From: Halapricum desulfuricans
Lineage (GTDB): Archaea; Halobacteriota; Halobacteria; Halobacteriales; Haloarculaceae
Direction: 5' to 3'
Length of the DNA: 64,000 nt
Assembly (NCBI RefSeq): GCF_017094505.1
Contig: NZ_CP064787.1
Location: 1,488,001 to 1,552,000, forward strand
Positions 1 through 64,000 of this stretch are shown piece after piece; the stretch's first letter is position 1, and each line of letters opens with the position of its first letter. The notes under the pieces were generated by a model that was not told the origin of the DNA, did no database searches, and saw only the letters and a list, made by a program, of their open reading frames with translations. The position numbers were made by a program, and so were the translations under genes.

Positions 1-905
1 CCGCGCTTGGGCGCGATCGAGTCGATCTCGTCGATGAAGACGATCGCCGGCGCGTTCTCCTCGGCCTCGTCGAAGACCTCGCGGAGTTGCTCTTCGCTCT
101 CGCCGTAGAACTTCGACATGATCTCCGGGCCCGAGATCGTCGTGAAGTAGGCGTCGATCTCGTTGGCGACGGCTTTCGCCATCAGCGTCTTGCCGGTTCC
201 CGGCGGGCCGTGCAGCAAGACGCCCTTGGGGGGTTCGATCCCCAGCTGCTGGAAGAGCTCGGGGTGGCGCATCGGGAGTTCGATCATTTCCCGGACCTGT
301 TCGAGTTCCTCGTCCAGCCCACCGATGTCCTCGTAGGTGACGCTCGGCGTCTCTCGCTCGTCCTGCTGGGGGCCACCGGTGATCTGCTCGGCCGGCTGTT
401 CACTGATCTCGATCTCGGTCTGGTCGGTCACGACGACCGTTCCCTCGGGATCGGTCTCGGCGATCTTCAGCGGGATCTTCTGCCCGCCGACGTTCGAGAT
501 CGGGCCCAATCCCAGCGAGAACGGGACGGTCTGGCCCTGCGTGACGGCCTGACCGCTGAGCTTGTTGCGGACGTGGGGTGCGATGTTCCCGCGCACGCGG
601 AGGTTCTGCGGCAGCGCGACGGTGATCGACCGGGCGGGCTTGACATCGGCCTTTTCGATCTCGACGGTGTCGTCGATCCCGACGTTGGCCTCCTGACGGA
701 GTCGCCCGTCGATCCGGACGATCCCCTCGCCGCTGTCCTCGGGATAGCCCGGCCAGACGCGCGCGACGGCGCGACCGCCCTGGCGCCCCTCGAGGACGAT
801 GTAATCGCCGTTCTCCAGATCGAGTTCGTCCATCGCGACCCGATCGATCGCGGCGAGTCCCCGACCCGCGTCCTTCTGCTTGAGTGGTTTGACAGTGAGT
901 TTCAT
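1..905 (-). CDS. CDC48/VCP-type AAA+ ATPase, N-terminal part (runs off the window)
   Basis: ATP-driven unfoldase that extracts or remodels proteins in the cytoplasm. About 301 residues are visible, from ATG at 905 to the left edge. They cover the CDC48 N-domain (about residues 1-180, double-psi barrel type), a linker with [21 protein letters not shown], the Walker A motif GPPGTGKT and the Walker B region VFIDEID. The start codon overlaps the stop of the upstream small gene (ATGA at 902-905), so the two are translationally coupled. The second AAA domain must lie outside the window. The family is certain; which of several haloarchaeal CDC48 paralogues this is cannot be told. Confidence 0.93.
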
Positions 906-1132
906 CGGTCCACCTCGACAGTGAGAACGCCGTTTCTGATAAACGCTCGTGCGTCCTCGCCCTCGGGAAGGTCCAGATCGTACTGCTCGGGCTCGGCGAC
1001 GACGATCACGGTGTCGCCGACAATCTCAGCCGTGGCGTCGCTCGTGCCCAGATCGGCCGCGAGAACGACGCTGTCCTCGTACTCGTAGCGGCTCACCGGC
1101 ACGTCTTCACTCAGCCGTTGCGTTGCAGTCAT
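902..1132 (-). CDS. small Hsp20-like acidic protein upstream of CDC48
   Basis: A 76-residue protein. The visible pattern (a short strand-rich domain with [24 protein letters not shown], ending GVLTVEVDR) looks like a minimal alpha-crystallin/Hsp20 fold without the N-terminal arm. From memory, haloarchaeal CDC48 genes often have such a partner (DUF7127-type), but I could not check this. The stop overlaps the CDC48 start by 4 nt. A TATA-like box lies at 1158-1168 and an inverted repeat at 1134-1148 sits between that box and the ATG. Probably a chaperone or adaptor for the AAA protein; that role is inferred from the operon. Confidence 0.8.
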
Positions 1133-1133
1133 G

Positions 1134-1168
1134 CTAACTCCAAGTTAGTAATACTAGTATATAAAACT
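1134..1168 (-). promoter_or_regulatory. promoter of the Hsp20-like/CDC48 operon with inverted repeat
   Basis: On the minus strand the box TTTTATATAC (1158-1168) lies about 30 nt before the ATG at 1132, the spacing of a leaderless haloarchaeal promoter. Between box and ATG is a perfect inverted repeat, CTAACT-3 nt-AGTTAG (1134-1148), placed where the transcription start should be. It could bind a dimeric repressor. Seen in sequence; function inferred. Confidence 0.6.
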
Positions 1169-1250
1169 TTCCTCAATTTGGTGGAGTACGGGGGTCATTC
1201 TGGCAACTACCGGTCGAATTGCGGTTCACATCCTGATCCGGGGGTTGGAG

Positions 1251-2060
1251 TCAGCGAATGTCGTCGATGTCGTCCTCGTAGTGGCTGTGTTCGTCGTCCG
1301 GAAATGCGCCCGACCGGACGGCGTCGACGTAGTCTTCGACGGCCGAGCGCATCTCGCCGCGGACGTCACCGAACGCCTTCGAGAAGGGCGCGACCGATTC
1401 GGAGAGGCCGATCACTTCGTCGACCGTCAGCACCTGTCCGTCGCAGTCGGGGCCGGCTCCGATCCCGATCGTGGGGATCGAGATCGCGTCGGTCACCTCG
1501 CTGGCGACGTTCGCGGGAACGTGTTCGAGCACCAGCGAGAACGCGCCCGCTCGCTCGTGTTTGTACGCCAGATCGAGGATCTGCGTCGCGGCGGACTCGT
1601 CAGTCCCCTGGCGGAACAGTCCCGTCTCGTTTTCGTGCTGCGGGGTCAATCCGAGATGCGCCTGAACGGGGATGCCGAGCTGGGTGAGCCGTTCGGTGAG
1701 TTTGACGGTGTGGGGCCCGGATTCGAGTTTGACGGCGTCTGCGTCGGCCTCCTTGAGCATCCGACCGGCGTGTTCGATCGCCTCGTCAGGATCGGCCCCG
1801 AAGGAGAGAAACGGCATGTCCGCGATGACCATCGGCTCGTCGGTCACCCGCGCGACCGCGGCCGTGTGACTGGCGATCTGATCGACGGTGACGGGAAGCG
1901 TCGAGTCGTAGCCCAGCCGGAGGTTCCCGACCGAGTCTCCGACCAGCAGCATGTCGACCCCGACGTCTTCGAGTATCTCGGCCGTCGGCGCGTCGTAGGC
2001 CGTGAGCATCGTCAGCGGCTCGTCATCGCCCTTCCGTTCCCGGATGTCCTTCGCGCGCAT
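1251..2060 (-). CDS. panB: 3-methyl-2-oxobutanoate hydroxymethyltransferase
   Basis: Transfers a hydroxymethyl group from methylenetetrahydrofolate to 2-oxoisovalerate to make ketopantoate, the first committed step of pantothenate/CoA synthesis. The 269-residue protein has the PanB hallmarks LTAYDAPTAEILEDVGVDMLLVGDS near the N-terminus (metal-binding Asp), VKLESG in the middle and PTIGIGAGPDCDGQVLV-like sequence (here QVLTVDEVIGL) near the C-terminus. The reading frame is open another 30 codons upstream, but that stretch is Arg/Ser/Pro-rich and unlike the family; ATG at 2060 gives the normal MRAKDIRERKG start. No operon partner; a divergent small membrane gene starts at 2159. Confidence 0.93.
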   Translation of the reverse strand: MRAKDIRERKGDDEPLTMLTAYDAPTAEILEDVGVDMLLVGDSVGNLRLGYDSTLPVTVDQIASHTAAVARVTDEPMVIADMPFLSFGADPDEAIEHAGRMLKEADADAVKLESGPHTVKLTERLTQLGIPVQAHLGLTPQHENETGLFRQGTDESAATQILDLAYKHERAGAFSLVLEHVPANVASEVTDAISIPTIGIGAGPDCDGQVLTVDEVIGLSESVAPFSKAFGDVRGEMRSAVEDYVDAVRSGAFPDDEHSHYEDDIDDIR

Positions 2061-2158
2061 GTGCAGTCGTTCGACCGCGGGAAGGAAAATCCTCCCGGTG
2101 GCGGGGGAGAACGTCCGGGATCGAAACCGATTCGAGTTCCGGGGCCACAACGACGGGT

Positions 2159-2407
2159 ATGCCAGCGCGCGTCGAGACGACCGATCCGGACGGGATCGAT
2201 TACGGGTGGGTCATGCAGGTCACGTTCGTCGCGACGATCGTCGCCGGTGCGCCGGTCGTCGCAGTCGCCTCGGCGTTCGTCGATCTCGCGTCGTGGGGAG
2301 CGCGCGCAACGTTCGCCGTCCGGGTCGGTGCCGTCGTCTGGTTCGTGACGGCCGTCGGCGTCTACGGTTACGCGCGCCGTCAGTCGAGCCGGTCCGAGAC
2401 CGACTGA
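2159..2407 (+). CDS. small two-helix membrane protein (possibly DUF5822 type)
   Basis: An 82-residue protein with two predicted membrane helices: about residues 18-42 (VMQVTFVATIVAGAPVVAVA) and 48-72 (ending VGAVVWFVTAVGVYGYARR). The N-terminal ETTDPDGIDYGWVMQ resembles a conserved haloarchaeal small membrane family I recall as DUF5822; no function is known to me. It is divergent from panB, and its 3' end overlaps the end of the convergent HAD gene by 28 bp. Confidence 0.7.
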   Translation: MPARVETTDPDGIDYGWVMQVTFVATIVAGAPVVAVASAFVDLASWGARATFAVRVGAVVWFVTAVGVYGYARRQSSRSETD

Positions 2408-2913
2408 AAGTCGACGCCGGCCCGTCGTGCCGTCTCGGCGTCGGACTCGGAGTCGCCGACGAACAGCGCGCGCTCCGGAGACACGTGCAGGGCAGAAAGG
2501 GCGGCGCGCAGCGGCTGTGGATGGGGCTTCGATTCTTCGACGGTGTCGCGCCCGATCAGCACGTCGACCGCGCTGTCCAATCCGTGGACTTCCAGCGCGA
2601 TCCGGCAGGCGGACTCGGCGTTCAGCGAGACGACGCCGGTCGGGCCGTCTCTTGGGAGTTCCTCCGCGAGCGCCAGTTTGCTGGAGGTGCGTGCCCCCTC
2701 GCGTTCGAACGCCGCAATTCGCCGCTCGGCGGTCGAATACTGTTCGGCCTCCTTCGCCCGATCGAGCAACTCCCAGAGGGTCGATCCGCCGGTCTCGATG
2801 CCTTTCGCCTCGAGGGCGGCGGCGACCCGCCGGCGGACCTCTCCCCAGTCGACGTCGAGATCGACCAGCGTCCCGTCGAGGTCGTAGACGACGGCGTCGT
2901 AGTCGTCGGTCAC
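2380..2913 (-). CDS. HAD-superfamily phosphatase (phosphoglycolate phosphatase-like)
   Basis: A 177-residue HAD hydrolase. Motif I is VVYDLDGTLVDLD (nucleophile Asp and acid/base Asp, about residues 7-19); motif III Lys is in ESKPHPQPL; motif IV is LFVGDSESDAETARRAGV. A small helical cap lies between motifs I and II, as in the Gph/PGP class. The substrate cannot be read from sequence: phosphoglycolate or another small phosphate ester is likely. It lies 5 bp downstream of aMBF1 on the same strand and is probably cotranscribed. Confidence 0.85.
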   Translation of the reverse strand: MTDDYDAVVYDLDGTLVDLDVDWGEVRRRVAAALEAKGIETGGSTLWELLDRAKEAEQYSTAERRIAAFEREGARTSSKLALAEELPRDGPTGVVSLNAESACRIALEVHGLDSAVDVLIGRDTVEESKPHPQPLRAALSALHVSPERALFVGDSESDAETARRAGVDFQSVSDRLD

Positions 2914-2918
2914 GGGTC

Positions 2919-3419
2919 TCAGGTGTCGGCCAGTTCGACGTCCAGCCGGTCCTCGAGGGCGGTGATGACGGAGCCGCCGACCCCGGCCTGGGTCGCCCGG
3001 CCCTGTTCGACCGCAAGCAGTTCCGATTCGTCGACGCCGAGCTCCTCGGCCAGTTCTTCGCGCTGAAGGCCGGCGTCCTGTCGCGCCTCGGTGACGCGTC
3101 GGCCGTAGTCGGTGACGAGATACGGCAGTTGATCGTCGTCGTAGTCGGCACCCTCCTCCCAGTGGGAGGCGTCGGCCTGCTGTGCGTCGTGGATCCGGGC
3201 CGCGTTCTGTGCGGCGCGTTTCTCCCGGCTGGGTTCGTCGTCGGGAGCCCCCCCGCCGGAGGTGCCCTTCGCGTCGTCGCGATGCTGGGCGCAGCTCGCA
3301 CAGACCTGCAGTTGTGCGCCGGCGATGTTGACCGTCTGCAGCGAGGCGTCGGTCGCGCCGCAGAGCTCACAGCTCCCGCCGGTGTCATCCGACCCGCCAC
3401 CGGTCGAGTATTTTGCCAT
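2919..3419 (-). CDS. archaeal multiprotein bridging factor aMBF1 (zinc ribbon + HTH)
   Basis: A 166-residue protein with an N-terminal zinc ribbon (CELC at about 19-22 paired with CASC about 20 residues later), a charged linker with Lys/Arg, and a C-terminal Cro/C1-type helix-turn-helix (AGLQREELAEELGVDESELLAVEQG). This is the standard MBF1 layout; MBF1 in archaea associates with ribosomes and basal transcription. ATG at 3419 gives the usual MAKYS-like start; the frame is open 18 codons further but that extension is atypical. Likely cotranscribed with the HAD gene. Confidence 0.9.
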   Translation of the reverse strand: MAKYSTGGGSDDTGGSCELCGATDASLQTVNIAGAQLQVCASCAQHRDDAKGTSGGGAPDDEPSREKRAAQNAARIHDAQQADASHWEEGADYDDDQLPYLVTDYGRRVTEARQDAGLQREELAEELGVDESELLAVEQGRATQAGVGGSVITALEDRLDVELADT

Positions 3420-3562
3420 GCGTCTGTATAGTAGACTGATTGTCTTGAAACAACCGTTTCGAACCGACCTCATGGTACGGCACCGAGTCCCGGGGGGCGA
3501 GCCGAACCGACAGTCATTTTACTCCCCCTCGGGAATACACGGGTGCGGAAACCGCAAGGCGC

Positions 3563-3647
<85 letters not shown>

Positions 3648-3936
3648 TTTTTGCCACGAGCAAACTCGCGAGTGGCAAATTCGTTCAGCGGATTTGAACC
3701 CTAGAAGGAACGCGCAGCGAACGAAGTGAGCGAGCATTTCTTCGTCCGGTTCGAATCCGGTCCCACGCATTGCTGTCGCTCGCAAATCCGCGAGCGACTG
3801 TTATCGTCAGCGGATTCGAACCAGACGAGTCGCAGCCCGCGCAGCGAAGCGAGCAGGACCGTCTCGGCGAGGTTCGAATCCGGTCCCACGCATGTTTGCC
3901 ACGAGCAAACTCGCGAGTGGCAAATTCGTTCAGCGG
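3648..3936 (+). repeat. tandem repeat units carrying the tRNA-Leu 3' end
   Basis: Two complete units (3648-3769, 122 bp; 3770-3892, 123 bp) and a partial third (3893-3936). Each full unit has (1) a hairpin just after the tRNA end (e.g. 3651-3678, TTGCCAC...GTGGCAA), (2) an inverted copy of the T-arm core (ggatttgaacc 3690-3700; ggattcgaacc 3812-3822), and (3) a direct copy of the tRNA 3' end including ggttcgaatcc and cccacgca (ending 3769 and 3892). The first 42 bp of the third unit (3895-3936) are identical to 3650-3691. This fills the stretch between tRNA-Leu and tRNA-Thr; I see no credible gene in it. Confidence 0.85.
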
Positions 3937-4033
3937 GCGTGGTTTCGTCGTGAACCACGCCGCTTGCTTCACTGTGCGTTTCGTCTATGTCAACTCATCA
4001 CGCGCACCCTTATGACGTACTCGCCACAAAAAG

Positions 4034-4107
4034 AGCCGGTGGAGGGATTTGAACCCTCGGCCTATTCCTTACGAAGGAATCGCTCTCCCAGTCTGAGCTA
4101 CACCGGC
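4034..4107 (-). tRNA. tRNA-Thr (anticodon CGT)
   Basis: A 74-nt tRNA on the minus strand. Acceptor GCCGGTG pairs with CACCGGC, discriminator U. Anticodon arm ATTCC-TTCGTAA-GGAAT gives anticodon CGT. T arm GAGGGTTCAAATCCCTC. No intron is visible. Convergent with the tRNA-Leu repeat array. Confidence 0.95.
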
Positions 4108-4169
4108 ACTGCGTCGCGTACATACTCGTTGGGGCGAATGCCAAAATAAGGGTTGCGAATCGGAAGCCC

Positions 4170-5153
4170 TTAGCGAGTCAGTCGCACGTCGAGACAGACG
4201 TTCAACTCGTGTGGCGCGTACGATCGAACGGTGTGGCGCGTCTCGACTTCGACGTCGTACCCGGCCGGCTCGGCGGCCTCGCGAATCGCCGCCTCGCCCG
4301 GCCCGTACGGATCGTCCTCGTGCTGGATGTCGTAGTAGTGCAGGACACAGTCCTCACCGGCCAGTTCGACCGCGGTATCGAGAAACTCGTCGGCGCTGTG
4401 AGGCAGGTTCATCACCAGTCGGTCGGCCCAGCCGGCGTACTCGCCGGTCGTCTCCCGGGCGTCGCCGGCGATCGCGGTCACCCGGTCGGCCACGCCGTTT
4501 CGCTCGGCGTTCGCCCGGAGATACTCGATCGCAATCTCGTTGATGTCGACGCCGACCGCGGTCGCCCCGCGCCTCGCGGCCGGGATCACGAACGGGCCGA
4601 CGCCGGCGAACATGTCGAAAAAGCGCTCGCCCGACTCGATCTGCTGGACAACACGGTGGCGCTCGGTCGCCAGCCGCGGCGAGAAGTACATTTCGGCGAC
4701 GTCGACCAGAAACTCGCTACCGTACTCCCGGTGGACGGTCTCGGTGCCGTCGCCGGCCAGTACGTCCCACTCGCGGACACGCTGCTCGCCTTTCACTTTC
4801 GACGCGCGGTTGAGGACCGTCTCCGCGGGGATCGACGACTCCATGATCGCCGCGGCGACCTCGCGGGCGCGCTCGTCGTCGTCCTCGTCGACGATGACGA
4901 TGTCTCCCAGTCGCTCGTAGGTCGGTTCGAACCCCAGGAGGTCGGCGGGCAGCGTCTGCCCCTCGCGGACGGGCACGTCGCGGGGCACGACCGACAGGTC
5001 AGCGGGGACGGCAGCGGGATCGACGACCGGCAGGAAGAGCTCGCCGTCCTCGTGGACGATCTCGTGGTCGTGATCCAGCAGGTCGGCGTCGTCGAGCCGC
5101 TGGCGAGTCGCCTCGCCGTCCTCGCGGGCGACGCGAACGCACGGACGTTCCAT
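4170..5153 (-). CDS. Trm5/TYW2-family tRNA methyltransferase (class I SAM-dependent)
   Basis: Probably methylates G37 of tRNA (m1G37) or acts in wyosine synthesis. The 327-residue protein has an N-terminal recognition region, then a Rossmann methyltransferase with FFDMFAGVGPFVIPAARRGATAV as the SAM-binding motif, VGVDINEIAIEYLRANAERN as the acidic motif, and NLPHSADEFLD as the catalytic NxPx motif typical of the Trm5 group. ATG at 5153 gives MERPCVRV; the 17 codons upstream look non-coding. Divergent from dph5, 71 bp apart. Haloarchaea can carry several Trm5 paralogues, so the exact modification is uncertain. Confidence 0.87.
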   Translation of the reverse strand: MERPCVRVAREDGEATRQRLDDADLLDHDHEIVHEDGELFLPVVDPAAVPADLSVVPRDVPVREGQTLPADLLGFEPTYERLGDIVIVDEDDDERAREVAAAIMESSIPAETVLNRASKVKGEQRVREWDVLAGDGTETVHREYGSEFLVDVAEMYFSPRLATERHRVVQQIESGERFFDMFAGVGPFVIPAARRGATAVGVDINEIAIEYLRANAERNGVADRVTAIAGDARETTGEYAGWADRLVMNLPHSADEFLDTAVELAGEDCVLHYYDIQHEDDPYGPGEAAIREAAEPAGYDVEVETRHTVRSYAPHELNVCLDVRLTR

Positions 5154-5224
5154 ACCAGTCGTTCGCCCGGCGCCGGCGGTAAGCGTGTCGGTTGGCTTAT
5201 CCACCCGGGACGCGCAGTACCCGC

Positions 5225-6013
5225 ATGCTCACTTTCGTCGGTCTGGGACTGTACGACGAGCGTTCGATCACGCTTCAGGGGCGAGACGCCCTGCAGGCGG
5301 CCGACCGCGTCTTCGCCGAACGCTACACCAGCCGGCTGGTCGGCGCGAGTCTCGAGGACGTCGAGGCAGCACACGACGTCGAGATCGAACTCCGGACCCG
5401 GGAGGGCGTCGAGCAGGACCCCGAGCCGATCCTCACGGCGGCCGAGAACGGCGACGCCGTCTTCTGCACTGCGGGCGATCCCATGATCTCGACGACGCAC
5501 GTGGATCTCCGTCTGCGCGCCCACGAACGCGGGATCGACACCCGGATCGTCCACGGCACGACCGCGGCCGCGGCGGCGAGTTCGCTGACGGGCCTGCAGA
5601 ACTACCGCTTCGGCAAGGCGACGACGCTGCCGTTCGAGTCCTCACACGGCGGCGAAGGCGTCCCCGCGAGCGTCATCGAGACGATCGAAGACAACCGCGA
5701 GCGCGGGTTACATACGCTGGTCTTTCTGGACATCAAGGTCGACGACGACCGCGAGGACTACATGACCGGCGGTGAGGCCGCGTCGTTGCTGGCGGCCGAC
5801 TGGAACGAGACCGCACCGGCCGTGGTGGTCGCCCGGGCGGGCAGCCCCGAGCCGCTCGTCCGCGGCGACCGCCTCGAGGAACTCGCTGGAACGGACTTCG
5901 GCGACCCGCTGCACCTGCTCGTGATCCCCGGGGAACTGCACTACCTCGAACGGGACGCGCTGGTGGAGCTGGCGGGGCTGCCCGCCGAAGCGGCCGAGAG
6001 GCTGCTCGTGTAG
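5225..6013 (+). CDS. dph5: diphthine synthase
   Basis: A SAM-dependent methyltransferase acting on the modified histidine of elongation factor 2 during diphthamide synthesis. The 262-residue protein starts MLTFVGLGLYDERSITLQG and carries AVFCTAGDPMISTTH and GLQNYRFGKATTLPF, landmarks of the DPH5/tetrapyrrole-methylase fold. The length fits the family. The frame is open 11 codons upstream, but the family start is MLTFVGLGL at 5225. Monocistronic; artA follows on the other strand after 18 bp. Confidence 0.95.
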   Translation: MLTFVGLGLYDERSITLQGRDALQAADRVFAERYTSRLVGASLEDVEAAHDVEIELRTREGVEQDPEPILTAAENGDAVFCTAGDPMISTTHVDLRLRAHERGIDTRIVHGTTAAAAASSLTGLQNYRFGKATTLPFESSHGGEGVPASVIETIEDNRERGLHTLVFLDIKVDDDREDYMTGGEAASLLAADWNETAPAVVVARAGSPEPLVRGDRLEELAGTDFGDPLHLLVIPGELHYLERDALVELAGLPAEAAERLLV

Positions 6014-6031
6014 GCTGGCCCAAAGGGGAGT

Positions 6032-7018
6032 CTAGGCCGCCTCGTCGCGGTCGCGACCGCCGTCAGCCCGCGCGCCGACCTCGAACGCGCGCTGGAGGTC
6101 GTACTCGTTTCGGGTGAGGACGTACAGCGCCTCCTCGACGATCGCGAGTACCTCCGGCAGGATCTTGATGACGACGTAGGTGATTCCGATCAGTGCGAAG
6201 ACCGACAGGAACTGCGCGAGGATCCGGTCGGCGACGATGTACGAGACCTCGATCCGGTTGACGCCGAACGTCGACATCACGAACTCGGGGAAGACCTGCA
6301 GGCGCTGGTACCCGAACGCGTACGCGATGAAGACGTTCCGGGCGATGTTGAGCACCCAGATGATCCCGACGGCGACGGCGAGCGCCTGCAGTTTGCGGGC
6401 CAGCGGGGCGCGAACGGCCGCGATGAGCCCGCCGAAGATGGCCATGCTCCCGATGCCGGTACAGGCCATCATGATCGTGTACGAGACGGCCCGCACGTCG
6501 GGCACGTGGAAGAAGAACGTCTTGTGATACGGCTCGACCGGATCGGCGGGCCCGAGGTCGGCCGGGAAGTTGTTGCCGGCGATCACCTGAAAGTCGGCGC
6601 CGGTGAGCGAGAGGACGGCGGCGGTCTGGTCGGTGACGATCGCGATCAGCGGGTTCCGGAGGAACGGGAGCGTCGAAAAGGGCAGGTAGATCAGCCACGC
6701 GACGGCGACGGCCCGCGAGACGACGACCAGCCGGTCGCGACCGCTGGCGAGCAGGTAGCCGACGTACAGCGACAGCGGAATCGCGAGGACGACAGCGACC
6801 CCCTCGGTGATGCTCTTCTGGTCGAAGACGAACTGGTAGATCGCCGAGACCCAGAACAGCGCCAGCACGCCCCAGCCGCCGACGAGGACATAGCGGGCGA
6901 GTCGGCGGTCGTACAGGTCGATTATCGTCCCGGACAGGAAGACGAGCAGGACGAGCCACGAGAGCGGTCCCCACCACTGGTGGGCCCATTCGAACGCGCC
7001 GACGAGTCCGAGTGTCAT
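6032..7018 (-). CDS. artA: archaeosortase A
   Basis: A membrane transpeptidase-like enzyme that processes PGF-CTERM proteins (e.g. S-layer glycoprotein) and attaches them to lipid. The 328-residue protein has about eight membrane helices. The exosortase/archaeosortase catalytic signatures are visible: ACTGIGSMA (nucleophile Cys, about residue 186), then NIARNVFIAY and a later VNRIEVSYIVAD segment (Arg residues of the active site). The start at 7018 begins directly with a hydrophobic segment. Divergent from thrS. No PGF-CTERM substrate is encoded in the window. Confidence 0.9.
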   Translation of the reverse strand: MTLGLVGAFEWAHQWWGPLSWLVLLVFLSGTIIDLYDRRLARYVLVGGWGVLALFWVSAIYQFVFDQKSITEGVAVVLAIPLSLYVGYLLASGRDRLVVVSRAVAVAWLIYLPFSTLPFLRNPLIAIVTDQTAAVLSLTGADFQVIAGNNFPADLGPADPVEPYHKTFFFHVPDVRAVSYTIMMACTGIGSMAIFGGLIAAVRAPLARKLQALAVAVGIIWVLNIARNVFIAYAFGYQRLQVFPEFVMSTFGVNRIEVSYIVADRILAQFLSVFALIGITYVVIKILPEVLAIVEEALYVLTRNEYDLQRAFEVGARADGGRDRDEAA

Positions 7019-7112
7019 CGAGTACCGTCACGTATACGGATGACGAATATAGGTCTTGCCGTCGGCGAAGTTCGGGAGATATAACGCGAGAGTATGACAA
7101 GACCTCTCTCAA

Positions 7113-7241
7113 AAGGTTTATTCCTCCCAGTACCGTCGTTTCGCTCACGATGTACGTCGGTGATCGATTTACACCGCGGTCCGAATGATCACCGACCGTC
7201 AGGTCCGCGATTTTCCGCCCCCGGTGGCGGTGTGATTCACC
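7113..7241 (+). promoter_or_regulatory. thrS promoter and structured leader
   Basis: An A/T box (ggtttatt, about 7116-7123) suggests a start near 7145, leaving about 95 nt of leader, which is long for a haloarchaeon. The leader holds a perfect 10-bp stem GTCGGTGATC (7156-7165) / GATCACCGAC (7187-7196), then CCGCC (7215-7219) / GGCGG (7226-7230). An alternative stem GGTG (7229-7232) / CACC (7238-7241) ends at the base before the ATG. The last two stems share bases and exclude each other. Seen in sequence; a regulatory role is inferred. Confidence 0.5.
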
Positions 7242-9197
7242 ATGGCTAAATCAGAACAAGAGCGATCCGTGTCGGTCGAACTGCCAGACGGCTCACAGCT
7301 GCACTTCGACGAACCGGTCACCGTCGAAGACGTCGCCTACGAGATCGGCCCCGGACTGGGCGAGGACTGCCGGGCCGGTCGCGTCGACGGCGAGTTGGTC
7401 CCGCCGGAGTACGAGATCACCGACGACGCCGAGATCGAGATCGTCACGCCCGGCAGCGACGACTATCTCAATCTGATCCGACACTCCGCGGCGCACGTCT
7501 TCGCGCAGGCGCTCCAGCGGATCCACCCCGAGGCGAGACTGGCGATCGGCCCCTGGACCGACGAGGGATTCTACTACGACATCGCCGGCGTCGACATCGA
7601 CGAGGACGACTTCGAGGAGATCGAGGCCGAGATGGCGGCGATCGTCGAGGCCGACTACGACATCGAACGCGTCTATCGGGACCGCGAGGAGGCACTCGAG
7701 ATCTACGCGGACAACGAGTACAAGCGGGACATCCTCGAGACCGAGGCCGCCGGGGAGGATCCGGTTTCCTTCTACGTGCAAGACGACTGGCAGGACCTCT
7801 GTAAGGGGCCCCACGTCGAGTCGACCGGCGAGATCGGCGCGTTCGAGCTCCTGCAGATCTCCTCGGCGTACTGGCGCGGCGAGGAGGAAAACGAGATGTT
7901 GACCCGCGTCTACGGGACGGCCTTCGAGAGCGAGGCCGACCTCGAAGCGTTCCTCGAACGGCGCCGGAAGGCCGAGGAGCGCGATCACCGCAAGATCGGT
8001 CAGGAGCTGGACCTGTTCTCGATCGACGAGACGACCGGGCCCGGACTGCCGCTGTATCACCCCAACGGCAAGACCGTTCTCAACGAGCTCTCCGAGTACG
8101 TCGGCAACCTCAATCGCGAGGCCGACTACCGCGAGGTCGAGACGCCCCACGTCTTCCGCACTGAGCTGTGGAAGAAGTCGGGCCACTACGACAACTACCG
8201 GGACGACATGTTCCTGCTGGACGTCAACGACGAGGAGTACGGGCTCAAACCGATGAACTGCCCGGGTCACGCGACGATCTTCGACCAGCAGCAGTGGTCC
8301 TACCGCGACCTTCCGGTCCGGTACTTCGAGGACGGCAAGGTCTATCGCAAGGAACAGCGCGGCGAGCTGTCCGGGCTCTCCCGGGTGTGGGCGTTCACGA
8401 TCGACGACGGTCACCTGTTCGTCCGCCCGGACCAGATCGAAGACGAAGTCGAGGCGATCATGGACATCATCCTCGACACGCTGGAGACGTTCGATCTCGA
8501 CTACAACATCCAGTTCGCCACCCGGCCCGAGAAATCGGTCGGCAGCGACGAGATCTGGGAGCGCGCCGAGGATCAGCTCGAATCGGTCCTCGAAGACCAG
8601 GACATCGACTACGAGATCGAGGACGGCGACGGCGCGTTCTACGGGCCGAAGATCGACTTCGCCTTCGAGGACGCGCTGGGCCGCAGCTGGGACGGACCGA
8701 CCGTCCAGCTTGACTTCAACATGCCCGAGCGGTTCGATCTCTCCTACGTCGGCGAGGACAACGAGGAGCACCGCCCCGTGATGATCCACCGGGCGCTGTA
8801 CGGCTCCTACGAGCGGTTTTTCATGGTGCTCATCGAGCACTACAACGGGAAGTTCCCCCCGTGGCTCGCGCCCGAACAGGTCCGAATCTTGCCGATCAGC
8901 GACGACCAGATCCCCTACGCCAAGCAGATCCAGAACCGATATCTCGACGACTACCGCGTCACCATCGAGGACCGCTCCTGGACGGTCAAACGGAAGATCC
9001 GACAGGGACACGAGGATCGCGTTCCCTACATGCTCATCCTCGGTTCCGACGAGGAAGAGGCCGGGACGATCTCGGTTCGGGACCGCAAGGAGCAGGAACT
9101 CAACGACGTCGACCCCGAGGCGTTCGCCGACCACCTCGGAACCGAGATCGACCAGCGACGCACCGACGTGACCTTCGTCCAGCAACACGGGAACTGA
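7242..9197 (+). CDS. thrS: threonyl-tRNA synthetase (bacterial-type, with editing domain)
   Basis: Charges tRNA-Thr. The 651-residue protein has an N-terminal TGS domain (about 10-70), the N2 editing domain with RHSAAH (HxxxH) and CKGPH (CxxxH) zinc/editing residues, a class II catalytic core (LKPMNCPGH motif, [15 protein letters not shown] motif 2, [12 protein letters not shown] motif 3) and a C-terminal anticodon-binding domain starting near [12 protein letters not shown]. This is the full-length bacterial-like form rather than the one with the archaeal D-Tyr deacylase-like editing domain. The ATG follows a structured leader. Confidence 0.97.
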
Positions 9198-9278
9198 CGG
9201 CGTGGCGCGCGCCGGGAGGAATCAATCCCGATAACGCGGCCAGTAGATCTTTGATTCTGCGCTACAGACTGTTCTGCG

Positions 9279-10841
9279 ATGTCGATTACGTCCCGCGGTC
9301 AGTCCGAAACGGTGGGGTTCGTGCTCGTTATTGCGCTCGTGCTGGCCGGGGCGGGGCTGACGGTCGCGATCGGCGGGGCCGCGATTCTCGACACGCAGGC
9401 CAGCAACGAGTACCAGCGCGCGGAACACTCGATGACGCTGTTCGACTCCCGGGCCGCGATGGTGGCACTCGGCGACGCCGACGCCCAGCGCGTCTCGCTC
9501 GGGCACGACGCCGGGACCATCTCCGTCCGGGACGAGAGCGGCTGGATGCGGATCACCCACGCCAACTACTCCGGCAGCGGCGAGACGGAAGTGATCTTCA
9601 ACGAGACGCTCGGGAGCGTCGTCTACGAGAGCGAGGAGGGCACGATCGCGTATCAGGGCGGCGGTGTCTGGAAAACCCAGGGCGGACAGGCCCAGATGAT
9701 CTCGCCCCCCGAGTTCCACTATCGCGGGGCGACGCTGACGCTGCCGGCGATCCAGGTGACCGGTGATGGAGCTGCGAGTGGCAGCGTCGATCTGACAGTC
9801 ACGCCGCGCCAGCAGGCCCGTGTGGTCTACCCGAACGCGACGACAGCGACGGAGAACGGCGCCGGTGCGCCCTACGACGAGACAGCCGCGACCTCGTACC
9901 GGAACTACACCAATCCCGTCCGAAATGGGACTGTCAACGTCACAGTCCACAGCGAGTACGCCGACGGGTGGGAGACGTATTTCCGCGAGCGCACGACCGG
10001 GAACACGACGCGGGTCGGTGAGAACACCGTTCGACTGACGCTGGCGACGACATCCGGACCGCCCGGAGCATTCGAGATGCCGGAGTTCGGAACGCTAGAC
10101 TACGTCGAAGCCTCGGGAATCGGTGACGGTCACCCGCTCACCCGATTCGAAACGTCAGTCGTGTTTGGAAACGGCGGAGGGACCAATGAGTTTTCGTACT
10201 GGTACAGAGACGAGGATACAGGGACACAGTGGGAATTACACGTATCGCCAGACGTGTCCGGCAACTTCGATGCCAGTGATTCACCCGACGTGTACGTCGC
10301 CCAGTACTTTTACGACGGAAACGACGCCGAAGAGTACGAGGTCTGGGAAACGACGATTCCGGCGAGCTCCGACGCAGTTGAGTGGAATAGCAACGATGGA
10401 GATCCGGAATTGACTGTCGATTTCCTCGCCACTGATTCATCGACCGAAATGGCGTACGACGAAAGCGGCGTTGACACGGGAGGCGGACAAAGCGGAGACG
10501 TCTGCGATGGCAATCAGTGGTGCTTCGGAGAGAATATCAACAGCTGGAATATGAAAAGTGATGTGACGCTCGACGGTCACGGACCAATTGGCAGCTGCGA
10601 ACCAGGCACATATGACAAGGGCGAGGCAGACACCGACTGTACGCTCGGCCACATCGTCAACCACTACTTGAGCGAAGCGGGCTCTGAGGTACGGATCCAC
10701 GCGAAAACTGCACCGGGCGGGAGCACGCCGATTCAACAAGACATCTCCGGAGGAGTGCTTCTCTATGAAGAACAGCCAGGGTCTCGGTTTGTGACGTATC
10801 TCCACATTACAGAAAACGAAATTAGAACCGATCTCGACTGA
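9279..10841 (+). CDS. pilin-like membrane-anchored extracellular protein (DUF7289-like)
   Basis: A 520-residue protein with the type IV pilin-like start RGQSETVGFVLVIALVLAGAGLTVA (hydrophobic helix about residues 11-33), followed by an exported domain with many Asn-x-Ser/Thr sites. The first ~260 residues resemble the product at 10900-11703, including SGGAVFRTTG-like (here QGGGVWKTQGG) and PALQV/ILHRGD-like (LPAIQVTGDGA) segments. The C-terminal 240 residues are unlike the rest: Asp/Ser/Trp-rich, with a Cys cluster (VCDGNQWCFG ... GSCEPGTYDKGEADTDC) that could form disulfides. G+C drops over about 10.1-10.85 kb, hinting at a replaced C-terminal module. Convergent with the operon below. Confidence 0.75.
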   Translation: MSITSRGQSETVGFVLVIALVLAGAGLTVAIGGAAILDTQASNEYQRAEHSMTLFDSRAAMVALGDADAQRVSLGHDAGTISVRDESGWMRITHANYSGSGETEVIFNETLGSVVYESEEGTIAYQGGGVWKTQGGQAQMISPPEFHYRGATLTLPAIQVTGDGAASGSVDLTVTPRQQARVVYPNATTATENGAGAPYDETAATSYRNYTNPVRNGTVNVTVHSEYADGWETYFRERTTGNTTRVGENTVRLTLATTSGPPGAFEMPEFGTLDYVEASGIGDGHPLTRFETSVVFGNGGGTNEFSYWYRDEDTGTQWELHVSPDVSGNFDASDSPDVYVAQYFYDGNDAEEYEVWETTIPASSDAVEWNSNDGDPELTVDFLATDSSTEMAYDESGVDTGGGQSGDVCDGNQWCFGENINSWNMKSDVTLDGHGPIGSCEPGTYDKGEADTDCTLGHIVNHYLSEAGSEVRIHAKTAPGGSTPIQQDISGGVLLYEEQPGSRFVTYLHITENEIRTDLD

Positions 10842-10899
10842 ATAGCAACTATCTACCAACATCGAAGACAAAGAACAGAGCCAGTACGACGATTACTTC

Positions 10900-11703
10900 T
10901 CAGGTCTCGAACGCGTAGAGGATCAGATCACGGGTCAGATACACCGACCCCGGATCAGCTATCGTACATCGAACACTGTTCGATTGGGGACGTTCGACAC
11001 AATCCGTCACACCGCCCTGAGCGGACAAGTACTCTCCCCACAGGGAGCCACGCGGTGAGGTGATATTGAGTATTATTTTTTCGAAGTTTTCTGAGTCGCG
11101 ATTAAACGTTGGGACGGGGAGCCGTTGCCGACTTTCAGCTCTGACTCGGACAGTCGTGCCGCTTGTGCTTGCGACATCTCCCCGGTGGAGAATCTGAACA
11201 ACTGGGAGTACAACCTCTTTCGAATTAATCAGCAACGGTGGTTCCCGAATGAGGAACCCACCGTCGCCTGTCGTCCGAAAGACGGCGCCACCCGAGTAGA
11301 CGATTTTGGTATCACCGCTGGCATAGACGATCGGTTCCGACGTGAACTCGTTGACGAACGACGCGCCGGTCTGGTTGACGCCGGTAACGTTGAACGTGAC
11401 CGGGTCTCCGACTTCGAGCTGTGCCGACTCGAGGTTGATCTCGGTCGCGCGGCTCGGTGCACCGTCGGCGTGGATGTCGGCCATGTTGTCCGCGAGCACG
11501 TCGAACGCACGCTCGGCGTTGTTCAACTCTTCCTGATCTCGGGTGTTCTCCAGTTCGTCGAACCCGACCACGGCAACGAGGACGGCCGTCGAAACGACGA
11601 GCGCGAACACCAGTGCGAATCCGAGAACCTCGCTTATCCCGCGCTCGCCCGCGTTTCGGTCCTGCTCGGCTGTCTCGCGTCGGTCTGCAGTGCGTCGAGT
11701 CAT
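10900..11703 (-). CDS. pilin-like membrane-anchored protein (DUF7289-like), last gene of operon
   Basis: A 267-residue protein. A charged N-terminus ends in GERGISEVLGFALVFALVVSTAVLVAVVG, a class III-type pilin signal with one helix (about residues 25-48), followed by a secreted strand-rich domain. Paralogue of the first half of the 520-residue protein at 9279-10841. Its start codon directly follows the stop of the gene at 11704. Family number is from memory. Probably a surface or pilus-like assembly component; function unknown. Confidence 0.75.
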   Translation of the reverse strand: MTRRTADRRETAEQDRNAGERGISEVLGFALVFALVVSTAVLVAVVGFDELENTRDQEELNNAERAFDVLADNMADIHADGAPSRATEINLESAQLEVGDPVTFNVTGVNQTGASFVNEFTSEPIVYASGDTKIVYSGGAVFRTTGDGGFLIREPPLLINSKEVVLPVVQILHRGDVASTSGTTVRVRAESRQRLPVPTFNRDSENFEKIILNITSPRGSLWGEYLSAQGGVTDCVERPQSNSVRCTIADPGSVYLTRDLILYAFET

Positions 11704-12201
11704 CTACTGCTCCCTCCGTTCGAGGACGAGTTGCCCGCCGGTTTCGGTCACCTGTATCGGACCGCCGGTGATCCGCGTCGGCTGGACGGCCGTCCGATTC
11801 GAAAACTGCGCCGTGACTTCGATCTCGGGGTCGTTCGATGTCAACACGAGCCTGGGATCGGAGCCGCCCTCGACGGCGATCGTGTACCCCGTTCCGCTGA
11901 CCCGTGAGGGGACCGACCGCTCAACGACGACGGTCCCGTTCTCGGTCGTCTGTACTAGCTGATCCGCGGATTCGACGTCCGCTGCGAGCTGTTCGGCGAC
12001 GACCTGTAGTTCCGTCTCGATGCTCGTCTCGCGCTGGTCTTGCACGAAGTTCCCGCCGGCGAGAAACAGGCCAGTGATCAGCAGAAACGTGATCGACAGC
12101 CCGAGCACGTAATTCACCGTCGTCGAGACGGCGCGATCGTCACGCGTCGCAGCGCAAGTATCACGCCCCGTGCCAGCAGCGTCCTCACGCATCGTTCTCA
12201 C
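11704..12201 (-). CDS. small membrane-anchored pilin-operon protein (DUF7266-like)
   Basis: A 165-residue protein with AVSTTVNYVLGLSITFLLITGLFLAGG (about residues 24-50) as the single helix preceded by a short charged segment, then a secreted strand-rich domain. The start overlaps the end of the gene upstream by 17 bp (a second ATG at 12192 is possible). The third helix-anchored protein of the five-gene operon. I know no assigned biochemical role. Confidence 0.75.
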   Translation of the reverse strand: MRTMREDAAGTGRDTCAATRDDRAVSTTVNYVLGLSITFLLITGLFLAGGNFVQDQRETSIETELQVVAEQLAADVESADQLVQTTENGTVVVERSVPSRVSGTGYTIAVEGGSDPRLVLTSNDPEIEVTAQFSNRTAVQPTRITGGPIQVTETGGQLVLERREQ

Positions 12202-13132
12202 CCGGAACGACGGTCGCGTCGGTCGCGTAGACGTGATCCGGCGATTCGTGGCGCAGGCGGAGCGTCGCCGCGTAGATCGCCTCTTCGTCGGCGAACGGTG
12301 AATCCCGATCGCTGTGGTAGTTCGTCCCGTCGTAGTTGTCGTCCTCGTACTCGGTCGAGTTCACGACCAGCGAGTAGTTCCCGGCGATCGCGTCCGCGTT
12401 CTCGAACTCGATCGAGTAGGGCGCGGAGACGTCCTCACCGAACGCGAGCGCCTCACACGGGTTGCCATCGACCGTCCCGGCAGTCAGGTCGATCTCCGGC
12501 GTTGAACCAACGGTACACGATCCGGCCCCGTCGACGTCGACCGTCGTGTTGCCGCCGTCGTCGTAGATCTCCGCGGACCACGTGTCGCCGTCAGTCACGC
12601 GCACAGTGAAACGGTTGCCTGCTCCGTCCTCAAGCGCATCTTGATCCGTGATATTGATCCGGAACGCTCTGGTTCCCCGGACGTCGTCAGCCAGTTCCCA
12701 GTCCGGATCCCCACTGGCGTCTCTGAAGTCCCGCGAGGCGTTGAACTGGCCGATGAGCGTCCCGCGCGTGACTCCTGTAACGGCGAGGTCGGTGGCGATC
12801 CCGTCGGTCGACTGCAGCAGCGCCGTGCTGTTGTACATCGCTCGGACGGACTCGTTGAACGCCACAGTTCGCTCGGCGAAGGTCGATCGGTTCGCGTTGG
12901 CGTACTCGATGAGCTGCTCCGTGCCGTCGACCATGTCGGCCCGGTATGCGATCGCCTCGGCCCCGCGGGCGTCCTCGTCGCGGGTAGCGAGGTTCTCCGA
13001 GTAGATGACCGCGTTCAGCATCACCGCGACGGCGAGAAACGCCACGGCCAGCACGAACCCGGCAATCAGCATTACCTGGGCGCGACTGGCGCTGCCGTCG
13101 CCCGACCCCCCACGACGGCTCAGATCCGCCAT
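12185..13132 (-). CDS. membrane-anchored pilin-operon protein (DUF7261-like)
   Basis: A 315-residue protein starting with a Gly/Ser/Arg-rich segment, then RAQVMLIAGFVLAVAFLAVAVMLNAV as the anchor (about residues 18-43), then a large exported domain with several N-glycosylation sequons and a conserved two-Cys pair (GSCTVGS and GNPCEAL). The 5' end overlaps the end of the gene at 13120. Part of the tightly packed operon 14270 to 10900. Confidence 0.75.
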   Translation of the reverse strand: MADLSRRGGSGDGSASRAQVMLIAGFVLAVAFLAVAVMLNAVIYSENLATRDEDARGAEAIAYRADMVDGTEQLIEYANANRSTFAERTVAFNESVRAMYNSTALLQSTDGIATDLAVTGVTRGTLIGQFNASRDFRDASGDPDWELADDVRGTRAFRINITDQDALEDGAGNRFTVRVTDGDTWSAEIYDDGGNTTVDVDGAGSCTVGSTPEIDLTAGTVDGNPCEALAFGEDVSAPYSIEFENADAIAGNYSLVVNSTEYEDDNYDGTNYHSDRDSPFADEEAIYAATLRLRHESPDHVYATDATVVPGENDA

Positions 13133-13701
13133 ACGACCACCTCCACGCGGATCGTGTTGTAGTACCCGCCGTCGCCGACGTCCGGTGCGTAAAAGTCGGT
13201 CTCGTCGATCCGATCGCCGCTCGTCATGTTCGCGTGCAGGATCCGATCGTCGTCGGTCAGCACGACCGACCGACTCGCCACGACGGCGTTGTCGCTGGGC
13301 ACGCCTCGATAGATCAGCTCTTCAGTCCGAAGTCTGCCGTCTGCAGTGGTGTATTTCAGGTTGACGTTGTAGGCGATCCCCCGATCGCCGAAGGAGTCTT
13401 CCAGCGTCCGACCGAATGACGTCGGCATCGTTTCGCTGTAGTAACCGTTGATCGTCCCGCCGTGGAACCGCTCGCCGGACGCGTTCCAGTACAGGATCGA
13501 TTCCTCGAGCGCGCCGTTGACCTGACCGATCGAGAGGACTCCGGCGGCGCTCGCCTGTTGCTGGTTTTCGATGTGCTGGTTGGACGTGCTCGCTGACAGC
13601 GGGGTGACGGCCGTGATCTGGAGTGCGAACACGACGCTCGTGAGCAACAGCAGTGCCGCGATGACGGCTTCGAGGGTGTGCGCCTGCCCCCTGCTCACCA
13701 T
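13120..13701 (-). CDS. membrane-anchored pilin-operon protein (DUF7288-like)
   Basis: A 193-residue protein starting MVSRGQAHTLEAVIAALLLLTSVVFALQITAVTPLSAS, a pilin-like N-terminus with Glu at the +5-like position of the hydrophobic helix. A secreted domain of about 150 residues follows, ending VEVVVWRI. The frame stays open upstream but runs through the preceding gene; ATG at 13701 overlaps the upstream stop at 13695 and gives the family-like start. Second gene of the operon. Confidence 0.8.
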   Translation of the reverse strand: MVSRGQAHTLEAVIAALLLLTSVVFALQITAVTPLSASTSNQHIENQQQASAAGVLSIGQVNGALEESILYWNASGERFHGGTINGYYSETMPTSFGRTLEDSFGDRGIAYNVNLKYTTADGRLRTEELIYRGVPSDNAVVASRSVVLTDDDRILHANMTSGDRIDETDFYAPDVGDGGYYNTIRVEVVVWRI

Positions 13702-14270
13702 AGCACCACCACCAGAAACACGTCCTGACCGTCCAGTTCGACGACCCGTCTCGCCGTCACTGTCGGCTGACTCTCGACCGGCGTGCTCCCGACCGAGAGC
13801 CTCGTCGCGTCGCCATCGCAGTCGTCGATGGGAACCAGTCGCTCGCCCGGCGGCGCAGAGTCGTTCCAGCAGAGCAGCGGACTGGTCTCCGAACTCGCGT
13901 CCCCGCTCGCGCGGACTGTGACGTTCACGAACTGCCTGTCGGTGAGACCGATCCGTTCTGACAGCGTCGTCCCGCTGTAGCCACACTCCGACGACGGGGT
14001 CACGCCGGCGTCGAAAAACGCGACGGTGCAATTTTCCGAGAGCACGTACGGTGTCGTCGGTTCACTGAGCGACTGCTCGGCCAGTTGATCGGCGACGCGA
14101 TTGACCGTCACGAGGTCTTCCTGTCCGCCCTCCTCGAACGGTTGCAGCGCCCCGGGAACGAACAGGAACACGCTCGCGAGCGCCGTCAGAAAGATCACGA
14201 CGCCGATCGTGAAATCGAGCGTCGTCTGTCCGCGGGCAGAGTCATGGCCCGCCGTCCTGTCACTCCTCAT
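13695..14270 (-). CDS. membrane-anchored pilin-operon protein (DUF7287-like), first gene
   Basis: A 191-residue protein with ARGQTTLDFTIGVVIFLTALASVFLFVPGAL (about residues 12-42) as a pilin-like anchor, and an exported domain with three Cys (ENCTVAFF, SSECGYSG, LLCWND, plus IDDCDGD). It heads the operon DUF7287-7288-7261-7266-7289-like, whose five products all have one N-terminal helix and an outside domain. This is the composition expected for minor pilins of a type IV pilus-like or secretion assembly; no PilB/PilC pair is in the window. Confidence 0.78.
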   Translation of the reverse strand: MRSDRTAGHDSARGQTTLDFTIGVVIFLTALASVFLFVPGALQPFEEGGQEDLVTVNRVADQLAEQSLSEPTTPYVLSENCTVAFFDAGVTPSSECGYSGTTLSERIGLTDRQFVNVTVRASGDASSETSPLLCWNDSAPPGERLVPIDDCDGDATRLSVGSTPVESQPTVTARRVVELDGQDVFLVVVLW

Positions 14271-14437
14271 CGTCGTGCAGTCGTCTCCCTGTGGCTCTCA
14301 TGGTGATCTCCCCGGTGTCGAACGCCAGTTGCGCTATGTGGAGCATGTGGACTGTGGAGGCGCTTAGCTGTTGTGGCCAATTCTCAAAACGGATAGTTTC
14401 GCTCGCGTCGGCCAGTGATGCGCGTCGAGAGCGTGAG

Positions 14438-14443
14438 TTTAAT
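14438..14443 (+). promoter_or_regulatory. TATA-like box of the D-lactate-type dehydrogenase gene
   Basis: TTTAAT lies 26-31 nt before the ATG at 14469, the spacing of a leaderless haloarchaeal transcript. Confidence 0.55.
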
Positions 14444-14468
14444 CGTCGTCGGGTCATAGCCACCCGGT

Positions 14469-17400
14469 ATGGGAACCAGCGACCGGGTTGAACCGCGGGT
14501 CCCGACACCGGACCCCGCGACCGACGACCGGGCCGACTACGACTACGTCGGCGGCGAGGTTGATCGACCGGGGCTCGTGGCGGACCTGCGTTCGCGCGTC
14601 TCCGGCGACGTCCGGTTCGACGAGTACACGCGCCAGCTCTATGCGACCGACGCCAGCGCCTACGAGGTGACGCCGATCGGCGTCGTCTTCCCGACCGGAA
14701 CCGACGACGTCGCCGCCGTCACGGAGTACTGCGCCCAGCGGGACATCCCCGTTCTGCCCCGGGGTGGCGGGACGAGCCTCGCGGGACAGACGGTCAACGA
14801 GGCGGTCGTCCTCGATTTCTCGCGGTACATGACTGACATCGTCTCGGTCGATACCGACGCCGAGACCGCCCGGGTGCAGTCGGGACTCTATCTCGAAGAC
14901 CTGAACGAGCACCTCGCGGATGCGGGACTGAAGTTCGGGCCCGACCCGGCCTGGCGTGACAAGAGCGCCGTCGGCGGGGCGATCGGGAACAACTCCTCGG
15001 GCTCGCACTCGCTGAAGTACGGCATGACCGCCGCATACGTCGAGAGCGCGGAGGTCGTGCTGGCCGGCGGGACCGTCACTGAACTGGGCGAGGTGACGCT
15101 TGAGGAACTCGACGAGCGGGCCGATCCCGATGGCGACATCGAGGCGCAGGTCTGTGCGACCGTCCAGCGCCTGATCGAAGAGGAGGGAGATCAGATCCTG
15201 GAGGCGTTCCCGGATCTGAAGCGCAACGTCTCGGGATACGACCTCGACCGGACGGTCGAGCAGGCCCGCGAGGAGGGGACGGTCAATCTCGCGCGACTGC
15301 TGGCTGGCAGCGAGGGGACCCTGGCGACGATCACCGAGGCGACGCTCGGCCTGGAGACGGTGCCCGAAACCAAGTCCGTGGCGCTGCTGTTCTACGAGGA
15401 CCTGATCGACGCGATGGAGGACGTCTCGATCATCCTCGAACACGATCCCTCCGCCGTGGAAGTGCTCGACGACGTCCTGCTGGATCTGGCGGCCGACACC
15501 GAGGAGTTCGGCGACCTCGTCGATGAGATCCTGCCCGAGGGGGCGCAGGCGACGCTGCTCGTGGAGTTCTACGCCGACAGCGACGAGGCGGGCGAGCGCA
15601 AGGTCGCCAACCTGCTCGCCGATCGCGTTCCGAACGTCGACACGATGGTCGAGCCCGAGGAGGGGGCCGCCGACATCACCGACGCCGACCCGATCGCCTT
15701 CGACGCGAGCGAGGCCCACGACGACGAGCGCCGGAGTCGGTTCTGGAAGCTCCGCAAGTCCGGCCAGCCGACCCTGCTCGGTCGGACGACCGACGAGAAA
15801 CACATCTCGTTCATCGAGGACATGGCCGTCCCGCCGGAAAACCTGCCGGAGTTCGTCGCCGACTTCCGGGAACTGCTCGCCGAAAACGACACGTATGCGA
15901 GCTTCTACGCCCACGCGGGCCCGGGGTGTCTGCACGTCCGGCCGCTGGTCAACACCAAGACACAGACGGGAATCGCGCAGATGCGCTCGATTTCCGAGGG
16001 GGCGACTGATCTGGCGGTCAAATACGGCGGGAGCGTCTCCGGCGAACACGGCGACGGACGCGCCCGCAGCGAGTGGAACCGGAAACTGTACGGCCAGCCG
16101 GTCTGGGAGCTGTTGCGCGAGCTCAAGACGGCGTTCGACCCCGAGTGGTTGCTCAATCCCAGTCAAGTCTGTGGGTACGCACCGGACGAGCACCTCCCCG
16201 AGGGCACGCCCGAACGCGCCCGCGTCGCGTCGATGACCGAACAGCTCCGGTTCGATCCCGAGTACGAACTGGACATCCCCTTCGAGCCGACGCTCAACTG
16301 GGACAACGACAACGGCATGCAGGGGATGGTCGAGCTCTGTCACGGCTGTGGCGGCTGTCGCGGCCCACAGGAGACGACCGGCGGTGTGATGTGTCCGACC
16401 TACCGCGCGGCCAACGAGGAGATCCAGTCGACGCGGGGCCGGGCGAACATGCTCCGGCAGGCGATGAGCGGCGACCTCCCCGACGATCCGCGCGACGAGG
16501 AGTTCGTCGACGAGGTGCTGGACCTGTGTGTCGGCTGCAAGGGCTGTGCCAAGGACTGCCCGAGCGAGGTGGACATGGCCAAGCTGAAAGCCGAGGTCAA
16601 ACACGCCCACCACGAGGAGCACGGACCGGGGTTGCGCGATCGGATCTTCGCCAACGTCGATACGATGTATCCGCTGGCCAGCGCGCTCGCACCGCTGTCG
16701 AACTGGGTCCAGAAGGTTCCGGGGACCGGCTATCTCCAGGAGAAGCTGTTCGGGATCGCCAGCGAGCGGGAGTTCCCGCCGTTCTACCGGAACACTTTCG
16801 TCGATCGCTTCGCCGACCACCAGCCGGCCGTCAGCGAGGACGAGGCCGACCGGAAGGTGCTGCTGTTCCCCGACACCTACACCAACTACAACCGCCCGAT
16901 GGCGGGGATGGCCGCCGTCGAAGTGCTCGAAGCCGCGGGCGTCCACGTCGAGGTTCCGACCGACGTCGTCGACAGCGGTCGGGCGGCCCACTCGAAGGGC
17001 TTTCTCGACAAGGCCCGCGAGCACGCCGAGCACAACGTCGAGTACTTCGCCCCGAAGATCGAGGAGGGGTGGGAGATCGTCGTCGTCGAGCCCTCAGAGG
17101 CCGTGATGTTCCAGCTCGACTATCTGGATCTGCTCTCCGGCCACGACGTCGAGCGCGTCGCGGCCCACACCTACGGCGTCTCGGAGTATCTCGACGTCTA
17201 TCGACTCGACGAGCACATCGAGTTCGACGCGCCCGAGGAGACGCTCACGTATCACGGCCACTGCCACCAGAAGTCGACGAAGAAAGACCACCACACGGCG
17301 AACGTCCTCCAGCGGGCCGGATACGAGGTCGACGCACTGGACTCGACCTGCTGTGGGATGGCGGGTTCGTTCGGCTACGAGGCCGAACACTATTCGATGA

Positions 17401-17564
17401 GCAAGGCGATCGGGTCGATGCTGTTCGACCAGATCGATCGCAGCGACGGCGAGTCCGTCGTCGCACCCGGCGCGTCCTGCCGGGGGCAGCTCAAAGACTA
17501 CGAGGACGACGAACCGCCACACCCGATCGAACGGCTGGCCGACGCGCTCGCGGAAACCCCCTGA
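14469..17564 (+). CDS. FAD-linked oxidase fused to Fe-S/CCG domains (D-lactate dehydrogenase type)
   Basis: Likely oxidises D-lactate or another D-2-hydroxyacid and passes electrons to the membrane quinone pool. The 1031-residue protein has a PCMH-type FAD-binding domain (about 60-290, with PRGGGTSLAGQ), an FAD-oxidase C-terminal domain (about 330-570, GEHGDGRARSEW), a 4Fe-4S module (CHGCGGCRGP ... GVMCP; CVGCKGCAKDCPSEVD) and a C-terminal CCG domain (HGHCHQKST; STCCGMAGSFGYE). In other organisms these parts are separate GlcD- and GlcF/GlpC-like subunits. Monocistronic. The substrate is inferred from the family; glycolate or D-2-hydroxyglutarate are alternatives. Confidence 0.9.
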   Translation: MGTSDRVEPRVPTPDPATDDRADYDYVGGEVDRPGLVADLRSRVSGDVRFDEYTRQLYATDASAYEVTPIGVVFPTGTDDVAAVTEYCAQRDIPVLPRGGGTSLAGQTVNEAVVLDFSRYMTDIVSVDTDAETARVQSGLYLEDLNEHLADAGLKFGPDPAWRDKSAVGGAIGNNSSGSHSLKYGMTAAYVESAEVVLAGGTVTELGEVTLEELDERADPDGDIEAQVCATVQRLIEEEGDQILEAFPDLKRNVSGYDLDRTVEQAREEGTVNLARLLAGSEGTLATITEATLGLETVPETKSVALLFYEDLIDAMEDVSIILEHDPSAVEVLDDVLLDLAADTEEFGDLVDEILPEGAQATLLVEFYADSDEAGERKVANLLADRVPNVDTMVEPEEGAADITDADPIAFDASEAHDDERRSRFWKLRKSGQPTLLGRTTDEKHISFIEDMAVPPENLPEFVADFRELLAENDTYASFYAHAGPGCLHVRPLVNTKTQTGIAQMRSISEGATDLAVKYGGSVSGEHGDGRARSEWNRKLYGQPVWELLRELKTAFDPEWLLNPSQVCGYAPDEHLPEGTPERARVASMTEQLRFDPEYELDIPFEPTLNWDNDNGMQGMVELCHGCGGCRGPQETTGGVMCPTYRAANEEIQSTRGRANMLRQAMSGDLPDDPRDEEFVDEVLDLCVGCKGCAKDCPSEVDMAKLKAEVKHAHHEEHGPGLRDRIFANVDTMYPLASALAPLSNWVQKVPGTGYLQEKLFGIASEREFPPFYRNTFVDRFADHQPAVSEDEADRKVLLFPDTYTNYNRPMAGMAAVEVLEAAGVHVEVPTDVVDSGRAAHSKGFLDKAREHAEHNVEYFAPKIEEGWEIVVVEPSEAVMFQLDYLDLLSGHDVERVAAHTYGVSEYLDVYRLDEHIEFDAPEETLTYHGHCHQKSTKKDHHTANVLQRAGYEVDALDSTCCGMAGSFGYEAEHYSMSKAIGSMLFDQIDRSDGESVVAPGASCRGQLKDYEDDEPPHPIERLADALAETP

Positions 17565-17594
17565 CGGCGTCGGTCCTGCCCGGACACAACACAG

Positions 17595-17602
17595 TACTTA
17601 AC
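17595..17602 (+). promoter_or_regulatory. TATA-like box of the membrane HTH regulator gene
   Basis: TACTTAAC lies about 27-34 nt before the ATG at 17629, consistent with a leaderless transcript. Confidence 0.5.
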
Positions 17603-17628
17603 TGTCGTGCAGGGGACTAGGCTGGTAG

Positions 17629-18879
17629 ATGGTCCGCTGGTCGAGCGTGCTCGCAGTCGTGTTCGTCCTCGTCGTCGGGACGGTCGCCGCTGTCGGTCTA
17701 CCGACAGGTGCTGCGGCCGATCAGCGGTCTTCCGCTGCCGCGATCGATCAGCGACCCGCCGCAGCCGTCGAGCAGGCCGGCGCGCAATCACAGAACGGCG
17801 TCGAGACGGGGCTGCTCGCCTCGCCGGGCCAATTCACCAGCACGACGCACAGACTGACCGTCTACGCAAACGGGAGCGTCCGGTGGACGGACCGTCACAC
17901 CAGACCGCTGGAGAACGACTCCGAAATCGACGCATACGAAGCGTATGCTGCCGATTTCAATTCCAGAGAGACGGAACTGTACACACAGTTTCGCCGGACG
18001 GCCACCCAGTTGACCGCGACCGGTGCGGAGACGACAGACAGGCCGATGAACGCGTCGCACTTCAGCCGGCGTGCGTATGTCGCCGAAACCGGCGAGAGCG
18101 GGTTCACGCTCGGGACGCAGGGCGTCGTCGAGATGTCGTTCATGTGGTCGAACTTCACCGAGACGTCGGGCCGCCAGCTTCGGATCGGCGATCTCTTCAC
18201 GAACGGGCTTTCGCTGGGTCCGGATCGGCGGCTCGTGGTCGAAACCTCTGATGACCTGCAGTTCGTCGAGGTCGAACCGGAGCCGGACAGTACGTCCGGG
18301 CCGAACGCCACCGCCAGTCAGACGATCGTCTGGAACGGCGAACATGAGTTCAGCCCGTATCGACCCCTGATCAGGCTCGCTGTGGCGTCCGGGGGATCGA
18401 CTGTCACGGAGACACCGGGTAACACCGACTCGCCGAACAGCGAGACGGAAACGCCCAGCGGGGCCGACGAGGGAGGGGTCTTTCCGTGGCTCCCTGTCAG
18501 CGCGGTCGTCCTGATCGTCGTGGGTGGTGCCGGCGGCGTCTGGTATCTCGTCCGGCACAACTCCGTACCGTCGTCCGAAACGACAGCGTCAGGGCGACCG
18601 CAAGCAGCTCAGGCGACCGAGACCAAGCCGATCGAGTCCGACGAGGTCCTGTCGGACGACGACCGAGTGAAGTCGCTACTCGAGGAGCACGGTGGCCGGA
18701 TGCGCCAGTCCGAAATCGTCGAGGCGACGGGCTGGTCGAAATCGAAGGTGAGTATGTTGCTCTCAGACATGGAAGACGAAGACGAAATCACCAAGATACG
18801 AGTCGGCCGCGAGAATATCGTGAGTCTCCCCGGCCACGAACCGGACGCCGCCGGATCGCCGTTCGAAGACGACCAGTAG
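17629..18879 (+). CDS. membrane-anchored winged-HTH transcriptional regulator
   Basis: A 416-residue protein with a signal peptide (residues 1-30, VLAVVFVLVVGTVAAVG), an exported domain (about 45-255) with N-glycosylation sequons, a Thr/Ser/Glu-rich stalk, one membrane helix (VFPWLPVSAVVLIVVGGAGGVWYLV, about 288-312) and a cytoplasmic C-terminal winged helix (VKSLLEEHGGRMRQSEIVEATGWSKSKVSMLLSDMEDEDEI). The layout matches haloarchaeal one-component membrane regulators (DUF7345/DUF7343 type, from memory): an external sensor coupled to DNA binding. The signal and target genes are unknown. Confidence 0.85.
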   Translation: MVRWSSVLAVVFVLVVGTVAAVGLPTGAAADQRSSAAAIDQRPAAAVEQAGAQSQNGVETGLLASPGQFTSTTHRLTVYANGSVRWTDRHTRPLENDSEIDAYEAYAADFNSRETELYTQFRRTATQLTATGAETTDRPMNASHFSRRAYVAETGESGFTLGTQGVVEMSFMWSNFTETSGRQLRIGDLFTNGLSLGPDRRLVVETSDDLQFVEVEPEPDSTSGPNATASQTIVWNGEHEFSPYRPLIRLAVASGGSTVTETPGNTDSPNSETETPSGADEGGVFPWLPVSAVVLIVVGGAGGVWYLVRHNSVPSSETTASGRPQAAQATETKPIESDEVLSDDDRVKSLLEEHGGRMRQSEIVEATGWSKSKVSMLLSDMEDEDEITKIRVGRENIVSLPGHEPDAAGSPFEDDQ

Positions 18880-18951
18880 GTCTGCGAACGATCGGCATAC
18901 GGCGATCCGAAACGGAACGGTTTTACGTATCTCCCCAGTATGATCGAATGC

Positions 18952-19026
18952 GCTCTGGTGGTGTAGTCCGGCCAATCATATTGCCCTCTCACGGCAATGA
19001 CCAGGGTTCAAATCCCTGCCGGAGCA
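18952..19026 (+). tRNA. tRNA-Glu (anticodon CTC)
   Basis: A 75-nt tRNA. Acceptor GCTCTGG pairs with CCGGAGC (one G-U), discriminator A at 19026. Anticodon arm TTGCC-CTCTCAC-GGCAA gives CTC. T arm CAGGGTTCAAATCCCTG. No intron is visible. Its 3' end is repeated at 19113-19135. Confidence 0.95.
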
Positions 19027-19135
19027 CTTTTGCGACGAACAAATTCGTGAGTCGCAAGCGCTTTCGTAGGATTTGAACCACGCAAACGTGAGCGGAGCGA
19101 GCGTTTGCCATCGGGTTCAAATCCCTGCCGGAGCA
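19027..19135 (+). repeat. repeat unit carrying the tRNA-Glu 3' end
   Basis: A 109-bp unit with the same order of parts as the tRNA-Leu array: a 28-nt hairpin (19030-19057, TTGCGAC...GTCGCAA), an inverted T-arm core ggatttgaacc (19069-19079), an inner inverted repeat gcaaacg/cgtttgc, then a direct copy of the T arm (ggttcaaatcc 19114-19124) and of the 3' acceptor end (to 19135). Its hairpin differs from the tRNA-Leu one at five of 28 positions, four of them in two paired, compensating changes. Confidence 0.85.
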
Positions 19136-19530
19136 CGCCTCTTTTGTGGCGTTTGTGGGTTCTCGGGTGCGAACGACCATCCAGAAACCCTGAACGGGGG
19201 CAGTCGACTCAAACGGGGGCAGTCGACTCAACGTGTTCGGGCTATACCGACTCATACGGACCGGCGTCGCAATGTACCGGTCAGAGCCGACCCCAGAGTC
19301 AGCGTTTGCCGAAAAAATCTACAACGGTCCGTGTCATAGTAGTTGCTGTAACGATCTACCGGTGTGACCGGACATCGTCGTGCAGTCAACCCGGAACAGA
19401 CGTACAGCAACCACGATCAATCATGCGATTACTCGTCGGATTTCGGCTACCGCTGTGGCGACTGTGAGAGGGTCAGCGAGAGTCGGTGACATGGACCAAA
19501 CAGTAAGGGCCTGCCGAAACAACACCCAGT
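19136..19530 (+). other. 395-bp stretch without a gene, holding short repeats
   Basis: I see no credible ORF. It holds a perfect tandem duplication of a 19-bp unit (aacgggggcagtcgactca, 19193-19211 and 19212-19230), and copy A of an imperfect direct repeat (19345-19414) whose copy B follows the next gene at 20052-20121. Confidence 0.6.
19345..19414 (+). repeat. direct repeat copy A flanking the 170-aa gene
   Basis: Aligns without gaps to 20052-20121, at a constant offset of 707 bp; 46 of 59 bases match over the core 19348-19406. Shared blocks include gtaacgat, taccggtg, gtcgtgc and gacgtaca. It lies about 115 bp before the gene at 19531. Confidence 0.65.
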
Positions 19531-20043
19531 ATGGACCGAGAAGACGTTTTCGAGGCACTTCCGGCACCAGCCACACACTCGTTTCCGGACTACTCGTTGC
19601 CGAAGGGTGATCCTGTGTTACCGATCGCGATCACTGCCGACGAGCTGGAGACGCTGTTCGACCTCTACGATCGGTTCGCTGCCGTCGATCCGACCGGAAT
19701 CGACGACAACCCCTTCCTGAAGGCCTCAACGGAGTTTCTCCAGCAGGCGTTCGGCGCGCCCGCCTATCGACCGGACGACCAGCTCAAAGAGGACATCGCC
19801 GCTATGCTCAATGACTTCTCTGACGGGCTCGGCGGTGCGGACATCGGCGTCGTCGACGCGACACCGAAACACCACCAGACGCTGTATTTCTTCCTGACGA
19901 CGTGCAAAGGGTATCACCTCGCGCCGCATCTCCGGTTTTCGCCACCCGGAGACGGCATCGAGACGCTGTATACCGTCTATCAGCGGGTCGTCGGACAGGA
20001 CGTGTATCTCAAGCGCCCGCAGACAGTCTTCGAGAACGGTTGA
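19531..20043 (+). CDS. hypothetical protein, not recognised
   Basis: A 170-residue soluble acidic protein with no signal peptide or membrane helix, and no motif I can assign. The start MDREDVFEALPAPATHSFPDYSLPKGDPVLPI is Pro-rich; the middle (ADELETLFDLYDRFAA) is helical; a CKGYHLAPHLRFSPPGDG stretch near the C-terminus contains the only Cys. Codon use fits its surroundings, so it is probably a real gene. It is flanked by imperfect direct repeats (19345-19414 and 20052-20121), which may mark it as a small inserted or duplicated cassette between tRNA-Glu and the queC operon. Confidence 0.65.
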   Translation: MDREDVFEALPAPATHSFPDYSLPKGDPVLPIAITADELETLFDLYDRFAAVDPTGIDDNPFLKASTEFLQQAFGAPAYRPDDQLKEDIAAMLNDFSDGLGGADIGVVDATPKHHQTLYFFLTTCKGYHLAPHLRFSPPGDGIETLYTVYQRVVGQDVYLKRPQTVFENG

Positions 20044-20051
20044 TAATGATC

Positions 20052-20121
20052 GTCGTAACGATTTACCGGTGCGACCACACGCAGTCGTGCGGTCGATACG
20101 GAAGGGACGTACAACGGTCAC
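20052..20121 (+). repeat. direct repeat copy B, just after the 170-aa gene
   Basis: Begins 8 bp after the stop codon of the gene at 19531 and matches copy A (19345-19414) without gaps. The left end reads atcgtcgtaacgat, itself a short palindrome (atcgt/acgat). The remaining ~190 bp to the end of queC show nothing I can name. Confidence 0.65.
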
Positions 20122-20309
20122 TATGACGCTTCGACCGGACGGGCCGGTGGTCGCGACGGTCAATCATCGCGATCGACACGACGTTCTTCGACCGGGGAAC
20201 ACCAGCAAACCGACTGTCATCGGACGAATTACCGCGTTCAGACGCTCGAAACAACGGCTCTCGTCGATACAGAGACGCAAGCGACCGTCCCGCGTTCGTT
20301 CGAAGGCCA

Positions 20310-21002
20310 TCAGCGATCGTCGTACGACGGTCGTTGCGCGTATTCGATCGGATCTCGCTCGCCGAGATTCTGGAACGCCTGCAGCCGGAGCGCGCACGCG
20401 TCGCAGGTGCCACAGGCCGGTTCCTCGTCTCGATAGCAGCTCCACGTGTGCTCGTACGGCACGCCGAGTTCGAGTCCGCGTTCGGCGATGTCCGTCTTCG
20501 ACCAGTCGACGAACGGCGCGACGATCTCGATCTCGGTTTCGGGCTTCGTCCCGGCGTCGACGACCCCCTGAAACGCCTCGAAGAACGCGGGCCGACAGTC
20601 GGGATAGCCGGAGAAGTCCTCGCTGTGGGCACCGATGAAAACGGCCGAGCAGTCGTTGGCCTCGGCGTACGAGACGGCCATGGCGAGGAGGTTTGCGTTC
20701 CGGAACGGCACGTAGGAACTCGGGATCTCGTCGCTGTCGAGATCGGCCTCCTCGACGGCCATCTCCTCGTCGGTGAGACTGGAGGCCCCGATCGCCGCGA
20801 GGTGTTCCGTCTCGACGTGCAAAAAGTCCGCCGCGTCGACGTCTTCGGCCAGCGCCTGCGCACACTCCAGTTCCTTCGTCGCCGTGTTCTGCCCGTAGGA
20901 CGTGTGCAGGAAGTACGGCTCGTAGCCGCGATCGATCGCCTCGTAGACCGCGGTCGCGCTGTCCATCCCGCCCGAGACCAGCACGACAGCGCGCTCGCTC
21001 AT
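20310..21002 (-). CDS. queC: 7-cyano-7-deazaguanine synthase (preQ0 synthase)
   Basis: Converts 7-carboxy-7-deazaguanine to preQ0 with ATP and ammonia; preQ0 is then inserted at position 15 of archaeal tRNAs as the archaeosine precursor. The 230-residue protein has the PP-loop SGGMDSAT (residues 10-17) and the C-terminal zinc cluster SCYRDEEPACGTCDACALR. Its ATG overlaps the folE stop (20999-21002). Last gene of the operon queD-queE-folE-queC. Confidence 0.96.
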   Translation of the reverse strand: MSERAVVLVSGGMDSATAVYEAIDRGYEPYFLHTSYGQNTATKELECAQALAEDVDAADFLHVETEHLAAIGASSLTDEEMAVEEADLDSDEIPSSYVPFRNANLLAMAVSYAEANDCSAVFIGAHSEDFSGYPDCRPAFFEAFQGVVDAGTKPETEIEIVAPFVDWSKTDIAERGLELGVPYEHTWSCYRDEEPACGTCDACALRLQAFQNLGERDPIEYAQRPSYDDR

Positions 21003-21637
21003 CGCGTCTCACCGTCGGCCCGTGCGATCGCGTCAGTGAACCGCTCTCGCTCCGCAGCGGTCGGCTCACCGACGATTTCCCGGGTGGTCGTGGTCGTTTC
21101 CGTCTCGATGCCGCGCATCGCTTCGCACATGTGCGTCGCCGAGATCTCGACCAGTACGGCCTCGGCGTCGAGTTCGCCTGCCAGCCCGCGGGCGATGTCC
21201 CGTGTCAGTTCTTCTTGCATCGTCAGTCGCCGGGACTGCCAGCGCACGTACCGGATCAGTTTCGAGAGGCCGACCACCTCGTCGTCCGGCCGATACGCGA
21301 CGTGTGCAGTCCCGTGGTACGGCAGCATGTGATGCTCACAGAGACTGTAGACCGGAATGCCGGTTTTCACCACGAGATCGTCGTGAGTCGCCTCGAAGGT
21401 CCGCATCGTGGGTTTGGCGGCTTGCCGGTCGCCTTCGGTCAGCGTGTCGAGCATCTCCGGGATGCGGCGCTGCCAGGTGTCGGTCAATCCGGGCCGGTCC
21501 GGGTCCTCGCCGATGGCGTCGAGGACGAGTCTGACGCCGCGCTGGGCTTTCTCGTGGTCGATCCCGGTGGCCGGGTCGGTCTGTATGGGGAGCGATTCGT
21601 CAGTCGAGTGGTCATCAAGTGTCGTGTCGTCACTCAT
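20999..21637 (-). CDS. folE: GTP cyclohydrolase I (type IA)
   Basis: Opens GTP to dihydroneopterin triphosphate, the entry to archaeosine and folate-type cofactors. The 212-residue protein has the zinc ligands in SLCEHHMLPYHG and SATHMCEAMRG, and the QEELTRDIARGL helix typical of the bacterial/eukaryotic FolE1 family. Its place between queE and queC points to deazapurine synthesis as a main job; it may serve folate as well. Overlaps queC by 4 nt; 12 bp separate it from queE. Confidence 0.95.
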   Translation of the reverse strand: MSDDTTLDDHSTDESLPIQTDPATGIDHEKAQRGVRLVLDAIGEDPDRPGLTDTWQRRIPEMLDTLTEGDRQAAKPTMRTFEATHDDLVVKTGIPVYSLCEHHMLPYHGTAHVAYRPDDEVVGLSKLIRYVRWQSRRLTMQEELTRDIARGLAGELDAEAVLVEISATHMCEAMRGIETETTTTTREIVGEPTAAERERFTDAIARADGETR

Positions 21638-21649
21638 CGGTATGTGCTG

Positions 21650-22420
21650 TCAGGTTCCGGGGGCGTCGTTCCACAGGTCGACGTGTAGTCGCGGTGTGTA
21701 GCGGTAACCGTACTCCATCGCCAGGTCGGCGACGGCGTTTCGCGTCCGATCCAGTTCCGCTCGCGTCGTGCCTTCGGGCATCAACAGCACGTCACCGTCA
21801 GCAATTGCGGTCGACGTCGCCTCACGGATCCGCGAGAGGACAGTCTCTATTTCGGCCATGTCCTCCCGATCGGTCACGACGAACTTGAGCTGGTTCGGGT
21901 AGGTATCGATCAGCCGGGAGAGTGCGTCGACGTCGATCCGCCGTTGCTCGTGTCGGTCGGCCCACTCGCCGTCGCCGTTCGGATCGCGGCCGGCGGTCGG
22001 GGTGCTGCTCCGGAGCTTGGGGCTGATGCTCGCGAGATCGATGTGTGCGTCGCGGTAGATCGTGCCGTTGGTCTCGACGGTGGTGTGGTACCCTCGAGCG
22101 CCGAGGCGGTCAAGCAACTCGACGGCCTCGTCGTGGATCATCGGTTCGCCGCCGGTCAACACGACGTGTTCGGCGTCGTAACCTGCGATTTCCTCGAGGA
22201 TATCCTCGAGGTCCATCCAGGCGTGGGTTGGCTCCCAGGAGGTGTGATACGAGTCGCAGAACCAGCACCGCAGGTTACAGCCACTGGTCCGGACGAACAC
22301 CGTCGGGACGCCCGAGAGCTTGCCCTCGCCCTGGAGCGAATAGAACACCTCGTTGATCGGCAACGCGGTGTCGTGCTCGGAGTCAGCCTCGGAGACGTCG
22401 CTGTCGGCGTTGACGGGCAT
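21650..22420 (-). CDS. queE: 7-carboxy-7-deazaguanine synthase (radical SAM)
   Basis: Contracts the ring of 6-carboxytetrahydropterin to 7-carboxy-7-deazaguanine. The 256-residue protein has the radical SAM cluster motif TSGCNLRCWFCDSYHTSW (CxxxCxxC, residues about 49-56), VVLTGGEPMIHD, and the family's N-terminal EVFYSLQGEGKLSGVPTVF-like segment. An acidic N-terminal extension (~18 residues) precedes the core. The stop of queD overlaps its start by 1 nt (22420). Confidence 0.95.
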   Translation of the reverse strand: MPVNADSDVSEADSEHDTALPINEVFYSLQGEGKLSGVPTVFVRTSGCNLRCWFCDSYHTSWEPTHAWMDLEDILEEIAGYDAEHVVLTGGEPMIHDEAVELLDRLGARGYHTTVETNGTIYRDAHIDLASISPKLRSSTPTAGRDPNGDGEWADRHEQRRIDVDALSRLIDTYPNQLKFVVTDREDMAEIETVLSRIREATSTAIADGDVLLMPEGTTRAELDRTRNAVADLAMEYGYRYTPRLHVDLWNDAPGT

Positions 22421-22884
22421 CAGTCGGACGCACAGAGTTCGCTGGTCTCACAGACCTGCACCGAGACGTCGGAGACGGTGTCCGGGAACGCCTCGAGCAT
22501 CTTCGCCTCCAGTTCGAGGCCCATGACCTCGGCCGTCGGCGGTCGCTCCAGCACGACGACTGCGTCCCCGTCGCCGCTCTGTTCGAAGGCGTCGATCAGC
22601 GGGTCGCCCCGCTCGAGCAGGAACTGGTGATCCCACTCGTATAATATCGAGGTAATATCGCCTTTGTCCACGACCCAGCCCTGCTCGGTGAGCTCGCCGG
22701 TGACTTCGACGACGAACTCGTAGTTGTGTCCGTGGGGGCGTGAACACTTCCCGTCGTGGTCTCGAAGCCGGTGCCCGGTACTGATCCGGATCGGACGGTC
22801 CTGTCCGACGACCAGCGTTCGCTCGGCCGTGCTGGTTTCCGTGTCGGACGCAACAGTCTCTTCTGACAAGACTCCATCAGGCAT
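22420..22884 (-). CDS. queD: 6-carboxytetrahydropterin synthase
   Basis: Turns dihydroneopterin triphosphate into 6-carboxy-5,6,7,8-tetrahydropterin. The 154-residue protein has the zinc-binding and catalytic segment GHRLRDHDGKCSRPHGHNYEF (Cys plus His residues), VVDKGDITSILYEWDHQFLL and the C-terminal PTAEVMGLELEAKML. First gene of the operon; a strong TATA box lies 19-29 nt upstream of its ATG. Confidence 0.95.
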   Translation of the reverse strand: MPDGVLSEETVASDTETSTAERTLVVGQDRPIRISTGHRLRDHDGKCSRPHGHNYEFVVEVTGELTEQGWVVDKGDITSILYEWDHQFLLERGDPLIDAFEQSGDGDAVVVLERPPTAEVMGLELEAKMLEAFPDTVSDVSVQVCETSELCASD

Positions 22885-22902
22885 ATTGGTGGATTATCTT
22901 GA

Positions 22903-22913
22903 GAATATATAAG
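22903..22913 (-). promoter_or_regulatory. TATA box of the queD-queE-folE-queC operon
   Basis: CTTATATATTC on the minus strand, centred about 24 nt before the queD ATG at 22884, which implies a leaderless transcript. No preQ1-type riboswitch fits in so short a leader. Confidence 0.7.
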
Positions 22914-23008
22914 TCTGTCCAGACCACGCCGAAAGTGGTACGCCGTCGATCGGGTCGATAGCGGATCGGGGATGGTAAGTCGATCCCGTGTGATGGGGAC
23001 ACCCATCG

Positions 23009-23740
23009 ATGGACGCGACTGACGACCTTCGGACGATCGGCGTGCTCGGCGGGATGAGCAGCGAATCGACGATCACCTACTACCGGCAGATCGATCAGGG
23101 CATCAACGACGCTCTGGGGGGCCACGCGGCGGGCGAGGTGCTGATCCGCAGTGTCAACTTCGCCGAGATCGAGCGCTTCATCCGGACCGAGCAGTGGGAC
23201 ACAGCGGGCGACTATCTCGCACAGGCAGCCCGAGGGCTGGAGGCGGGCGGTGCCGACTTCGTCGTGATGGCGACGAACACGATGCACAGGGTCGCCCCGG
23301 CGATCGAACGCGCGATCTCGATTCCGTTCGTGCACATCGTCGACGTGACTGCCGACGCCATCCGGACGGCGGGCATCGAGACGGTCGGACTCCTTGGGAC
23401 CCGGCCGACGATGGAGGCGTCGTTCTATCGGGACCGACTGGCCGAGCACGGCATCGACACCGTCGTCCCGGAACCGACAGATCGGGAGGCAGTCGATGCG
23501 ATCATCTTCGAGGAACTCACCGACGGGATCGTCACGGACGAATCACGGGAGCGATATCTGGATGTCGTCGACGACATGGTGGCTGCGGGCGCGGACGGCG
23601 TCGTGCTCGGCTGCACGGAGATCGAATTGCTGATCGAGCAGGCCGATCGGCCGGACGTTCCTCTGTTCGACACGACCGCGCTACACGTCGAGCGGGCGAT
23701 CGCTCACGGCCTCGGCGAACGGGCCTTTGACGACGGGTGA
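23009..23740 (+). CDS. aspartate/glutamate (amino-acid) racemase family protein
   Basis: A 243-residue PLP-independent racemase. Both catalytic cysteine regions are in view in altered form: the first half has VVMATNTMHRVAPAI, where the family's CNT is ATNTMH (Thr/Met in place of the first Cys), and the second has VVLGCTEIELLI with the expected Cys. N-terminal TIGVLGGMSSESTITYYRQID is typical of the aspartate racemase/YgeA group, in which the first Cys is often replaced (N/T). Substrate and true racemase activity are uncertain. Monocistronic; its stop codon overlaps the left end of a palindromic repeat. Confidence 0.85.
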   Translation: MDATDDLRTIGVLGGMSSESTITYYRQIDQGINDALGGHAAGEVLIRSVNFAEIERFIRTEQWDTAGDYLAQAARGLEAGGADFVVMATNTMHRVAPAIERAISIPFVHIVDVTADAIRTAGIETVGLLGTRPTMEASFYRDRLAEHGIDTVVPEPTDREAVDAIIFEELTDGIVTDESRERYLDVVDDMVAAGADGVVLGCTEIELLIEQADRPDVPLFDTTALHVERAIAHGLGERAFDDG

Positions 23741-23819
23741 TACTGGTGGCGATACCATTTCGAACTGATCCGGCACGGCGGTATGCCGGATATCGTTACG
23801 AACGTATAGCCACCAGTAT
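23740..23819 (+). repeat. 80-bp palindromic repeat, copy 1
   Basis: Ends are inverted repeats (atactggtggc 23740-23750; gccaccagtat 23809-23819). The centre holds a second inverted repeat (atccggca/tgccggat). About 72 of 80 bases match the reverse complement of 33535-33614. No ORF, and no clear target-site duplication. Confidence 0.85.
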
Positions 23820-23903
23820 GAAGTGCTGATGCCGGTGGGTGCGTAGCCGGTCGCTCACTCGAGCGACCCGACAATTGATGCGTCTCGTCTCCGTAGACGG
23901 CCC

Positions 23904-24257
23904 ATGGGAATACTGGATCGGCTGCGTCCGGGCAAACCGGCAGTCCCGGCGGACGCACCCACGCTCTACCGGGCAGACATTGCGACCGACGGCGGAAACG
24001 TCCACAGTTTCTCCTATTTGGTCGAGAGCGAGACGGAGATAACGATCGTGTACAACGAGCGGCAGTTCGTCATGCCGAAAGGAGCGACGTTCGTCGTGAC
24101 CGACACCGGCCGGACCGAGTGGGACGGGCAGCCGATCCACGTGAAATCGATCGCTCCGGTGCGTCCGGAGGAGGTCGCTGACGAATCGACGTACTCGCCT
24201 CCAGAGGCGCTTCAGGGCGAGTCGATCCCTCCCGTGAATGTTGACGAAGCCCAGTGA
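23904..24257 (+). CDS. hypothetical protein, not recognised
   Basis: A 117-residue acidic soluble protein, strand-rich in the middle (TDGGNVHSFSYLVESETEITIVYNERQFVMPKGATFVVTDTG) with a disordered, Pro/Glu-rich tail. No motif, membrane helix or signal peptide. Short strands around hydrophobic positions suggest a small beta-barrel. ATG at 23904 is the first in frame and the codon use is haloarchaeal, so I think it is real. Convergent with the histidine kinase. Confidence 0.6.
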   Translation: MGILDRLRPGKPAVPADAPTLYRADIATDGGNVHSFSYLVESETEITIVYNERQFVMPKGATFVVTDTGRTEWDGQPIHVKSIAPVRPEEVADESTYSPPEALQGESIPPVNVDEAQ

Positions 24258-24342
24258 GGGGCAGGCCGAGCAGCTACGAGACAGCAGCGACACCGTTCGC
24301 GGCTCTCTCGTTCAGTTGTCAACCTGTCGCGCATGCGGGCGT

Positions 24343-26082
24343 TCAATCGGTTGTCGCCGACGACAGCGTTCGAGAGACCGTCACGGTGACCACGTTCCCG
24401 TCGTCGTATTCGAACGTGATCTCTCCGTCGATGAAATTCAGCGACCACGTCACGATCCACAGGCCGATCCCCTGACCGTGCTGTAAGGCGGATTCTTCCG
24501 TGGACTCGAGCGTGTCGATTTCGATATCCGGGATTCGATCGTTCGTGTCTCGCAGTTCGAAACGCACTGTCTCGTCGTCCGCCTCGCGGAGTCGAATCTC
24601 CGCGATCGCGTCTCTGCTCTCGGCGTGCCTGATCGCGTTGTCGAGCAGGTTCCTCAATACGAGCGTGAGAATCTCCGCGTCCGTTTCGAGGTGTCGCTGT
24701 GACACTGTCGTTTCGACATCCACTGTCGCTTCGGGGTGCTGTTGGCGGGCCCCGTCCGCGACACGTTCTGCGAGCGCGACCGGATCGACAGACGACACTG
24801 TGAGGTCACGGTCCTGTACCTGCTGGAAGTCGCGGATCCGTCGGCCGATCGAAAGCAACTGTTCGTTAGCGTCTCTAACCGTCGCCGCGTGTGACTCGAT
24901 TGTGGGGTCAGTCGTCGTGGATTCGATGAGCTCAGCGCGACCCTGTGCCACGTTCAACTGGTTTCTGAGGTTGTGCCTGAGAACCCGATCAAGGACGGAC
25001 AGGCGCTGTTTCTGTCGACGGACAGTCGTGATGTCGTAGAACACGAGCATTTCACCGACGTCGGTGCCGCTGGAGTCGGTGAGCGACGTGAACGAAACGG
25101 CATAGACGCTGTTTCGCTTTGCACACTCGAATTCGCCGGTCGACCGAAGCGCGTTCAGGTCGGCTCCAGTGAGCGCGTCAACTGACGACGGGAGCGTGAC
25201 TCTTCCCGCGTCGAACAGCTGTTCGGCCTGCGCGTTCATGTTCACCACCCGTCCGTCCGGATCGACCACGAGCAACGGGTCCTCGAGGTCGTTGAGCGCG
25301 CCCCGCTCGGCGGCCCGCTGTGTGGTCGGATTCGTCTCGAACATGTACGTGCCTACGAACGCGTACGCGTCGAGCAACACGTGCGGGAGAAACATCGCGG
25401 CCGCGAGGTTCAGCGACGGCACCGGGCCGAGTTCGAACATCCACACCCAGAACGCGCCCGCCGGCGGCACAGTGCTGAGTGTGACTGCGATCGCTTCTCG
25501 CTTGTACAGCGGGCCGTAGGAAACGATCGTGCCGACGAGCAGGAGCGCCCCGACGCCCGCGGTGGCGAGCGAGACGATCGCGATGAAATAGCCGATCGGT
25601 TGCAGCGTATACTCGACAGTCCGCAGGCCGAACACCGGCGCGAACTGGAACTCCTGCCACAGCAGCGAGTGATACGGACGTGTCACTGCGAGCGCGACCG
25701 CCGCGATCGGGGGGACGAACACGCTCGGAAACCACCTCGAGTAGGCGATGTTAGTACGGCCGGTGTAGACGAGCGCAAACGCCAGAAACAGCGGGCCGAG
25801 CCACGCGATTCCGATCCACATGAGCGCCTCTGCGGACGCCCGCCAGAGCGGCGCACGCAGGAAGAGTCCGCCCGTATACGCGAACACCCAAAGGGCCTGT
25901 GCGCCGAGCATCGCGATGAACCACTTTGCGCCGGGTGCGTGGCGGTGACGTGACAGGTACCAGATCAGCGCCAGCGTGCCGACACCCGCAGCGAGCGAGA
26001 GCAGGACGACGGCCCAGCCAGTCCGAGTGATCAAGTCGGGAGAGACAACGGCGCCCGAGACAGCAAGCGCGTGCGTTGGCAT
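24343..26082 (-). CDS. 7TM sensor histidine kinase with PAS domain
   Basis: A 579-residue membrane kinase. Seven hydrophobic helices occupy residues ~20-250 (the histidine-kinase N-terminal 7TM sensor type), followed by a PAS domain (about 265-365, DPLLVVDPDGRVVNMNAQAEQLFDAG), a phospho-acceptor helix with RVLRHNLRNQLNV (His about residue 373) and an HATPase domain (about 470-575; N-box NLLDNAIRHA, G-box HGQGIGLWIV). The sequence FxxxxHE is replaced by the haloarchaeal LRHNLRNQ form. No response regulator is adjacent, so the partner is unknown. The signal may be a small ligand or membrane state. Confidence 0.9.
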   Translation of the reverse strand: MPTHALAVSGAVVSPDLITRTGWAVVLLSLAAGVGTLALIWYLSRHRHAPGAKWFIAMLGAQALWVFAYTGGLFLRAPLWRASAEALMWIGIAWLGPLFLAFALVYTGRTNIAYSRWFPSVFVPPIAAVALAVTRPYHSLLWQEFQFAPVFGLRTVEYTLQPIGYFIAIVSLATAGVGALLLVGTIVSYGPLYKREAIAVTLSTVPPAGAFWVWMFELGPVPSLNLAAAMFLPHVLLDAYAFVGTYMFETNPTTQRAAERGALNDLEDPLLVVDPDGRVVNMNAQAEQLFDAGRVTLPSSVDALTGADLNALRSTGEFECAKRNSVYAVSFTSLTDSSGTDVGEMLVFYDITTVRRQKQRLSVLDRVLRHNLRNQLNVAQGRAELIESTTTDPTIESHAATVRDANEQLLSIGRRIRDFQQVQDRDLTVSSVDPVALAERVADGARQQHPEATVDVETTVSQRHLETDAEILTLVLRNLLDNAIRHAESRDAIAEIRLREADDETVRFELRDTNDRIPDIEIDTLESTEESALQHGQGIGLWIVTWSLNFIDGEITFEYDDGNVVTVTVSRTLSSATTD

Positions 26083-26154
26083 CGAAGCAACTGCAATAAG
26101 ACGTGTACTACATAGTAGTTACCGGTCGCCGATCGGACTGAAAAGACCGAGCAA

Positions 26155-26171
26155 TTGATGGGACCGCCGTG
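26155..26171 (-). repeat. left attachment site (attL) of the tRNA-Pro element
   Basis: Seventeen bases (ttgatgggaccgccgtg) identical to 31887-31903, which is the 3' end of tRNA-Pro(GGG) plus the four bases after it. The two copies bracket 5.7 kb that starts with an integrase gene. Confidence 0.8.
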
Positions 26172-26236
26172 GTGAACGAGTCGCTTTTGAGTCGATTCAT
26201 CCGCGGGTTGTGGTCGTTGTGGCTCATGGGTCTGGA

Positions 26237-27313
26237 TTAGTCGAGGTAGTTACGGCGCGATTCCATCCGTTTCAGGAGGTCCGGCTGATCGTAGTGCGTC
26301 CGAATGACCTCAGGGGTCGCGTTCACGCGCTCGGCCAGCACTTCCGGCGGCCAGCCTTCGTCGCGATGATGCGTGATCGAGCCCGTCCGGATCCGGTGAG
26401 GAGATCGTGACGACGGGCAGCGCGATTCGTAGCCGTGTTCCAGCGCTTCGCAGGTGTCCGTATCTCTGTCGTGGGGACAGGGGCCGTACCGACACGGCTG
26501 GGTGATGATGTGCATCCGAGTTCGAAGGCCGCCCTTCGACATGCGGCCGGTCCCGCGCTGGCTGGAGAACAGGGGCTTGCGTCCGTGTTCGTCCTCGGCC
26601 TCGACGCGGTTGTACTCGATGTAGTCCTGGAGCAGCTGGCCGATCTCGTCGGAGAGGCCGACCGGTCGCTCACCGTCCTCTTGATTCTTCAGCGGTGTGT
26701 CCGTCTCCGGTCGGTGCCGGAAGTACAGGAACGGCAGGCTGAACTCGTCGAGGTCTTCGCTCGCGAGGTCGTCCTCGTGAAGGAGTCGGTCGAGATCGTC
26801 GTCGTCCAGGTAACAGTCGCGCACGTCGAGCGAGCACAGCGATCCGAGACGCGCGCCCGTGTGCCACGCCAGCGCGAACAGCACGTGGTCACGGCTCGCG
26901 TAGTCGAAGGTTTCGAGCTTCGAGAGGATTTCCTTCGCGCGCTTCGCGGAGATCTTCTCTTCATTCGCTCGTTCGGCCTTCGAGAGTGTCGGCACATCCA
27001 CCTTCGCAGGTAGTTCCGCCGGCACTGCTTCGACCTGAGCACAGAACTGCAGGAAGAGTTTGACTGTGCCGAGTTGGTTATTCAGCGCGCTCTTACTGAG
27101 GCCGTCACTCCGTCGCTTCGAGTCGTACCGGAACACGTCGCGCCCGGTGAGGTCGTTCAAGTTCGTGATACCCTGGTCCTCGAGCCAGTCCACGAACTGC
27201 CGAACTCGATAGTAGTAGCTCTGTACTGTGCCGTCGGATTTCTCGGTCTTCTGCCGATCTGTCCATAGCTCCAGCGCTTCGCGCGGGTGGAGCGAATCGA
27301 GATCGTCAGTCAT
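26237..27313 (-). CDS. tyrosine recombinase (integrase)
   Basis: A 358-residue integrase lying just inside attL. N-terminal SAM-like core-binding domain (about 8-105, TVQSYYYRVRQFVDWL), catalytic domain with Arg in HTGARLGSLCSLD (about R155), HRIR (H306-x-x-R309) in the C-terminal box, and the nucleophile Tyr in THYDQPD (about Y341). Between the boxes lies a Cys/His-rich insertion (CRYGPCPHDRDTDTCEAL ... RC), a feature of haloarchaeal integrases that may bind zinc. Catalytic residues are intact, so the element could still excise. Confidence 0.9.
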   Translation of the reverse strand: MTDDLDSLHPREALELWTDRQKTEKSDGTVQSYYYRVRQFVDWLEDQGITNLNDLTGRDVFRYDSKRRSDGLSKSALNNQLGTVKLFLQFCAQVEAVPAELPAKVDVPTLSKAERANEEKISAKRAKEILSKLETFDYASRDHVLFALAWHTGARLGSLCSLDVRDCYLDDDDLDRLLHEDDLASEDLDEFSLPFLYFRHRPETDTPLKNQEDGERPVGLSDEIGQLLQDYIEYNRVEAEDEHGRKPLFSSQRGTGRMSKGGLRTRMHIITQPCRYGPCPHDRDTDTCEALEHGYESRCPSSRSPHRIRTGSITHHRDEGWPPEVLAERVNATPEVIRTHYDQPDLLKRMESRRNYLD

Positions 27314-27500
27314 CGGTCACCTCGCGGCGAATAGGCACTACAGTGGAAGCAGAACGCTGCCCGCGACACGGACAGTTTTCCGCTACAGTTGCGTAAACGG
27401 TCAGTACTCCTCGTTCGACGCCGATTCAGGTTTTCGCGCCGGATCAGTTGGGTGGTCAATCCCATCAACCCATGTCTATTCCTCGATTGCAATAAAGTTA

Positions 27501-27514
27501 TCCCTAATTAGGGA
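27501..27514. promoter_or_regulatory. palindromic operator candidate upstream of the element's HTH gene
   Basis: TCCCTAATTAGGGA is a perfect 14-bp palindrome in the 275-bp gap between the divergent integrase and HTH genes, 75 bp before the HTH ATG. It suits a dimeric winged-HTH regulator. The rest of the gap shows no gene. Confidence 0.5.
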
Positions 27515-27588
27515 AGTTGAATAGGTAACTAGGACATACAGTACTCTATTCCAGGAACGCTTTTTGGGCAGGAACCACATCAGCAATC

Positions 27589-27984
27589 ATGAGCAACGAA
27601 GACGACGAGTTCGACTGGCTGACGGAGATGGATAAAGAGATACTGAACGTTCTTGGAACTGATCTAACCCTCACTCCATCAGTGATTGCCGAGAACATCA
27701 ATCGCTCTCAGAAAGGTGTCGGGAATCGCCTTAGTGCCCTACAGGCAGGCGGCCTTGTTGAAAAAGTCAAACGGGGGAAATATAAGATTACTGAAAAGGG
27801 GTTAGAAGTCGCTGGCGGTGAGTGGTTCTACGTCACGACTTTAGAAGGGGAAAGCGACCACGAGATGGCCATCAAATTAGATGAAGACGAAGATATCACC
27901 GATGTCACGAGCATCGAAGGGAGAGAGGTCTACATTCGGAGAACACCAGAGGAAGGTCAGAACGAGGAAAATACAGATTCCTAA
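27589..27984 (+). CDS. winged-helix transcriptional regulator of the element
   Basis: A 131-residue acidic protein. The N-terminal half is a winged helix (MDKEILNVLGTDLTLTPSVIAENINRSQKGVGNRLSALQAGGLVEKVKRGKYKITEKG). The C-terminal half is short and strand-rich. Similar in shape to PadR/MarR-like and virus-encoded halophilic regulators. Divergent from the integrase gene, with a palindrome between them; probably controls integrase and/or its own expression. The regulatory target is inferred. Confidence 0.75.
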   Translation: MSNEDDEFDWLTEMDKEILNVLGTDLTLTPSVIAENINRSQKGVGNRLSALQAGGLVEKVKRGKYKITEKGLEVAGGEWFYVTTLEGESDHEMAIKLDEDEDITDVTSIEGREVYIRRTPEEGQNEENTDS

Positions 27985-28118
27985 CGAGTTCAGATTAGTA
28001 GATCGATTTATGTATTCGGGATCTGGATACAGTCAATATGTCATAGAGAGACTAATCGGATATCTATTTCCTGAACGGGATTGAATGTAGAGAGAGAGAA
28101 AATGGAGTTGTTCGTAAA

Positions 28119-28823
28119 TCAAAATTCGCGGGTGAATGTGATGCTCTCTAAGTCATCTCTTGCATAGGTTTCCAGATCTTGTAGTGCACTATATGCTCGA
28201 TCGGTTTCAGTCAACACATCGTCAACAGTCCTAAATAGTAATCTCTCATGAAAATCGTGCATCATATCATTCCTGACCTCTCTAACATGAGATAATTCAC
28301 TATTCAAACTTTCATCAATAATTCCCGTTCTGAGCATTAATTGCTCTCTCTGTGGCTGACTCAGATTCTCTAACATTCTCTCAGTTTTATTTGTCCCTTG
28401 GTACTTTTCTTCAATTAGCTGAGATTCTAGCACCTCTATAGATAGTGTTTTCATATATTCTGAAATCAAAGAGATATAAAAAATGAATTCATATGACAGA
28501 TTTTCAACTAATTTGGTTCTAAATAACAATTCTCGATACTTTTCATCGAAACTTTCGGGATCCGACAACACTTCCTCTAATTCTCGCTCTATCTCGTTCT
28601 CAAGATCTTCTACTTTTCTTTCTATTTCAAATAAGGATTCTGCTATAACTATTCTAAGTATCCCATCTAATCTGTCTTCTCGTGATAATTGATCTGCTGG
28701 AAGATTATCGAAATCCGTATCTGGGTAGTCCGATGCGATTTCACTAAGGATCATATCTTTTTTTACAATCCTTAGTGTCTCTAAACTCACTTCCTCATCA
28801 TCGCCCAAGTGTTTATTACTCAT
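28119..28823 (-). CDS. A/T-rich cargo gene with HEPN-like motif
   Basis: A 234-residue protein, not recognised as a named family. Coiled-coil-forming helix at about 65-90 (FEIERKVEDLENEIERELEEV), mostly helical throughout. Near the C-terminus is VREVRNDMMHDFHERLLF, an R-x4-H motif (R184, H189) with the R-N start usual in HEPN ribonuclease domains. Base composition is far more A/T-rich than the rest of the window, with many non-preferred codons, pointing to recent transfer. A toxin/defence role is inferred from the motif and the mobile location. No antitoxin gene is adjacent unless the short HTH gene at 27589 fills that role. Confidence 0.6.
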   Translation of the reverse strand: MSNKHLGDDEEVSLETLRIVKKDMILSEIASDYPDTDFDNLPADQLSREDRLDGILRIVIAESLFEIERKVEDLENEIERELEEVLSDPESFDEKYRELLFRTKLVENLSYEFIFYISLISEYMKTLSIEVLESQLIEEKYQGTNKTERMLENLSQPQREQLMLRTGIIDESLNSELSHVREVRNDMMHDFHERLLFRTVDDVLTETDRAYSALQDLETYARDDLESITFTREF

Positions 28824-28975
28824 TATGATCGGTTATTGTGCCGGAAATGTAAATTACTGCTGTCTAGATGCTAATGAGAGGCATGGTCTTGGAATTGTTC
28901 AGCAAACAGCTCAAGTCTATTGGCCCCAATTCGAAAATCAATCTGATCAGGGGTATTACCATGCAGGCCGATCCC

Positions 28976-30820
28976 CTATGAATGGTTCCACACATCAACT
29001 ATTGGAGGATCATTTTCGCGGTTGAGTATGTGGTATTCCTCGCTTTCCACAGAGGACTCCACGCTTTCCAGACTCTGTGATCCCTCGCCTAACTCCTTTC
29101 TCGGTAAGTCCCAATACGCATACGCACCGATATAGTCGACAATACAACGAAACGAGGCCTCTTCGGGTAGCGTTGAACGTACCTGTGGCTGTTCCACGTC
29201 CGAGATAGTCCGCTCTATCGCGGCATCAAGGTTGTCGAGGTTGTCCCACTGACGACGTGCGAGGTCGTCACGTATCTCCGCCTCACTCACAGCTTGCACT
29301 GAGTCGAGCGAACACCACCGGACCGCTTCACGAACGTCCGGGTCACGGGTGTGTTCGTTCAGCTTGATTCCCTCGGTGATCGCCTTCGAGCATGACCAGA
29401 AGCGCCGGTTCGTCGCCCAGTACAGGGCTAGCTTCCACGTCGCCGCTTTGTCCGCGTATGTCTCTCGCTCGGCGTCATCGGGCTCCTCGAACGACTCGGT
29501 AGCGTCGAGCAGCGAACCGAACGTCACGCTCAGGTACTTCCCGAGGTACCCGCCGGCGGTCGCTTCCATCTCGTCGGCGTCGTCGCCGAACTCGATCAGG
29601 TCGTGCGCCTGGGTTCGCTCTCGAATCCACGCTTCGCCGTGATCGTGGTCGCCAAAGCGGTACCAATCCACGAAACCTTCGTCGCTCTGGAACTCGGGTT
29701 CTAGGTCGGCGAGTTCGTCGCGATACACCAGCGGGTACATATCGACGATCTTCGCCTGTCCGTAGTCCATCCACTTGGCTTTGAGTTCGCCTTTGTCGCA
29801 CAGCCACGGCATCCCGTCTTTGTCGCGGGTCGGCACGTCGAAGAACAGCACATGTAGGTGCGGATAGCCCTTTTCAGAGAACTCCAGCGCCTTGATGTAC
29901 TCTGGTCGCTTGCGCGGTCGCCCAGTCACCTCGTCGTCGAGTTCAGGGCGCCAGCCGACCGTGCCCTCGTCGCGGGTGTCGCCTTTCGTCGACGGGTCGC
30001 TGTCGAAGTACGACAGCAGCCGGTTGAAGTTCTCATTGATCGACTCAATTCCGTCGAGCAACGAGTCCTGGCGCTTCGGGTCGGTCGTCAGCGTACACAG
30101 CACGGCGTTCTCGGCGTGTTCGTAGCCGTATTCCAGTGCGTCGTTGAACCGGGCGAACTGCTTCGAGATCCGGCCTTGGTCGTTGAACCGGGTCTTGTAC
30201 CGCTTAGCCATCCGGCGCATCGACTCAGCGCCGCGACTGTCGACCACGTACACGTCGAACAGCAGCCGGTAGTCCTCAATGCGATTCAGGTAGGATGTAA
30301 AACCGTCTTCGAGCAGGCCCCGAAGCCGGCCATCCACTGAATCGACCATTGAGAGCCTGTTTTGCAGAAACTCGCGGTCGTACAGGAGATCGTCGGAGTT
30401 GGCCGTTTGAGTAATGCCTTCTGTAATCAAGTCAAGAAGGCGCAGTGTGGGCGTGACCATCAGAACGCCTGAAGGCTCCGATTTTTCGACGTACGGATCG
30501 TCTGGTTCCGCGAGATCGTTCACGAACCTATACGCAAACTGATAGTCTGGGTCAGAGCCTTCGACGCGTTCGCACTGCTCCGGCGAGACGCCTTTCACCG
30601 CGTACGAGACAACGTGTGTGAGTGGAGTTCCTTCGGGATGCTCCGCGAGGAACCTCACAATGCGTATGCGCTGCTCGTCACGCTCAGTGAGCGTCCCGTC
30701 GATCAGTGGACCGTAGCCGAGGAGATCGCGTTCTTCCAGGAGGTCTGCTAAGACGGGAGTGTTACATCTGTCCGCGAGGTCAAGCCCGCTCAGGTGTCCT
30801 GGAGGCTCGACGATACTCAT
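28976..30820 (-). CDS. rolling-circle replication initiator (HUH superfamily)
   Basis: A 614-residue protein (the frame opens 5 codons further, at 30835; ATG at 30820 begins MSIVEPPGHLSG). The N-terminal ~140 residues look like a winged-helix region. Rolling-circle motifs are in order: motif I VLCTLTTDPKR (about residue 245), motif II GYPHLHVLFF (HUH, about 320) and motif III GGYLGKYLS (two Tyr as Y-x3-Y plus Lys, about 425). A two-Tyr Rep of this sort nicks at a double-strand origin. A long C-terminal helical region follows. The candidate origin lies directly upstream (30821-31105). Confidence 0.85.
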   Translation of the reverse strand: MSIVEPPGHLSGLDLADRCNTPVLADLLEERDLLGYGPLIDGTLTERDEQRIRIVRFLAEHPEGTPLTHVVSYAVKGVSPEQCERVEGSDPDYQFAYRFVNDLAEPDDPYVEKSEPSGVLMVTPTLRLLDLITEGITQTANSDDLLYDREFLQNRLSMVDSVDGRLRGLLEDGFTSYLNRIEDYRLLFDVYVVDSRGAESMRRMAKRYKTRFNDQGRISKQFARFNDALEYGYEHAENAVLCTLTTDPKRQDSLLDGIESINENFNRLLSYFDSDPSTKGDTRDEGTVGWRPELDDEVTGRPRKRPEYIKALEFSEKGYPHLHVLFFDVPTRDKDGMPWLCDKGELKAKWMDYGQAKIVDMYPLVYRDELADLEPEFQSDEGFVDWYRFGDHDHGEAWIRERTQAHDLIEFGDDADEMEATAGGYLGKYLSVTFGSLLDATESFEEPDDAERETYADKAATWKLALYWATNRRFWSCSKAITEGIKLNEHTRDPDVREAVRWCSLDSVQAVSEAEIRDDLARRQWDNLDNLDAAIERTISDVEQPQVRSTLPEEASFRCIVDYIGAYAYWDLPRKELGEGSQSLESVESSVESEEYHILNRENDPPIVDVWNHS

Positions 30821-31105
30821 GACGTGGGGGAGCAAGCAGGAGCGTCAGAACTGGTTGACCAGACGATCGTATGAAGAATGGGGCCGTCCCTTCGGTCGGC
30901 CCCGAACGGCCGGGCTTCCGTGTTTACCCCCCATGGGAGGGGGGTAAAGACGGGTCCGGGCCTCCCGGCGGTTGATCGGCCTGTCGAAGCAACGCTGGAG
31001 ATCTGTCGAGAGCCACGGCTCCCGGACAGCCAGACCCAGAAGATCGCACGAGGTCGCTGGGCCGGCGGGTGGGTGGTCCGAGCTGGGTGAATAGCCCGGA
31101 CGCTC
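30821..31105. other. candidate replication origin (dso) of the element
   Basis: A non-coding 285-bp gap upstream of the rep gene with a chain of inverted repeats: ggggccg (30880-30886)/cggcccc (30897-30903), and tttacccccc (30923-30932)/ggggggtaaa (30939-30948), a perfect 10-bp stem with a 6-nt loop, plus further G/C-rich stems to about 31060. Such palindrome-dense upstream DNA is typical for origins of HUH replicons. The nick site is not identified. Confidence 0.5.
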
Positions 31106-31612
31106 CTAGTCATCTTCTGCTAATTCTAACTCGAGTTCCGACAGCGCGGATCGAGTCTCGGATGCAGACTTCAGTTTCTCCGGCAGGTGATGAGTAACCC
31201 GAGTGAGGGTCGTCTTCGACTCGTCGTCGAAACAGCTCTTGCACTCCTTGGTCAGAGTGCGCTCTTCGTCGATCCGGTTTATGCACTCTTCAGCACAGTG
31301 GCGACAGAAATACCGGACATACTGGTCCCAGTCTGTCTCTTCGACAGGTTCGAACGAATTGGTGGTTTCGGCTTGCTCAGGCCAAATCTCGTCGCGAGGA
31401 GGGTACTCGTCTTCAGATGGGCTGTAGTCCTCGACGAGCTTGCGATAGGGATCGCCACGTTGACGAGTTCGAGGATGATCGAAAGTAAGCGGTCTGTGTT
31501 CCCTGCTTCTATTCGTTTGACCGCTTTCACTGTCTTCAGGATCGTCGATGGAATAGAGGTATCCGTAGGTTTCCTCTTGTTCCTCTTCGCTGTCGGAGAC
31601 TGAGGCCGTCAT
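31106..31612 (-). CDS. hypothetical protein with Cys-pair motifs
   Basis: A 168-residue highly acidic protein. The N-terminal half is low-complexity Glu/Asp/Arg; the C-terminal half has CRHCAEECINRIDEERTLTKECKSCF, four or more Cys (CxxC, later CxxC) that could bind zinc, and a helical tail. Its start overlaps the stop of the small gene upstream (ATGA, 31609-31612). Function unknown; possibly a regulatory or plasmid-maintenance protein of the element. Confidence 0.6.
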   Translation of the reverse strand: MTASVSDSEEEQEETYGYLYSIDDPEDSESGQTNRSREHRPLTFDHPRTRQRGDPYRKLVEDYSPSEDEYPPRDEIWPEQAETTNSFEPVEETDWDQYVRYFCRHCAEECINRIDEERTLTKECKSCFDDESKTTLTRVTHHLPEKLKSASETRSALSELELELAEDD

Positions 31613-31860
31613 TCGAAACCACCATCCTCGGCGGCCTCGACAGCAGCACGAACCTCTGCGTCAGTTGCGCCCTGCGGCTCGACGAGTTCGGAAGCCTGGA
31701 CAAACTCCAGCGGACCGTACGGCCAACTCGAACGCTGGAGCTGTTCGATGACGAAACGAAGTTTCTTGACAGACTCCGAAGGTGACGAAACAGTATTTAA
31801 AGACCGGCTTAGTTTCAGCCTGACTTCAGAAGGAAGTTGACCGCTCGATAGGCTCAACTC
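31609..31860 (-). CDS. small gene next to attR, start uncertain
   Basis: A frame ending at 31609 reads SVKKLRFVIEQLQRSSWPYGPLEFVQASELVEPQGATDAEVRAAVEAAEDGGFE at its C-terminal end and is coupled by ATGA to the next gene, so it is probably translated. Extending it to the first in-frame ATG (31965) would run through the tRNA-Pro gene, which is unlikely. There is no ATG or GTG between, but a TTG around 31860 is possible. A TATA-like TTTAAATAC lies inside the frame near 31795. The start coordinate is therefore approximate. Confidence 0.4.
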   Translation of the reverse strand, partial: ELSLSSGQLPSEVRLKLSRSLNTVSSPSESVKKLRFVIEQLQRSSWPYGPLEFVQASELVEPQGATDAEVRAAVEAAEDGGFE

Positions 31861-31890
31861 TCGGGTGTGTGGATCCAGTAAATTATTTGA

Positions 31891-31961
31891 TGGGACCGCC
31901 GTGATTCGAACACGGGTCCGACGCACCCCATGCGCCGAGGATACCGCTACCCTACGGTCCC
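31891..31961 (-). tRNA. tRNA-Pro (anticodon GGG), integration site
   Basis: A 71-nt tRNA on the minus strand. Acceptor GGGACCG pairs with CGGTCCC; anticodon arm GGCGC-ATGGGGT-GCGTC gives GGG; T arm CCGTGTTCGAATCACGG; discriminator A. Its 3' end is the right attachment site of the 5.7-kb element (31887-31903). Confidence 0.93.
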
Positions 31962-32026
31962 GCATATGGATCGAACACGGTGTCGTAATTAAGGGTGTCG
32001 TTTCGCCCGACGTGTGGGCTCCGATC

Positions 32027-32896
32027 TCAGACCAGTACGCGCTCGAGTTCGACGACGAGACCCGAGTCGGCGTCGGGATCGCCGACGAGACGGCCGAGAC
32101 ACACGGCCGCTCCGGCGGGCGTATAGCAAGCGACCAGTTGTCCGTCGGGAACGTGTGGACAGTCGATCACGCCAGGGGCATACACTGGAGCCCCGGTGGC
32201 GACGCTTTCGGCGGCACTCGGGGCGATCGTGACCTCGGGAACGTCCTCGAGCGCCCGCTCGGCCGGCTGGACGACTTCTCGCAGGTGTGTCGGGTCGTCG
32301 TCTTCGCGCCACCAGGCCAGCGCGTCGGCCAGGTCGTGCATCGTGACCAGCGAGCGATCGTCGAACGACCCGGTCGCGGTGCGACGAAGGTCGCCCATGT
32401 GCGCGCCGATACCCAGCGCGAGTCCGATGTCGTGACACAGCTTCCGAACGTAAGTCCCGCTCTCGGATCGCACCCGAAGCAGCGCTTGCCGGCCCTGCAC
32501 TTCGAGGACGTCCAGTTCGTGGACCTCGCGGACGCGAAGTCGCCGGGCGACGGCGCTCTTTCGCGGTGGCTTCTGGTAGATCGGAGCCTCGAATTCGGCG
32601 ACGACCTCGCGCAGGTTCTCCGGCGGTTCGCCGTGTAGCTCGAGCACCGCGACGTACTCCTTGACGGCGTCGTCGAAGACCTGTGCCATCCGCGTGGCGT
32701 CGCCAAGCAACACCGGGAGACAGCCCGTGACTTTCGGGTCGAGCGTGCCGGCGTGGGCCGCCCGGTCGAGTTCGGCCATGTCCCGCAGCCAGGCGACGAC
32801 CTGATGCGCGGAGGGGCCGGGCGGCTTGTCGAGGTTGACGACGCCGAACTCGAGCAGTTCGGCCGGCGAGCGCTCGGACGGTGGGCCGCGGGTCAT
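32027..32896 (-). CDS. RNA pseudouridine synthase Cbf5/TruB type
   Basis: A 289-residue pseudouridine synthase with HAGTLDPKVTGCLPVLLG (catalytic Asp about residue 52), VKEYVAVLELHG, YQKPPRKSAVARRLRVREV, RVRSESGTYVRKLCHDIG (nucleotide-binding) and a C-terminal PUA domain (about 215-289). The PUA and TruB family order fit archaeal Cbf5 (RNA-guided, H/ACA complex). ATG at 32896 follows the cmk stop by 1 nt. Frame extension upstream lies inside cmk and is not used. The tRNA-Pro gene follows 3'. Confidence 0.92.
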   Translation of the reverse strand: MTRGPPSERSPAELLEFGVVNLDKPPGPSAHQVVAWLRDMAELDRAAHAGTLDPKVTGCLPVLLGDATRMAQVFDDAVKEYVAVLELHGEPPENLREVVAEFEAPIYQKPPRKSAVARRLRVREVHELDVLEVQGRQALLRVRSESGTYVRKLCHDIGLALGIGAHMGDLRRTATGSFDDRSLVTMHDLADALAWWREDDDPTHLREVVQPAERALEDVPEVTIAPSAAESVATGAPVYAPGVIDCPHVPDGQLVACYTPAGAAVCLGRLVGDPDADSGLVVELERVLV

Positions 32897-32897
32897 C

Positions 32898-33476
32898 TCA
32901 GAGGTCGTACTCGACGTCGGTGATCGGCGTCTTGCCTTCGTCACCGGTCTCCTTGTATGACTGGACGGCGTGCAGTGTCAGGCTGAGCACGCCCTGAGGA
33001 CCCCAGCGAGCGGTGTTGATCGAGAGGTCGTAGATCGACAGATCGTCGAAGTCGATGTTATAGTACTCCTTGTATCGGTGGGCTTCGCTTTCGCCCCGCT
33101 CGAGGGTTTCATTGCGAGCCTGCTCGAAGGGTTTGTTCTCCCGCTGGGAGATCCGTTCGGCCCGGACCTCGAGCGGCGCGGACAGCCAGATTTTCAGATC
33201 AGCGTAATCGCCGGCCATCCATCCCGCGAGTCTGGATTCGAGGATCACCTCGTCGCGCTCGCGGGCGATCTCGCGCAGTCGCCGGTCGAGATCGCGGTCG
33301 ATGTCCTCGTCCTCTTCGGCCTGTTTGTTCAGTTCGAGCGGCGTCATACCTCGCTCTTCGGCGAGGTCGCGGAAAATGTCGCCGCCGGAGACGTGCTCGT
33401 AGTCCAGTGCGTCGGCGAGACTCGCGGCAAGCGTACTCTTGCCGCTTCCGGCGGGGCCGGAGACGGTAATCAACAT
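32898..33476 (-). CDS. cmk: (d)CMP kinase (AAA_33 / cytidylate kinase)
   Basis: A 192-residue kinase with P-loop [21 protein letters not shown] at the N-terminus (Walker [10 protein letters not shown]), [20 protein letters not shown], and LIDxS-like nucleotide-binding segments. Phosphorylates CMP/dCMP to the diphosphate. ATG at 33476; the 44 codons open upstream include the palindromic repeat region and are not coding. In the operon adk-DUF106-cmk-cbf5. Confidence 0.92.
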
Positions 33477-33534
33477 ATCCCAACTCGGAGAGTGTGATTC
33501 AAAGAGATTGCGTCTCGGCGACGACGCGAGAGTC

Positions 33535-33614
33535 ATACTGGTGGCTATCGGTTCGTAACGATATCTGGCACGACGGCGTGCCAGATCAGTTCGAAATGGT
33601 ATCGCCACCAGTAT
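33535..33614 (-). repeat. 80-bp palindromic repeat, copy 2
   Basis: Reverse-oriented counterpart of 23740-23819, about 90% identical by eye. Outer inverted repeat atactggtggc/gccaccagtat; central stem atctggcacg/cgtgccagat. The third base pair of the central stem is T-A here and C-G in copy 1 (compensatory). It sits between the EMC3-like gene and cmk, both on the minus strand. Confidence 0.85.
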
Positions 33615-33630
33615 CAGATCGCCGACGACC

Positions 33631-34515
33631 TCACGTCGGCGACGTCTGGATGTTCAGCGACTTGCGCAGGAACTGCGAGAGGCTCATCGAACAGAGGATA
33701 TACCAGAAGATCCACGCCTGCATCGGCCCGATGATACCGGCCTGCCAGCTGCTCACCTCGCCGATCAGCGGCATGACGATCACCGTCGAACTCCCGCCGC
33801 CGACGCCGACGCCGAGCACCTGCCAGTACACCCACAGGAAGACGGGGATCGTGAACAGCATGATCCAAGGCATCGACCGGAACTGCTGTTTCATCATTCC
33901 GAACTGGTCGCTCATCATCTCCATCTGTTCTTCGCGGATTTCCTCAAGCGCCTCGTCGTCGTCCTGCTCTTTCGCGCGCTGTTCGCGCTCGCGGAGCTCC
34001 TGCTGTTTCTCCTGATAGTCGCTCATCCCGTCGAGGTTCGTCAGCCGGTCCTGCAACAGCGTCGACCACAGTCCGGTGAGGACCGCCAGCACGAGAATCA
34101 CGAGATAGAAGGGCATGGCGGCATCGAGCGGCCCGATGACGAGATCGAGGACGCCGCCGATCTGGTTGCGGATCGACGGGTCCCAGTAGCCGACGAAAAA
34201 CGCCAGCGAGCCGACCAGCGCGATCTTGTCCCAGCTCGACCAGCTGCTGTCACTCTCTTCGTCGGCCGGTTCGGCGTCTGCGAGCGCGTCTTTGATGCCG
34301 TCTGGATCGTCGACGACGAATCCGTCGCCGTCGGCGTCGACGAGGATCCCCTTCTCGATGAGACGGCCCCACTGACCGCTCGTCAACTCGTCGCTGACGT
34401 CGCTCCATTCGACGACGCCCTTGTCCTCGGCCGTCTCGAGGACGGTCTCGATCGCGGCCTCCATGCTGGCGTCCTCCGCGACGAGGGAGTCGATCTTCTG
34501 TGCCGTTCGTACCAT
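33631..34515 (-). CDS. DUF106/EMC3-like membrane insertase (YidC/Oxa1 superfamily)
   Basis: A 294-residue protein. The N-terminal ~90 residues are soluble and acidic. Then come hydrophobic segments (about 100-118, 132-152, 212-232, 252-278) with a Gln/Glu/Met-rich coiled-coil hairpin ([38 protein letters not shown]) in between, as in the Ylp/EMC3/TMCO1 group. Likely helps insert membrane proteins. Here it follows adk with a 27-bp gap. Confidence 0.88.
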
Positions 34516-34542
34516 TGTGGATCTCTAATGTTCCAGCCTAAA

Positions 34543-35190
34543 TCAGGCTTTGCGTTCGATCGCCGTTTCGATGTCGTTCCAGACTCCTTCGAGAGACTGT
34601 TCGCCGTCGATCTCGACGAAGTTCTGGCGATCGCGGTAGTGATCGATCACCGGGGCGGTGTTCTCCTCGAAGACCTCGAGGCGGTTGCGCACCGCCTGTT
34701 CGGTGTCGTCCTCGCGGTGGATCAGCTCGCCGCCGCACTCGTCGCAGACGCCCTCCTCCTCGGGCGGGTTGAACTCGACGTGATAGTTCGCGCCGCAGTC
34801 GTCACAGACGCGCCGACCCGTGAGTCGGTCGACGAGTTCCGCCTCGCCGACCGACAGCGAGATGACGACGTCGAGATCAGTCATGTCCTCGAGCTGTTCG
34901 GCCTGTTCGAGGTTGCGCGGGTAGCCGTCGAGTACGAACCCGTCGGCGGACGTGAGCGCCTTTTCGACGATCGCGTTGACGACGGCGTCGGGAACGAGCT
35001 CGCCCTGATCCATGTACTCGCCGGGCGTGTCGTACTCCGTGTCCATCTCGGAGATGTCCATCTCCTTGTTCGAGCGGAGCGCGTCGCCCGTCGTGACGTG
35101 TTCGACGTCGAACTCCTCGGCGATGTTGCTCGACTGTGTTCCTTTGCCAGCGCCCGGTGGCCCGAGCAGCAGCACGCGTGGCTTGCTCAT
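34543..35190 (-). CDS. adk: adenylate kinase
   Basis: Interconverts ATP, AMP and ADP. The 215-residue protein has [21 protein letters not shown] (P-loop), [13 protein letters not shown] and a LID domain with four Cys ([12 protein letters not shown] ... [10 protein letters not shown]) that bind zinc. ATG at 35190; the 13 codons open upstream look non-coding. First gene in the window of an operon whose upstream part (secY-like, in other genomes) is not here. Confidence 0.94.
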
Positions 35191-35314
35191 GGGCGTCGCT
35201 TTCGCGTCGGTGGTTAAAGGGTTGTCCAAACGCGCCCGAAACCGGAGTGGCTGACTGTTCCTGGAAAGGGGACCGTTCGGAACGTCTTAACCGCTCGCCG
35301 CCGAAGACCGGTCG

Positions 35315-36322
35315 ATGAGTGATCTCCTCGTTCGCGCCGCCCGCGGTGAGCGGACCGAACGACCCCCGGTCTGGCTGATGCGACAGGCCGGCCGACACAT
35401 CCCGGAGTACCGCGAGATCCGCGAGACCCATTCGTTCGTCGAGGCCGTTACCGATCCCGACGTTGCCGAACGGATCACGCTGTTGCCCTGGGAGCGGTAT
35501 CGGCCGGACGGGCTGGTCATGTTCTCGGACATCCTGACGATTCTCGAACCGCTGGGCTTTCAGTACCACATCGAATCCGGCGTCGGACCGGTGATAGAGA
35601 ACCCCGTCTCGGGGCCCGACGACGTCGACCGAGCGCGCGAACCGATCCCCGAGCGCCTCGATTACGTCGGCGACCTGCTGGACCGTCTCGACGAGCGGGT
35701 CGGTGATCGGACCTCGCTGATCGGCTTCGCCGGCGGTCCGTTCACTCTGGCCTCGTATGCGATCGCCGGCGAGCCCTCGCGCAACCATCTCCCCGCGCGC
35801 AAGTTCCGTCTCCAGCACCCCAAGGCGTTCGAGCGACTGCTCGATCTGTTCACCGAGGCCGTCGCCGAGTTCCTGCAATACCAGGTTGCCCACGGAGCCG
35901 ACGTCGTGCAACTGTTCGACACCTACGCCGGCGTCTTGCCGCCGGCCGACTACGAGCGCCACATCGTTCCCCGCCACCGGGAGATCGTCGCGTCCGTCGA
36001 CGCGCCGACGATCCTGTTCGTCCGGAACATGAACGGGCGCCTCGAGCAGCTGGCCGCGGCCGGTCCCGACGTGGTCGGACTCGACTGGACGGTCGAGATG
36101 AGCGACGCCCGCGAGCGACTCGGCGATCTCGGCGTGCAGGGCAATCTCGATCCGTCCGTGCTGTTCGCTGACCGGGAGACGATACGGGAGCGCACCCGGG
36201 AGATCATCGAGGCGGCCGGTCCACAGGGTCACGTGCTGAATCTCGGCCACGGCGTTGATCGGGAGACACCAGTCGAGAGCGTTCAGACGTTCGTCGAGAC
36301 GGCGAAGAACTTCCGGTGGTGA
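35315..36322 (+). CDS. hemE: uroporphyrinogen decarboxylase
   Basis: Decarboxylates uroporphyrinogen III to coproporphyrinogen III in heme synthesis. The 335-residue protein has PPVWLMRQAGRHIPEYREIR (active-site region), FAGGPFTLASY and a C-terminal NLGHGVDRETPVESVQTFVETAKNF. A TATA-like tcttaacc lies about 28 nt before the ATG. Next gene on the same strand is an FAD oxidoreductase; hemH follows on the opposite strand. Confidence 0.94.
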   Translation: MSDLLVRAARGERTERPPVWLMRQAGRHIPEYREIRETHSFVEAVTDPDVAERITLLPWERYRPDGLVMFSDILTILEPLGFQYHIESGVGPVIENPVSGPDDVDRAREPIPERLDYVGDLLDRLDERVGDRTSLIGFAGGPFTLASYAIAGEPSRNHLPARKFRLQHPKAFERLLDLFTEAVAEFLQYQVAHGADVVQLFDTYAGVLPPADYERHIVPRHREIVASVDAPTILFVRNMNGRLEQLAAAGPDVVGLDWTVEMSDARERLGDLGVQGNLDPSVLFADRETIRERTREIIEAAGPQGHVLNLGHGVDRETPVESVQTFVETAKNFRW

Positions 36323-36602
36323 CCTGCAGACGGCGATCGCAGGGAGCCGTTTCACTCGACTGGAATGAGTGACATCCGAAGTGAAGACATTCATCCGATC
36401 GTGAGTAAAAGTATGTCGGCCTAGCACAGTTTATTCTCATCGTCCGTCCAGAAACACCGCCCATACCTTCATCGTAGTAAATTAGTATTCAATTTCACCC
36501 CTATTCATTTCACCTACTGCTTAAGTGTATCCAACCCGTAGTCGTTAGTGTGTCAGACAAGACTGGATCGCAACTGACTGCGGATATACAACCCCTCCAA
36601 TC
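36323..36602 (+). other. 280-bp gap between hemE and the FAD oxidoreductase
   Basis: No gene. Contains an inverted repeat tcactc/gagtga (about 36353-36373) that may end the hemE transcript, and a clear drop in G+C around 36470-36540. A ggatatac box about 25 nt before the ATG at 36603 could be the promoter of the next gene. Confidence 0.5.
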
Positions 36603-37883
36603 ATGTCCACTATGAAAAATAGCCAGGAAAGCGGCCGATCGTACGTTATCATCGGTGATGGAATCGCCGGCAGTTCTGCGGCAGAGGCCCTCGCCGAGGA
36701 GACTGATAGTGCGTCGATTACAATACTCTCGGCCGAATCCGAGCCGCTCTACAACCGCATTCTCATCAAGGAGTACGCGAAGGGCAAGCTCCCGAGAGAC
36801 GTCGTCGAGATCCACGACCAGTCCTGGTACGACGAGCGCGGCATCGACCTGCGCCTGGACACGCGCGTACAGACGGTCGAGACGGACGAGAAAACGGTCG
36901 TCACTGCCGACGGCGAGCACATCGCCTACGACGAACTCATCGTTGCGACGGGCGGAACCCCGCGTCAGCTCCCGGTCCCGAACGGGTCGGCGGACGGCGT
37001 CACGACGTTCTGGACCGTCGAGGACGCGGCCCGGATCCGCGAGCAGGCGTCGGAGGCCGAGACCGGGGCGATCGTCGGCGGCGGGCTACTCGGGATCGAC
37101 TACGCGGCCGTCGCGGCCGCGCAGGACGTCGAAGCCCACTACCTGATCCGGGAGGACCGGTGGTTCGCGCGTGCGATGTCGTCCTCCGGCGCGGAGATCG
37201 TCCACGACGCGTTGCGCGAGCGCGGGGTCGAACCCGTCTTCGAGACGACGGTCCAGCGGTTCGAAACCGATCGGGAGGGTCGCGTGGCCGCGACCGTGAC
37301 CGAGGACGGCCGCACGTACGACAGCGATTTCGTCGGCGTCGCCATCGGGACGGAGCCGAACACGGCGTTCCTCGAGGACACCCCGATGGCGCTTGACGGT
37401 GGCGTCGTGGTCGACAGCCACCTCCGGACGGGCGTCGAGTCCGTCTGGGCGGCGGGCGACGTCACGCGGTATTACGACGAACGGTTCTCGACGCACCTCT
37501 CGAACGGGACCTGGGAGAGTGCCGCCACGCAGGGCGAACTCGCGGCCAGAAACGCGCTGGCAGACGACGGCGGCGACCCCTTCGAGTCCGTTCCCTCGTA
37601 TACGGTCAATCACTTCCCGTTCCCGATCGCGTCGTTCGGCCATCCGTCTCTCGGGGACGCCTACGTCGAGCGGACCTACGGCGAACGGGAGTGGCGGCGG
37701 CTCGCGTTCAGAGACGGGATGCTCGTCGGCGGCGTGTTGATCGGCGACCTCGCACCGCTCAAGCCCCTCAAGGACCTCACCGCAAGCGGCGCACGCGTCC
37801 AGCATCGCGCACCCGCGCTGCTCGCCCAGTCGTTCGACGGCCTGACCGCCGGTCGGGCCCCGGCCCCGGCCACCTCGGACTGA
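36603..37883 (+). CDS. FAD-dependent pyridine nucleotide-disulfide oxidoreductase family protein
   Basis: A 426-residue flavoprotein. An N-terminal FAD motif VIIGDGIAGSSAAEAL, a second NAD(P)-binding motif IVGGGLLGIDYAAVAAA, and VDSHLRTGVESVWAAGDV (second FAD segment) place it in the class of NADH oxidase/NirB-like/rubredoxin-reductase enzymes. No redox-active CxxC is seen. Its position between hemE and hemH suggests, without proof, a role in heme or iron redox chemistry. ATG at 36603 or 36612. Confidence 0.85.
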   Translation: MSTMKNSQESGRSYVIIGDGIAGSSAAEALAEETDSASITILSAESEPLYNRILIKEYAKGKLPRDVVEIHDQSWYDERGIDLRLDTRVQTVETDEKTVVTADGEHIAYDELIVATGGTPRQLPVPNGSADGVTTFWTVEDAARIREQASEAETGAIVGGGLLGIDYAAVAAAQDVEAHYLIREDRWFARAMSSSGAEIVHDALRERGVEPVFETTVQRFETDREGRVAATVTEDGRTYDSDFVGVAIGTEPNTAFLEDTPMALDGGVVVDSHLRTGVESVWAAGDVTRYYDERFSTHLSNGTWESAATQGELAARNALADDGGDPFESVPSYTVNHFPFPIASFGHPSLGDAYVERTYGEREWRRLAFRDGMLVGGVLIGDLAPLKPLKDLTASGARVQHRAPALLAQSFDGLTAGRAPAPATSD

Positions 37884-37964
37884 TACAGATCGCTTGACGT
37901 CTGTTCCGTTATCGATCGCGCGCTCGGCGCGGTATCCGACACTGACAGCGTCCGTTTGTCCGGA

Positions 37965-39035
37965 TCACTCCCAGTCGGGATCGGGCGCGTTCAGACACAT
38001 CGTGCCCGGCTTGTCCCGACACTGGCACTGCCGGAACTGGAAGTACCCCGGATCGAAGTCGGCGAGGAACGGCTCGGCGAGGTCTGCAAGCACCGACGGG
38101 AATCGGTCGTCGTCGTGGGGAATCGGGACGCGGTAGAACTCCTCGATCCCCGCCTCTTCGGCCTCCTCGCGGAGTTCGATGTCGAGTTCCGAAAGGGTCT
38201 CGCTCTGCTCGTGCATGAAGCTGACCGGCTCGACGACGACCCGCTCGGCGTCGAGACTCTCGATGGCTTCCTCGACGTCGGGCTCGGTCCAGGCGACCTC
38301 GCTGCGGTTGTCGTGGTTCTGGAACCCGAGTTCGTAGTCCTCGAGGCCCAATATTCCGGCCATCCCGGCACACCACTCCTCGACGTACCGATCGTAGCGA
38401 CTCCCCTCGTCCAGATAGTACCGGGGCGTCCCGTGGGCCGAAAAGAACAGGACAGTGTCCTCGTCGTGGAGATCGACCCCCTCGCTCTCGGCGTACTCGC
38501 GGATGTTCTCGGCGCGCAGGCGGTTGTAGGTCGGGTGGCGGTGCCAGCCGCTGACCTCGTGGAGTTCACCGTCGAAGCCGGCCGAATCGAGCCCGTCAGC
38601 GAGGTGATCCAGCGAGAGGTTCGTCGTCGAGGGGCCACAGAGGGGATAGATCGGCAGGCCGAGTACCTCGTCGTGGCCGTCGGCGACGGCCCGCTCGGCG
38701 GCCTCGTCGGTGAACGGCTCGGTGTAGAGCATCCCGGTGTAGGTCGCGACGTCGTAGCCGCGGTCCCGGAGTTCGGTCTCCAGGGCGTCGGCCTGAGCGC
38801 TTGCCTGTTCGTTTAGCGGCGACCCGCCGCCGATCTCCTCGTACTCCTCGATCAGCCCGGGTGCGCGACGCTCCGCGAGCTTGCCGGCGCGTTTGCGCGC
38901 GGCCTCCGGGGTGAGATCCGGGTCCTCCTCGATGTCCATGTTCGAGTAGAAGATGCGCTCGAGGTAGTCCTCGACGGCCTCGCGGTCGGCCGTCGGCGGT
39001 TCGCCGAAGTTCAGCAGGACGACGCCTGTCGACAT
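37965..39035 (-). CDS. hemH: ferrochelatase
   Basis: Inserts iron into protoporphyrin or coproporphyrin. The 356-residue protein starts STGVVLLNFGEP and carries TYTGMLYTEPFTDEA, SGWHRHPTYNRLRAENI (conserved His), LFFSAHGTPRYYL (second conserved His) and VEPVSFMHEQSETLSELD. The C-terminus ends with CQCRDKPGTMCLNAPDP, three Cys (CxC...C) that may help bind an Fe-S cluster as in some other ferrochelatases; inferred. Confidence 0.92.
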   Translation of the reverse strand: MSTGVVLLNFGEPPTADREAVEDYLERIFYSNMDIEEDPDLTPEAARKRAGKLAERRAPGLIEEYEEIGGGSPLNEQASAQADALETELRDRGYDVATYTGMLYTEPFTDEAAERAVADGHDEVLGLPIYPLCGPSTTNLSLDHLADGLDSAGFDGELHEVSGWHRHPTYNRLRAENIREYAESEGVDLHDEDTVLFFSAHGTPRYYLDEGSRYDRYVEEWCAGMAGILGLEDYELGFQNHDNRSEVAWTEPDVEEAIESLDAERVVVEPVSFMHEQSETLSELDIELREEAEEAGIEEFYRVPIPHDDDRFPSVLADLAEPFLADFDPGYFQFRQCQCRDKPGTMCLNAPDPDWE

Positions 39036-39138
39036 GCCCGATCCTTACGGCCGCTTGTAAATAGACCCCGGGGTTGCGGCGAGCGCGTGGCGCGCGTTCG
39101 CCGGCTCGCGGGCGTGCTCAAAAACACTCCGAGGCAGT

Positions 39139-40698
39139 TCACGACTGCCAGTACGCCCGGGTCAGCAAGACGAACACCGGCAGGATCTCGAGGCGACCGA
39201 CCCACATCAGAAATATCATCAGTAGCTTCGAGAACACCGGGAAACTGAGGTAGTTGCCCATCGGGCCGACCTCGCCCAGTCCCGGACCGACGTTCCCCAG
39301 CGTCGCAGCGACCGCGGACACCGCATCGATCAGCGCCAGTTCGACGTAGCCGGCCGCCCAGCTGTCGATCACGAGCAGCGCGACGCCGACGAAAAAGGCG
39401 ACCAGATACAGCAGCGTGAAGGCGTAGATCCCGCGCAGCGCCCGCTCGTCGAGCGCGCGGCCACCCAGCCTGACCGGCCTGACTGCCTCGGGATGGACTG
39501 TCGTGAACAGCTCGCGCTTGATCGACTTGAGGATCACCAGCCAGCGAACGATCTTGATCGCACCACCGGTCGACCCCGCGGAGCCGCCGATGAACATCGC
39601 AAAGACTAGCAGGTACTTCGCGGGGCTCTCCCAGAAGTTGAAGTCGATGCTGGCGTAGCCGGTCGTCGTGACGATCGAGACCGTCTGGAAAGCGCCGTGG
39701 CGCAGCGAGTTCTCGACCTCGCCGATCATCGGAGCCACGTCCGTCGTCTGATCGATCACGCCCGCGCCGGCGAACAGGAGGCCCGCGAGGACGGCCGTCA
39801 ACGCGCCGATCACACCGGCGTAGAACCGGAACTCCGAGTCGCGGCCGAACACCCGAAAGTCGCCCTTGAGCGCCTTCCAGAACAGCGCGAAGTTCGTCCC
39901 CGCCGCGATCATGAAGGGGATGATCACCCACTGGACGGCCGCCGAGAACGCCTCGATCGAGCGCGCCTCGGGCGAGAAGCCGCCGGTCGGCATCGTCGTC
40001 AGCGGGTGGCTGACGGCGTTGTACAGATCCATGTTCGGCGCGTATCCGGCCAGGTGGAGTCCGTACAGCAGGGCGAACTCGAGGACGGTGAATCCGAGGT
40101 AGGCAAGCCACAGTGCCCGCGCGGTCGTCCGGATGCGCGGCGTGAGCTTCTCGATGCCGGGGCCGGGCGCTTCGGCGTCCATCAACTGCGCGCCACCGAC
40201 CGACAGCTCCGGCAGGATCGCGACCGCGAGGACGACGATTCCCATCCCGCCGAGCCACTGGGTAAGCTGTCGCCACAGCAGGATCGAATGAGAGTACTTG
40301 TCGGTTCCGATACTTCCCATGACAGTCGCTCCCGTGGTCGTGAACCCGGACATCGACTCGAACAGCGCGTTGACCGGCTGGGCGAGGGTCCCGGTCCCGG
40401 CGATGAGATATGGGAACGTCCCCACGACGGCGACGGAGAGCCACGTGAGCGCGACCATGAGAAACCCCTCGCGCGCTCCGAGATCCGGGTCGGGATCGAG
40501 CCGCTCCAGCCCGGCCCCGACGGCGAACACGACGGCGATGGTCGCGACGAACGGGACGATGCCCTCGCCGTATCGGAGGCCGACCAGCAAGGGAAAGAGC
40601 AGCGGTACGGAGAGGTACTTGAGCACGGAGCCGACGAGACTGAGCGACGCGCGCCAGTCGACGCGGAGACACGTCTCGGGCCCGGTCGCGAACCCCAT
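39139..40698 (-). CDS. Trk potassium uptake membrane subunit TrkH
   Basis: A 519-residue protein with about ten membrane helices and four filter-like loops: EMSxGFTTTGAT-like ESMSGFTTTGATVMG, SHPLTTMPTGGFS, SIVTTTGYASIDF and ATLGNVGPGLGEVGP, the TrkH signature. It imports K+ to balance salt stress. The TrkA-type gene upstream (40832) should encode its regulatory partner; the two are separated by 134 bp without a clear gene. Confidence 0.93.
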   Translation of the reverse strand: MGFATGPETCLRVDWRASLSLVGSVLKYLSVPLLFPLLVGLRYGEGIVPFVATIAVVFAVGAGLERLDPDPDLGAREGFLMVALTWLSVAVVGTFPYLIAGTGTLAQPVNALFESMSGFTTTGATVMGSIGTDKYSHSILLWRQLTQWLGGMGIVVLAVAILPELSVGGAQLMDAEAPGPGIEKLTPRIRTTARALWLAYLGFTVLEFALLYGLHLAGYAPNMDLYNAVSHPLTTMPTGGFSPEARSIEAFSAAVQWVIIPFMIAAGTNFALFWKALKGDFRVFGRDSEFRFYAGVIGALTAVLAGLLFAGAGVIDQTTDVAPMIGEVENSLRHGAFQTVSIVTTTGYASIDFNFWESPAKYLLVFAMFIGGSAGSTGGAIKIVRWLVILKSIKRELFTTVHPEAVRPVRLGGRALDERALRGIYAFTLLYLVAFFVGVALLVIDSWAAGYVELALIDAVSAVAATLGNVGPGLGEVGPMGNYLSFPVFSKLLMIFLMWVGRLEILPVFVLLTRAYWQS

Positions 40699-40831
40699 CA
40701 GCGCTCCCTCCGTTCGGCCGCGGGCGCCAGTCCCTTCGGTCGGACGCCCCGGTGGTTCCGGGTTCGAGCTACTGAGGTCGTCAGAGCGGATACGGGAGAT
40801 CTCATGCGTGGTATCGATGTGAGAGAGACGG

Positions 40832-42163
40832 TCAGAGTCGTTTCATCGTCTCTTCGACGATCTCCTGAGCGGCGAAGACGACGATGTGGTCGCCGTCTTC
40901 GACGACGGTATCCCCGCGCGGGACCACGAACGTGCCATCGCGGGAGATCGCCCCGATCACGACCCCGTCGGGCAGTTCGTGGATCGAATCGCGGATCGGA
41001 CGGTCGACCAGCACGCTGTCCCGGTCGATCTCGATCTCCAGTACCTCCGCGCGGTCGTGTTCGATCAGCGCGACGTTCTCGGCGTGTTGCTCGCGGGTGA
41101 ACCGCGTGATCTCCTCGGCGATCGTTTCGCGGGGGTTGATCGCGACGTCGACGCCGACCGCCTCGAAGAGGTCCGAGTAGTCGCCGTCCTCGACGACCGC
41201 GATCGATCGGTCCGCGCCGAGTCGCTTTGCCAGCAGCGCCGAGAGGAGGTTCTGTTCGTCGCTGTCCAGCGAGGCGACCGCGACGTCGACCTCGTCGATG
41301 TGTTCGCGTTCGAGAAACGCCCGATCGGTCGGATCGTTCTGCAGGACCGTTACCCCGGGGAGTCGCTCCGCCAGATGGCGTGCACGCTCGGGGTCGGGTT
41401 CGACCAGCCGCGGCGTCAGTCCCTTGCTTGCGAGAATCTCCGCCGTCTCGTAGGCGATTTCGTTGCCGCCGACGATGAGTACTTCGGCGATGTCGTCCAC
41501 CTCGGGCGCGAGCGAGCGGGCGAACTCGCTGACGCTCTCTAGCGACCCGATAACGACCAGGTCGTCGCCGTCGAGCAGGCAGGTCTCCCCGCTGGGGATG
41601 ATCACCTCGCCGTCGCGGATGACCGCCGCGAAGGTCAGCGAGTCGTACGTGTCGGCTTCCTCGACCGACATCCCGGTGACTGGACTGTCCTCGTCGATGC
41701 GGAACTCGGCCATCCGGATCAGTCCGTCCGCGAACTGATCGACGTCCTCGGCGCCCGGGAGGCCGATCACGCGGACGATACTGCGAGCGGCCATCAGGTT
41801 CGTCCCGACCATCAGGTCGACGCCGAGCGCGCCCTCTGCGTGCTCCCAGGTCTCGAGATAGGTGGTGTTGCGTACCCGGGCGATAGTGAACGCCTCGGAG
41901 ATGGTCTGGACCGTCCCGCAGGTGACGATGTTGGTCTCGTCGTTGTCGGTACACGCGATCACCATGTCGGCCGCTTCGACGCCGGCTTCCTGTAGCGTCT
42001 CCAGCGACGCGCCGTCGCCCTCGACGGCCAGCACGTCCAGCGAATAGGTCAGCGCCTCGACGCGATCGCTGTCGATGTCGATCACGATGACCTCGTGATT
42101 ACCGGCCAGGCTCGCGGCGACGTTCGATCCGACTTCGCCAGCGCCGACAATCACCACTCGCAC
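40832..42163 (-). CDS. Trk system potassium transport protein TrkA (two RCK domains)
   Basis: A 443-residue cytoplasmic protein with two tandem RCK units, each an NAD-binding fold plus TrkA-C. First Rossmann motif RVVIVGAGEVGSNVAASLAGNHEVIVID at the N-terminus; second DDIAEVLIVGGNEIAYETAEILAS around residue 225. Each half ends with a TrkA-C beta domain. It should gate the TrkH channel in response to nucleotide state. First gene of the pair; reads toward trkH. Confidence 0.93.
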   Translation of the reverse strand: MRVVIVGAGEVGSNVAASLAGNHEVIVIDIDSDRVEALTYSLDVLAVEGDGASLETLQEAGVEAADMVIACTDNDETNIVTCGTVQTISEAFTIARVRNTTYLETWEHAEGALGVDLMVGTNLMAARSIVRVIGLPGAEDVDQFADGLIRMAEFRIDEDSPVTGMSVEEADTYDSLTFAAVIRDGEVIIPSGETCLLDGDDLVVIGSLESVSEFARSLAPEVDDIAEVLIVGGNEIAYETAEILASKGLTPRLVEPDPERARHLAERLPGVTVLQNDPTDRAFLEREHIDEVDVAVASLDSDEQNLLSALLAKRLGADRSIAVVEDGDYSDLFEAVGVDVAINPRETIAEEITRFTREQHAENVALIEHDRAEVLEIEIDRDSVLVDRPIRDSIHELPDGVVIGAISRDGTFVVPRGDTVVEDGDHIVVFAAQEIVEETMKRL

Positions 42164-42396
42164 GGCCGATCACCCGCTGTCGTCGATCTCTGTGTCATTA
42201 TCGGCGGTATTGATGCCCTATGGTAAGTGGATTTCCATCGCGGCCTGGCGGTGGATAACGAGCCGATGCACTCGGAACGGACTGGCCAGAGTTAAGGTGC
42301 CCCACTACAGACACCCCAACATGCGACAATCACCACCAGCCACGGCCGTCCGACTGGTGTCGCAACACGAACTGTTCTGTCCAGTGATCGGAAATC

Positions 42397-42600
42397 ATGG
42401 TTAGACTGCTCGACCGCGTCCTTCCTGTCGTCAGTCGGGCGGGCGCCGAGACGACTCCGACAGCGAACGGAGGGGACAGCAACGTGACCGTCTCCGAGTC
42501 GGTCTTCGACACTGCCAGCGAGACCGACACGGGTCATGTCGGCGTCGTGCTCGGTCTTCGCTCCGAGGGAGGCCCTGGCGAGGTGACCGACGATGAGTAA
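42397..42600 (+). pseudogene. short ORF resembling a deleted UspA remnant
   Basis: A 67-residue frame. The start MVRLLDRVLPVVSRAGAE resembles the N-terminus of the UspA at 45004 (MVMLDHVLLPVASEDDAE). The tail SESVFDTASETDTGHVGVVLGLRSEGG resembles the loop before the ATP motif of Usp proteins, with ~70 residues of fold missing in between. The last 8 bp overlap the start of the APC-Usp gene. Either a shortened UspA that still helps translation of the next gene, or a decayed copy. Confidence 0.4.
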
Positions 42601-44851
42601 CGCTGACGAGGAACTCGCAAAGGACCTCGGGCCGCTGGCGGCGCTGACGATCGGCGTCGGAACGATGATCGGCGCGGGTATCTTCGTGTTGCCCGGCGAG
42701 GCGGCCGCCGAGGCCGGCCCGGCCGTCGCGCTGTCGTTCATCGCGGGCGGCGTCATCTCGATGTTCACCGCGATGTCTGCCTCCGAACTCGGGACCGCGA
42801 TGCCGAAAGCCGGCGGCAGTTACTACTACGTCAATCACGCGCTCGGGCCGCTCTTCGGCTCGATCGCCGGGATGGGCAACTGGATGGGACTGGCCTTTGC
42901 GAGCGCGTTCTACACGATCGGGTTCGGGGACTACCTCGCGACGTTCGTCCCGCTCCCCAGTTTCGAAATCGCCGCGCTCGTCGTCACCCAGTCACAGGTC
43001 GGTGCGTTGCTGGCCGGCGGGACGTTCGTCGCGGTCAACTACGTCGGTGCCAAAGAGACCGGCCGGCTACAGAACGCGATCGTACTCATGCTCGTTGCGA
43101 TTCTTACCGTGTTTTCGATTCTCGGATTCCTGCAGGCCGATCTCTCGACGCTCCAGCCGTTTTTCCCCGACGAAACTGGCGGTGCGGCGGGGATTCTCCC
43201 CGGGACCGCCCTCGTGTTCGTCTCGTTTCTCGGGTTTGCGAAGATCACGACTGTCGCAGAAGAAATCAAAAATCCCGGCAGGAACCTCCCGCTTGCGGTC
43301 ATCGGCAGCGTCGCCATCGTGACGACGATGTACGCTATCATCATGGTCATGCTGATGGGCGTCGTCAACTGGGATCTGCTCGGGCCGGCGAACACGGACA
43401 CGCCCGTTCTGGACGTCGCCGAGATCGCGTTCGGAGCGTTCGGGTTCGGTGCGGTCGGAGTCGCAATCCTCACCTTTGCCGGACTGCTCGCGACCGCGTC
43501 TTCGGCGAACGCCTCGATCCTGGCGTCCTCGCGGATCAACTTCGCGATGGGGCGGGACAAACTCATGAGCCCGTGGCTGAACGACATCCACGACCGGTTC
43601 GCCACACCGTATCGCTCGATCGCGGTCACTGGCGGGTTCATCCTCGCATTCATCCTCATCGGGGACATCAAAGTCCTCGCGAAAGCTGGCAGCGTCTTGC
43701 ACCTGATCGTTTACGGGCTCCTCAACGTCGCGTTGATCGTTATGCGCCAGGCCGACACCCCGGAGTACGAGCCCGAGTTTACGGTCCCGCTGTACCCGAT
43801 CGTTCCGATCCTGGGCGCGGTCACCTCGTTCGGGCTGATCGCATTCATGAAGCCGATCGAGATCGGTCTCGCCGTCGGCTTCGTCGTCTTCGGCTTTATC
43901 TGGTACGTCCTGTATGCGCGCACCCGGACAGCAAAGCAGGGGATCCTCTCGGAGTACGTCCTCTCGCGCCGCGACCGGATGCCTGACCCGGCTGTCTCGG
44001 CCGCACAGACGGTCAAACCCGACGGCGGCGAGTACACGGTAATGGTTCCGCTGGCCAACCCCGAACACGAGACCGATCTCATCACGCTCGCGAGCGCGAT
44101 CGCGAAGGCCCGCGGCGGGACCGTCGAGGCAGTCCACATCGAGACGGTGCCCGATCAGACGTCCCTGCAGTACGGGGCCGAACACCTCGAGGAGATCGAC
44201 GCCGGGTCTCAGGAACTGCTCGATCAGGCCCGCGAGGACGCCGAAACCTTCGGCGTCGAGATCGAGACCTCGACGATCGTCTCACACGAGTCCTTCGAGG
44301 AGATTTTCGACGCCGCCCGCGACCACCGCGCGGACCTGGTCGTGATGGGCTGGGGCGAGGACTCACACGGCTCGCCCGGCCGCGCCGAGAGCACGCTCGA
44401 CGACGTCACGCAGGATCCGCCCTGTGACTTTCTCGTGCTCAGGGACCGGGGCTTCTATCCGGGACACATCCTCTTGCCGACCGCAGGCGGGCCGGACTCG
44501 GAGCTGAGTGCCGAGATCGCGAAGCTGCTCTGGGCCGAATACGACTCCGACGTGACAGTACTACACGTCGGAGACGACCAGTCCGAAGCCGAGACGTTCG
44601 TCCGGTCGTGGGCCGAGGGACACGACCTCGCTGACGCCGAACTCATCGGAACGACCGGCGACGTCGAGACGGCGATCGAGGACGCCGCCCGGGGCTGTTC
44701 GATGGTGATTCTCGGCGCGACCGAACGGGGCTTGCTCGAGCGGCTCGTCTCCGGCTCGGTCGTGATGGACGTCGTCGACGACGTTGCCTGCTCGGTCCTG
44801 CTAGCGGAGAAAGCCCGCGACAGGTCGCTGTGGGAGCGACTGTTCGGGTAG
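42593..44851 (+). CDS. APC-family transporter with two C-terminal Usp domains (copy 1)
   Basis: A 752-residue fusion. Residues ~10-450 form about 12 membrane helices of an amino-acid/polyamine/cation permease (GVGTMIGAGIFVLPG, KAGGSYYYVNHALGP). Residues ~480-620 and ~630-745 are two universal stress protein domains (MVPLANPEHETDLI; LPTAGGPDSELSAEIA), ending RSLWERLFG. Likely an amino-acid or organic cation importer controlled by nucleotide-binding Usp domains. Paralogue of 45478-47724. Confidence 0.9.
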   Translation: MSNADEELAKDLGPLAALTIGVGTMIGAGIFVLPGEAAAEAGPAVALSFIAGGVISMFTAMSASELGTAMPKAGGSYYYVNHALGPLFGSIAGMGNWMGLAFASAFYTIGFGDYLATFVPLPSFEIAALVVTQSQVGALLAGGTFVAVNYVGAKETGRLQNAIVLMLVAILTVFSILGFLQADLSTLQPFFPDETGGAAGILPGTALVFVSFLGFAKITTVAEEIKNPGRNLPLAVIGSVAIVTTMYAIIMVMLMGVVNWDLLGPANTDTPVLDVAEIAFGAFGFGAVGVAILTFAGLLATASSANASILASSRINFAMGRDKLMSPWLNDIHDRFATPYRSIAVTGGFILAFILIGDIKVLAKAGSVLHLIVYGLLNVALIVMRQADTPEYEPEFTVPLYPIVPILGAVTSFGLIAFMKPIEIGLAVGFVVFGFIWYVLYARTRTAKQGILSEYVLSRRDRMPDPAVSAAQTVKPDGGEYTVMVPLANPEHETDLITLASAIAKARGGTVEAVHIETVPDQTSLQYGAEHLEEIDAGSQELLDQAREDAETFGVEIETSTIVSHESFEEIFDAARDHRADLVVMGWGEDSHGSPGRAESTLDDVTQDPPCDFLVLRDRGFYPGHILLPTAGGPDSELSAEIAKLLWAEYDSDVTVLHVGDDQSEAETFVRSWAEGHDLADAELIGTTGDVETAIEDAARGCSMVILGATERGLLERLVSGSVVMDVVDDVACSVLLAEKARDRSLWERLFG

Positions 44852-45003
44852 TCTCGACTGATCACGTCAGTTTGTCACCTGAGACAGTAGACATGGACGT
44901 GCTGGCAAGACGGAGAATTCATGTTGACGATTCAGCTAGTGGATGAGCAAACTTATGCGTCGGTGGTCAGAACGTGGCCCATGCAGCCGTCCAGTGATCA
45001 CCG

Positions 45004-45435
45004 ATGGTAATGCTCGATCACGTACTCCTTCCGGTCGCGAGCGAGGACGACGCTGAGGCGAGCAGTGTCGCGCTCGAACCGTATCTGGACGAAATCGAGC
45101 GCGTGACCGCAGTCCACGTCGTCGAGAAGGCCGGCGGTGCGCCCGACAAGGCACCGCTAGAGAAACGTCAGTCCGACGCCGCGGAGTTTCTGGCGATCGC
45201 CGAGAGCCGACTGGCTTCGGAGGTGGCGTTCAACGCTCAGATCCATTACGGGACCGATATCGTCGAGGTACTGTTCGGGGCGGTAGACGACATCGGCGCG
45301 ACGGCAGTCGCGTTCCGACCACGGGGTGGAAGTCGAATCGTTCGATTGCTCTCCGGGGATACGGCAACGAAGCTGGTCACCGAACCGCCGGTCCCGGTCG
45401 TCTCGCTCCCGAGTCCGGAGCCAGCGGAGGGATAA
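45004..45435 (+). CDS. universal stress protein
   Basis: A 143-residue UspA. N-terminal MLDHVLLPVASEDDAEASSVALEPYLDEIE, middle VHVVEKAGGAPDKA and C-terminal VAFRPRGGSRIVRLLSGDTATKLV, where PRGGS is the ATP-contact loop in altered form. It stands alone between the two APC-Usp genes. Function is likely nucleotide-linked regulation of a neighbouring transporter; inferred. Confidence 0.88.
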   Translation: MVMLDHVLLPVASEDDAEASSVALEPYLDEIERVTAVHVVEKAGGAPDKAPLEKRQSDAAEFLAIAESRLASEVAFNAQIHYGTDIVEVLFGAVDDIGATAVAFRPRGGSRIVRLLSGDTATKLVTEPPVPVVSLPSPEPAEG

Positions 45436-45477
45436 CGCCGTGCAAGCGCAATACATCTCTCTGACGGAGGGACCGCG

Positions 45478-47724
45478 ATGAGCGAATCCGACACGGAACT
45501 GGCGAAAGACCTCGGGCTCGTTTCGGCGATGACGATCGGGATCGGCACGATGATCGGCGCGGGGATTTTCGTGCTTCCCGGCGTCGCAGCCCAGGAAGCC
45601 GGTCCGATCGTCGTCGCCTCGTTCGTCGTCGGCGGCGTCATCGCGATGGTAAACGCCCTCTCGATCTCTGAAATCGGGACGGCGATGCCCAAGGCCGGAG
45701 GCGGCTACTACTACGTCAACCGATCGCTCGGCCCGGTTTTCGGCTCAATCGCCGGGATGGGCGACTGGATGGGGCTGGCGTTCGCCTCCGCGTTCTACTC
45801 GATCGGGTTCGGCCAGTATCTCACGACGCTCGCACCGATCCCGGGCGTGCTGTTCCTCAACGACATCCAGATCGGCGCGCTGATCGCCGGCGGACTCTTC
45901 GTCGGCGTGAACTACATCGGGGCGAAAGAGACCGGAAACGTCCAGACGATCATCGTCACGATCCTGCTGGCGATCCTGACAGTGCTGGCCGCGGTCGGCA
46001 TCTTCTCGTTCGACTGGGGAACCGTCGTCGGTGACGGAGGTCTCGCGCCGATGGGCTACGGCCAGATCCTTCCCGGGACCGCGCTCGTGTTCGTCTCCTT
46101 TCTGGGGTATGCCAAGATCGCGACCGTCGGCGAGGAGCTGAAAAATCCGGGCAAGAACCTCCCGCGGGCGATCATCGGGAGTGTCGCGATCGTGACGGTC
46201 ATCTACGCGATCATCGTCGGGCTGATGGTCGGGGTCGTCCCCTGGCCGGAACTCAGTCAGGAAGCGCCGGTCGCACAGGTCGCCGAAACGGTCTTCCCCG
46301 AGAGTGTGCTGGGCGTCGGCGGCGTCGCTGCGGGGGCCGCGACCGCGATGACTCTCGGTGCGTTGCTGGCGACGGCGTCCTCGGCCAACGCCTCGATCCT
46401 GGCGTCTGCCCGGATCAACTTCGCGATGGGCAGAGACAGGATCGTCACCGACTGGCTCAACGAGATCCATCCGAACTACTCGACGCCGTACCGGTCGATC
46501 GTCCTGACTGGCGGGATGATCCTCTTTTTCATCGCCGCGCTCGGCCGGGACATCGAGACGCTGGCGAAGGCTGCCTCCGTCCTGCATCTGATCGTCTACG
46601 CTCTGATGAACGTCGCACTGATCGTCTTCCGGGAGTTCGATCCCGACTACGATCCGCAGTTCCGGGTGCCGCTGTACCCGATTACTCCCGCAGTGGGCGC
46701 GGTGCTTTCGCTCGGTCTGGTCGCGTTTATGGCTCCCAAGGAGATTCTGATCTCCGGCGGGTTCGTCGTCTTCGCTGTGGTGTGGTACTTCGTCTACGCC
46801 CGGGCACGGACACCGCTGGAGGGCGTTCTCTCGACACACATCCGCTCAGAGGAGTCTGACGTGCCCGATTCGGTTGTCTCGGCCGCTGATACGGTCGCTC
46901 CCAACGGGGATGCCGGCCCGACAATTATGGTCGCGCTTTCGAACCCACAGACAGAGAAATCCCTGATGAGGCTGGGGTGTGCGATGGCCAGCGCGCAGGA
47001 CGGTCGCCTGCTTGCGACGCACGTCGTGACCGTCCCCGATCAGACGTCGCTTGCCCGTGCACGCGAAGAACACGTCGAGCGAGCGTCCGAGCAACTGTTC
47101 GCGCAAGCCCGAGAAGACGCCGGCGGCTACGATGTCCCCGTCGAGACGGTGTCTATCCTCTCACACCGCGGTTTCACTGAGGTGTTCGACGCGGCCCGCG
47201 AACACGACGTGGACACGCTGATTATGGGACGCGGCGATCACCTCGCGGAAGGGCGTGCAGAACGGACGGTCGACGAGATCGCTCACGACCTCCCCTGTGA
47301 CGTGCTGGTGTTCGACGGGGATCAGTTCGAACCGGATCGAGTCCTCGTCCCGACCGCCGGCGGTCCGTCCTCGGACCTCTCGGCCGCTGTCGTGGCCGCT
47401 CTAGAGGAGCGAGCCGGATCGGAAGTCACGCTGTTGCACGTCGCTGATAACGAAGACGACGGGCGGGCGTTCCTCGATTCGTGGACTGAAGCTCACGACC
47501 TCGGAGACGCCCGCTCGGTCGTCGAGACCGGGTCGTTCGAGGACGCGCTCGAGCGCCACGCACAGGACGCGACGCTGATCGTCGTCGGTGCGACTGAGGA
47601 GGGGCTGCTCTCGCGTCTCGTCTCTGGTTCGCTGGTCTTCGATGCGCTCGAAGACCTGGACGTGCCGGTGTTGCTCGCCGAGAAAGCCCACGAACGGTCG
47701 CTGTGGGAACGACTGTTCGGATAA
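45478..47724 (+). CDS. APC-family transporter with two C-terminal Usp domains (copy 2)
   Basis: A 748-residue paralogue of 42593-44851 with the same order: permease core (MTIGIGTMIGAGIFVLPG; KAGGGYYYVNRSLGP; TALVFVSFLGYAKI), then two Usp domains (IMVALSNPQTEKS; VLVPTAGGPSSDLS) and the tail RSLWERLFG. It begins 42 bp after the UspA gene. The repeated arrangement suggests a duplicated [UspA + APC-Usp] block, the first of which has lost its UspA (see 42397). Confidence 0.9.
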   Translation: MSESDTELAKDLGLVSAMTIGIGTMIGAGIFVLPGVAAQEAGPIVVASFVVGGVIAMVNALSISEIGTAMPKAGGGYYYVNRSLGPVFGSIAGMGDWMGLAFASAFYSIGFGQYLTTLAPIPGVLFLNDIQIGALIAGGLFVGVNYIGAKETGNVQTIIVTILLAILTVLAAVGIFSFDWGTVVGDGGLAPMGYGQILPGTALVFVSFLGYAKIATVGEELKNPGKNLPRAIIGSVAIVTVIYAIIVGLMVGVVPWPELSQEAPVAQVAETVFPESVLGVGGVAAGAATAMTLGALLATASSANASILASARINFAMGRDRIVTDWLNEIHPNYSTPYRSIVLTGGMILFFIAALGRDIETLAKAASVLHLIVYALMNVALIVFREFDPDYDPQFRVPLYPITPAVGAVLSLGLVAFMAPKEILISGGFVVFAVVWYFVYARARTPLEGVLSTHIRSEESDVPDSVVSAADTVAPNGDAGPTIMVALSNPQTEKSLMRLGCAMASAQDGRLLATHVVTVPDQTSLARAREEHVERASEQLFAQAREDAGGYDVPVETVSILSHRGFTEVFDAAREHDVDTLIMGRGDHLAEGRAERTVDEIAHDLPCDVLVFDGDQFEPDRVLVPTAGGPSSDLSAAVVAALEERAGSEVTLLHVADNEDDGRAFLDSWTEAHDLGDARSVVETGSFEDALERHAQDATLIVVGATEEGLLSRLVSGSLVFDALEDLDVPVLLAEKAHERSLWERLFG

Positions 47725-47739
47725 GCGCGGTCTCTGCTT

Positions 47740-49416
47740 TCAGGGTTCCGCCGGCGATACGTCGAACTGCTTGAGGAACTCCTGGACCGCGTCGTCGGTT
47801 CCGACAAGGGTAAGCCGGTCGTCCACATCGAGTTCCTGGCCGGGGTCGATCTGCGTCGTCATCCCGGAGTCGTCCTCGATCGCGACGACCCGACACCCAG
47901 TGCGTTCGGAAATCTCGGCGCTTTCGATCGTTTCGCCCGCGAACGGTCTCGCCGGAACGCGAATGACGCGAATCTGGCTTGCGGGTGCGAGCACGTCCTC
48001 GCCGCGGAGTTCGCGCGCGACCATCCGCGCGCTGACCTGCGGGACCGCCAGAACGTAGTCCGCCCCTGCACGGAACGCCTTCGAGACAGTCGCCATCTCG
48101 TTGGCGCGAAACAGGACCTCGATGTCGGGATTGATCGCCTGTGCCTGTACGGCCGCGAGGAGGTTCTGGGAGTCGTCCGGGACACAGGCGATCATCGCTC
48201 CCGCGTCCGAGATGCCAGCTTCCTCGAGGACTGCCCGCTCGCCCGCGTCACCGACGACGTCCGGTCCGGTCGCCTCGTCGTGATCGACTGTGACCGTCTC
48301 GATCCCGACGCCGTCCAGCACACGTTTTGCCGCACCCCCCACCTCGCCGCTCCCGGCGAGCACGACCCGGTCCGGGCGTTCGAACGGCGACGCCGAGCGA
48401 GTGAATTCGCTGAGTTCTTCCAGTGCCTCGTGTTCGCCTGCGACCAGTAGGACGGAGTTCTCGCGGATGACGGCGTCGGGATCGGGCGGCAGTTCCAGCT
48501 CCCCGTCGATCCAGGCACCGACGACGTTCGCACCCGTCTCCTCGCGGATGCCCGAATTGCGGATCGTCACGCCGTCGAGGGCGCTTCCGCGTTCGATCGA
48601 CACCTCCGTCAGTTCGATGTCCTCTCCGAGTTCGACCGCGTCGCCGAGTTCGGTGCGAAACGAAGCGACGATCTTCTCCGCCAGCCGATGGCCGAGCACG
48701 CTGTGCGGCGAGAGCACGCTGTCGGCACCGGTCTCTTCGAAGATGTCGGCAAGCGAACTGTCGTCGGTGAGTGTAATGATCTCGATGTCGGGTCGGACCG
48801 ACCGGGCAGTCAGGATCGTATCGACCGTCGCGCTCCCGGCGTCGGTGATCACCGCTCGCGCGCTGTCGATGCTCGCGCGCTCGAAGGTTTCCGCCTGCTG
48901 GGGTGAGCCGTCGATCGCGGCGTACCCGTCGTCCGAGAGCTGGCGTGCTTCCTGTTCGTCCGAAGAGATGAGGACGTACTCGATCCCGAGCGCCTCGAGT
49001 TCCTCGAGCAGCACCTCGGAGTCACGACGATACTCACAGATGATGACGTGATCTCGCTTCGGCGTCAGCCGGTTGTCGAGGTTGACCTCCGCGCTCGTGA
49101 ACAGCGGGATGATAATGACTCGCAGGGTAAAGAAACCGAGCGCGATGCCGCTCAACTGGATCGCGACGACGAACAGGTTCATCCAGGGAGTCTCCCACGG
49201 CGCGTCCGCGCCGAACCCGGTCGTGGTGAACGTCTCGACGACTGTCTGGAACGACCGGAAAATCGAGTGTTCGTCCCCTTCGAGGTGGGTCATGCCGAGA
49301 TGATACAGCAGGGTGTAGGTGCCGACCAGAACCACCAGACCGGCAGCGTAATAGAGGATGAGTCGGTCCCGACGAGTGAGACTGACGTCGTCGAGCGAGT
49401 CTGGAAGCGAGTTCAT
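47740..49416 (-). CDS. potassium channel-like protein with two RCK domains
   Basis: A 558-residue protein. Two hydrophobic segments at the N-terminus (about 26-44 and 88-115) surround a pore loop VVETFTTTGFGADAPW, whose TTTGFG resembles the K+-channel filter. Two NAD-binding RCK domains follow (HVIICEYRRDSEVLLEEL; RVVLAGSGEVGGAAKRVL), and a TrkA-C at the C-terminus. A minimal two-helix channel with both regulatory domains on one chain. Convergent with the second APC-Usp gene. Confidence 0.87.
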   Translation of the reverse strand: MNSLPDSLDDVSLTRRDRLILYYAAGLVVLVGTYTLLYHLGMTHLEGDEHSIFRSFQTVVETFTTTGFGADAPWETPWMNLFVVAIQLSGIALGFFTLRVIIIPLFTSAEVNLDNRLTPKRDHVIICEYRRDSEVLLEELEALGIEYVLISSDEQEARQLSDDGYAAIDGSPQQAETFERASIDSARAVITDAGSATVDTILTARSVRPDIEIITLTDDSSLADIFEETGADSVLSPHSVLGHRLAEKIVASFRTELGDAVELGEDIELTEVSIERGSALDGVTIRNSGIREETGANVVGAWIDGELELPPDPDAVIRENSVLLVAGEHEALEELSEFTRSASPFERPDRVVLAGSGEVGGAAKRVLDGVGIETVTVDHDEATGPDVVGDAGERAVLEEAGISDAGAMIACVPDDSQNLLAAVQAQAINPDIEVLFRANEMATVSKAFRAGADYVLAVPQVSARMVARELRGEDVLAPASQIRVIRVPARPFAGETIESAEISERTGCRVVAIEDDSGMTTQIDPGQELDVDDRLTLVGTDDAVQEFLKQFDVSPAEP

Positions 49417-49514
49417 ATCGATTGCAGGCGCTTCACCCCGGGACGAAAAAAGCGTCCCGGTCGTCAGGGATACGTCTCGGCGAGATAGTCGGCCGGACGA
49501 GAATCGAGACGGTG

Positions 49515-51323
49515 CTACCGTCGCCCGAACAGGCGTCGCCAGAGGCTCCGCCCGTTCGACCGCTCCGCGATGACGACCGAGACGTCGACCTCGTCGAGGA
49601 TGTCCAGATGGAGCGTGTTCCGGACCAGGCGTGCGAGAACGCCGCGCTCGCTCGCCCCGAGCATCAATATCGTGTGATCCTCTGCCACGCGTTCGATCGT
49701 CGCCTCGATCTCGCCGGACTCGTCGACGATCATCTCGGCGTCCTCCAGTCCGTGGTCGATCGCCCAGTTCTCGAGGAACTGCTCACCGTTCTCGACGTCT
49801 TCGGGGCCGTCCGCGACGTAGAGCAGCGTCACCTCGGTGTCGCCGACCGACTGCAACGCGGCCGCGACTTCCGCGCTCAGATCCGAGTTGGGTCCGCCGA
49901 TGGTCGGGAGCAGGATCCGCGAGGTGTCGATCCCCTGGTCGTCGACGATCAGGAAGTCACACGGGAGGCTGTTCGTGAGCTCGCCGATCGGTCGCTCGGC
50001 GCGTGCGGCGTCCCACAGGCGGTCCTCGCCCCACCCCATCACGACGAGGTCGGCGTCGTCGCGGTCGGCAATCGTGAACAGTTCCTCGAACGACCGATGG
50101 GAGACGACCGTCGAGGTCTCGACGTCGACGTCGTAGGCGTCGGCGACGCTGCAGACCTCCGAGAGCAACTGGTCCGACTCCTCGACGAGCTCCCGCCTGG
50201 AGTCGCTGTCGTACCGGCTCCGGGTCGGCGTCTGGACGACGTAGACGGCGTGGACGACCGCCTGTTCGTGCGCGCTGGCGATGGCACTGGCGAACTCGAC
50301 CAGCCGCTGTTCGGTGCGGGGGTTCGAGATCGGGACGAGGATCCGGTAGGTCCCCTCGTCCCTGCGGGCGTGTTCCGCTGCCGTGTCGATCACCGGGACG
50401 TACGACCGTCCGACCAGTCCGCCGAAGGCCCACTCCTTCAGCGAGAGCCGCCGGTTCGCCCCCTCGAAGCGGGCCGACTCCAGTCGGTGTTCGGTCGTCT
50501 GGAAGTAGTTGACGACGGTCACGAGCACCACGCCTCCGACTGTGTTACCCAGCAAAACGGGAATGACGAAGTCCGTCATTCCGACCAGAACCGCCAGATC
50601 GCCGACGAACACCAGATACAGCATCTCGGTGAACGAGACGACGACGTGGAAGAGTCCGCCCAGCGGGATCGCCAGAAAGGCGAGATAGACGACGACCAGC
50701 CGGGAAATGGTGTCACGTGCGCCGTACTCGACCCAGACGACGCCGGCGACGATCAACCCGGCGAAGGCGGCCTTGGTAAACAGCGCCGCGGGTGCGGTTT
50801 CGATCCCCTTGTGAGCGATGTCGTAGGCCACTGCCGCCTCAGCGTCATCGAGCACGCCGCCGTACGCCAGCGCCGCCGCCCCGAGGGCACCGCCGGTGAA
50901 GTTGCCGGCCAGCACGACGACCCAGTTGCGCAGCAACGCCGGGACGCTCGCGAGACGCTCGATCGTGAGTGCGACCGGCGGGAGCGTGTTCTCGGTGTAC
51001 AGCTGATAGCCGCCGATAATGATGTAGATGAAACCCAGCGGATACAGTAGCGCGCTCAAGATCGGATCGCCGTCCGTCGAGGCCGTCAGCGAGACGTACA
51101 GCAGGAAGGTGATCGTGATCGCGAAGCCGGCCGCCAGCCCGCTGAAGAACAGCTCCCGGCTGCCCGAGGTGATCTCTTCGTCGGCAGCGGCGATGATACG
51201 CTGGAACACCTCGTCGCTCGAAAACCGGTCCCGGATGACTCGACCGGCCGCCGGCGCGCCGCTTCTCGAGCGCTCGACGGCCTCCCGGACACCGTCCTCG
51301 GAGTCGCCTTCGTCGTCGCTCAT
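49515..51323 (-). CDS. formate/nitrite-type (FNT) transporter fused to two Usp domains
   Basis: A 602-residue protein. Residues ~45-280 form six helices of the FNT family (GSRELFFSGLAAGFAITITFLL; NWVVVLAGNFTGGALGAAALAY; IPLGGLFHVVVSFTEMLYLVF). Then two Usp domains (RILVPISNPRTEQRLVEF; RILLPTIGGPNSDLSAEVA), ending GRSLWRRLFGRR. ATG at 51323 gives MSDDEGD; the frame opens 4 codons further. FNT channels carry formate, nitrite, hydrosulfide or lactate; the ion here is unknown. Confidence 0.88.
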   Translation of the reverse strand: MSDDEGDSEDGVREAVERSRSGAPAAGRVIRDRFSSDEVFQRIIAAADEEITSGSRELFFSGLAAGFAITITFLLYVSLTASTDGDPILSALLYPLGFIYIIIGGYQLYTENTLPPVALTIERLASVPALLRNWVVVLAGNFTGGALGAAALAYGGVLDDAEAAVAYDIAHKGIETAPAALFTKAAFAGLIVAGVVWVEYGARDTISRLVVVYLAFLAIPLGGLFHVVVSFTEMLYLVFVGDLAVLVGMTDFVIPVLLGNTVGGVVLVTVVNYFQTTEHRLESARFEGANRRLSLKEWAFGGLVGRSYVPVIDTAAEHARRDEGTYRILVPISNPRTEQRLVEFASAIASAHEQAVVHAVYVVQTPTRSRYDSDSRRELVEESDQLLSEVCSVADAYDVDVETSTVVSHRSFEELFTIADRDDADLVVMGWGEDRLWDAARAERPIGELTNSLPCDFLIVDDQGIDTSRILLPTIGGPNSDLSAEVAAALQSVGDTEVTLLYVADGPEDVENGEQFLENWAIDHGLEDAEMIVDESGEIEATIERVAEDHTILMLGASERGVLARLVRNTLHLDILDEVDVSVVIAERSNGRSLWRRLFGRR

Positions 51324-51583
51324 CGCCAGCAACATACTGCGGCAGCGACAAGGGTGTTTCCCTCTGCCCGTCCGGCGTGTCTCCCCCGTATCCAGCCGGG
51401 ATCACGTGATTTTTGTTTGTCCCCACCCTATCGTTCGCTATGCAGGAACTGCGCGCCGTCGCAGTCCGCTCGGGAATCGACAGCCAGCCGCGCCAGCGCG
51501 GTCCGGGCTGTCGCTGTCAGTGAATTCTCGCCCGTTTCGGTTCCACTATCAGACACCACCGACGCGTATCCACAATCCCACCA

Positions 51584-52201
51584 ATGTTCGACCGAATCAG
51601 AGACGACATCCGGACCGCACGTGCAAAGGACCCGGCGGCGACGGACTCGCTAGAGGTCTTGCTCACGTATCCCGGACTGCACGCTGTCTGGCTGTATCGT
51701 ATCGCCCATACGCTCCACGAGCGCGGCTACCCGCTGATCGCCCGCCTGCTGTCGCACCTCGGGCGGTTTCTCACCGGCATCGAGATCCACCCCGCCGCAG
51801 AGATCGGCGACCGCTTTTTCATCGACCACGGCATGGGGACGGTCATCGGCGAGACCGCCGAGATCGGCGACGACGTGCTGATGTATCACGGGGTGACGCT
51901 TGGAGGCAGGTCAATGCGCCGCGAGAAGCGCCATCCGACACTCGAAGACGGCGTCACAGTCGGCGCGGACGCGACGCTGCTCGGCGACATCACGATCGGC
52001 GAGAACGCCAGCGTCGGTGCCGGCTCGGTCGTCGTCGAGGACGTTCCCCCCGAGACGACCGTGACGGGCAATCCCGCCCGCCCGGCGGGCGACGAAGAAG
52101 TCCCGCTGACCGAGGATGTTCTCGCGAGCGGCGGGTCGCCCTCAGACGGCGACGCGCTGCTCGGAGCGGACTGCTGTGACGACGACAGCGGGCTCGGATA
52201 G
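51584..52201 (+). CDS. cysE: serine O-acetyltransferase
   Basis: Acetylates serine in cysteine synthesis. A 205-residue protein with an N-terminal helical region, then hexapeptide repeats of the left-handed beta-helix ([40 protein letters not shown]) and the active-site His. The C-terminal ~45 residues are a variable acidic tail ending [11 protein letters not shown] 3' fragment of a second copy lies at about 55343-55520. Confidence 0.92.
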
Positions 52202-52228
52202 TTCCTCGACGAATTCGACGTTCGAGAT

Positions 52229-52831
52229 ATGACAACGACTTCGGACGACCCACACGTGTCGCTGCGAGCCGACGCGAAACTCGGACCCGTCGTCGAGCGG
52301 GTCGGGCCGCTCCGCGTCGAACCGGCCGAGGACCTCTTCGAGCGGCTCGTCGTCTCGGTCCTCCGTCAGCAGGTCTCGATGGCATCGGCAGCGGCGACCA
52401 GAGAGCGACTGTTCGACGCGGTCGAGGTCACGCCCGAGGGGATCCTGCACGCCGACGACGAGACTCTCCGGGACGCCGGATTGTCCCGACAGAAAACCCG
52501 ATACGTCAACAACGTCGCCCGGGCGTTTCGCGAGGAGGGGTACTCCCGGGCGTACTTCGAGGGGATGGACGACGACGCCGTCCGGGCGGAGCTCACCTCG
52601 ATCACCGGCGTCGGTGCGTGGACGGCCGACATGCAACTGATCTTCTCGCTGGGCCGGCCCGACGTCTTTCCGGTCGGTGATCTGGGGATCCGCAAGGGGA
52701 TGGTCCGGCTGTTCGAGGACCTCGCTGTCGAGGATCGGGCGGCGATGCGCGACCGCGCCGAGCGGTGGGCACCGTACCGGAGCTACGCGAGTCTGTATCT
52801 GTGGCGAACAGTCGAAGGCGGAGACAGCTAG
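52229..52831 (+). CDS. DNA-3-methyladenine glycosylase-type (HhH-GPD)
   Basis: A 200-residue base-excision repair glycosylase. LFERLVVSVLRQQVSMASAAATRERLF is the HhH-GPD N-terminal helical part; LTSITGVGAWTADMQLIF is the helix-hairpin-helix, and RPDVFPVGDLGIRKGM carries the catalytic Asp (D in GD). No Fe-S Cys cluster at the C-terminus, as in AlkA. Likely removes alkylated bases. 27 bp after cysE; its 3' end overlaps the convergent MFS gene by 4 bp. Confidence 0.9.
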   Translation: MTTTSDDPHVSLRADAKLGPVVERVGPLRVEPAEDLFERLVVSVLRQQVSMASAAATRERLFDAVEVTPEGILHADDETLRDAGLSRQKTRYVNNVARAFREEGYSRAYFEGMDDDAVRAELTSITGVGAWTADMQLIFSLGRPDVFPVGDLGIRKGMVRLFEDLAVEDRAAMRDRAERWAPYRSYASLYLWRTVEGGDS

Positions 52832-54105
52832 TCGACGGGTTCGGCCGTCCCGGCCGAGGTACTCGAGCGGTCGGGGACATCGACCTCGCGGATCGGCGTC
52901 GCGAACGCGTACAGCAGCGCGCCACCGGCCAGAAAGCAGGCCCCGAGCGCGGCGACGGCGGCGATCGGCGTAAACAGATCTGCGAACGCGCCGCTTCCGA
53001 CGCGGAACGGGACGCCGGCGACCGCTCGAACCATCGCGATCGCAGAGATGACCGTGGCACGACCCACCGAGCCGATGTGGTCGTTGATATACCGACTCGA
53101 GATCGGGAATATCAGACTGTTCGACCCTTTCATCACGAAGAACATCGGGAAGACGGCGACGGGGGCGAACACGGGCACCAGATAGAAGACGGCGATCCCG
53201 ACCGGCAGCAGCAACATCGCTTTGCGGACGCCGAGACGGGACTCCACCTCGGCGGCGTAATCACTGCCGATAGCTGACACGCCCATGAACGAGGCGTAGA
53301 AGAACCCGAGCGTCGCGGCTTCCTCGATACCGTAGGTCGCCAGCACTGCACCGAACGACTGTTCGAGCGCGTCGCGAACCACCGGCTGGATGTACATGTC
53401 AGCGGTCATCAACGCGCCGGAGAACAGCGACAGGTAGACCACGAACCACCGCAGCTCCCGGCTCGTGATCCGATCCCTGATAGTCGGTAACGCCTCGAGC
53501 ATCGAGAGGCTCCCGCCTTCGACCTGACGCTCGCCGTCGGCGGCGTAGGCGGCGTTTTTCGGCAGGCGGACGACGAGACCGACGTTGAGCACGCTGAGCG
53601 CGACGGCGGCGTAGAAGGGGTAGTACGGGTCGGCGACGTACAGCAGTCCGCCGGCGATCATCGTGATCGCCCGGACGCCTTTCGAAATCGCGCCTGCACG
53701 GCCGGAGATCCGCGTGTACTCGCCCTCGATGTCGTGTTCCTGCAGGGTGTCATACAGCCAGGCGCTTCCGCTTCCGGAGACGAACGTCTGCCCGAACGAG
53801 AGCGTCCCGAAGACGAACAGGAATCCCCAGAAGTCGGTAGCGAGTAGATAGCCCACGTTGGAGATCAGGAACATGACGGCCGCGATGACGAGGCTGTTGC
53901 GACGACCGATCCGATCGCCGACGTACCCAGTCGGGATCTCCCCGCCGACGACGACGAGGGCCTGTATCGTCGCGATGATCCCGATTTCGGTGTAACTCAG
54001 GCCGTTCAACAGCAGAAAGAGCGTGTAGATCGGATAAGTAAAGCCCGGGCCGCTGGTCGCGCGGTACAGGTAATACTTCAGAACAGTAGGGGACGGATCT
54101 GACAT
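52828..54105 (-). CDS. MFS transporter
   Basis: A 425-residue protein with about 12 membrane helices. Motif A-like GYVGDRIGRRNSLVIAA follows helix 2 and the N-terminal TSGPGFTYPIYTLFLLLNGLSYTEIGIIATI fits the family. No substrate-specific signature, so the cargo (drug, sugar, metabolite) is unknown. C-terminal tail Ser/Thr/Glu-rich. The start at 54105 follows the divergent region before the GNATs. Confidence 0.88.
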   Translation of the reverse strand: MSDPSPTVLKYYLYRATSGPGFTYPIYTLFLLLNGLSYTEIGIIATIQALVVVGGEIPTGYVGDRIGRRNSLVIAAVMFLISNVGYLLATDFWGFLFVFGTLSFGQTFVSGSGSAWLYDTLQEHDIEGEYTRISGRAGAISKGVRAITMIAGGLLYVADPYYPFYAAVALSVLNVGLVVRLPKNAAYAADGERQVEGGSLSMLEALPTIRDRITSRELRWFVVYLSLFSGALMTADMYIQPVVRDALEQSFGAVLATYGIEEAATLGFFYASFMGVSAIGSDYAAEVESRLGVRKAMLLLPVGIAVFYLVPVFAPVAVFPMFFVMKGSNSLIFPISSRYINDHIGSVGRATVISAIAMVRAVAGVPFRVGSGAFADLFTPIAAVAALGACFLAGGALLYAFATPIREVDVPDRSSTSAGTAEPVD

Positions 54106-54132
54106 CTGTCGTGTCGGGGGGTTTTGCTCTCG

Positions 54133-54699
54133 TCAGTCCAGCCACTCCTCGGCGAGCAGCCCGTAGCGGCGACTGTCGACGTACTCGCCGTCGTAGAAGG
54201 TCTCCTTGCGGAACGATCCCTCCTGCTCGAAACCCAGCGACTCGAGAACGGCCTGGGAGGCGTCGTTGGGTTCGATCACCATCGCCCAGACCTTGTTGAG
54301 CCGTCGCTGGCCGAAGGCGTGATCCAGCAGGAGCTCGGTCGCCTCGGTGACGTAGCCGTTGCCCTGCTGATCGGGCGCGATCCAGTACATCAGCATTCCG
54401 GACCCGTGTGGCTCGTTGATCCACGGGATGCCGATCTCGCCGACGCGAGTCAGTCCGTCTTCGTCGCCGGTTCGCATCGCCTCGCGATCGCCCGCACAGA
54501 TCAGAAACGCCATGCCGTCGTCGTCGTACACACGCTCTTCGAAGTGCTGTTCGACCTGTTGCCGGTTCCGCGGTGAGACGTCAGTCAGCGGCCGCCGGAT
54601 CGCTTTCTCGTTGCGGTGCCGCTCGAAGAACTCGTAGTCCTCTTGCTCCCAGGTGTGGAGGCTGACAGACTCACCACGAAGGAACGCGGGGCCGGGCAT
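54133..54699 (-). CDS. GNAT N-acetyltransferase (RimJ/RimL-like), copy 2
   Basis: A 188-residue acetyltransferase with MPGPAFLRGESVSLHTWEQEDYEF as N-terminus, the acetyl-CoA segment MYWIAPDQQGNGYVTEATELLLDHAF (QxxGxG-like) and EPNDASQAVLESLGFEQEG. Tandem paralogue of the next gene; both open MPGP..... The ATG overlaps the upstream stop by 1 nt (TGATG, 54699). Confidence 0.87.
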   Translation of the reverse strand: MPGPAFLRGESVSLHTWEQEDYEFFERHRNEKAIRRPLTDVSPRNRQQVEQHFEERVYDDDGMAFLICAGDREAMRTGDEDGLTRVGEIGIPWINEPHGSGMLMYWIAPDQQGNGYVTEATELLLDHAFGQRRLNKVWAMVIEPNDASQAVLESLGFEQEGSFRKETFYDGEYVDSRRYGLLAEEWLD

Positions 54700-55232
54700 C
54701 AGCGATCCCTCCACTCGGATTCGAGCAGTCCATAGCGGAGCGTGTCGACGTACGTGCCGTTCTGGAAGGCGGCCTCGCGGAACCGCCCCTCGCGGGAGAA
54801 CCCGAGCGACTCGAGCAGGCCGCGGGAAGCGTCGTTCGTGGCGAGACAGTCCGCGCGGACGCGGTGGAGGCGAAGTTCCTCGAAGCCGTATTCGAGCAAC
54901 AGCGAGACCGCCTCTCGGCCGAACCCCTCGCCCTGGTGTTCAGGCAGGATCCAGTAGGCGAGATCGGCCACGCCGTCACCTTCCCGGAGGTCGGGGAACA
55001 TCACTGCGCCGACGGTCGCTTCGTCCGCCGACGCGACGAACCAGCGACTGTCGCCGCCGGATATCGTCTCTTCGTGGAACTCTTCGAGCGCCTCGCGGTT
55101 CTGCTGTGTGTCGAGACACAGCGGCACCCGCAGGTCTGGATCGTTTCGGGCGCGGGCGAACGCGTCGAGATCGTCTTCCTCGACAGGATGGAGGGACACG
55201 CGCTCGCCGGACTGGAAGGTCGGACCGGGCAT
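54699..55232 (-). CDS. GNAT N-acetyltransferase (RimJ/RimL-like), copy 1
   Basis: A 177-residue protein with MPGPTFQSGERVSLHPVEEDDLDAFARARNDPDLRV, then LAYWILPEHQGEGFGREAVSLLLEYGF as the acetyl-CoA loop and NDASRGLLESLGFSREG. A TATA-like box lies about 24 nt upstream on the minus strand (55251-55260). The two GNATs probably share a transcript; substrates unknown. Confidence 0.87.
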   Translation of the reverse strand: MPGPTFQSGERVSLHPVEEDDLDAFARARNDPDLRVPLCLDTQQNREALEEFHEETISGGDSRWFVASADEATVGAVMFPDLREGDGVADLAYWILPEHQGEGFGREAVSLLLEYGFEELRLHRVRADCLATNDASRGLLESLGFSREGRFREAAFQNGTYVDTLRYGLLESEWRDR

Positions 55233-55342
55233 GCCATTCCGTTCTGGAGGAGTATAGAAAGCATTTGTGGGGTCGTGACGCGTGTTAGCATTCGTTTACC
55301 CGGAGTCACGCCGCCCGACCTCGCCCGTTCGCCCCCGGTTTC

Positions 55343-55520
55343 GATCGTCTTCGAGGGCGTGACTCCCGAGACGACCGTGACGGCCAACCCCGCCCATCCG
55401 GCGGGCGACGACGAAGTCCCGCTGACCGAAGACGTTCTCGCCGACGGTGGGTCGGCCTCCGGCGGCGACGCGCAGCTCGGAGCGGTCTGCCGTGACGACG
55501 ACAGCGGACGCGGTAGCGAC
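55343..55520 (+). pseudogene. 3' fragment of a second cysE copy
   Basis: Codes in one frame for [35 protein letters not shown] ... DDDSGRG. CysE at 52027-52199 has [29 protein letters not shown] ... DDDSGLG at its C-terminus. The hexapeptide core is absent, there is no start, and the frame continues past the expected stop. The remainder of the 343-bp gap 55233-55575 (GNAT promoter at the left, PTS IIB end at the right) shows nothing else I can name. Confidence 0.75.
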
Positions 55521-55575
55521 TACCGGCGAGTGATTCGACACGGCGTGTCTCGAAAGAGCCGGCAGCCGAATCCCG

Positions 55576-56049
55576 CTACGAGAACAGCTGCTTGATCTTT
55601 CCGAGGAGTCCCGTGCTCTGGTCGCTCCCGGCAGACCGCTCCGACGCCGTGTCCGCCCCGGACTCCGTCGGGGCCGTCCCGGCTTCGTCCGCTGTTGCTT
55701 CCGGGGCCGTCTCGGCCCCGTCCCCGGATCCCGAAGCTGTCGCCCCTTCGGCCTTCTCGGCGGCCTGCTGTAGCAGGTCTTCGGCCTCGTTGATCGCGTC
55801 CGCCACGGGGGCTTTGACGAGTGGTTTCCCCTCGAAGCGGTCACGGCTGACCGACGTGTCCGCGGCGATGATGACCGCGTCGGCCGCCGAGATCTCCTCG
55901 GCTGTGAGCTCGTTTTCGGCCCCCATCGCACCCTGTATCTCGACGGTGATCTCGTGCCCGAGCGCTTCGGCGGCCTGTTCGAGTCCCTCCGCGCCCATCT
56001 GGCTGTGTGCGATACCTGTCGGACATGACGTGACTGCGACGAACTTCAT
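55576..56049 (-). CDS. ptfB: fructose PTS enzyme IIB
   Basis: A 157-residue protein. The first ~100 residues are the fructose-type IIB domain: MKFVAVTSCPTGIAHSQMGAEGL with the phosphorylated Cys (C9) and VIIAADTSVSRDRFEGKPLVKAPV. The last ~50 residues are an Ala/Glu/Thr/Gly-rich linker ending GLLGKIKQLFS, a possible short amphipathic helix. Overlaps the ptsI stop by 4 nt. Last gene of ptfC-ptfA-ptsH-ptsI-ptfB. Confidence 0.92.
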   Translation of the reverse strand: MKFVAVTSCPTGIAHSQMGAEGLEQAAEALGHEITVEIQGAMGAENELTAEEISAADAVIIAADTSVSRDRFEGKPLVKAPVADAINEAEDLLQQAAEKAEGATASGSGDGAETAPEATADEAGTAPTESGADTASERSAGSDQSTGLLGKIKQLFS

Positions 56050-57740
56050 GTATTATCTGTTATCAATTCGTCAACCTCGTCCTTGGTGCTCGATGCAAGC
56101 GCCCGCTCCGCGAACTCCCGTGCCTCGGCCGTATCGACGGTGACGACGTTTTCTTTCACGTCCGGGATCGTGACTGCACTCATGCTCAACTCGTCCAGCC
56201 CCAGTCCGAGCAACAGCTCCGTCAGTTCGGGGTCGCCCGCCATCTCGCCGCACATCCCGATCCAGGCGTCGCCGGCGTGAGCCGCATCGACGGCTCGATC
56301 GATCGCGCGCAACACGGCCGGATCTCGCGGGTTGTGGAGGTGTGCGACGGCCTCGTTCTGGCGTGAGGCGGCCATCACGTACTGCGTGAGGTCGTTGGTC
56401 CCGATGCTGAAGAAATCGAGCCGCTCGGCCAGCTGTTCGCCCATGAACACCGCGGCCGGCGTCTCGACCATCACGCCCAGTTCGGGCGTCTCGTATTCGA
56501 GCCCGTCCTCGTCCAGTTCCGCCCGCACGTCTTCGATCACGGCGAGGCTCCGGTCGACTTCCTCGACCGTCGCGACCATCGGGAACATCACGGCCAGCTC
56601 GCCGTCGCCCTCGGCACCCGCCCGCAGGAGCGCCCGCAGCTGGGTCCGGAACAGCTCCGCGTCGGGCCCGAGCGACCGGCGGATCCCCCGCGTCCCGAGG
56701 AACGGGTTTTCCTCCTCCTCGGCGTCGACGTAGGGGATCGGTTTGTCACCACCGATATCGAGCGTTCGCACGACCACGCGCCCCTCCGGGAACGCGTCCA
56801 GCGCCTCGACGTAGGTCTCGAGCTGTTCGTCCTCGTCCGGCGGCGTCTCCCGGTCGAGAAACAGGAACTCCGTCCGGAACAGTCCGACAGCGTCGGCGCC
56901 CTGCGCGACTGCACCCTCCAGTTCCGCGGCGGTGCCGATGTTGGCTGCGACCTCGACGGGCTCGCCGTCCGCCGTCTCGACGCGTTCGGACCGGATCTCG
57001 ACGTCTCGGCTCTCCGCGGCGCGCTCGCGGGTCTCCTCGTCGGGATCGACGACCACCTCGCCGGCCTCGCCGTCGACGACGACCTCGGCGTCGGCCTCGA
57101 TCTCCAGCAGGTCCTCGCCGACGCCGACGACGGCGGGGATCCCGATCGACCGGGCGAAAATCGCCGCGTGGGAGGTCCGTCCGCCCTTTGCAGTCGCGAA
57201 GCCGGCCACGCGCTCGGGGTCGAGCTGTGCGGTGTCACTTGGCGTGAGCATCTCCGCGAGCAGGACCGTGCCCTCCGGAAGTTCCGACAGGTCGAGGCGC
57301 TCGGAGCCGGTGACGATCCGGAGCAGCCGGTCGCGGATGTCTCGCAGGTCGTCCGCGCGTTCGGCCATCCGACCGCCCGCCGCTTCCATCTGCTCGATCG
57401 CACTTTCGAACCCCTCCCGGACGGCGTGTTCGGCCGGCAAGCCCTCGTCGATGGCGTCCTCGACGGCACCCGTGATCTGGGGGTCGTCCAGGAACTGCAG
57501 ATGCGCATCGAAGATTTCCGCCTCGTCCTCGCCGACCTCCTCGGCGGTCCGGTCGCGCTCGGCCTGCAACTCCTCGCGGGCGGCGTCGAGCGCCGTCTCG
57601 AAGCGGTCGTGTTCGGTATCAGTATCGACCTCCTCGGGCGCGGGCGGTTCCGGGAGGTCGACCTCCTGGTCGTACCAGACGACGGTCCCGACACCCGAGA
57701 GAGGCGTGACACCGATCCCCTCGAGGCGGCGTTCACTCAT
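56046..57740 (-). CDS. ptsI: PTS enzyme I (PEP-protein phosphotransferase)
   Basis: A 564-residue protein. N-terminal HPr-binding/phosphohistidine domain with GGRTSHAAIFARSIGIPAVVGVG (phospho-His), C-terminal PEP-binding TIM barrel with GTNDLTQYVMAASRQN and MCGEMAGDPELTELLLGLGLDELSMS (catalytic Cys). It passes phosphate from PEP to HPr. Overlaps ptsH by 8 bp. Confidence 0.95.
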   Translation of the reverse strand: MSERRLEGIGVTPLSGVGTVVWYDQEVDLPEPPAPEEVDTDTEHDRFETALDAAREELQAERDRTAEEVGEDEAEIFDAHLQFLDDPQITGAVEDAIDEGLPAEHAVREGFESAIEQMEAAGGRMAERADDLRDIRDRLLRIVTGSERLDLSELPEGTVLLAEMLTPSDTAQLDPERVAGFATAKGGRTSHAAIFARSIGIPAVVGVGEDLLEIEADAEVVVDGEAGEVVVDPDEETRERAAESRDVEIRSERVETADGEPVEVAANIGTAAELEGAVAQGADAVGLFRTEFLFLDRETPPDEDEQLETYVEALDAFPEGRVVVRTLDIGGDKPIPYVDAEEEENPFLGTRGIRRSLGPDAELFRTQLRALLRAGAEGDGELAVMFPMVATVEEVDRSLAVIEDVRAELDEDGLEYETPELGVMVETPAAVFMGEQLAERLDFFSIGTNDLTQYVMAASRQNEAVAHLHNPRDPAVLRAIDRAVDAAHAGDAWIGMCGEMAGDPELTELLLGLGLDELSMSAVTIPDVKENVVTVDTAEAREFAERALASSTKDEVDELITDNT

Positions 57741-58008
57741 CGTACTCGTCCTCCGGCGTCGTGAGGACCTTCTCCAGCGCGTCGAGCGCCGCTTCGGCGT
57801 CGGGGCCGTCGGCGATCAGCCGGACCGCCTCGCCCTGTTCGGCGGCCATGCTCGATACTGCGAGCATGCTGCGCGCGTCGACGGGCTCCGCGCCGTCGGT
57901 GGCGATCTGCAGCTCGGACTCGAACTCGTTGGCGGTCTCTACGAGCTTCGAGGCGGGTCGGGCGTGCAATCCTGCTTCCGGGACGATGGTGACGGTTCGC
58001 TCCATCAT
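57733..58008 (-). CDS. ptsH: PTS phosphocarrier protein HPr
   Basis: A 91-residue (or 90, second ATG) protein with IVPEAGLHARPASKLVETANEF, where His15 (counting from the first Met) is the phosphorylation site; no HPr kinase-type Ser46 pattern is certain. The start overlaps the ptfA stop (two ATGs at 58008/58005). A short acidic C-terminus TPEDEYDE. Confidence 0.94.
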   Translation of the reverse strand: MMERTVTIVPEAGLHARPASKLVETANEFESELQIATDGAEPVDARSMLAVSSMAAEQGEAVRLIADGPDAEAALDALEKVLTTPEDEYDE

Positions 58009-58469
58009 GTTATAGCATTCGTCAGGACGGTCGTTACCTCTTTCGGCGAATCGGCGGTGTGTAAGTCCTCGCGCACCTCGTCGTTCATCAGCGCCCGCGA
58101 CAGCGAACTCAGGATCTCGAGGTGTTCGGAGCTCTTTGCCTCGGGGACGAGGATCATGAACAGCAGCGTCGCTGGTTTTCCGTCCGGGGCGCCGAAGTCG
58201 ACGCCCTCGCTGGAGCGGGTGAACGCGACGGTCGGCTCGGTCGCGCCGGCTGTCTTGGCGTGGGGGATGCCGATCCCCTTGCCGACGCCCGTCGAGGTCT
58301 CCTCCTCGCGAGCGAGCAGGTCTTCGAGTGCCTGTTCGCGGTCGCTCACGCGACCCGCTTTGACGGCCAGATCGAGCAGGTGCTGGATGACCGCCTCTTT
58401 TTCCGCGGGCGGTTCTTCGAGGGAGACGAGATCCGGCGAGATAACGCGATCTACGGTTTCTTTGTCCAT
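58005..58469 (-). CDS. ptfA: fructose PTS enzyme IIA
   Basis: A 154-residue Nitrogen/fructose IIA family protein with VGKGIGIPHAKTAGATEPTVAF (active His70). It passes phosphate from HPr to IIB. Overlaps ptsH by 1-4 nt. 24 bp after ptfC. Confidence 0.94.
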   Translation of the reverse strand: MDKETVDRVISPDLVSLEEPPAEKEAVIQHLLDLAVKAGRVSDREQALEDLLAREEETSTGVGKGIGIPHAKTAGATEPTVAFTRSSEGVDFGAPDGKPATLLFMILVPEAKSSEHLEILSSLSRALMNDEVREDLHTADSPKEVTTVLTNAIT

Positions 58470-58493
58470 TGTTTGAAATTAGAATGACGGTGG

Positions 58494-59684
58494 TCAGTCC
58501 GCGGTCGCGGTTTCAGCGGCGGTCTCCGCTTCCGGCACGTGGTCGGGCTTGAGTACCGTGACGAGCACGGCGGTGACAATCGCACCGACAGCGATGGATC
58601 CGAGGAACGCAAGCGGTCCGGGGATCGGGCCGCCGCCTCTGGCTAGCGGAAGGACGAAAATACCGCCGTGTGGGGCCGGCATGCCGACGCCCAGTCCCAT
58701 CGACATGGCACTCGCGGTCGCACTGCCGACCATCAGACTCGGAATCACCCGGCCGGGGTCGGACGCGGCGTACGGGATCGCTCCTTCCGTGATGAACGAG
58801 AAGCCCATGACGGTCGCGCTTTTGGCGTTCTCGTACATCTCATCGGGGTACTTGTGCTCGGCCAGGAAGTTCGACAGCGCCATTCCCAGGGGCGGGGTCA
58901 TCCCGGCGATCATCACGGCGGCCATCGGCCCGTAGATCTGCTCGCCGACCAGCCCGACAGAGAAGACGTAGGCGACCTTGTTTACCGGGCCACCCATGTC
59001 GAAGGCCATCATCGCCCCGAGAATCGCCCCGAGGAGCGCTGCTTGCCCTACCGTTCCTGTCCCGGCCGCGTTCTCCAGGGTTTCGAGCCAGCCGGTCAGC
59101 TCGGCGTTCGCGATCGCGACCGGTACCCCGACGGCGAACAACATCACGGGCAAAAGCACGGCCGTCGTCGCGACCGGAATGATCAGCACCGGCATCATCG
59201 GCTGGATCGCGCTCGGTACGTCCAGGTTCTTGAACCACAGAGCGACGTACCCCGCGAGCAGCCCGGCGATGATCGCACCGAGGAATCCCGCTGCAGCGCC
59301 GCCGTCTCCAGCAGGCAGCCCCAGCACGACGTTCGCCTCGGCGAGGACGCCCCCCTGTTGAATCAGGTACGACAGCAGGAAACCGGGGGCGAGGCCCGGG
59401 CGGTCGGCGATGGCGTAGGCGATGTAGCCCCCGAGTATCGGGATCATGATCTCTAAGCCGAGACCGCCCATCTGTGCCAAGAACCACGCGAGTGTTCCCC
59501 GCGCACTCTCTTCGAACATCGTCTCGACGGTCGTCCCCGAGAACGGCAGGGACGCCCACGCGAACCCGAGTGCGAGGAAGATCCCGCCGATCGTCACGAA
59601 CGGGATCATGTACGATACCCCAGTCATCACGTCGTCTTTGAGCGACGTGAGTTTCGCTCTGAAGTCGTCGTTCGAAGTCGACAT
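58494..59684 (-). CDS. ptfC: fructose PTS permease IIC
   Basis: A 396-residue membrane protein with about ten helices and the IIC signatures YMIPFVTIGGIFLALGF, GPMAAVMIAGMTPPLGMAL and MGFSFITEGAIPYAASDPGRVIPSLMVG. It imports fructose as fructose 1-phosphate. First gene of the PTS operon; its promoter region holds repeated sites (59690-59781). Confidence 0.95.
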   Translation of the reverse strand: MSTSNDDFRAKLTSLKDDVMTGVSYMIPFVTIGGIFLALGFAWASLPFSGTTVETMFEESARGTLAWFLAQMGGLGLEIMIPILGGYIAYAIADRPGLAPGFLLSYLIQQGGVLAEANVVLGLPAGDGGAAAGFLGAIIAGLLAGYVALWFKNLDVPSAIQPMMPVLIIPVATTAVLLPVMLFAVGVPVAIANAELTGWLETLENAAGTGTVGQAALLGAILGAMMAFDMGGPVNKVAYVFSVGLVGEQIYGPMAAVMIAGMTPPLGMALSNFLAEHKYPDEMYENAKSATVMGFSFITEGAIPYAASDPGRVIPSLMVGSATASAMSMGLGVGMPAPHGGIFVLPLARGGGPIPGPLAFLGSIAVGAIVTAVLVTVLKPDHVPEAETAAETATAD

Positions 59685-59689
59685 GCTAC

Positions 59690-59781
59690 ATCATGATCGA
59701 TAAACGTCTTGTGAAAAGTAATCTTTGAATACGATCATTTCTTTTTGCCTAGAGCAGTATTATTCCCGATTCGATCATGAT
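59690..59781 (-). promoter_or_regulatory. ptfC promoter region with repeated GATCAT sites
   Basis: Inverted repeats ATCATGATCGA (59690-59700) and TCGATCATGAT (59771-59781), with a further ACGATCAT (59731-59738) between them. The first overlaps the expected transcription start just before the ptfC ATG (59684). The distal copy is part of GATTCGATCAT (59768-59778), which recurs exactly at 61633-61643 upstream of glpR. Function inferred. Confidence 0.5.
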
Positions 59782-59845
59782 AGCACAACATTGTGGGGGA
59801 GTAACAGAGACGAATCAACAGCGAAGGCGATGGCAGGACTGGCGA

Positions 59846-60772
59846 TCAGTCCGATGCCAGCGGGACCGAACGAACGTCGACCTCGTCCCGGAGCGATTTC
59901 AGGTCCTCGAACGACGGCGGGCTCGTGCCGGCAGTCGCGACGACGCGACCGGCGACGGCGATTCCGGTCTTCAGGGCTTCACGCTCGTTCAGACCGCGTT
60001 CCAGCGCCGAGAGGACGCCGGCGAAAAGCGAGTCGCCCGCACCGACGGTGTCGACCACTTCCGTCTCGATGGCCCCGGCGTACAGCGAGACGTCCGGGGT
60101 GACCAGTACCGCACCCTCCGAACCGAGCGACGTGACGACGCGGTCGAACCCTCGATTCAGCAGCTCTTGAGCCGCCGTGACAGCGTCGTCGACGTCCGCT
60201 ATCTCCCGGTCGACCGCCGCTGCCAGCTCCGCCTCGTTTGGCTTGCAGGTGTCGTACGCCGCCGTGAGGTTCGTCAGCACCTCGCCGCCGACGTCGACGT
60301 CGGTCTTCCAGGGGCCGGACCGGGCGATCCGGTCGATCGCGCCCGGTCCAATCCCCGGCGGGAGGCTCCCGGCGACAGCGACCCGGTCCGGGCGCAGCGC
60401 CCCGATCCACTGGAGCAGTTCGTCGACAGCTGCCTCGGTCGCTTTCGGGCCGCTCTCGTTGAATTTGTACTCGCCGTCCGCGGTGAGGACAGTGGTGTTC
60501 ACGCGAGTGGGTGCCGGGACATCGACGAACGTCGTCTCGAAGGGCTCACCGGAGAGCTTCGCTCGGATGAAATCACCGGTGAATCCACCCAGCAAGCCGG
60601 TCGCGACGGTGTCCGAATCCAGCGCAGCCAGGTACTGCGAGACGTTGATTCCCTTCCCGCCGGCATCGAACTGCCCCCCCTCGGTGGCCCGATGGACCCG
60701 TCCGACCTGCGGCGACTCTTCGATGCGTACCGTGTGGTCGACTGCCGGATTGAATGTGACTGTGAGTATCAT
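59846..60772 (-). CDS. pfkB: 1-phosphofructokinase
   Basis: Phosphorylates fructose 1-phosphate to fructose 1,6-bisphosphate. The 308-residue PfkB-family protein has TFNPAVDHTVRI, DAGGKGINVSQYLAAL (signature 1, with Lys), GSLPPGIGPGAIDRIA, and DTVGAGDSLFAGVL (signature 2; catalytic Asp in GAGDS). Overlaps glpR by 4 nt (60769-60772). It lies upstream of ptfC and should be cotranscribed with glpR. Confidence 0.95.
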   Translation of the reverse strand: MILTVTFNPAVDHTVRIEESPQVGRVHRATEGGQFDAGGKGINVSQYLAALDSDTVATGLLGGFTGDFIRAKLSGEPFETTFVDVPAPTRVNTTVLTADGEYKFNESGPKATEAAVDELLQWIGALRPDRVAVAGSLPPGIGPGAIDRIARSGPWKTDVDVGGEVLTNLTAAYDTCKPNEAELAAAVDREIADVDDAVTAAQELLNRGFDRVVTSLGSEGAVLVTPDVSLYAGAIETEVVDTVGAGDSLFAGVLSALERGLNEREALKTGIAVAGRVVATAGTSPPSFEDLKSLRDEVDVRSVPLASD

Positions 60773-61536
60773 GGGTGTCTCGTGACGATAGTGGATACGT
60801 CCGCGCCATCCAGTTCGCTGCGCAGCGAGGCCGGCGGATCCTCGTCGGTGATCAGCAGATCGACGTCCGCGAGCTCCGCGAACTGCGCGAAGCTGCGCTG
60901 TCCGAACTTCGAGGCGTCGGAGACCAGTATCACCCGCTTGGCGTTTTCGACCATGAGGGACTTGATCTCGGCTTCGTCCTCGCTCGGGGTCGACAGCCCC
61001 GCGTCGGGCGCGATCCCGTTCGTCCCCAGGAAAACGAGATCGAAGTTCGTCCGGTGCATGAACTGCTCGGCGGTCGGGCCGACCAGCGCACGGGTCTTCC
61101 CGCGGAGCGTCCCCCCGGTCAGTTTCACCTCGTCGGCCGTGGTCACGAGCTCGTCCGCGAGCAGCGGCGAGTTCGTCACCGCGACGTAGGATCTGTCCTC
61201 CGGCATCCGCTTCGCGATCTGCATCGTCGTCGTCCCGCCGTCGAAGAACGCGATCTCGTCCTCCAGGACCTCCTCGATGGCGCGATCAGCGATGGCCTGC
61301 TTGCTTTCGAGGTTCCGTATCTCCCTCTGTCTGTAGGACTGTTCCGCCCCGACCTTGTCGACCGGGACGGCACCACCATGTGACCGGTCGATGAGCCCCT
61401 CCTGTTCGAGCGTAGTGAGATCGCGGCGGATCGTCGGTTTCGAGTAGTCGAGCTCCTCGGCAAGTTCGGATACCGAACAGCCGCCGCGTTCGTTGACGAG
61501 ATCCACGATCGTCCGCCGGCGTTTTTCCGGAAGCAT
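60769..61536 (-). CDS. glpR: DeoR-family regulator GlpR
   Basis: A 255-residue regulator. The N-terminal helix-turn-helix (EKRRRTIVDLVNERGGCSVSELAEELDYSKPTIRRDLTTLEQEGLI) is typical of DeoR repressors; the C-terminal domain (ISOCOT type, with FFDGGTTTMQIAKRM) binds a sugar phosphate. By analogy with the Haloferax fructose operon it should respond to a phosphorylated hexose and repress pfkB/PTS genes. ATG at 61536; a GTG at 61557 is possible but would place the inverted repeat at 61555-61573 inside the coding region. Confidence 0.93.
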   Translation of the reverse strand: MLPEKRRRTIVDLVNERGGCSVSELAEELDYSKPTIRRDLTTLEQEGLIDRSHGGAVPVDKVGAEQSYRQREIRNLESKQAIADRAIEEVLEDEIAFFDGGTTTMQIAKRMPEDRSYVAVTNSPLLADELVTTADEVKLTGGTLRGKTRALVGPTAEQFMHRTNFDLVFLGTNGIAPDAGLSTPSEDEAEIKSLMVENAKRVILVSDASKFGQRSFAQFAELADVDLLITDEDPPASLRSELDGADVSTIVTRHP

Positions 61537-61554
61537 ATCTGTTTCGCGTATAAT

Positions 61555-61573
61555 CACTCGTAATTACCGAGTG
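61555..61573. promoter_or_regulatory. glpR operator/promoter candidate
   Basis: CACTCG-TAATTAC-CGAGTG is a perfect 6-bp inverted repeat with a 7-nt centre. Its A/T centre is about 28 nt before the glpR ATG and can serve as the TATA box, so a bound repressor would block it. Farther upstream, at 61633-61643, is GATTCGATCAT, the same 11 bp as upstream of ptfC. Function inferred. Confidence 0.5.
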
Positions 61574-61716
61574 GGCATACTTTTTTCCTTCGTATCTGAT
61601 TGTTTTCTATCGCAAAACGCCGATTCTTCGCTGATTCGATCATCACGGACGGGCTGCTCTCGGCGAGAACTGCTATCGGAGGGCGGTACCGGATCGGGGA
61701 TCTTCGGACACGAGTA

Positions 61717-62628
61717 TTAACTCCGAAGCGTCCAGACCCTGACGTCGTCCATTAGCTCCGTCGGATCGAGGTGCCTGACGCCGGTCCCGGAGTGGCCGAC
61801 GACTGTCGCCGAGGTCGCCACGCCGGCGCGCAGCGCGCGCTCGTCGTCCCAGCCCTGTTCGTAGGCCCACATGACGGCGGCGAACATCGAGTCGCCGGCC
61901 CCGACGGTATCGACCACGTCGACGTCGAGAGACGGCGCGTAGAGTGTTTCCTCGGGCGTCACCATCATTGCGCCTTCCGCGCCGAGCGACGCGATGACGC
62001 GCTCGAACCCGTTACTCTGGAGCTGTCGGGCGGCCTCCGCGCAGTCGTCGATGTCCTCGATCGCAATCCCGGTCGCTTCCTCCAGTTCGACCTCGTTGGG
62101 CTTGACGTACTCGTAGGTCCCGTCCAGCGCGATCATGTCGTCGCCGTGGATGTCCAGTGCGGTGTCCCACTCGCCGGCACCCGCGAGTCGGTCGATATCC
62201 GCGGGTTCCATGCCCGGCGGGAGGCTCCCCCCGATGTTGACGATCGACGGCTCGTACTCCTGAAGGACGTCGACGAGTTCGTCGACGACCGCGCTACCGA
62301 CTTCGGGACCGGACTGATTGAGTCGGTACTGGTGGTTCGGCGCGAGAATTGCCGTGTTCATCCGGGTCGGCTCCTCGACCTCACAGAAGTCCGTCGGAAC
62401 GTCGAACGACGCGAGGTTCTGCTCGATGAAATACCCGGTGAACCCGCCGATGATACCCGTCGCGAGCGTCTCCTCGCCGAGTGCCGTGACGAACTGCGAG
62501 ACGTTGATCCCGTTGCCCCCGGAATCGAACCGCGCCCCGGTCGATCGCTGGACGGCGTCGGCTTCGAGCGGTTCGTCCATCTCGATTGTCTGGTCGACTG
62601 CCGGATTCGGTGTTACTGTCAGTATCAT
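61717..62628 (-). CDS. second PfkB-family 1-phosphofructokinase-like protein
   Basis: A 303-residue paralogue of the pfkB product (same length, same order of motifs: TPNPAVDQTIEM, DTVGAGDSMFAAVMW). In signature 1 it reads DSGGNGINVSQ, with Asn where PfkB has Lys (GGKGINVS), and it diverges in substrate-contact stretches such as PNHQYRLNQSG. The catalytic Asp is kept, so it is probably active on a related sugar phosphate, or on fructose 1-phosphate under other conditions. It has its own upstream gap (62629-62712) with the palindrome ggtga-tgac-tcacc. Confidence 0.85.
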   Translation of the reverse strand: MILTVTPNPAVDQTIEMDEPLEADAVQRSTGARFDSGGNGINVSQFVTALGEETLATGIIGGFTGYFIEQNLASFDVPTDFCEVEEPTRMNTAILAPNHQYRLNQSGPEVGSAVVDELVDVLQEYEPSIVNIGGSLPPGMEPADIDRLAGAGEWDTALDIHGDDMIALDGTYEYVKPNEVELEEATGIAIEDIDDCAEAARQLQSNGFERVIASLGAEGAMMVTPEETLYAPSLDVDVVDTVGAGDSMFAAVMWAYEQGWDDERALRAGVATSATVVGHSGTGVRHLDPTELMDDVRVWTLRS

Positions 62629-62712
62629 GGATAGAGATGTGCTGTCACACTGCGCGAGCTACTAGCCGGTGATGACTCACCGCGGGTTGATAAACGGGTC
62701 GATACGCGAGCG

Positions 62713-63693
62713 CTACAGCTGGTCGATGACGGCCGCGGTGAACTGCTCGGTCGAGGCGTCACCGCCGAGATCCGGCGTGTGCGGTCCCTCGGCCAGCACC
62801 GTCTCGACGGCGTCGGTCACGCGGGCCGCCTCGTCGTCGTAATTCAGGTGATCGAGCATCATCGCGGCCGAGAGGATCATCGCCGAGGGGTTGGCGACCC
62901 CCTGGCCCGCGATGTCGGGTGCCGAGCCGTGGACCGGCTCGAACAGCGCGTTGTCGTCGCCGACGTTCGCGCTGGGCAACAGCCCCAGCCCGCCGACGAG
63001 CCCCGCAGCCAGATCCGAGAGCACGTCGCCAGCGAGGTTCGGCGTGATGATCACGTCGTAGTCCTCGGGATACATCACGAGTTTCATCGCCAGCGCGTCC
63101 ATCAGTTCGGTGTCGTAGTCGGCGCCGCGCTCCTCGGCGACCGCCTCGGCAGCCTCGAGAAACAGGCCGTCGGTCTCCTGCATCACGTTCGCCTTGTGCG
63201 CGATCGTCACGTTGTCATAGCCGTGTTCCTCGGCGTATTCGAAGCCGTACTCGGCGATCTTCCGGGAGGCCTCACGCGTGACGACGCGGGTCAGCGTGGC
63301 GACGTCGTCGGTGAGCCGGCTCTCGATCTGGGCGTACACCCCCTGGGTGTTCTCGCGGATGAAGACGAGATCGGTCTCGGGCTTGACCGCTTCCAGCCCG
63401 GGGTAGGCTTTCGCCGGCCGGACGTTGGCATAGGAGCCGACGACTTCTCTGAGCGGGAGGATGATGTCGGCCGCGCGCTCGCCGGCCGCCCCGAACAGCG
63501 TCGCGTCGGACTCCCGTGCGAGCTCGATCGTCGCTTCGGGCAGCGGCTCGCCGGTCTCCTCGGCGACGTGGTCGCCGGCTTCGCCCTTGCGGAACTCGAA
63601 GTCGACCTCGAGGGCGTCCAGCACGTCGATCGCCGCGGGCGTCACTTCCTGACCGATCCCGTCGCCGGGTATCACCGCGATCTGATGACTCAT
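62713..63693 (-). CDS. leuB: 3-isopropylmalate dehydrogenase
   Basis: Oxidises 3-isopropylmalate to 2-oxoisocaproate precursor in leucine synthesis. A 326-residue protein with [82 protein letters not shown] and [33 protein letters not shown] at 63693 is the family start ([12 protein letters not shown]). The frame stays open another 100 codons upstream, but that part is a hairpin repeat and not coding. The isocitrate/tartrate dehydrogenase relatives are the alternative. Confidence 0.92.
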
Positions 63694-63733
63694 ACCTCGT
63701 GTTCGCGCGGGCGACAGAAAAGAGGATGTCGAT

Positions 63734-63804
63734 CCACCTTTTTCTTCGTCGGGTGGCTCACTTCGCTCGCCACCGCTCCTCGAAAAAGCTGGACCAAAAA
63801 TCTC
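63734..63804 (+). repeat. hairpin repeat family, copy A
   Basis: Starts ccacctttttc and ends aaaaagctggaccaaaaatctc-like. Outer stem ctttttc/gaaaaag, inner stem ggtggc/gccacc around a short loop. The flanks match copy B almost base for base, while the stem differs. Confidence 0.7.
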
Positions 63805-63927
63805 GACCTCACTTCGGTCGAGGGCAAACAACTGACTTTCGCCGCTACTGATAGTCGACTTCGCCTTCGCCCTCGCCGATCCAGGCACTGCGGTCCGGTT
63901 CCCGAGCAGCAAGCGGGTCAACATCAA

Positions 63928-64000
63928 CCACCTTTTTCCGCGTCGGGGTCGCTCCCGGTGGTCGCGACCCGCTCGCGCAAAAAGCTGGACCAAAAATCTC
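63928..64000 (+). repeat. hairpin repeat family, copy B
   Basis: Same flanks as copy A (ccacctttttc; aaaaagctggaccaaaa). Inner stem gggtcgc/gcgaccc: one base pair of the inner stem has flipped from G-C to C-G relative to copy A, so pairing is kept while sequence changes. Continues to the window edge. Confidence 0.7.

Follow-up and report, generated by a model that had tools for sequence, protein, structure and literature searches.

Behind a tRNA-Glu gene of the haloarchaeon Halapricum desulfuricans stands a unit of 109 nucleotides that ends in a second copy of the tRNA's own 3' end, and a similar arrangement stands behind tRNA-Leu. What are these units, and how did they come to lie there? We examined a 64,000-nucleotide stretch of the genome (contig NZ_CP064787.1, positions 1,488,001 to 1,552,000), referred to as the window, and compared its units with those of other genomes. 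A sequence-only reading of the window had suggested either selection for structure or a mechanism that copies whichever tRNA end is present.

Anatomy of the Glu and Leu units

When the parts of the units were mapped at both loci (Table 1), they followed one fixed order, which bore out the earlier observation that the two loci are built alike: HP1, T* (an inverted copy of the T-arm), HP2, and T' (a direct copy of tRNA positions 53 to 73). The tRNA-Glu end is a perfect 24-nucleotide direct repeat (19004 to 19027 and 19113 to 19136, spacing 109), and the 5' side of HP1 overlaps the T-run behind the tRNA. The Leu locus consists of two full units and a third tRNA end with an HP1 copy behind it; judged by its sequence, this copy may be a trailer or a truncated unit.

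The 28-nucleotide HP1 sequences of Glu and Leu differ at exactly the five positions counted before, four of them in two swapped pairs (C-G to G-C at 5/24, G-C to A-T at 10/19) and the fifth at loop base 15. The paired changes fit a hairpin with a stem, a GA/GA tandem G.A mismatch, 2 bp, and a 6-nucleotide loop. By inspection, both HP1 and HP2 carry tandem G.A mismatches in a Y-GA-R context on the tRNA strand. Folded as RNA, the Glu unit reached -50.5 kcal/mol (z = -5.66; 0 of 200 shuffles were equally good) and the opposite strand -43.9 (z = -4.04). In an Rfam 15 gathering search of the window only two tRNAs reached the cut-off, and no family for the unit was found.

Two further features of the window were noted. 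The 19-nucleotide sequence AACGGGGGCAGTCGACTCA stands in two perfect tandem copies directly behind the Glu unit (19193 to 19230), one of which is apparently absent in the relative G069. A weak match to a tyrosine integrase domain lies at 26504 to 26953 on the minus strand (G000:C1:1514504-1514953).

Table 1. Parts of the tRNA-Glu and tRNA-Leu loci, in window positions
Feature	Positions	Strand	Remarks
tRNA-Glu(CTC), anchor gene	18952..19026	+	ARAGORN, Rfam; tRNA positions 53-73 = 19006-19026
HP1, Glu unit	19030..19057	+	stem, tandem GA mismatch, 2 bp, 6-nt loop
T*, Glu unit	19068..19079	+	inverted copy of tRNA T-loop and 3' T-stem
HP2, Glu unit	19080..19114	+	ACG...CATCG class; GA on tRNA strand
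T', Glu unit	19115..19135	+	direct copy of tRNA-Glu positions 53-73
tRNA-Leu(GAG), anchor of second array	3563..3647	+	ARAGORN; positions 53-73 = 3627-3647
HP1a, Leu unit 1	3650..3679	+	
T*, Leu unit 1	3689..3700	+	A57 type; one mismatch to tRNA
HP2a, Leu unit 1	3701..3748	+	CCT..TCCG class
T', Leu unit 1	3749..3769	+	
HP1b, Leu unit 2	3775..3798	+	
T*, Leu unit 2	3811..3822	+	
HP2b, Leu unit 2	3823..3871	+	orthologous unit retained in relative G069
T', Leu unit 2	3872..3892	+	
Third HP1 copy behind last tRNA end of Leu array	3895..3924	+	near-identical to HP1a

Copying of the resident tRNA end

Unit boundaries were profiled with 105 units lying within 150 nucleotides of a tRNA. Between positions 53 and 73, T' agrees with the tRNA at rates of 88 to 100%; on either side of this segment, identity drops to that of shuffled pairs or nearly so. 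For T*, agreement with its own tRNA reaches 0.89, 0.71, 0.65, and 0.44 at positions 57, 62, 63, and 64, compared with 0.57, 0.48, 0.30, and 0.27 for other tRNAs; it ends at position 64, and T* is mismatched in places. The claim that the T-arm stem is rebuilt from the new tRNA was right in part: T* of the Glu unit matches tRNA-Glu at positions 53 to 62, which covers less than the complete T stem.

Copying of the tRNA end was supported more broadly, both by T', which is about 93% identical to the resident tRNA from 53 to 73, and by T*, which outperformed permuted pairings. In a T*-independent test with 60 units defined from the tRNA copies alone, the summed match of T* to its own tRNA was 587, compared with 524.6 ± 6.2 when tRNAs were permuted, a difference of 10 SD. 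Where the T-loop is odd, as in Asn (GTTCGAGTCC) and Lys(TTT) (GTTCAATTCC), the T* copies bear the same odd bases. Complementarity between the stretch before T* and tRNA positions 64 to 73 was weak (5 of 200 permutations were equally good) and is not relied on.

Many units have a T' that reads GGTTCACAATCC, with one extra C within the T-loop relative to the tRNA. This form occurs in 27 of 86 genomes and 14 of 22 genera of the family, at unrelated tRNAs and HP2 classes, for example at Pro, Val-TAC, Thr-TGT, and Ile of the window genome (G000) and Phe of G069 (L189, L176, L186, L167, and L198). The extra C may mark the exchange point or may be an unpaired base.

Structural constraint and strand preference

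The suggested selection for structure was evaluated with a covariation test on 23 distinct units, taken from many genera and tRNAs and aligned without gaps (67 columns, 49-nucleotide HP2). Covariation in HP2 was strong. Paired cells made up 96.1%, compared with 83.7 ± 1.1 in shuffled controls; double-change cells numbered 61, compared with 18.4 ± 3.6 after shuffling and no more than 11 after sliding; and the covariation score was 0.346, compared with 0.112 ± 0.014 in the control. RNAalifold found nearly the same structure without guidance, and HP1 cores covary on the same pattern. Unpaired positions of HP2 are fixed (CT against TCC, T.T, and tandem GA), and the complementary positions beside these mismatches alternate among GC, CG, AU, and UA. 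Hairpin-templated mutation could give the double changes but should not keep the mismatches, and we read the HP2 pattern, as far as sequences tell, as probable selection on the fold of one strand, as RNA or as single-stranded DNA.

The favored strand is that of the tRNA. The YGAR motif lies on the tRNA strand in 145 cases versus 3 for HP2 and in 126 versus 15 for HP1, and with RNA parameters the sense strand of HP1 is the more stable in 112 cases versus 34. DNA energy parameters give a weak preference for one strand (83 of 151), less clear than that obtained with RNA parameters. The results thus support both structure selection and tRNA-end copying, which are compatible with each other.

Distribution in Halobacteria

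The pattern GATTYGAAC-N25-55-GTTCRAATC, in which T* and T' stand face to face, was found in 328 of 391 Halobacteria genomes and 80 of 86 genera, and the reversed-pattern control gave 0. Among 312 genomes from the rest of the phylum, 3 had one match apiece. The pattern detects part of the units, namely, 8 places in the window genome, compared with 24 of 41 tRNAs occupied and 41 tRNA-end copies. A covariance model built on HP2 units from many genomes gave 32 matches in the window genome, 31 of them directly behind a tRNA on the same strand. The remaining match has no tRNA nearby; it follows a short repeat like a tRNA acceptor end, with a tyrosine integrase gene adjacent, and looks like a tRNA end displaced from its gene by a later element. 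The folded anatomy is uniform across 30 tRNA anticodon types, and a search with a narrow HP2 pattern gave matches in two records, both from Halobacteria.

The general hairpin motif CGARCNNNGYGAG was rejected as a marker of units; it occurs 449 times in the genome versus 238 for its reversed control, about a twofold excess, and is not locus-specific. A different tandem hairpin array, with nine copies of CGAGCGTAGCGAG at 59-bp spacing, lies away from the listed tRNAs (G000:C1:483818-484302).

Gain and loss of units in polar arrays

Altogether 173 units were found at 116 tRNA loci, with at least two units at 42 of these and up to six tRNA ends in an array. Decay of T' is polar: in 23 arrays the first unit has a T' more like the tRNA than the last unit does, and the opposite holds in 1. 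Parts of units also reassort. One HP2 stands behind three different HP1s in one Met array, one HP1 precedes different HP2s elsewhere, and near-identical HP2s are found at different tRNAs and in different genomes. Tandem duplicates occur within arrays (L115, L127, and Leu-TAA), and some copies therefore arose without a fresh insertion.

Comparison of the window genome with its close relative G069 revealed discrete differences, which neither of the earlier suggestions had foreseen. Occupied tRNAs number 24 of 41 in the window genome and 14 of 41 in G069, and copy number differs at 9 of the 17 orthologous tRNA loci with both flanks matched. Val(GAC), with one unit in G069 and zero in the window genome, and Asn, with a unit in the window genome that is absent from G069, are clean pairs of empty and filled sites. 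Extra whole units distinguish the two at Leu(GAG), Leu(TAA), and Ser(TGA). At Leu(GAG), G069 is without exactly unit 1 of the window array, which indicates a tRNA-proximal gain (or a loss in G069). In G165, as read by eye, an additional unit separates tRNA-Glu from a unit similar to that of the window.

One HP2 behind tRNA-Phe of G002 (L095) is inverted between its T* and T'; orientation is otherwise near-fixed. An inversion between the two opposed T copies may be the cause.

Units as proposed integrative cassettes

Discrete gain and loss, polar order, target duplication, and reassortment are expected from site-specific recombination at a fixed docking site. We therefore lean toward the explanation that the units, at about 90 to 130 bp and without genes, form a Halobacteria-wide family of integrative cassettes which enter tRNA 3' ends through such recombination, with T*-HP2-T' as the folded site. 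Sequence comparison shows mobility, target duplication, and structural constraint; we infer the recombinase and the level, DNA or RNA, at which the units fold.

Integration would take place inside the T-loop, probably through a tyrosine recombinase acting in trans. Occupied sites do carry a duplicated tRNA 53-73, the freshest units are proximal to the tRNA with older ones farther away, and units come and go whole, leaving clean ends. By analogy with integron attC sites, the strand with T*-HP2-T' would be the folded recombination site, and the inverted T* would make T*-HP2-T' a hairpin in which the exchange region is double-stranded. Because T* must pair with the tRNA-derived T', it would track the host tRNA, and the hairpins would keep their shape as their sequence drifts. 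Since the cassette cuts the tRNA off from the trailer it had before, HP1 would replace that trailer and supply another T-rich terminator. A tRNA loop of seven bases flanked by palindromic stem arms looks like a tyrosine-recombinase core site, as argued for the anticodon arm (PMC8371274), and it is plausible, extending that argument, that the T-arm could serve as a recombination core. Tyrosine recombinases were present in eight of the eight genomes examined, and none of these common enzymes was singled out there as linked to the units.

A wider formulation is offered more tentatively. Halobacteria might possess a class-wide system in which the T-arm of any tRNA docks folded, single-stranded, gene-less cassettes, integron-like without the integron integrase, and the inverted copy of the host tRNA is renewed for each target.

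Alternative explanations

One alternative is that the units are by-products of replication. Template switching at a folded-back T-arm would yield T*-HP2-T', quasipalindrome correction would maintain the complementary arms, and short-repeat recombination would spread and shuffle the pieces, with no dedicated recombinase and no function. An inverted copy combined with a direct copy of the tRNA has the fold-back geometry, the junction of Leu unit 1 lies at a shared CGG, the tandem duplicates mentioned above are of the kind expected, and hairpin-templated repair would make double changes in a single step. However, HP2 families are common to different tRNAs and genera, so HP2 is not locus-derived. 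Templated correction should also remove mismatches, yet invariant internal loops and tandem GA persist beside hypervariable complementary positions, and restriction of the units to Halobacteria is a further difficulty. We regard this origin as unlikely.

The strand preference, the strong covariation with fixed internal loops, and the nearly constant orientation behind the tRNA would all suit an element that acts as RNA. The unit would then be a structured 3' trailer of the pre-tRNA in which T* pairs with the tRNA T-arm or with T', HP1-T*-HP2-T' would be a folding or processing switch or the source of a small RNA, and selection on the RNA would keep the hairpins. This is quite unlikely to be the whole account, since it leaves unexplained the agreement of T' with the tRNA as far as position 73, nine past the end of the T* pairing, and many tRNAs have no unit while orthologous tRNAs freely gain and lose them. 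T-runs are established archaeal terminators, and the T-run directly behind the tRNA should stop most transcripts ahead of HP1.

It is very unlikely that the units are scars of ordinary tRNA-integrating elements, such as viruses and plasmids, whose interior disappeared while the attachment sites stayed in place, because a uniform folded anatomy at so many tRNA types is unexpected from random deletions. A duplication of 53-73 is indeed what classical attachment at tRNA genes leaves, these 3' ends are also used by integrated elements, and an integrase adjoins the displaced tRNA-end repeat described above. But ordinary elements attach elsewhere, through an anticodon-arm stretch of about 44 bp in G069 or through short acceptor-end repeats (L286 and L287), and they have no T*-HP2 of their own at the junctions that were read. 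In G069 a stretch of about 62 kb separates tRNA-Glu from its unit, which suggests that ordinary integrative elements are later, separate events. A search of IMG/VR virus contigs for the T*...T' pattern yielded 67 stretches, none of which resembles the haloarchaeal unit, and no intact element with such ends was found there.

The best-folding IMG/VR stretches, considered as units and rejected, form a different palindrome around CATGGATTTGAACC. Near-perfect palindromes of this kind (CATGGATTTGAACC...GGTTCAAATCCATG), built on T-loop sequence, were seen in contigs L282, L233, L246, L259, L262, and L278; they are distinct from the haloarchaeal unit, and that of L282 overlaps a predicted tRNA-Gln. 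Tyrosine integrase genes with short acceptor-end-like repeats, each then followed by a unit, lie at 6030 to 7301 of L286 (about G000:C1 2008030-2009300) and 1400 to 2660 of L287, and their arrangement reads as probable later integration between a tRNA and its array. Behind a tRNA-Arg of G294 (L086, about 700 to 3050), two units are separated by an insert of 2.4 kb that contains, judged by eye, an enolase-superfamily-like gene and terminates in a short (about 12-nucleotide) copy of the tRNA acceptor end. SNJ2 reportedly integrates at similarly short attachment sites.

Comparison with known systems

The core consensus of integron attC sites is GTTRRRY/RYYYAAC. The unit core, GTTCRAA/TTYGAAC, agrees with it in the GTT/AAC triplets alone, the units are anchored on a tRNA T-arm rather than attI, and the roughly 70 to 150 nucleotides between tRNA copies leave no room for genes. 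The integron integrase model TIGR02249 had 0 of 116 Halobacteria above its cut-off and 0 matches in the window genome. One integron trait is present, a polar array at one attachment site. The fold of the putative recombination site and its conserved internal loops are backed by covariation, and recombination of the folded single strand would be a further parallel. Membership among the integrons fails because no integrase passes the cut-off, the core consensus differs, and genes are lacking. The likeness to integrons, including archaeal cases (PMC9668308), lies in polar arrays that grow at one fixed site, shuffled cassettes, and an imperfect hairpin with conserved unpaired positions, variable stems, and GTT/AAC at the presumed exchange point.

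Haloquadratum walsbyi has small mobile repeats, SMR-A, that insert into IS605-type elements and PATEs and cause no target duplication (PMC3119063). Like the units, they are haloarchaeal, about 110 bp, non-coding, and palindromic, their mobilization mechanism is obscure, and their insertions sit within palindromes of their targets (PMC3119063). The units, in contrast, target tRNA 3' ends (31 of the 32 model matches) and make a 21-bp duplication. Classical tRNA-integrating elements likewise use the 3' part of the tRNA as target and leave a tRNA-end copy on the far side (PMC8371274). They carry their own integrase and a separate attachment stretch and span kilobases, whereas the units are gene-less, about 110 bp, and include an inverted T-arm copy.

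Other tandem arrangements are less similar. The tyrT locus of Escherichia coli has tandem 178-bp repeats with the tRNA-Tyr 3' end (RtT RNA). They resemble the units in being tandem and each ending in a tRNA 3'-end copy, but they belong to a single enterobacterial locus. We know of no T*-HP2 anatomy in them. CRISPR arrays consist of direct repeats and grow at one end, and casposons may target tRNA 3' ends. The units share direct repeats, additions at one end, and possibly the tRNA 3'-end target; unlike in CRISPR, their repeat is the tRNA end and varies with each tRNA, and their "spacers" are shared hairpin families rather than foreign DNA.

Implications

No earlier description of haloarchaeal tRNA-end hairpin arrays was found in the open-access papers that were searched; the closest published counterparts are the SMR-A repeats, archaeal integrons, and tRNA integration in general. 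We place the units among non-autonomous integrative repeats, and what would be novel is the integron-like reading. If the cassette explanation is true, most haloarchaea harbor a mobile-DNA family that has so far been overlooked, seemingly because it is confined to the short intergenic tails of tRNA genes. Several questions would become testable: what enzyme carries out recombination at tRNA T-arms, what makes tRNA 3' ends such frequent sites of change in archaeal genomes, and whether recombination sites that fold as single strands have also evolved apart from integrons. The units would also explain the repeated partial tRNA ends in haloarchaeal genomes, which annotation and island-finding programs may mistake for attachment sites or pseudo-tRNAs.
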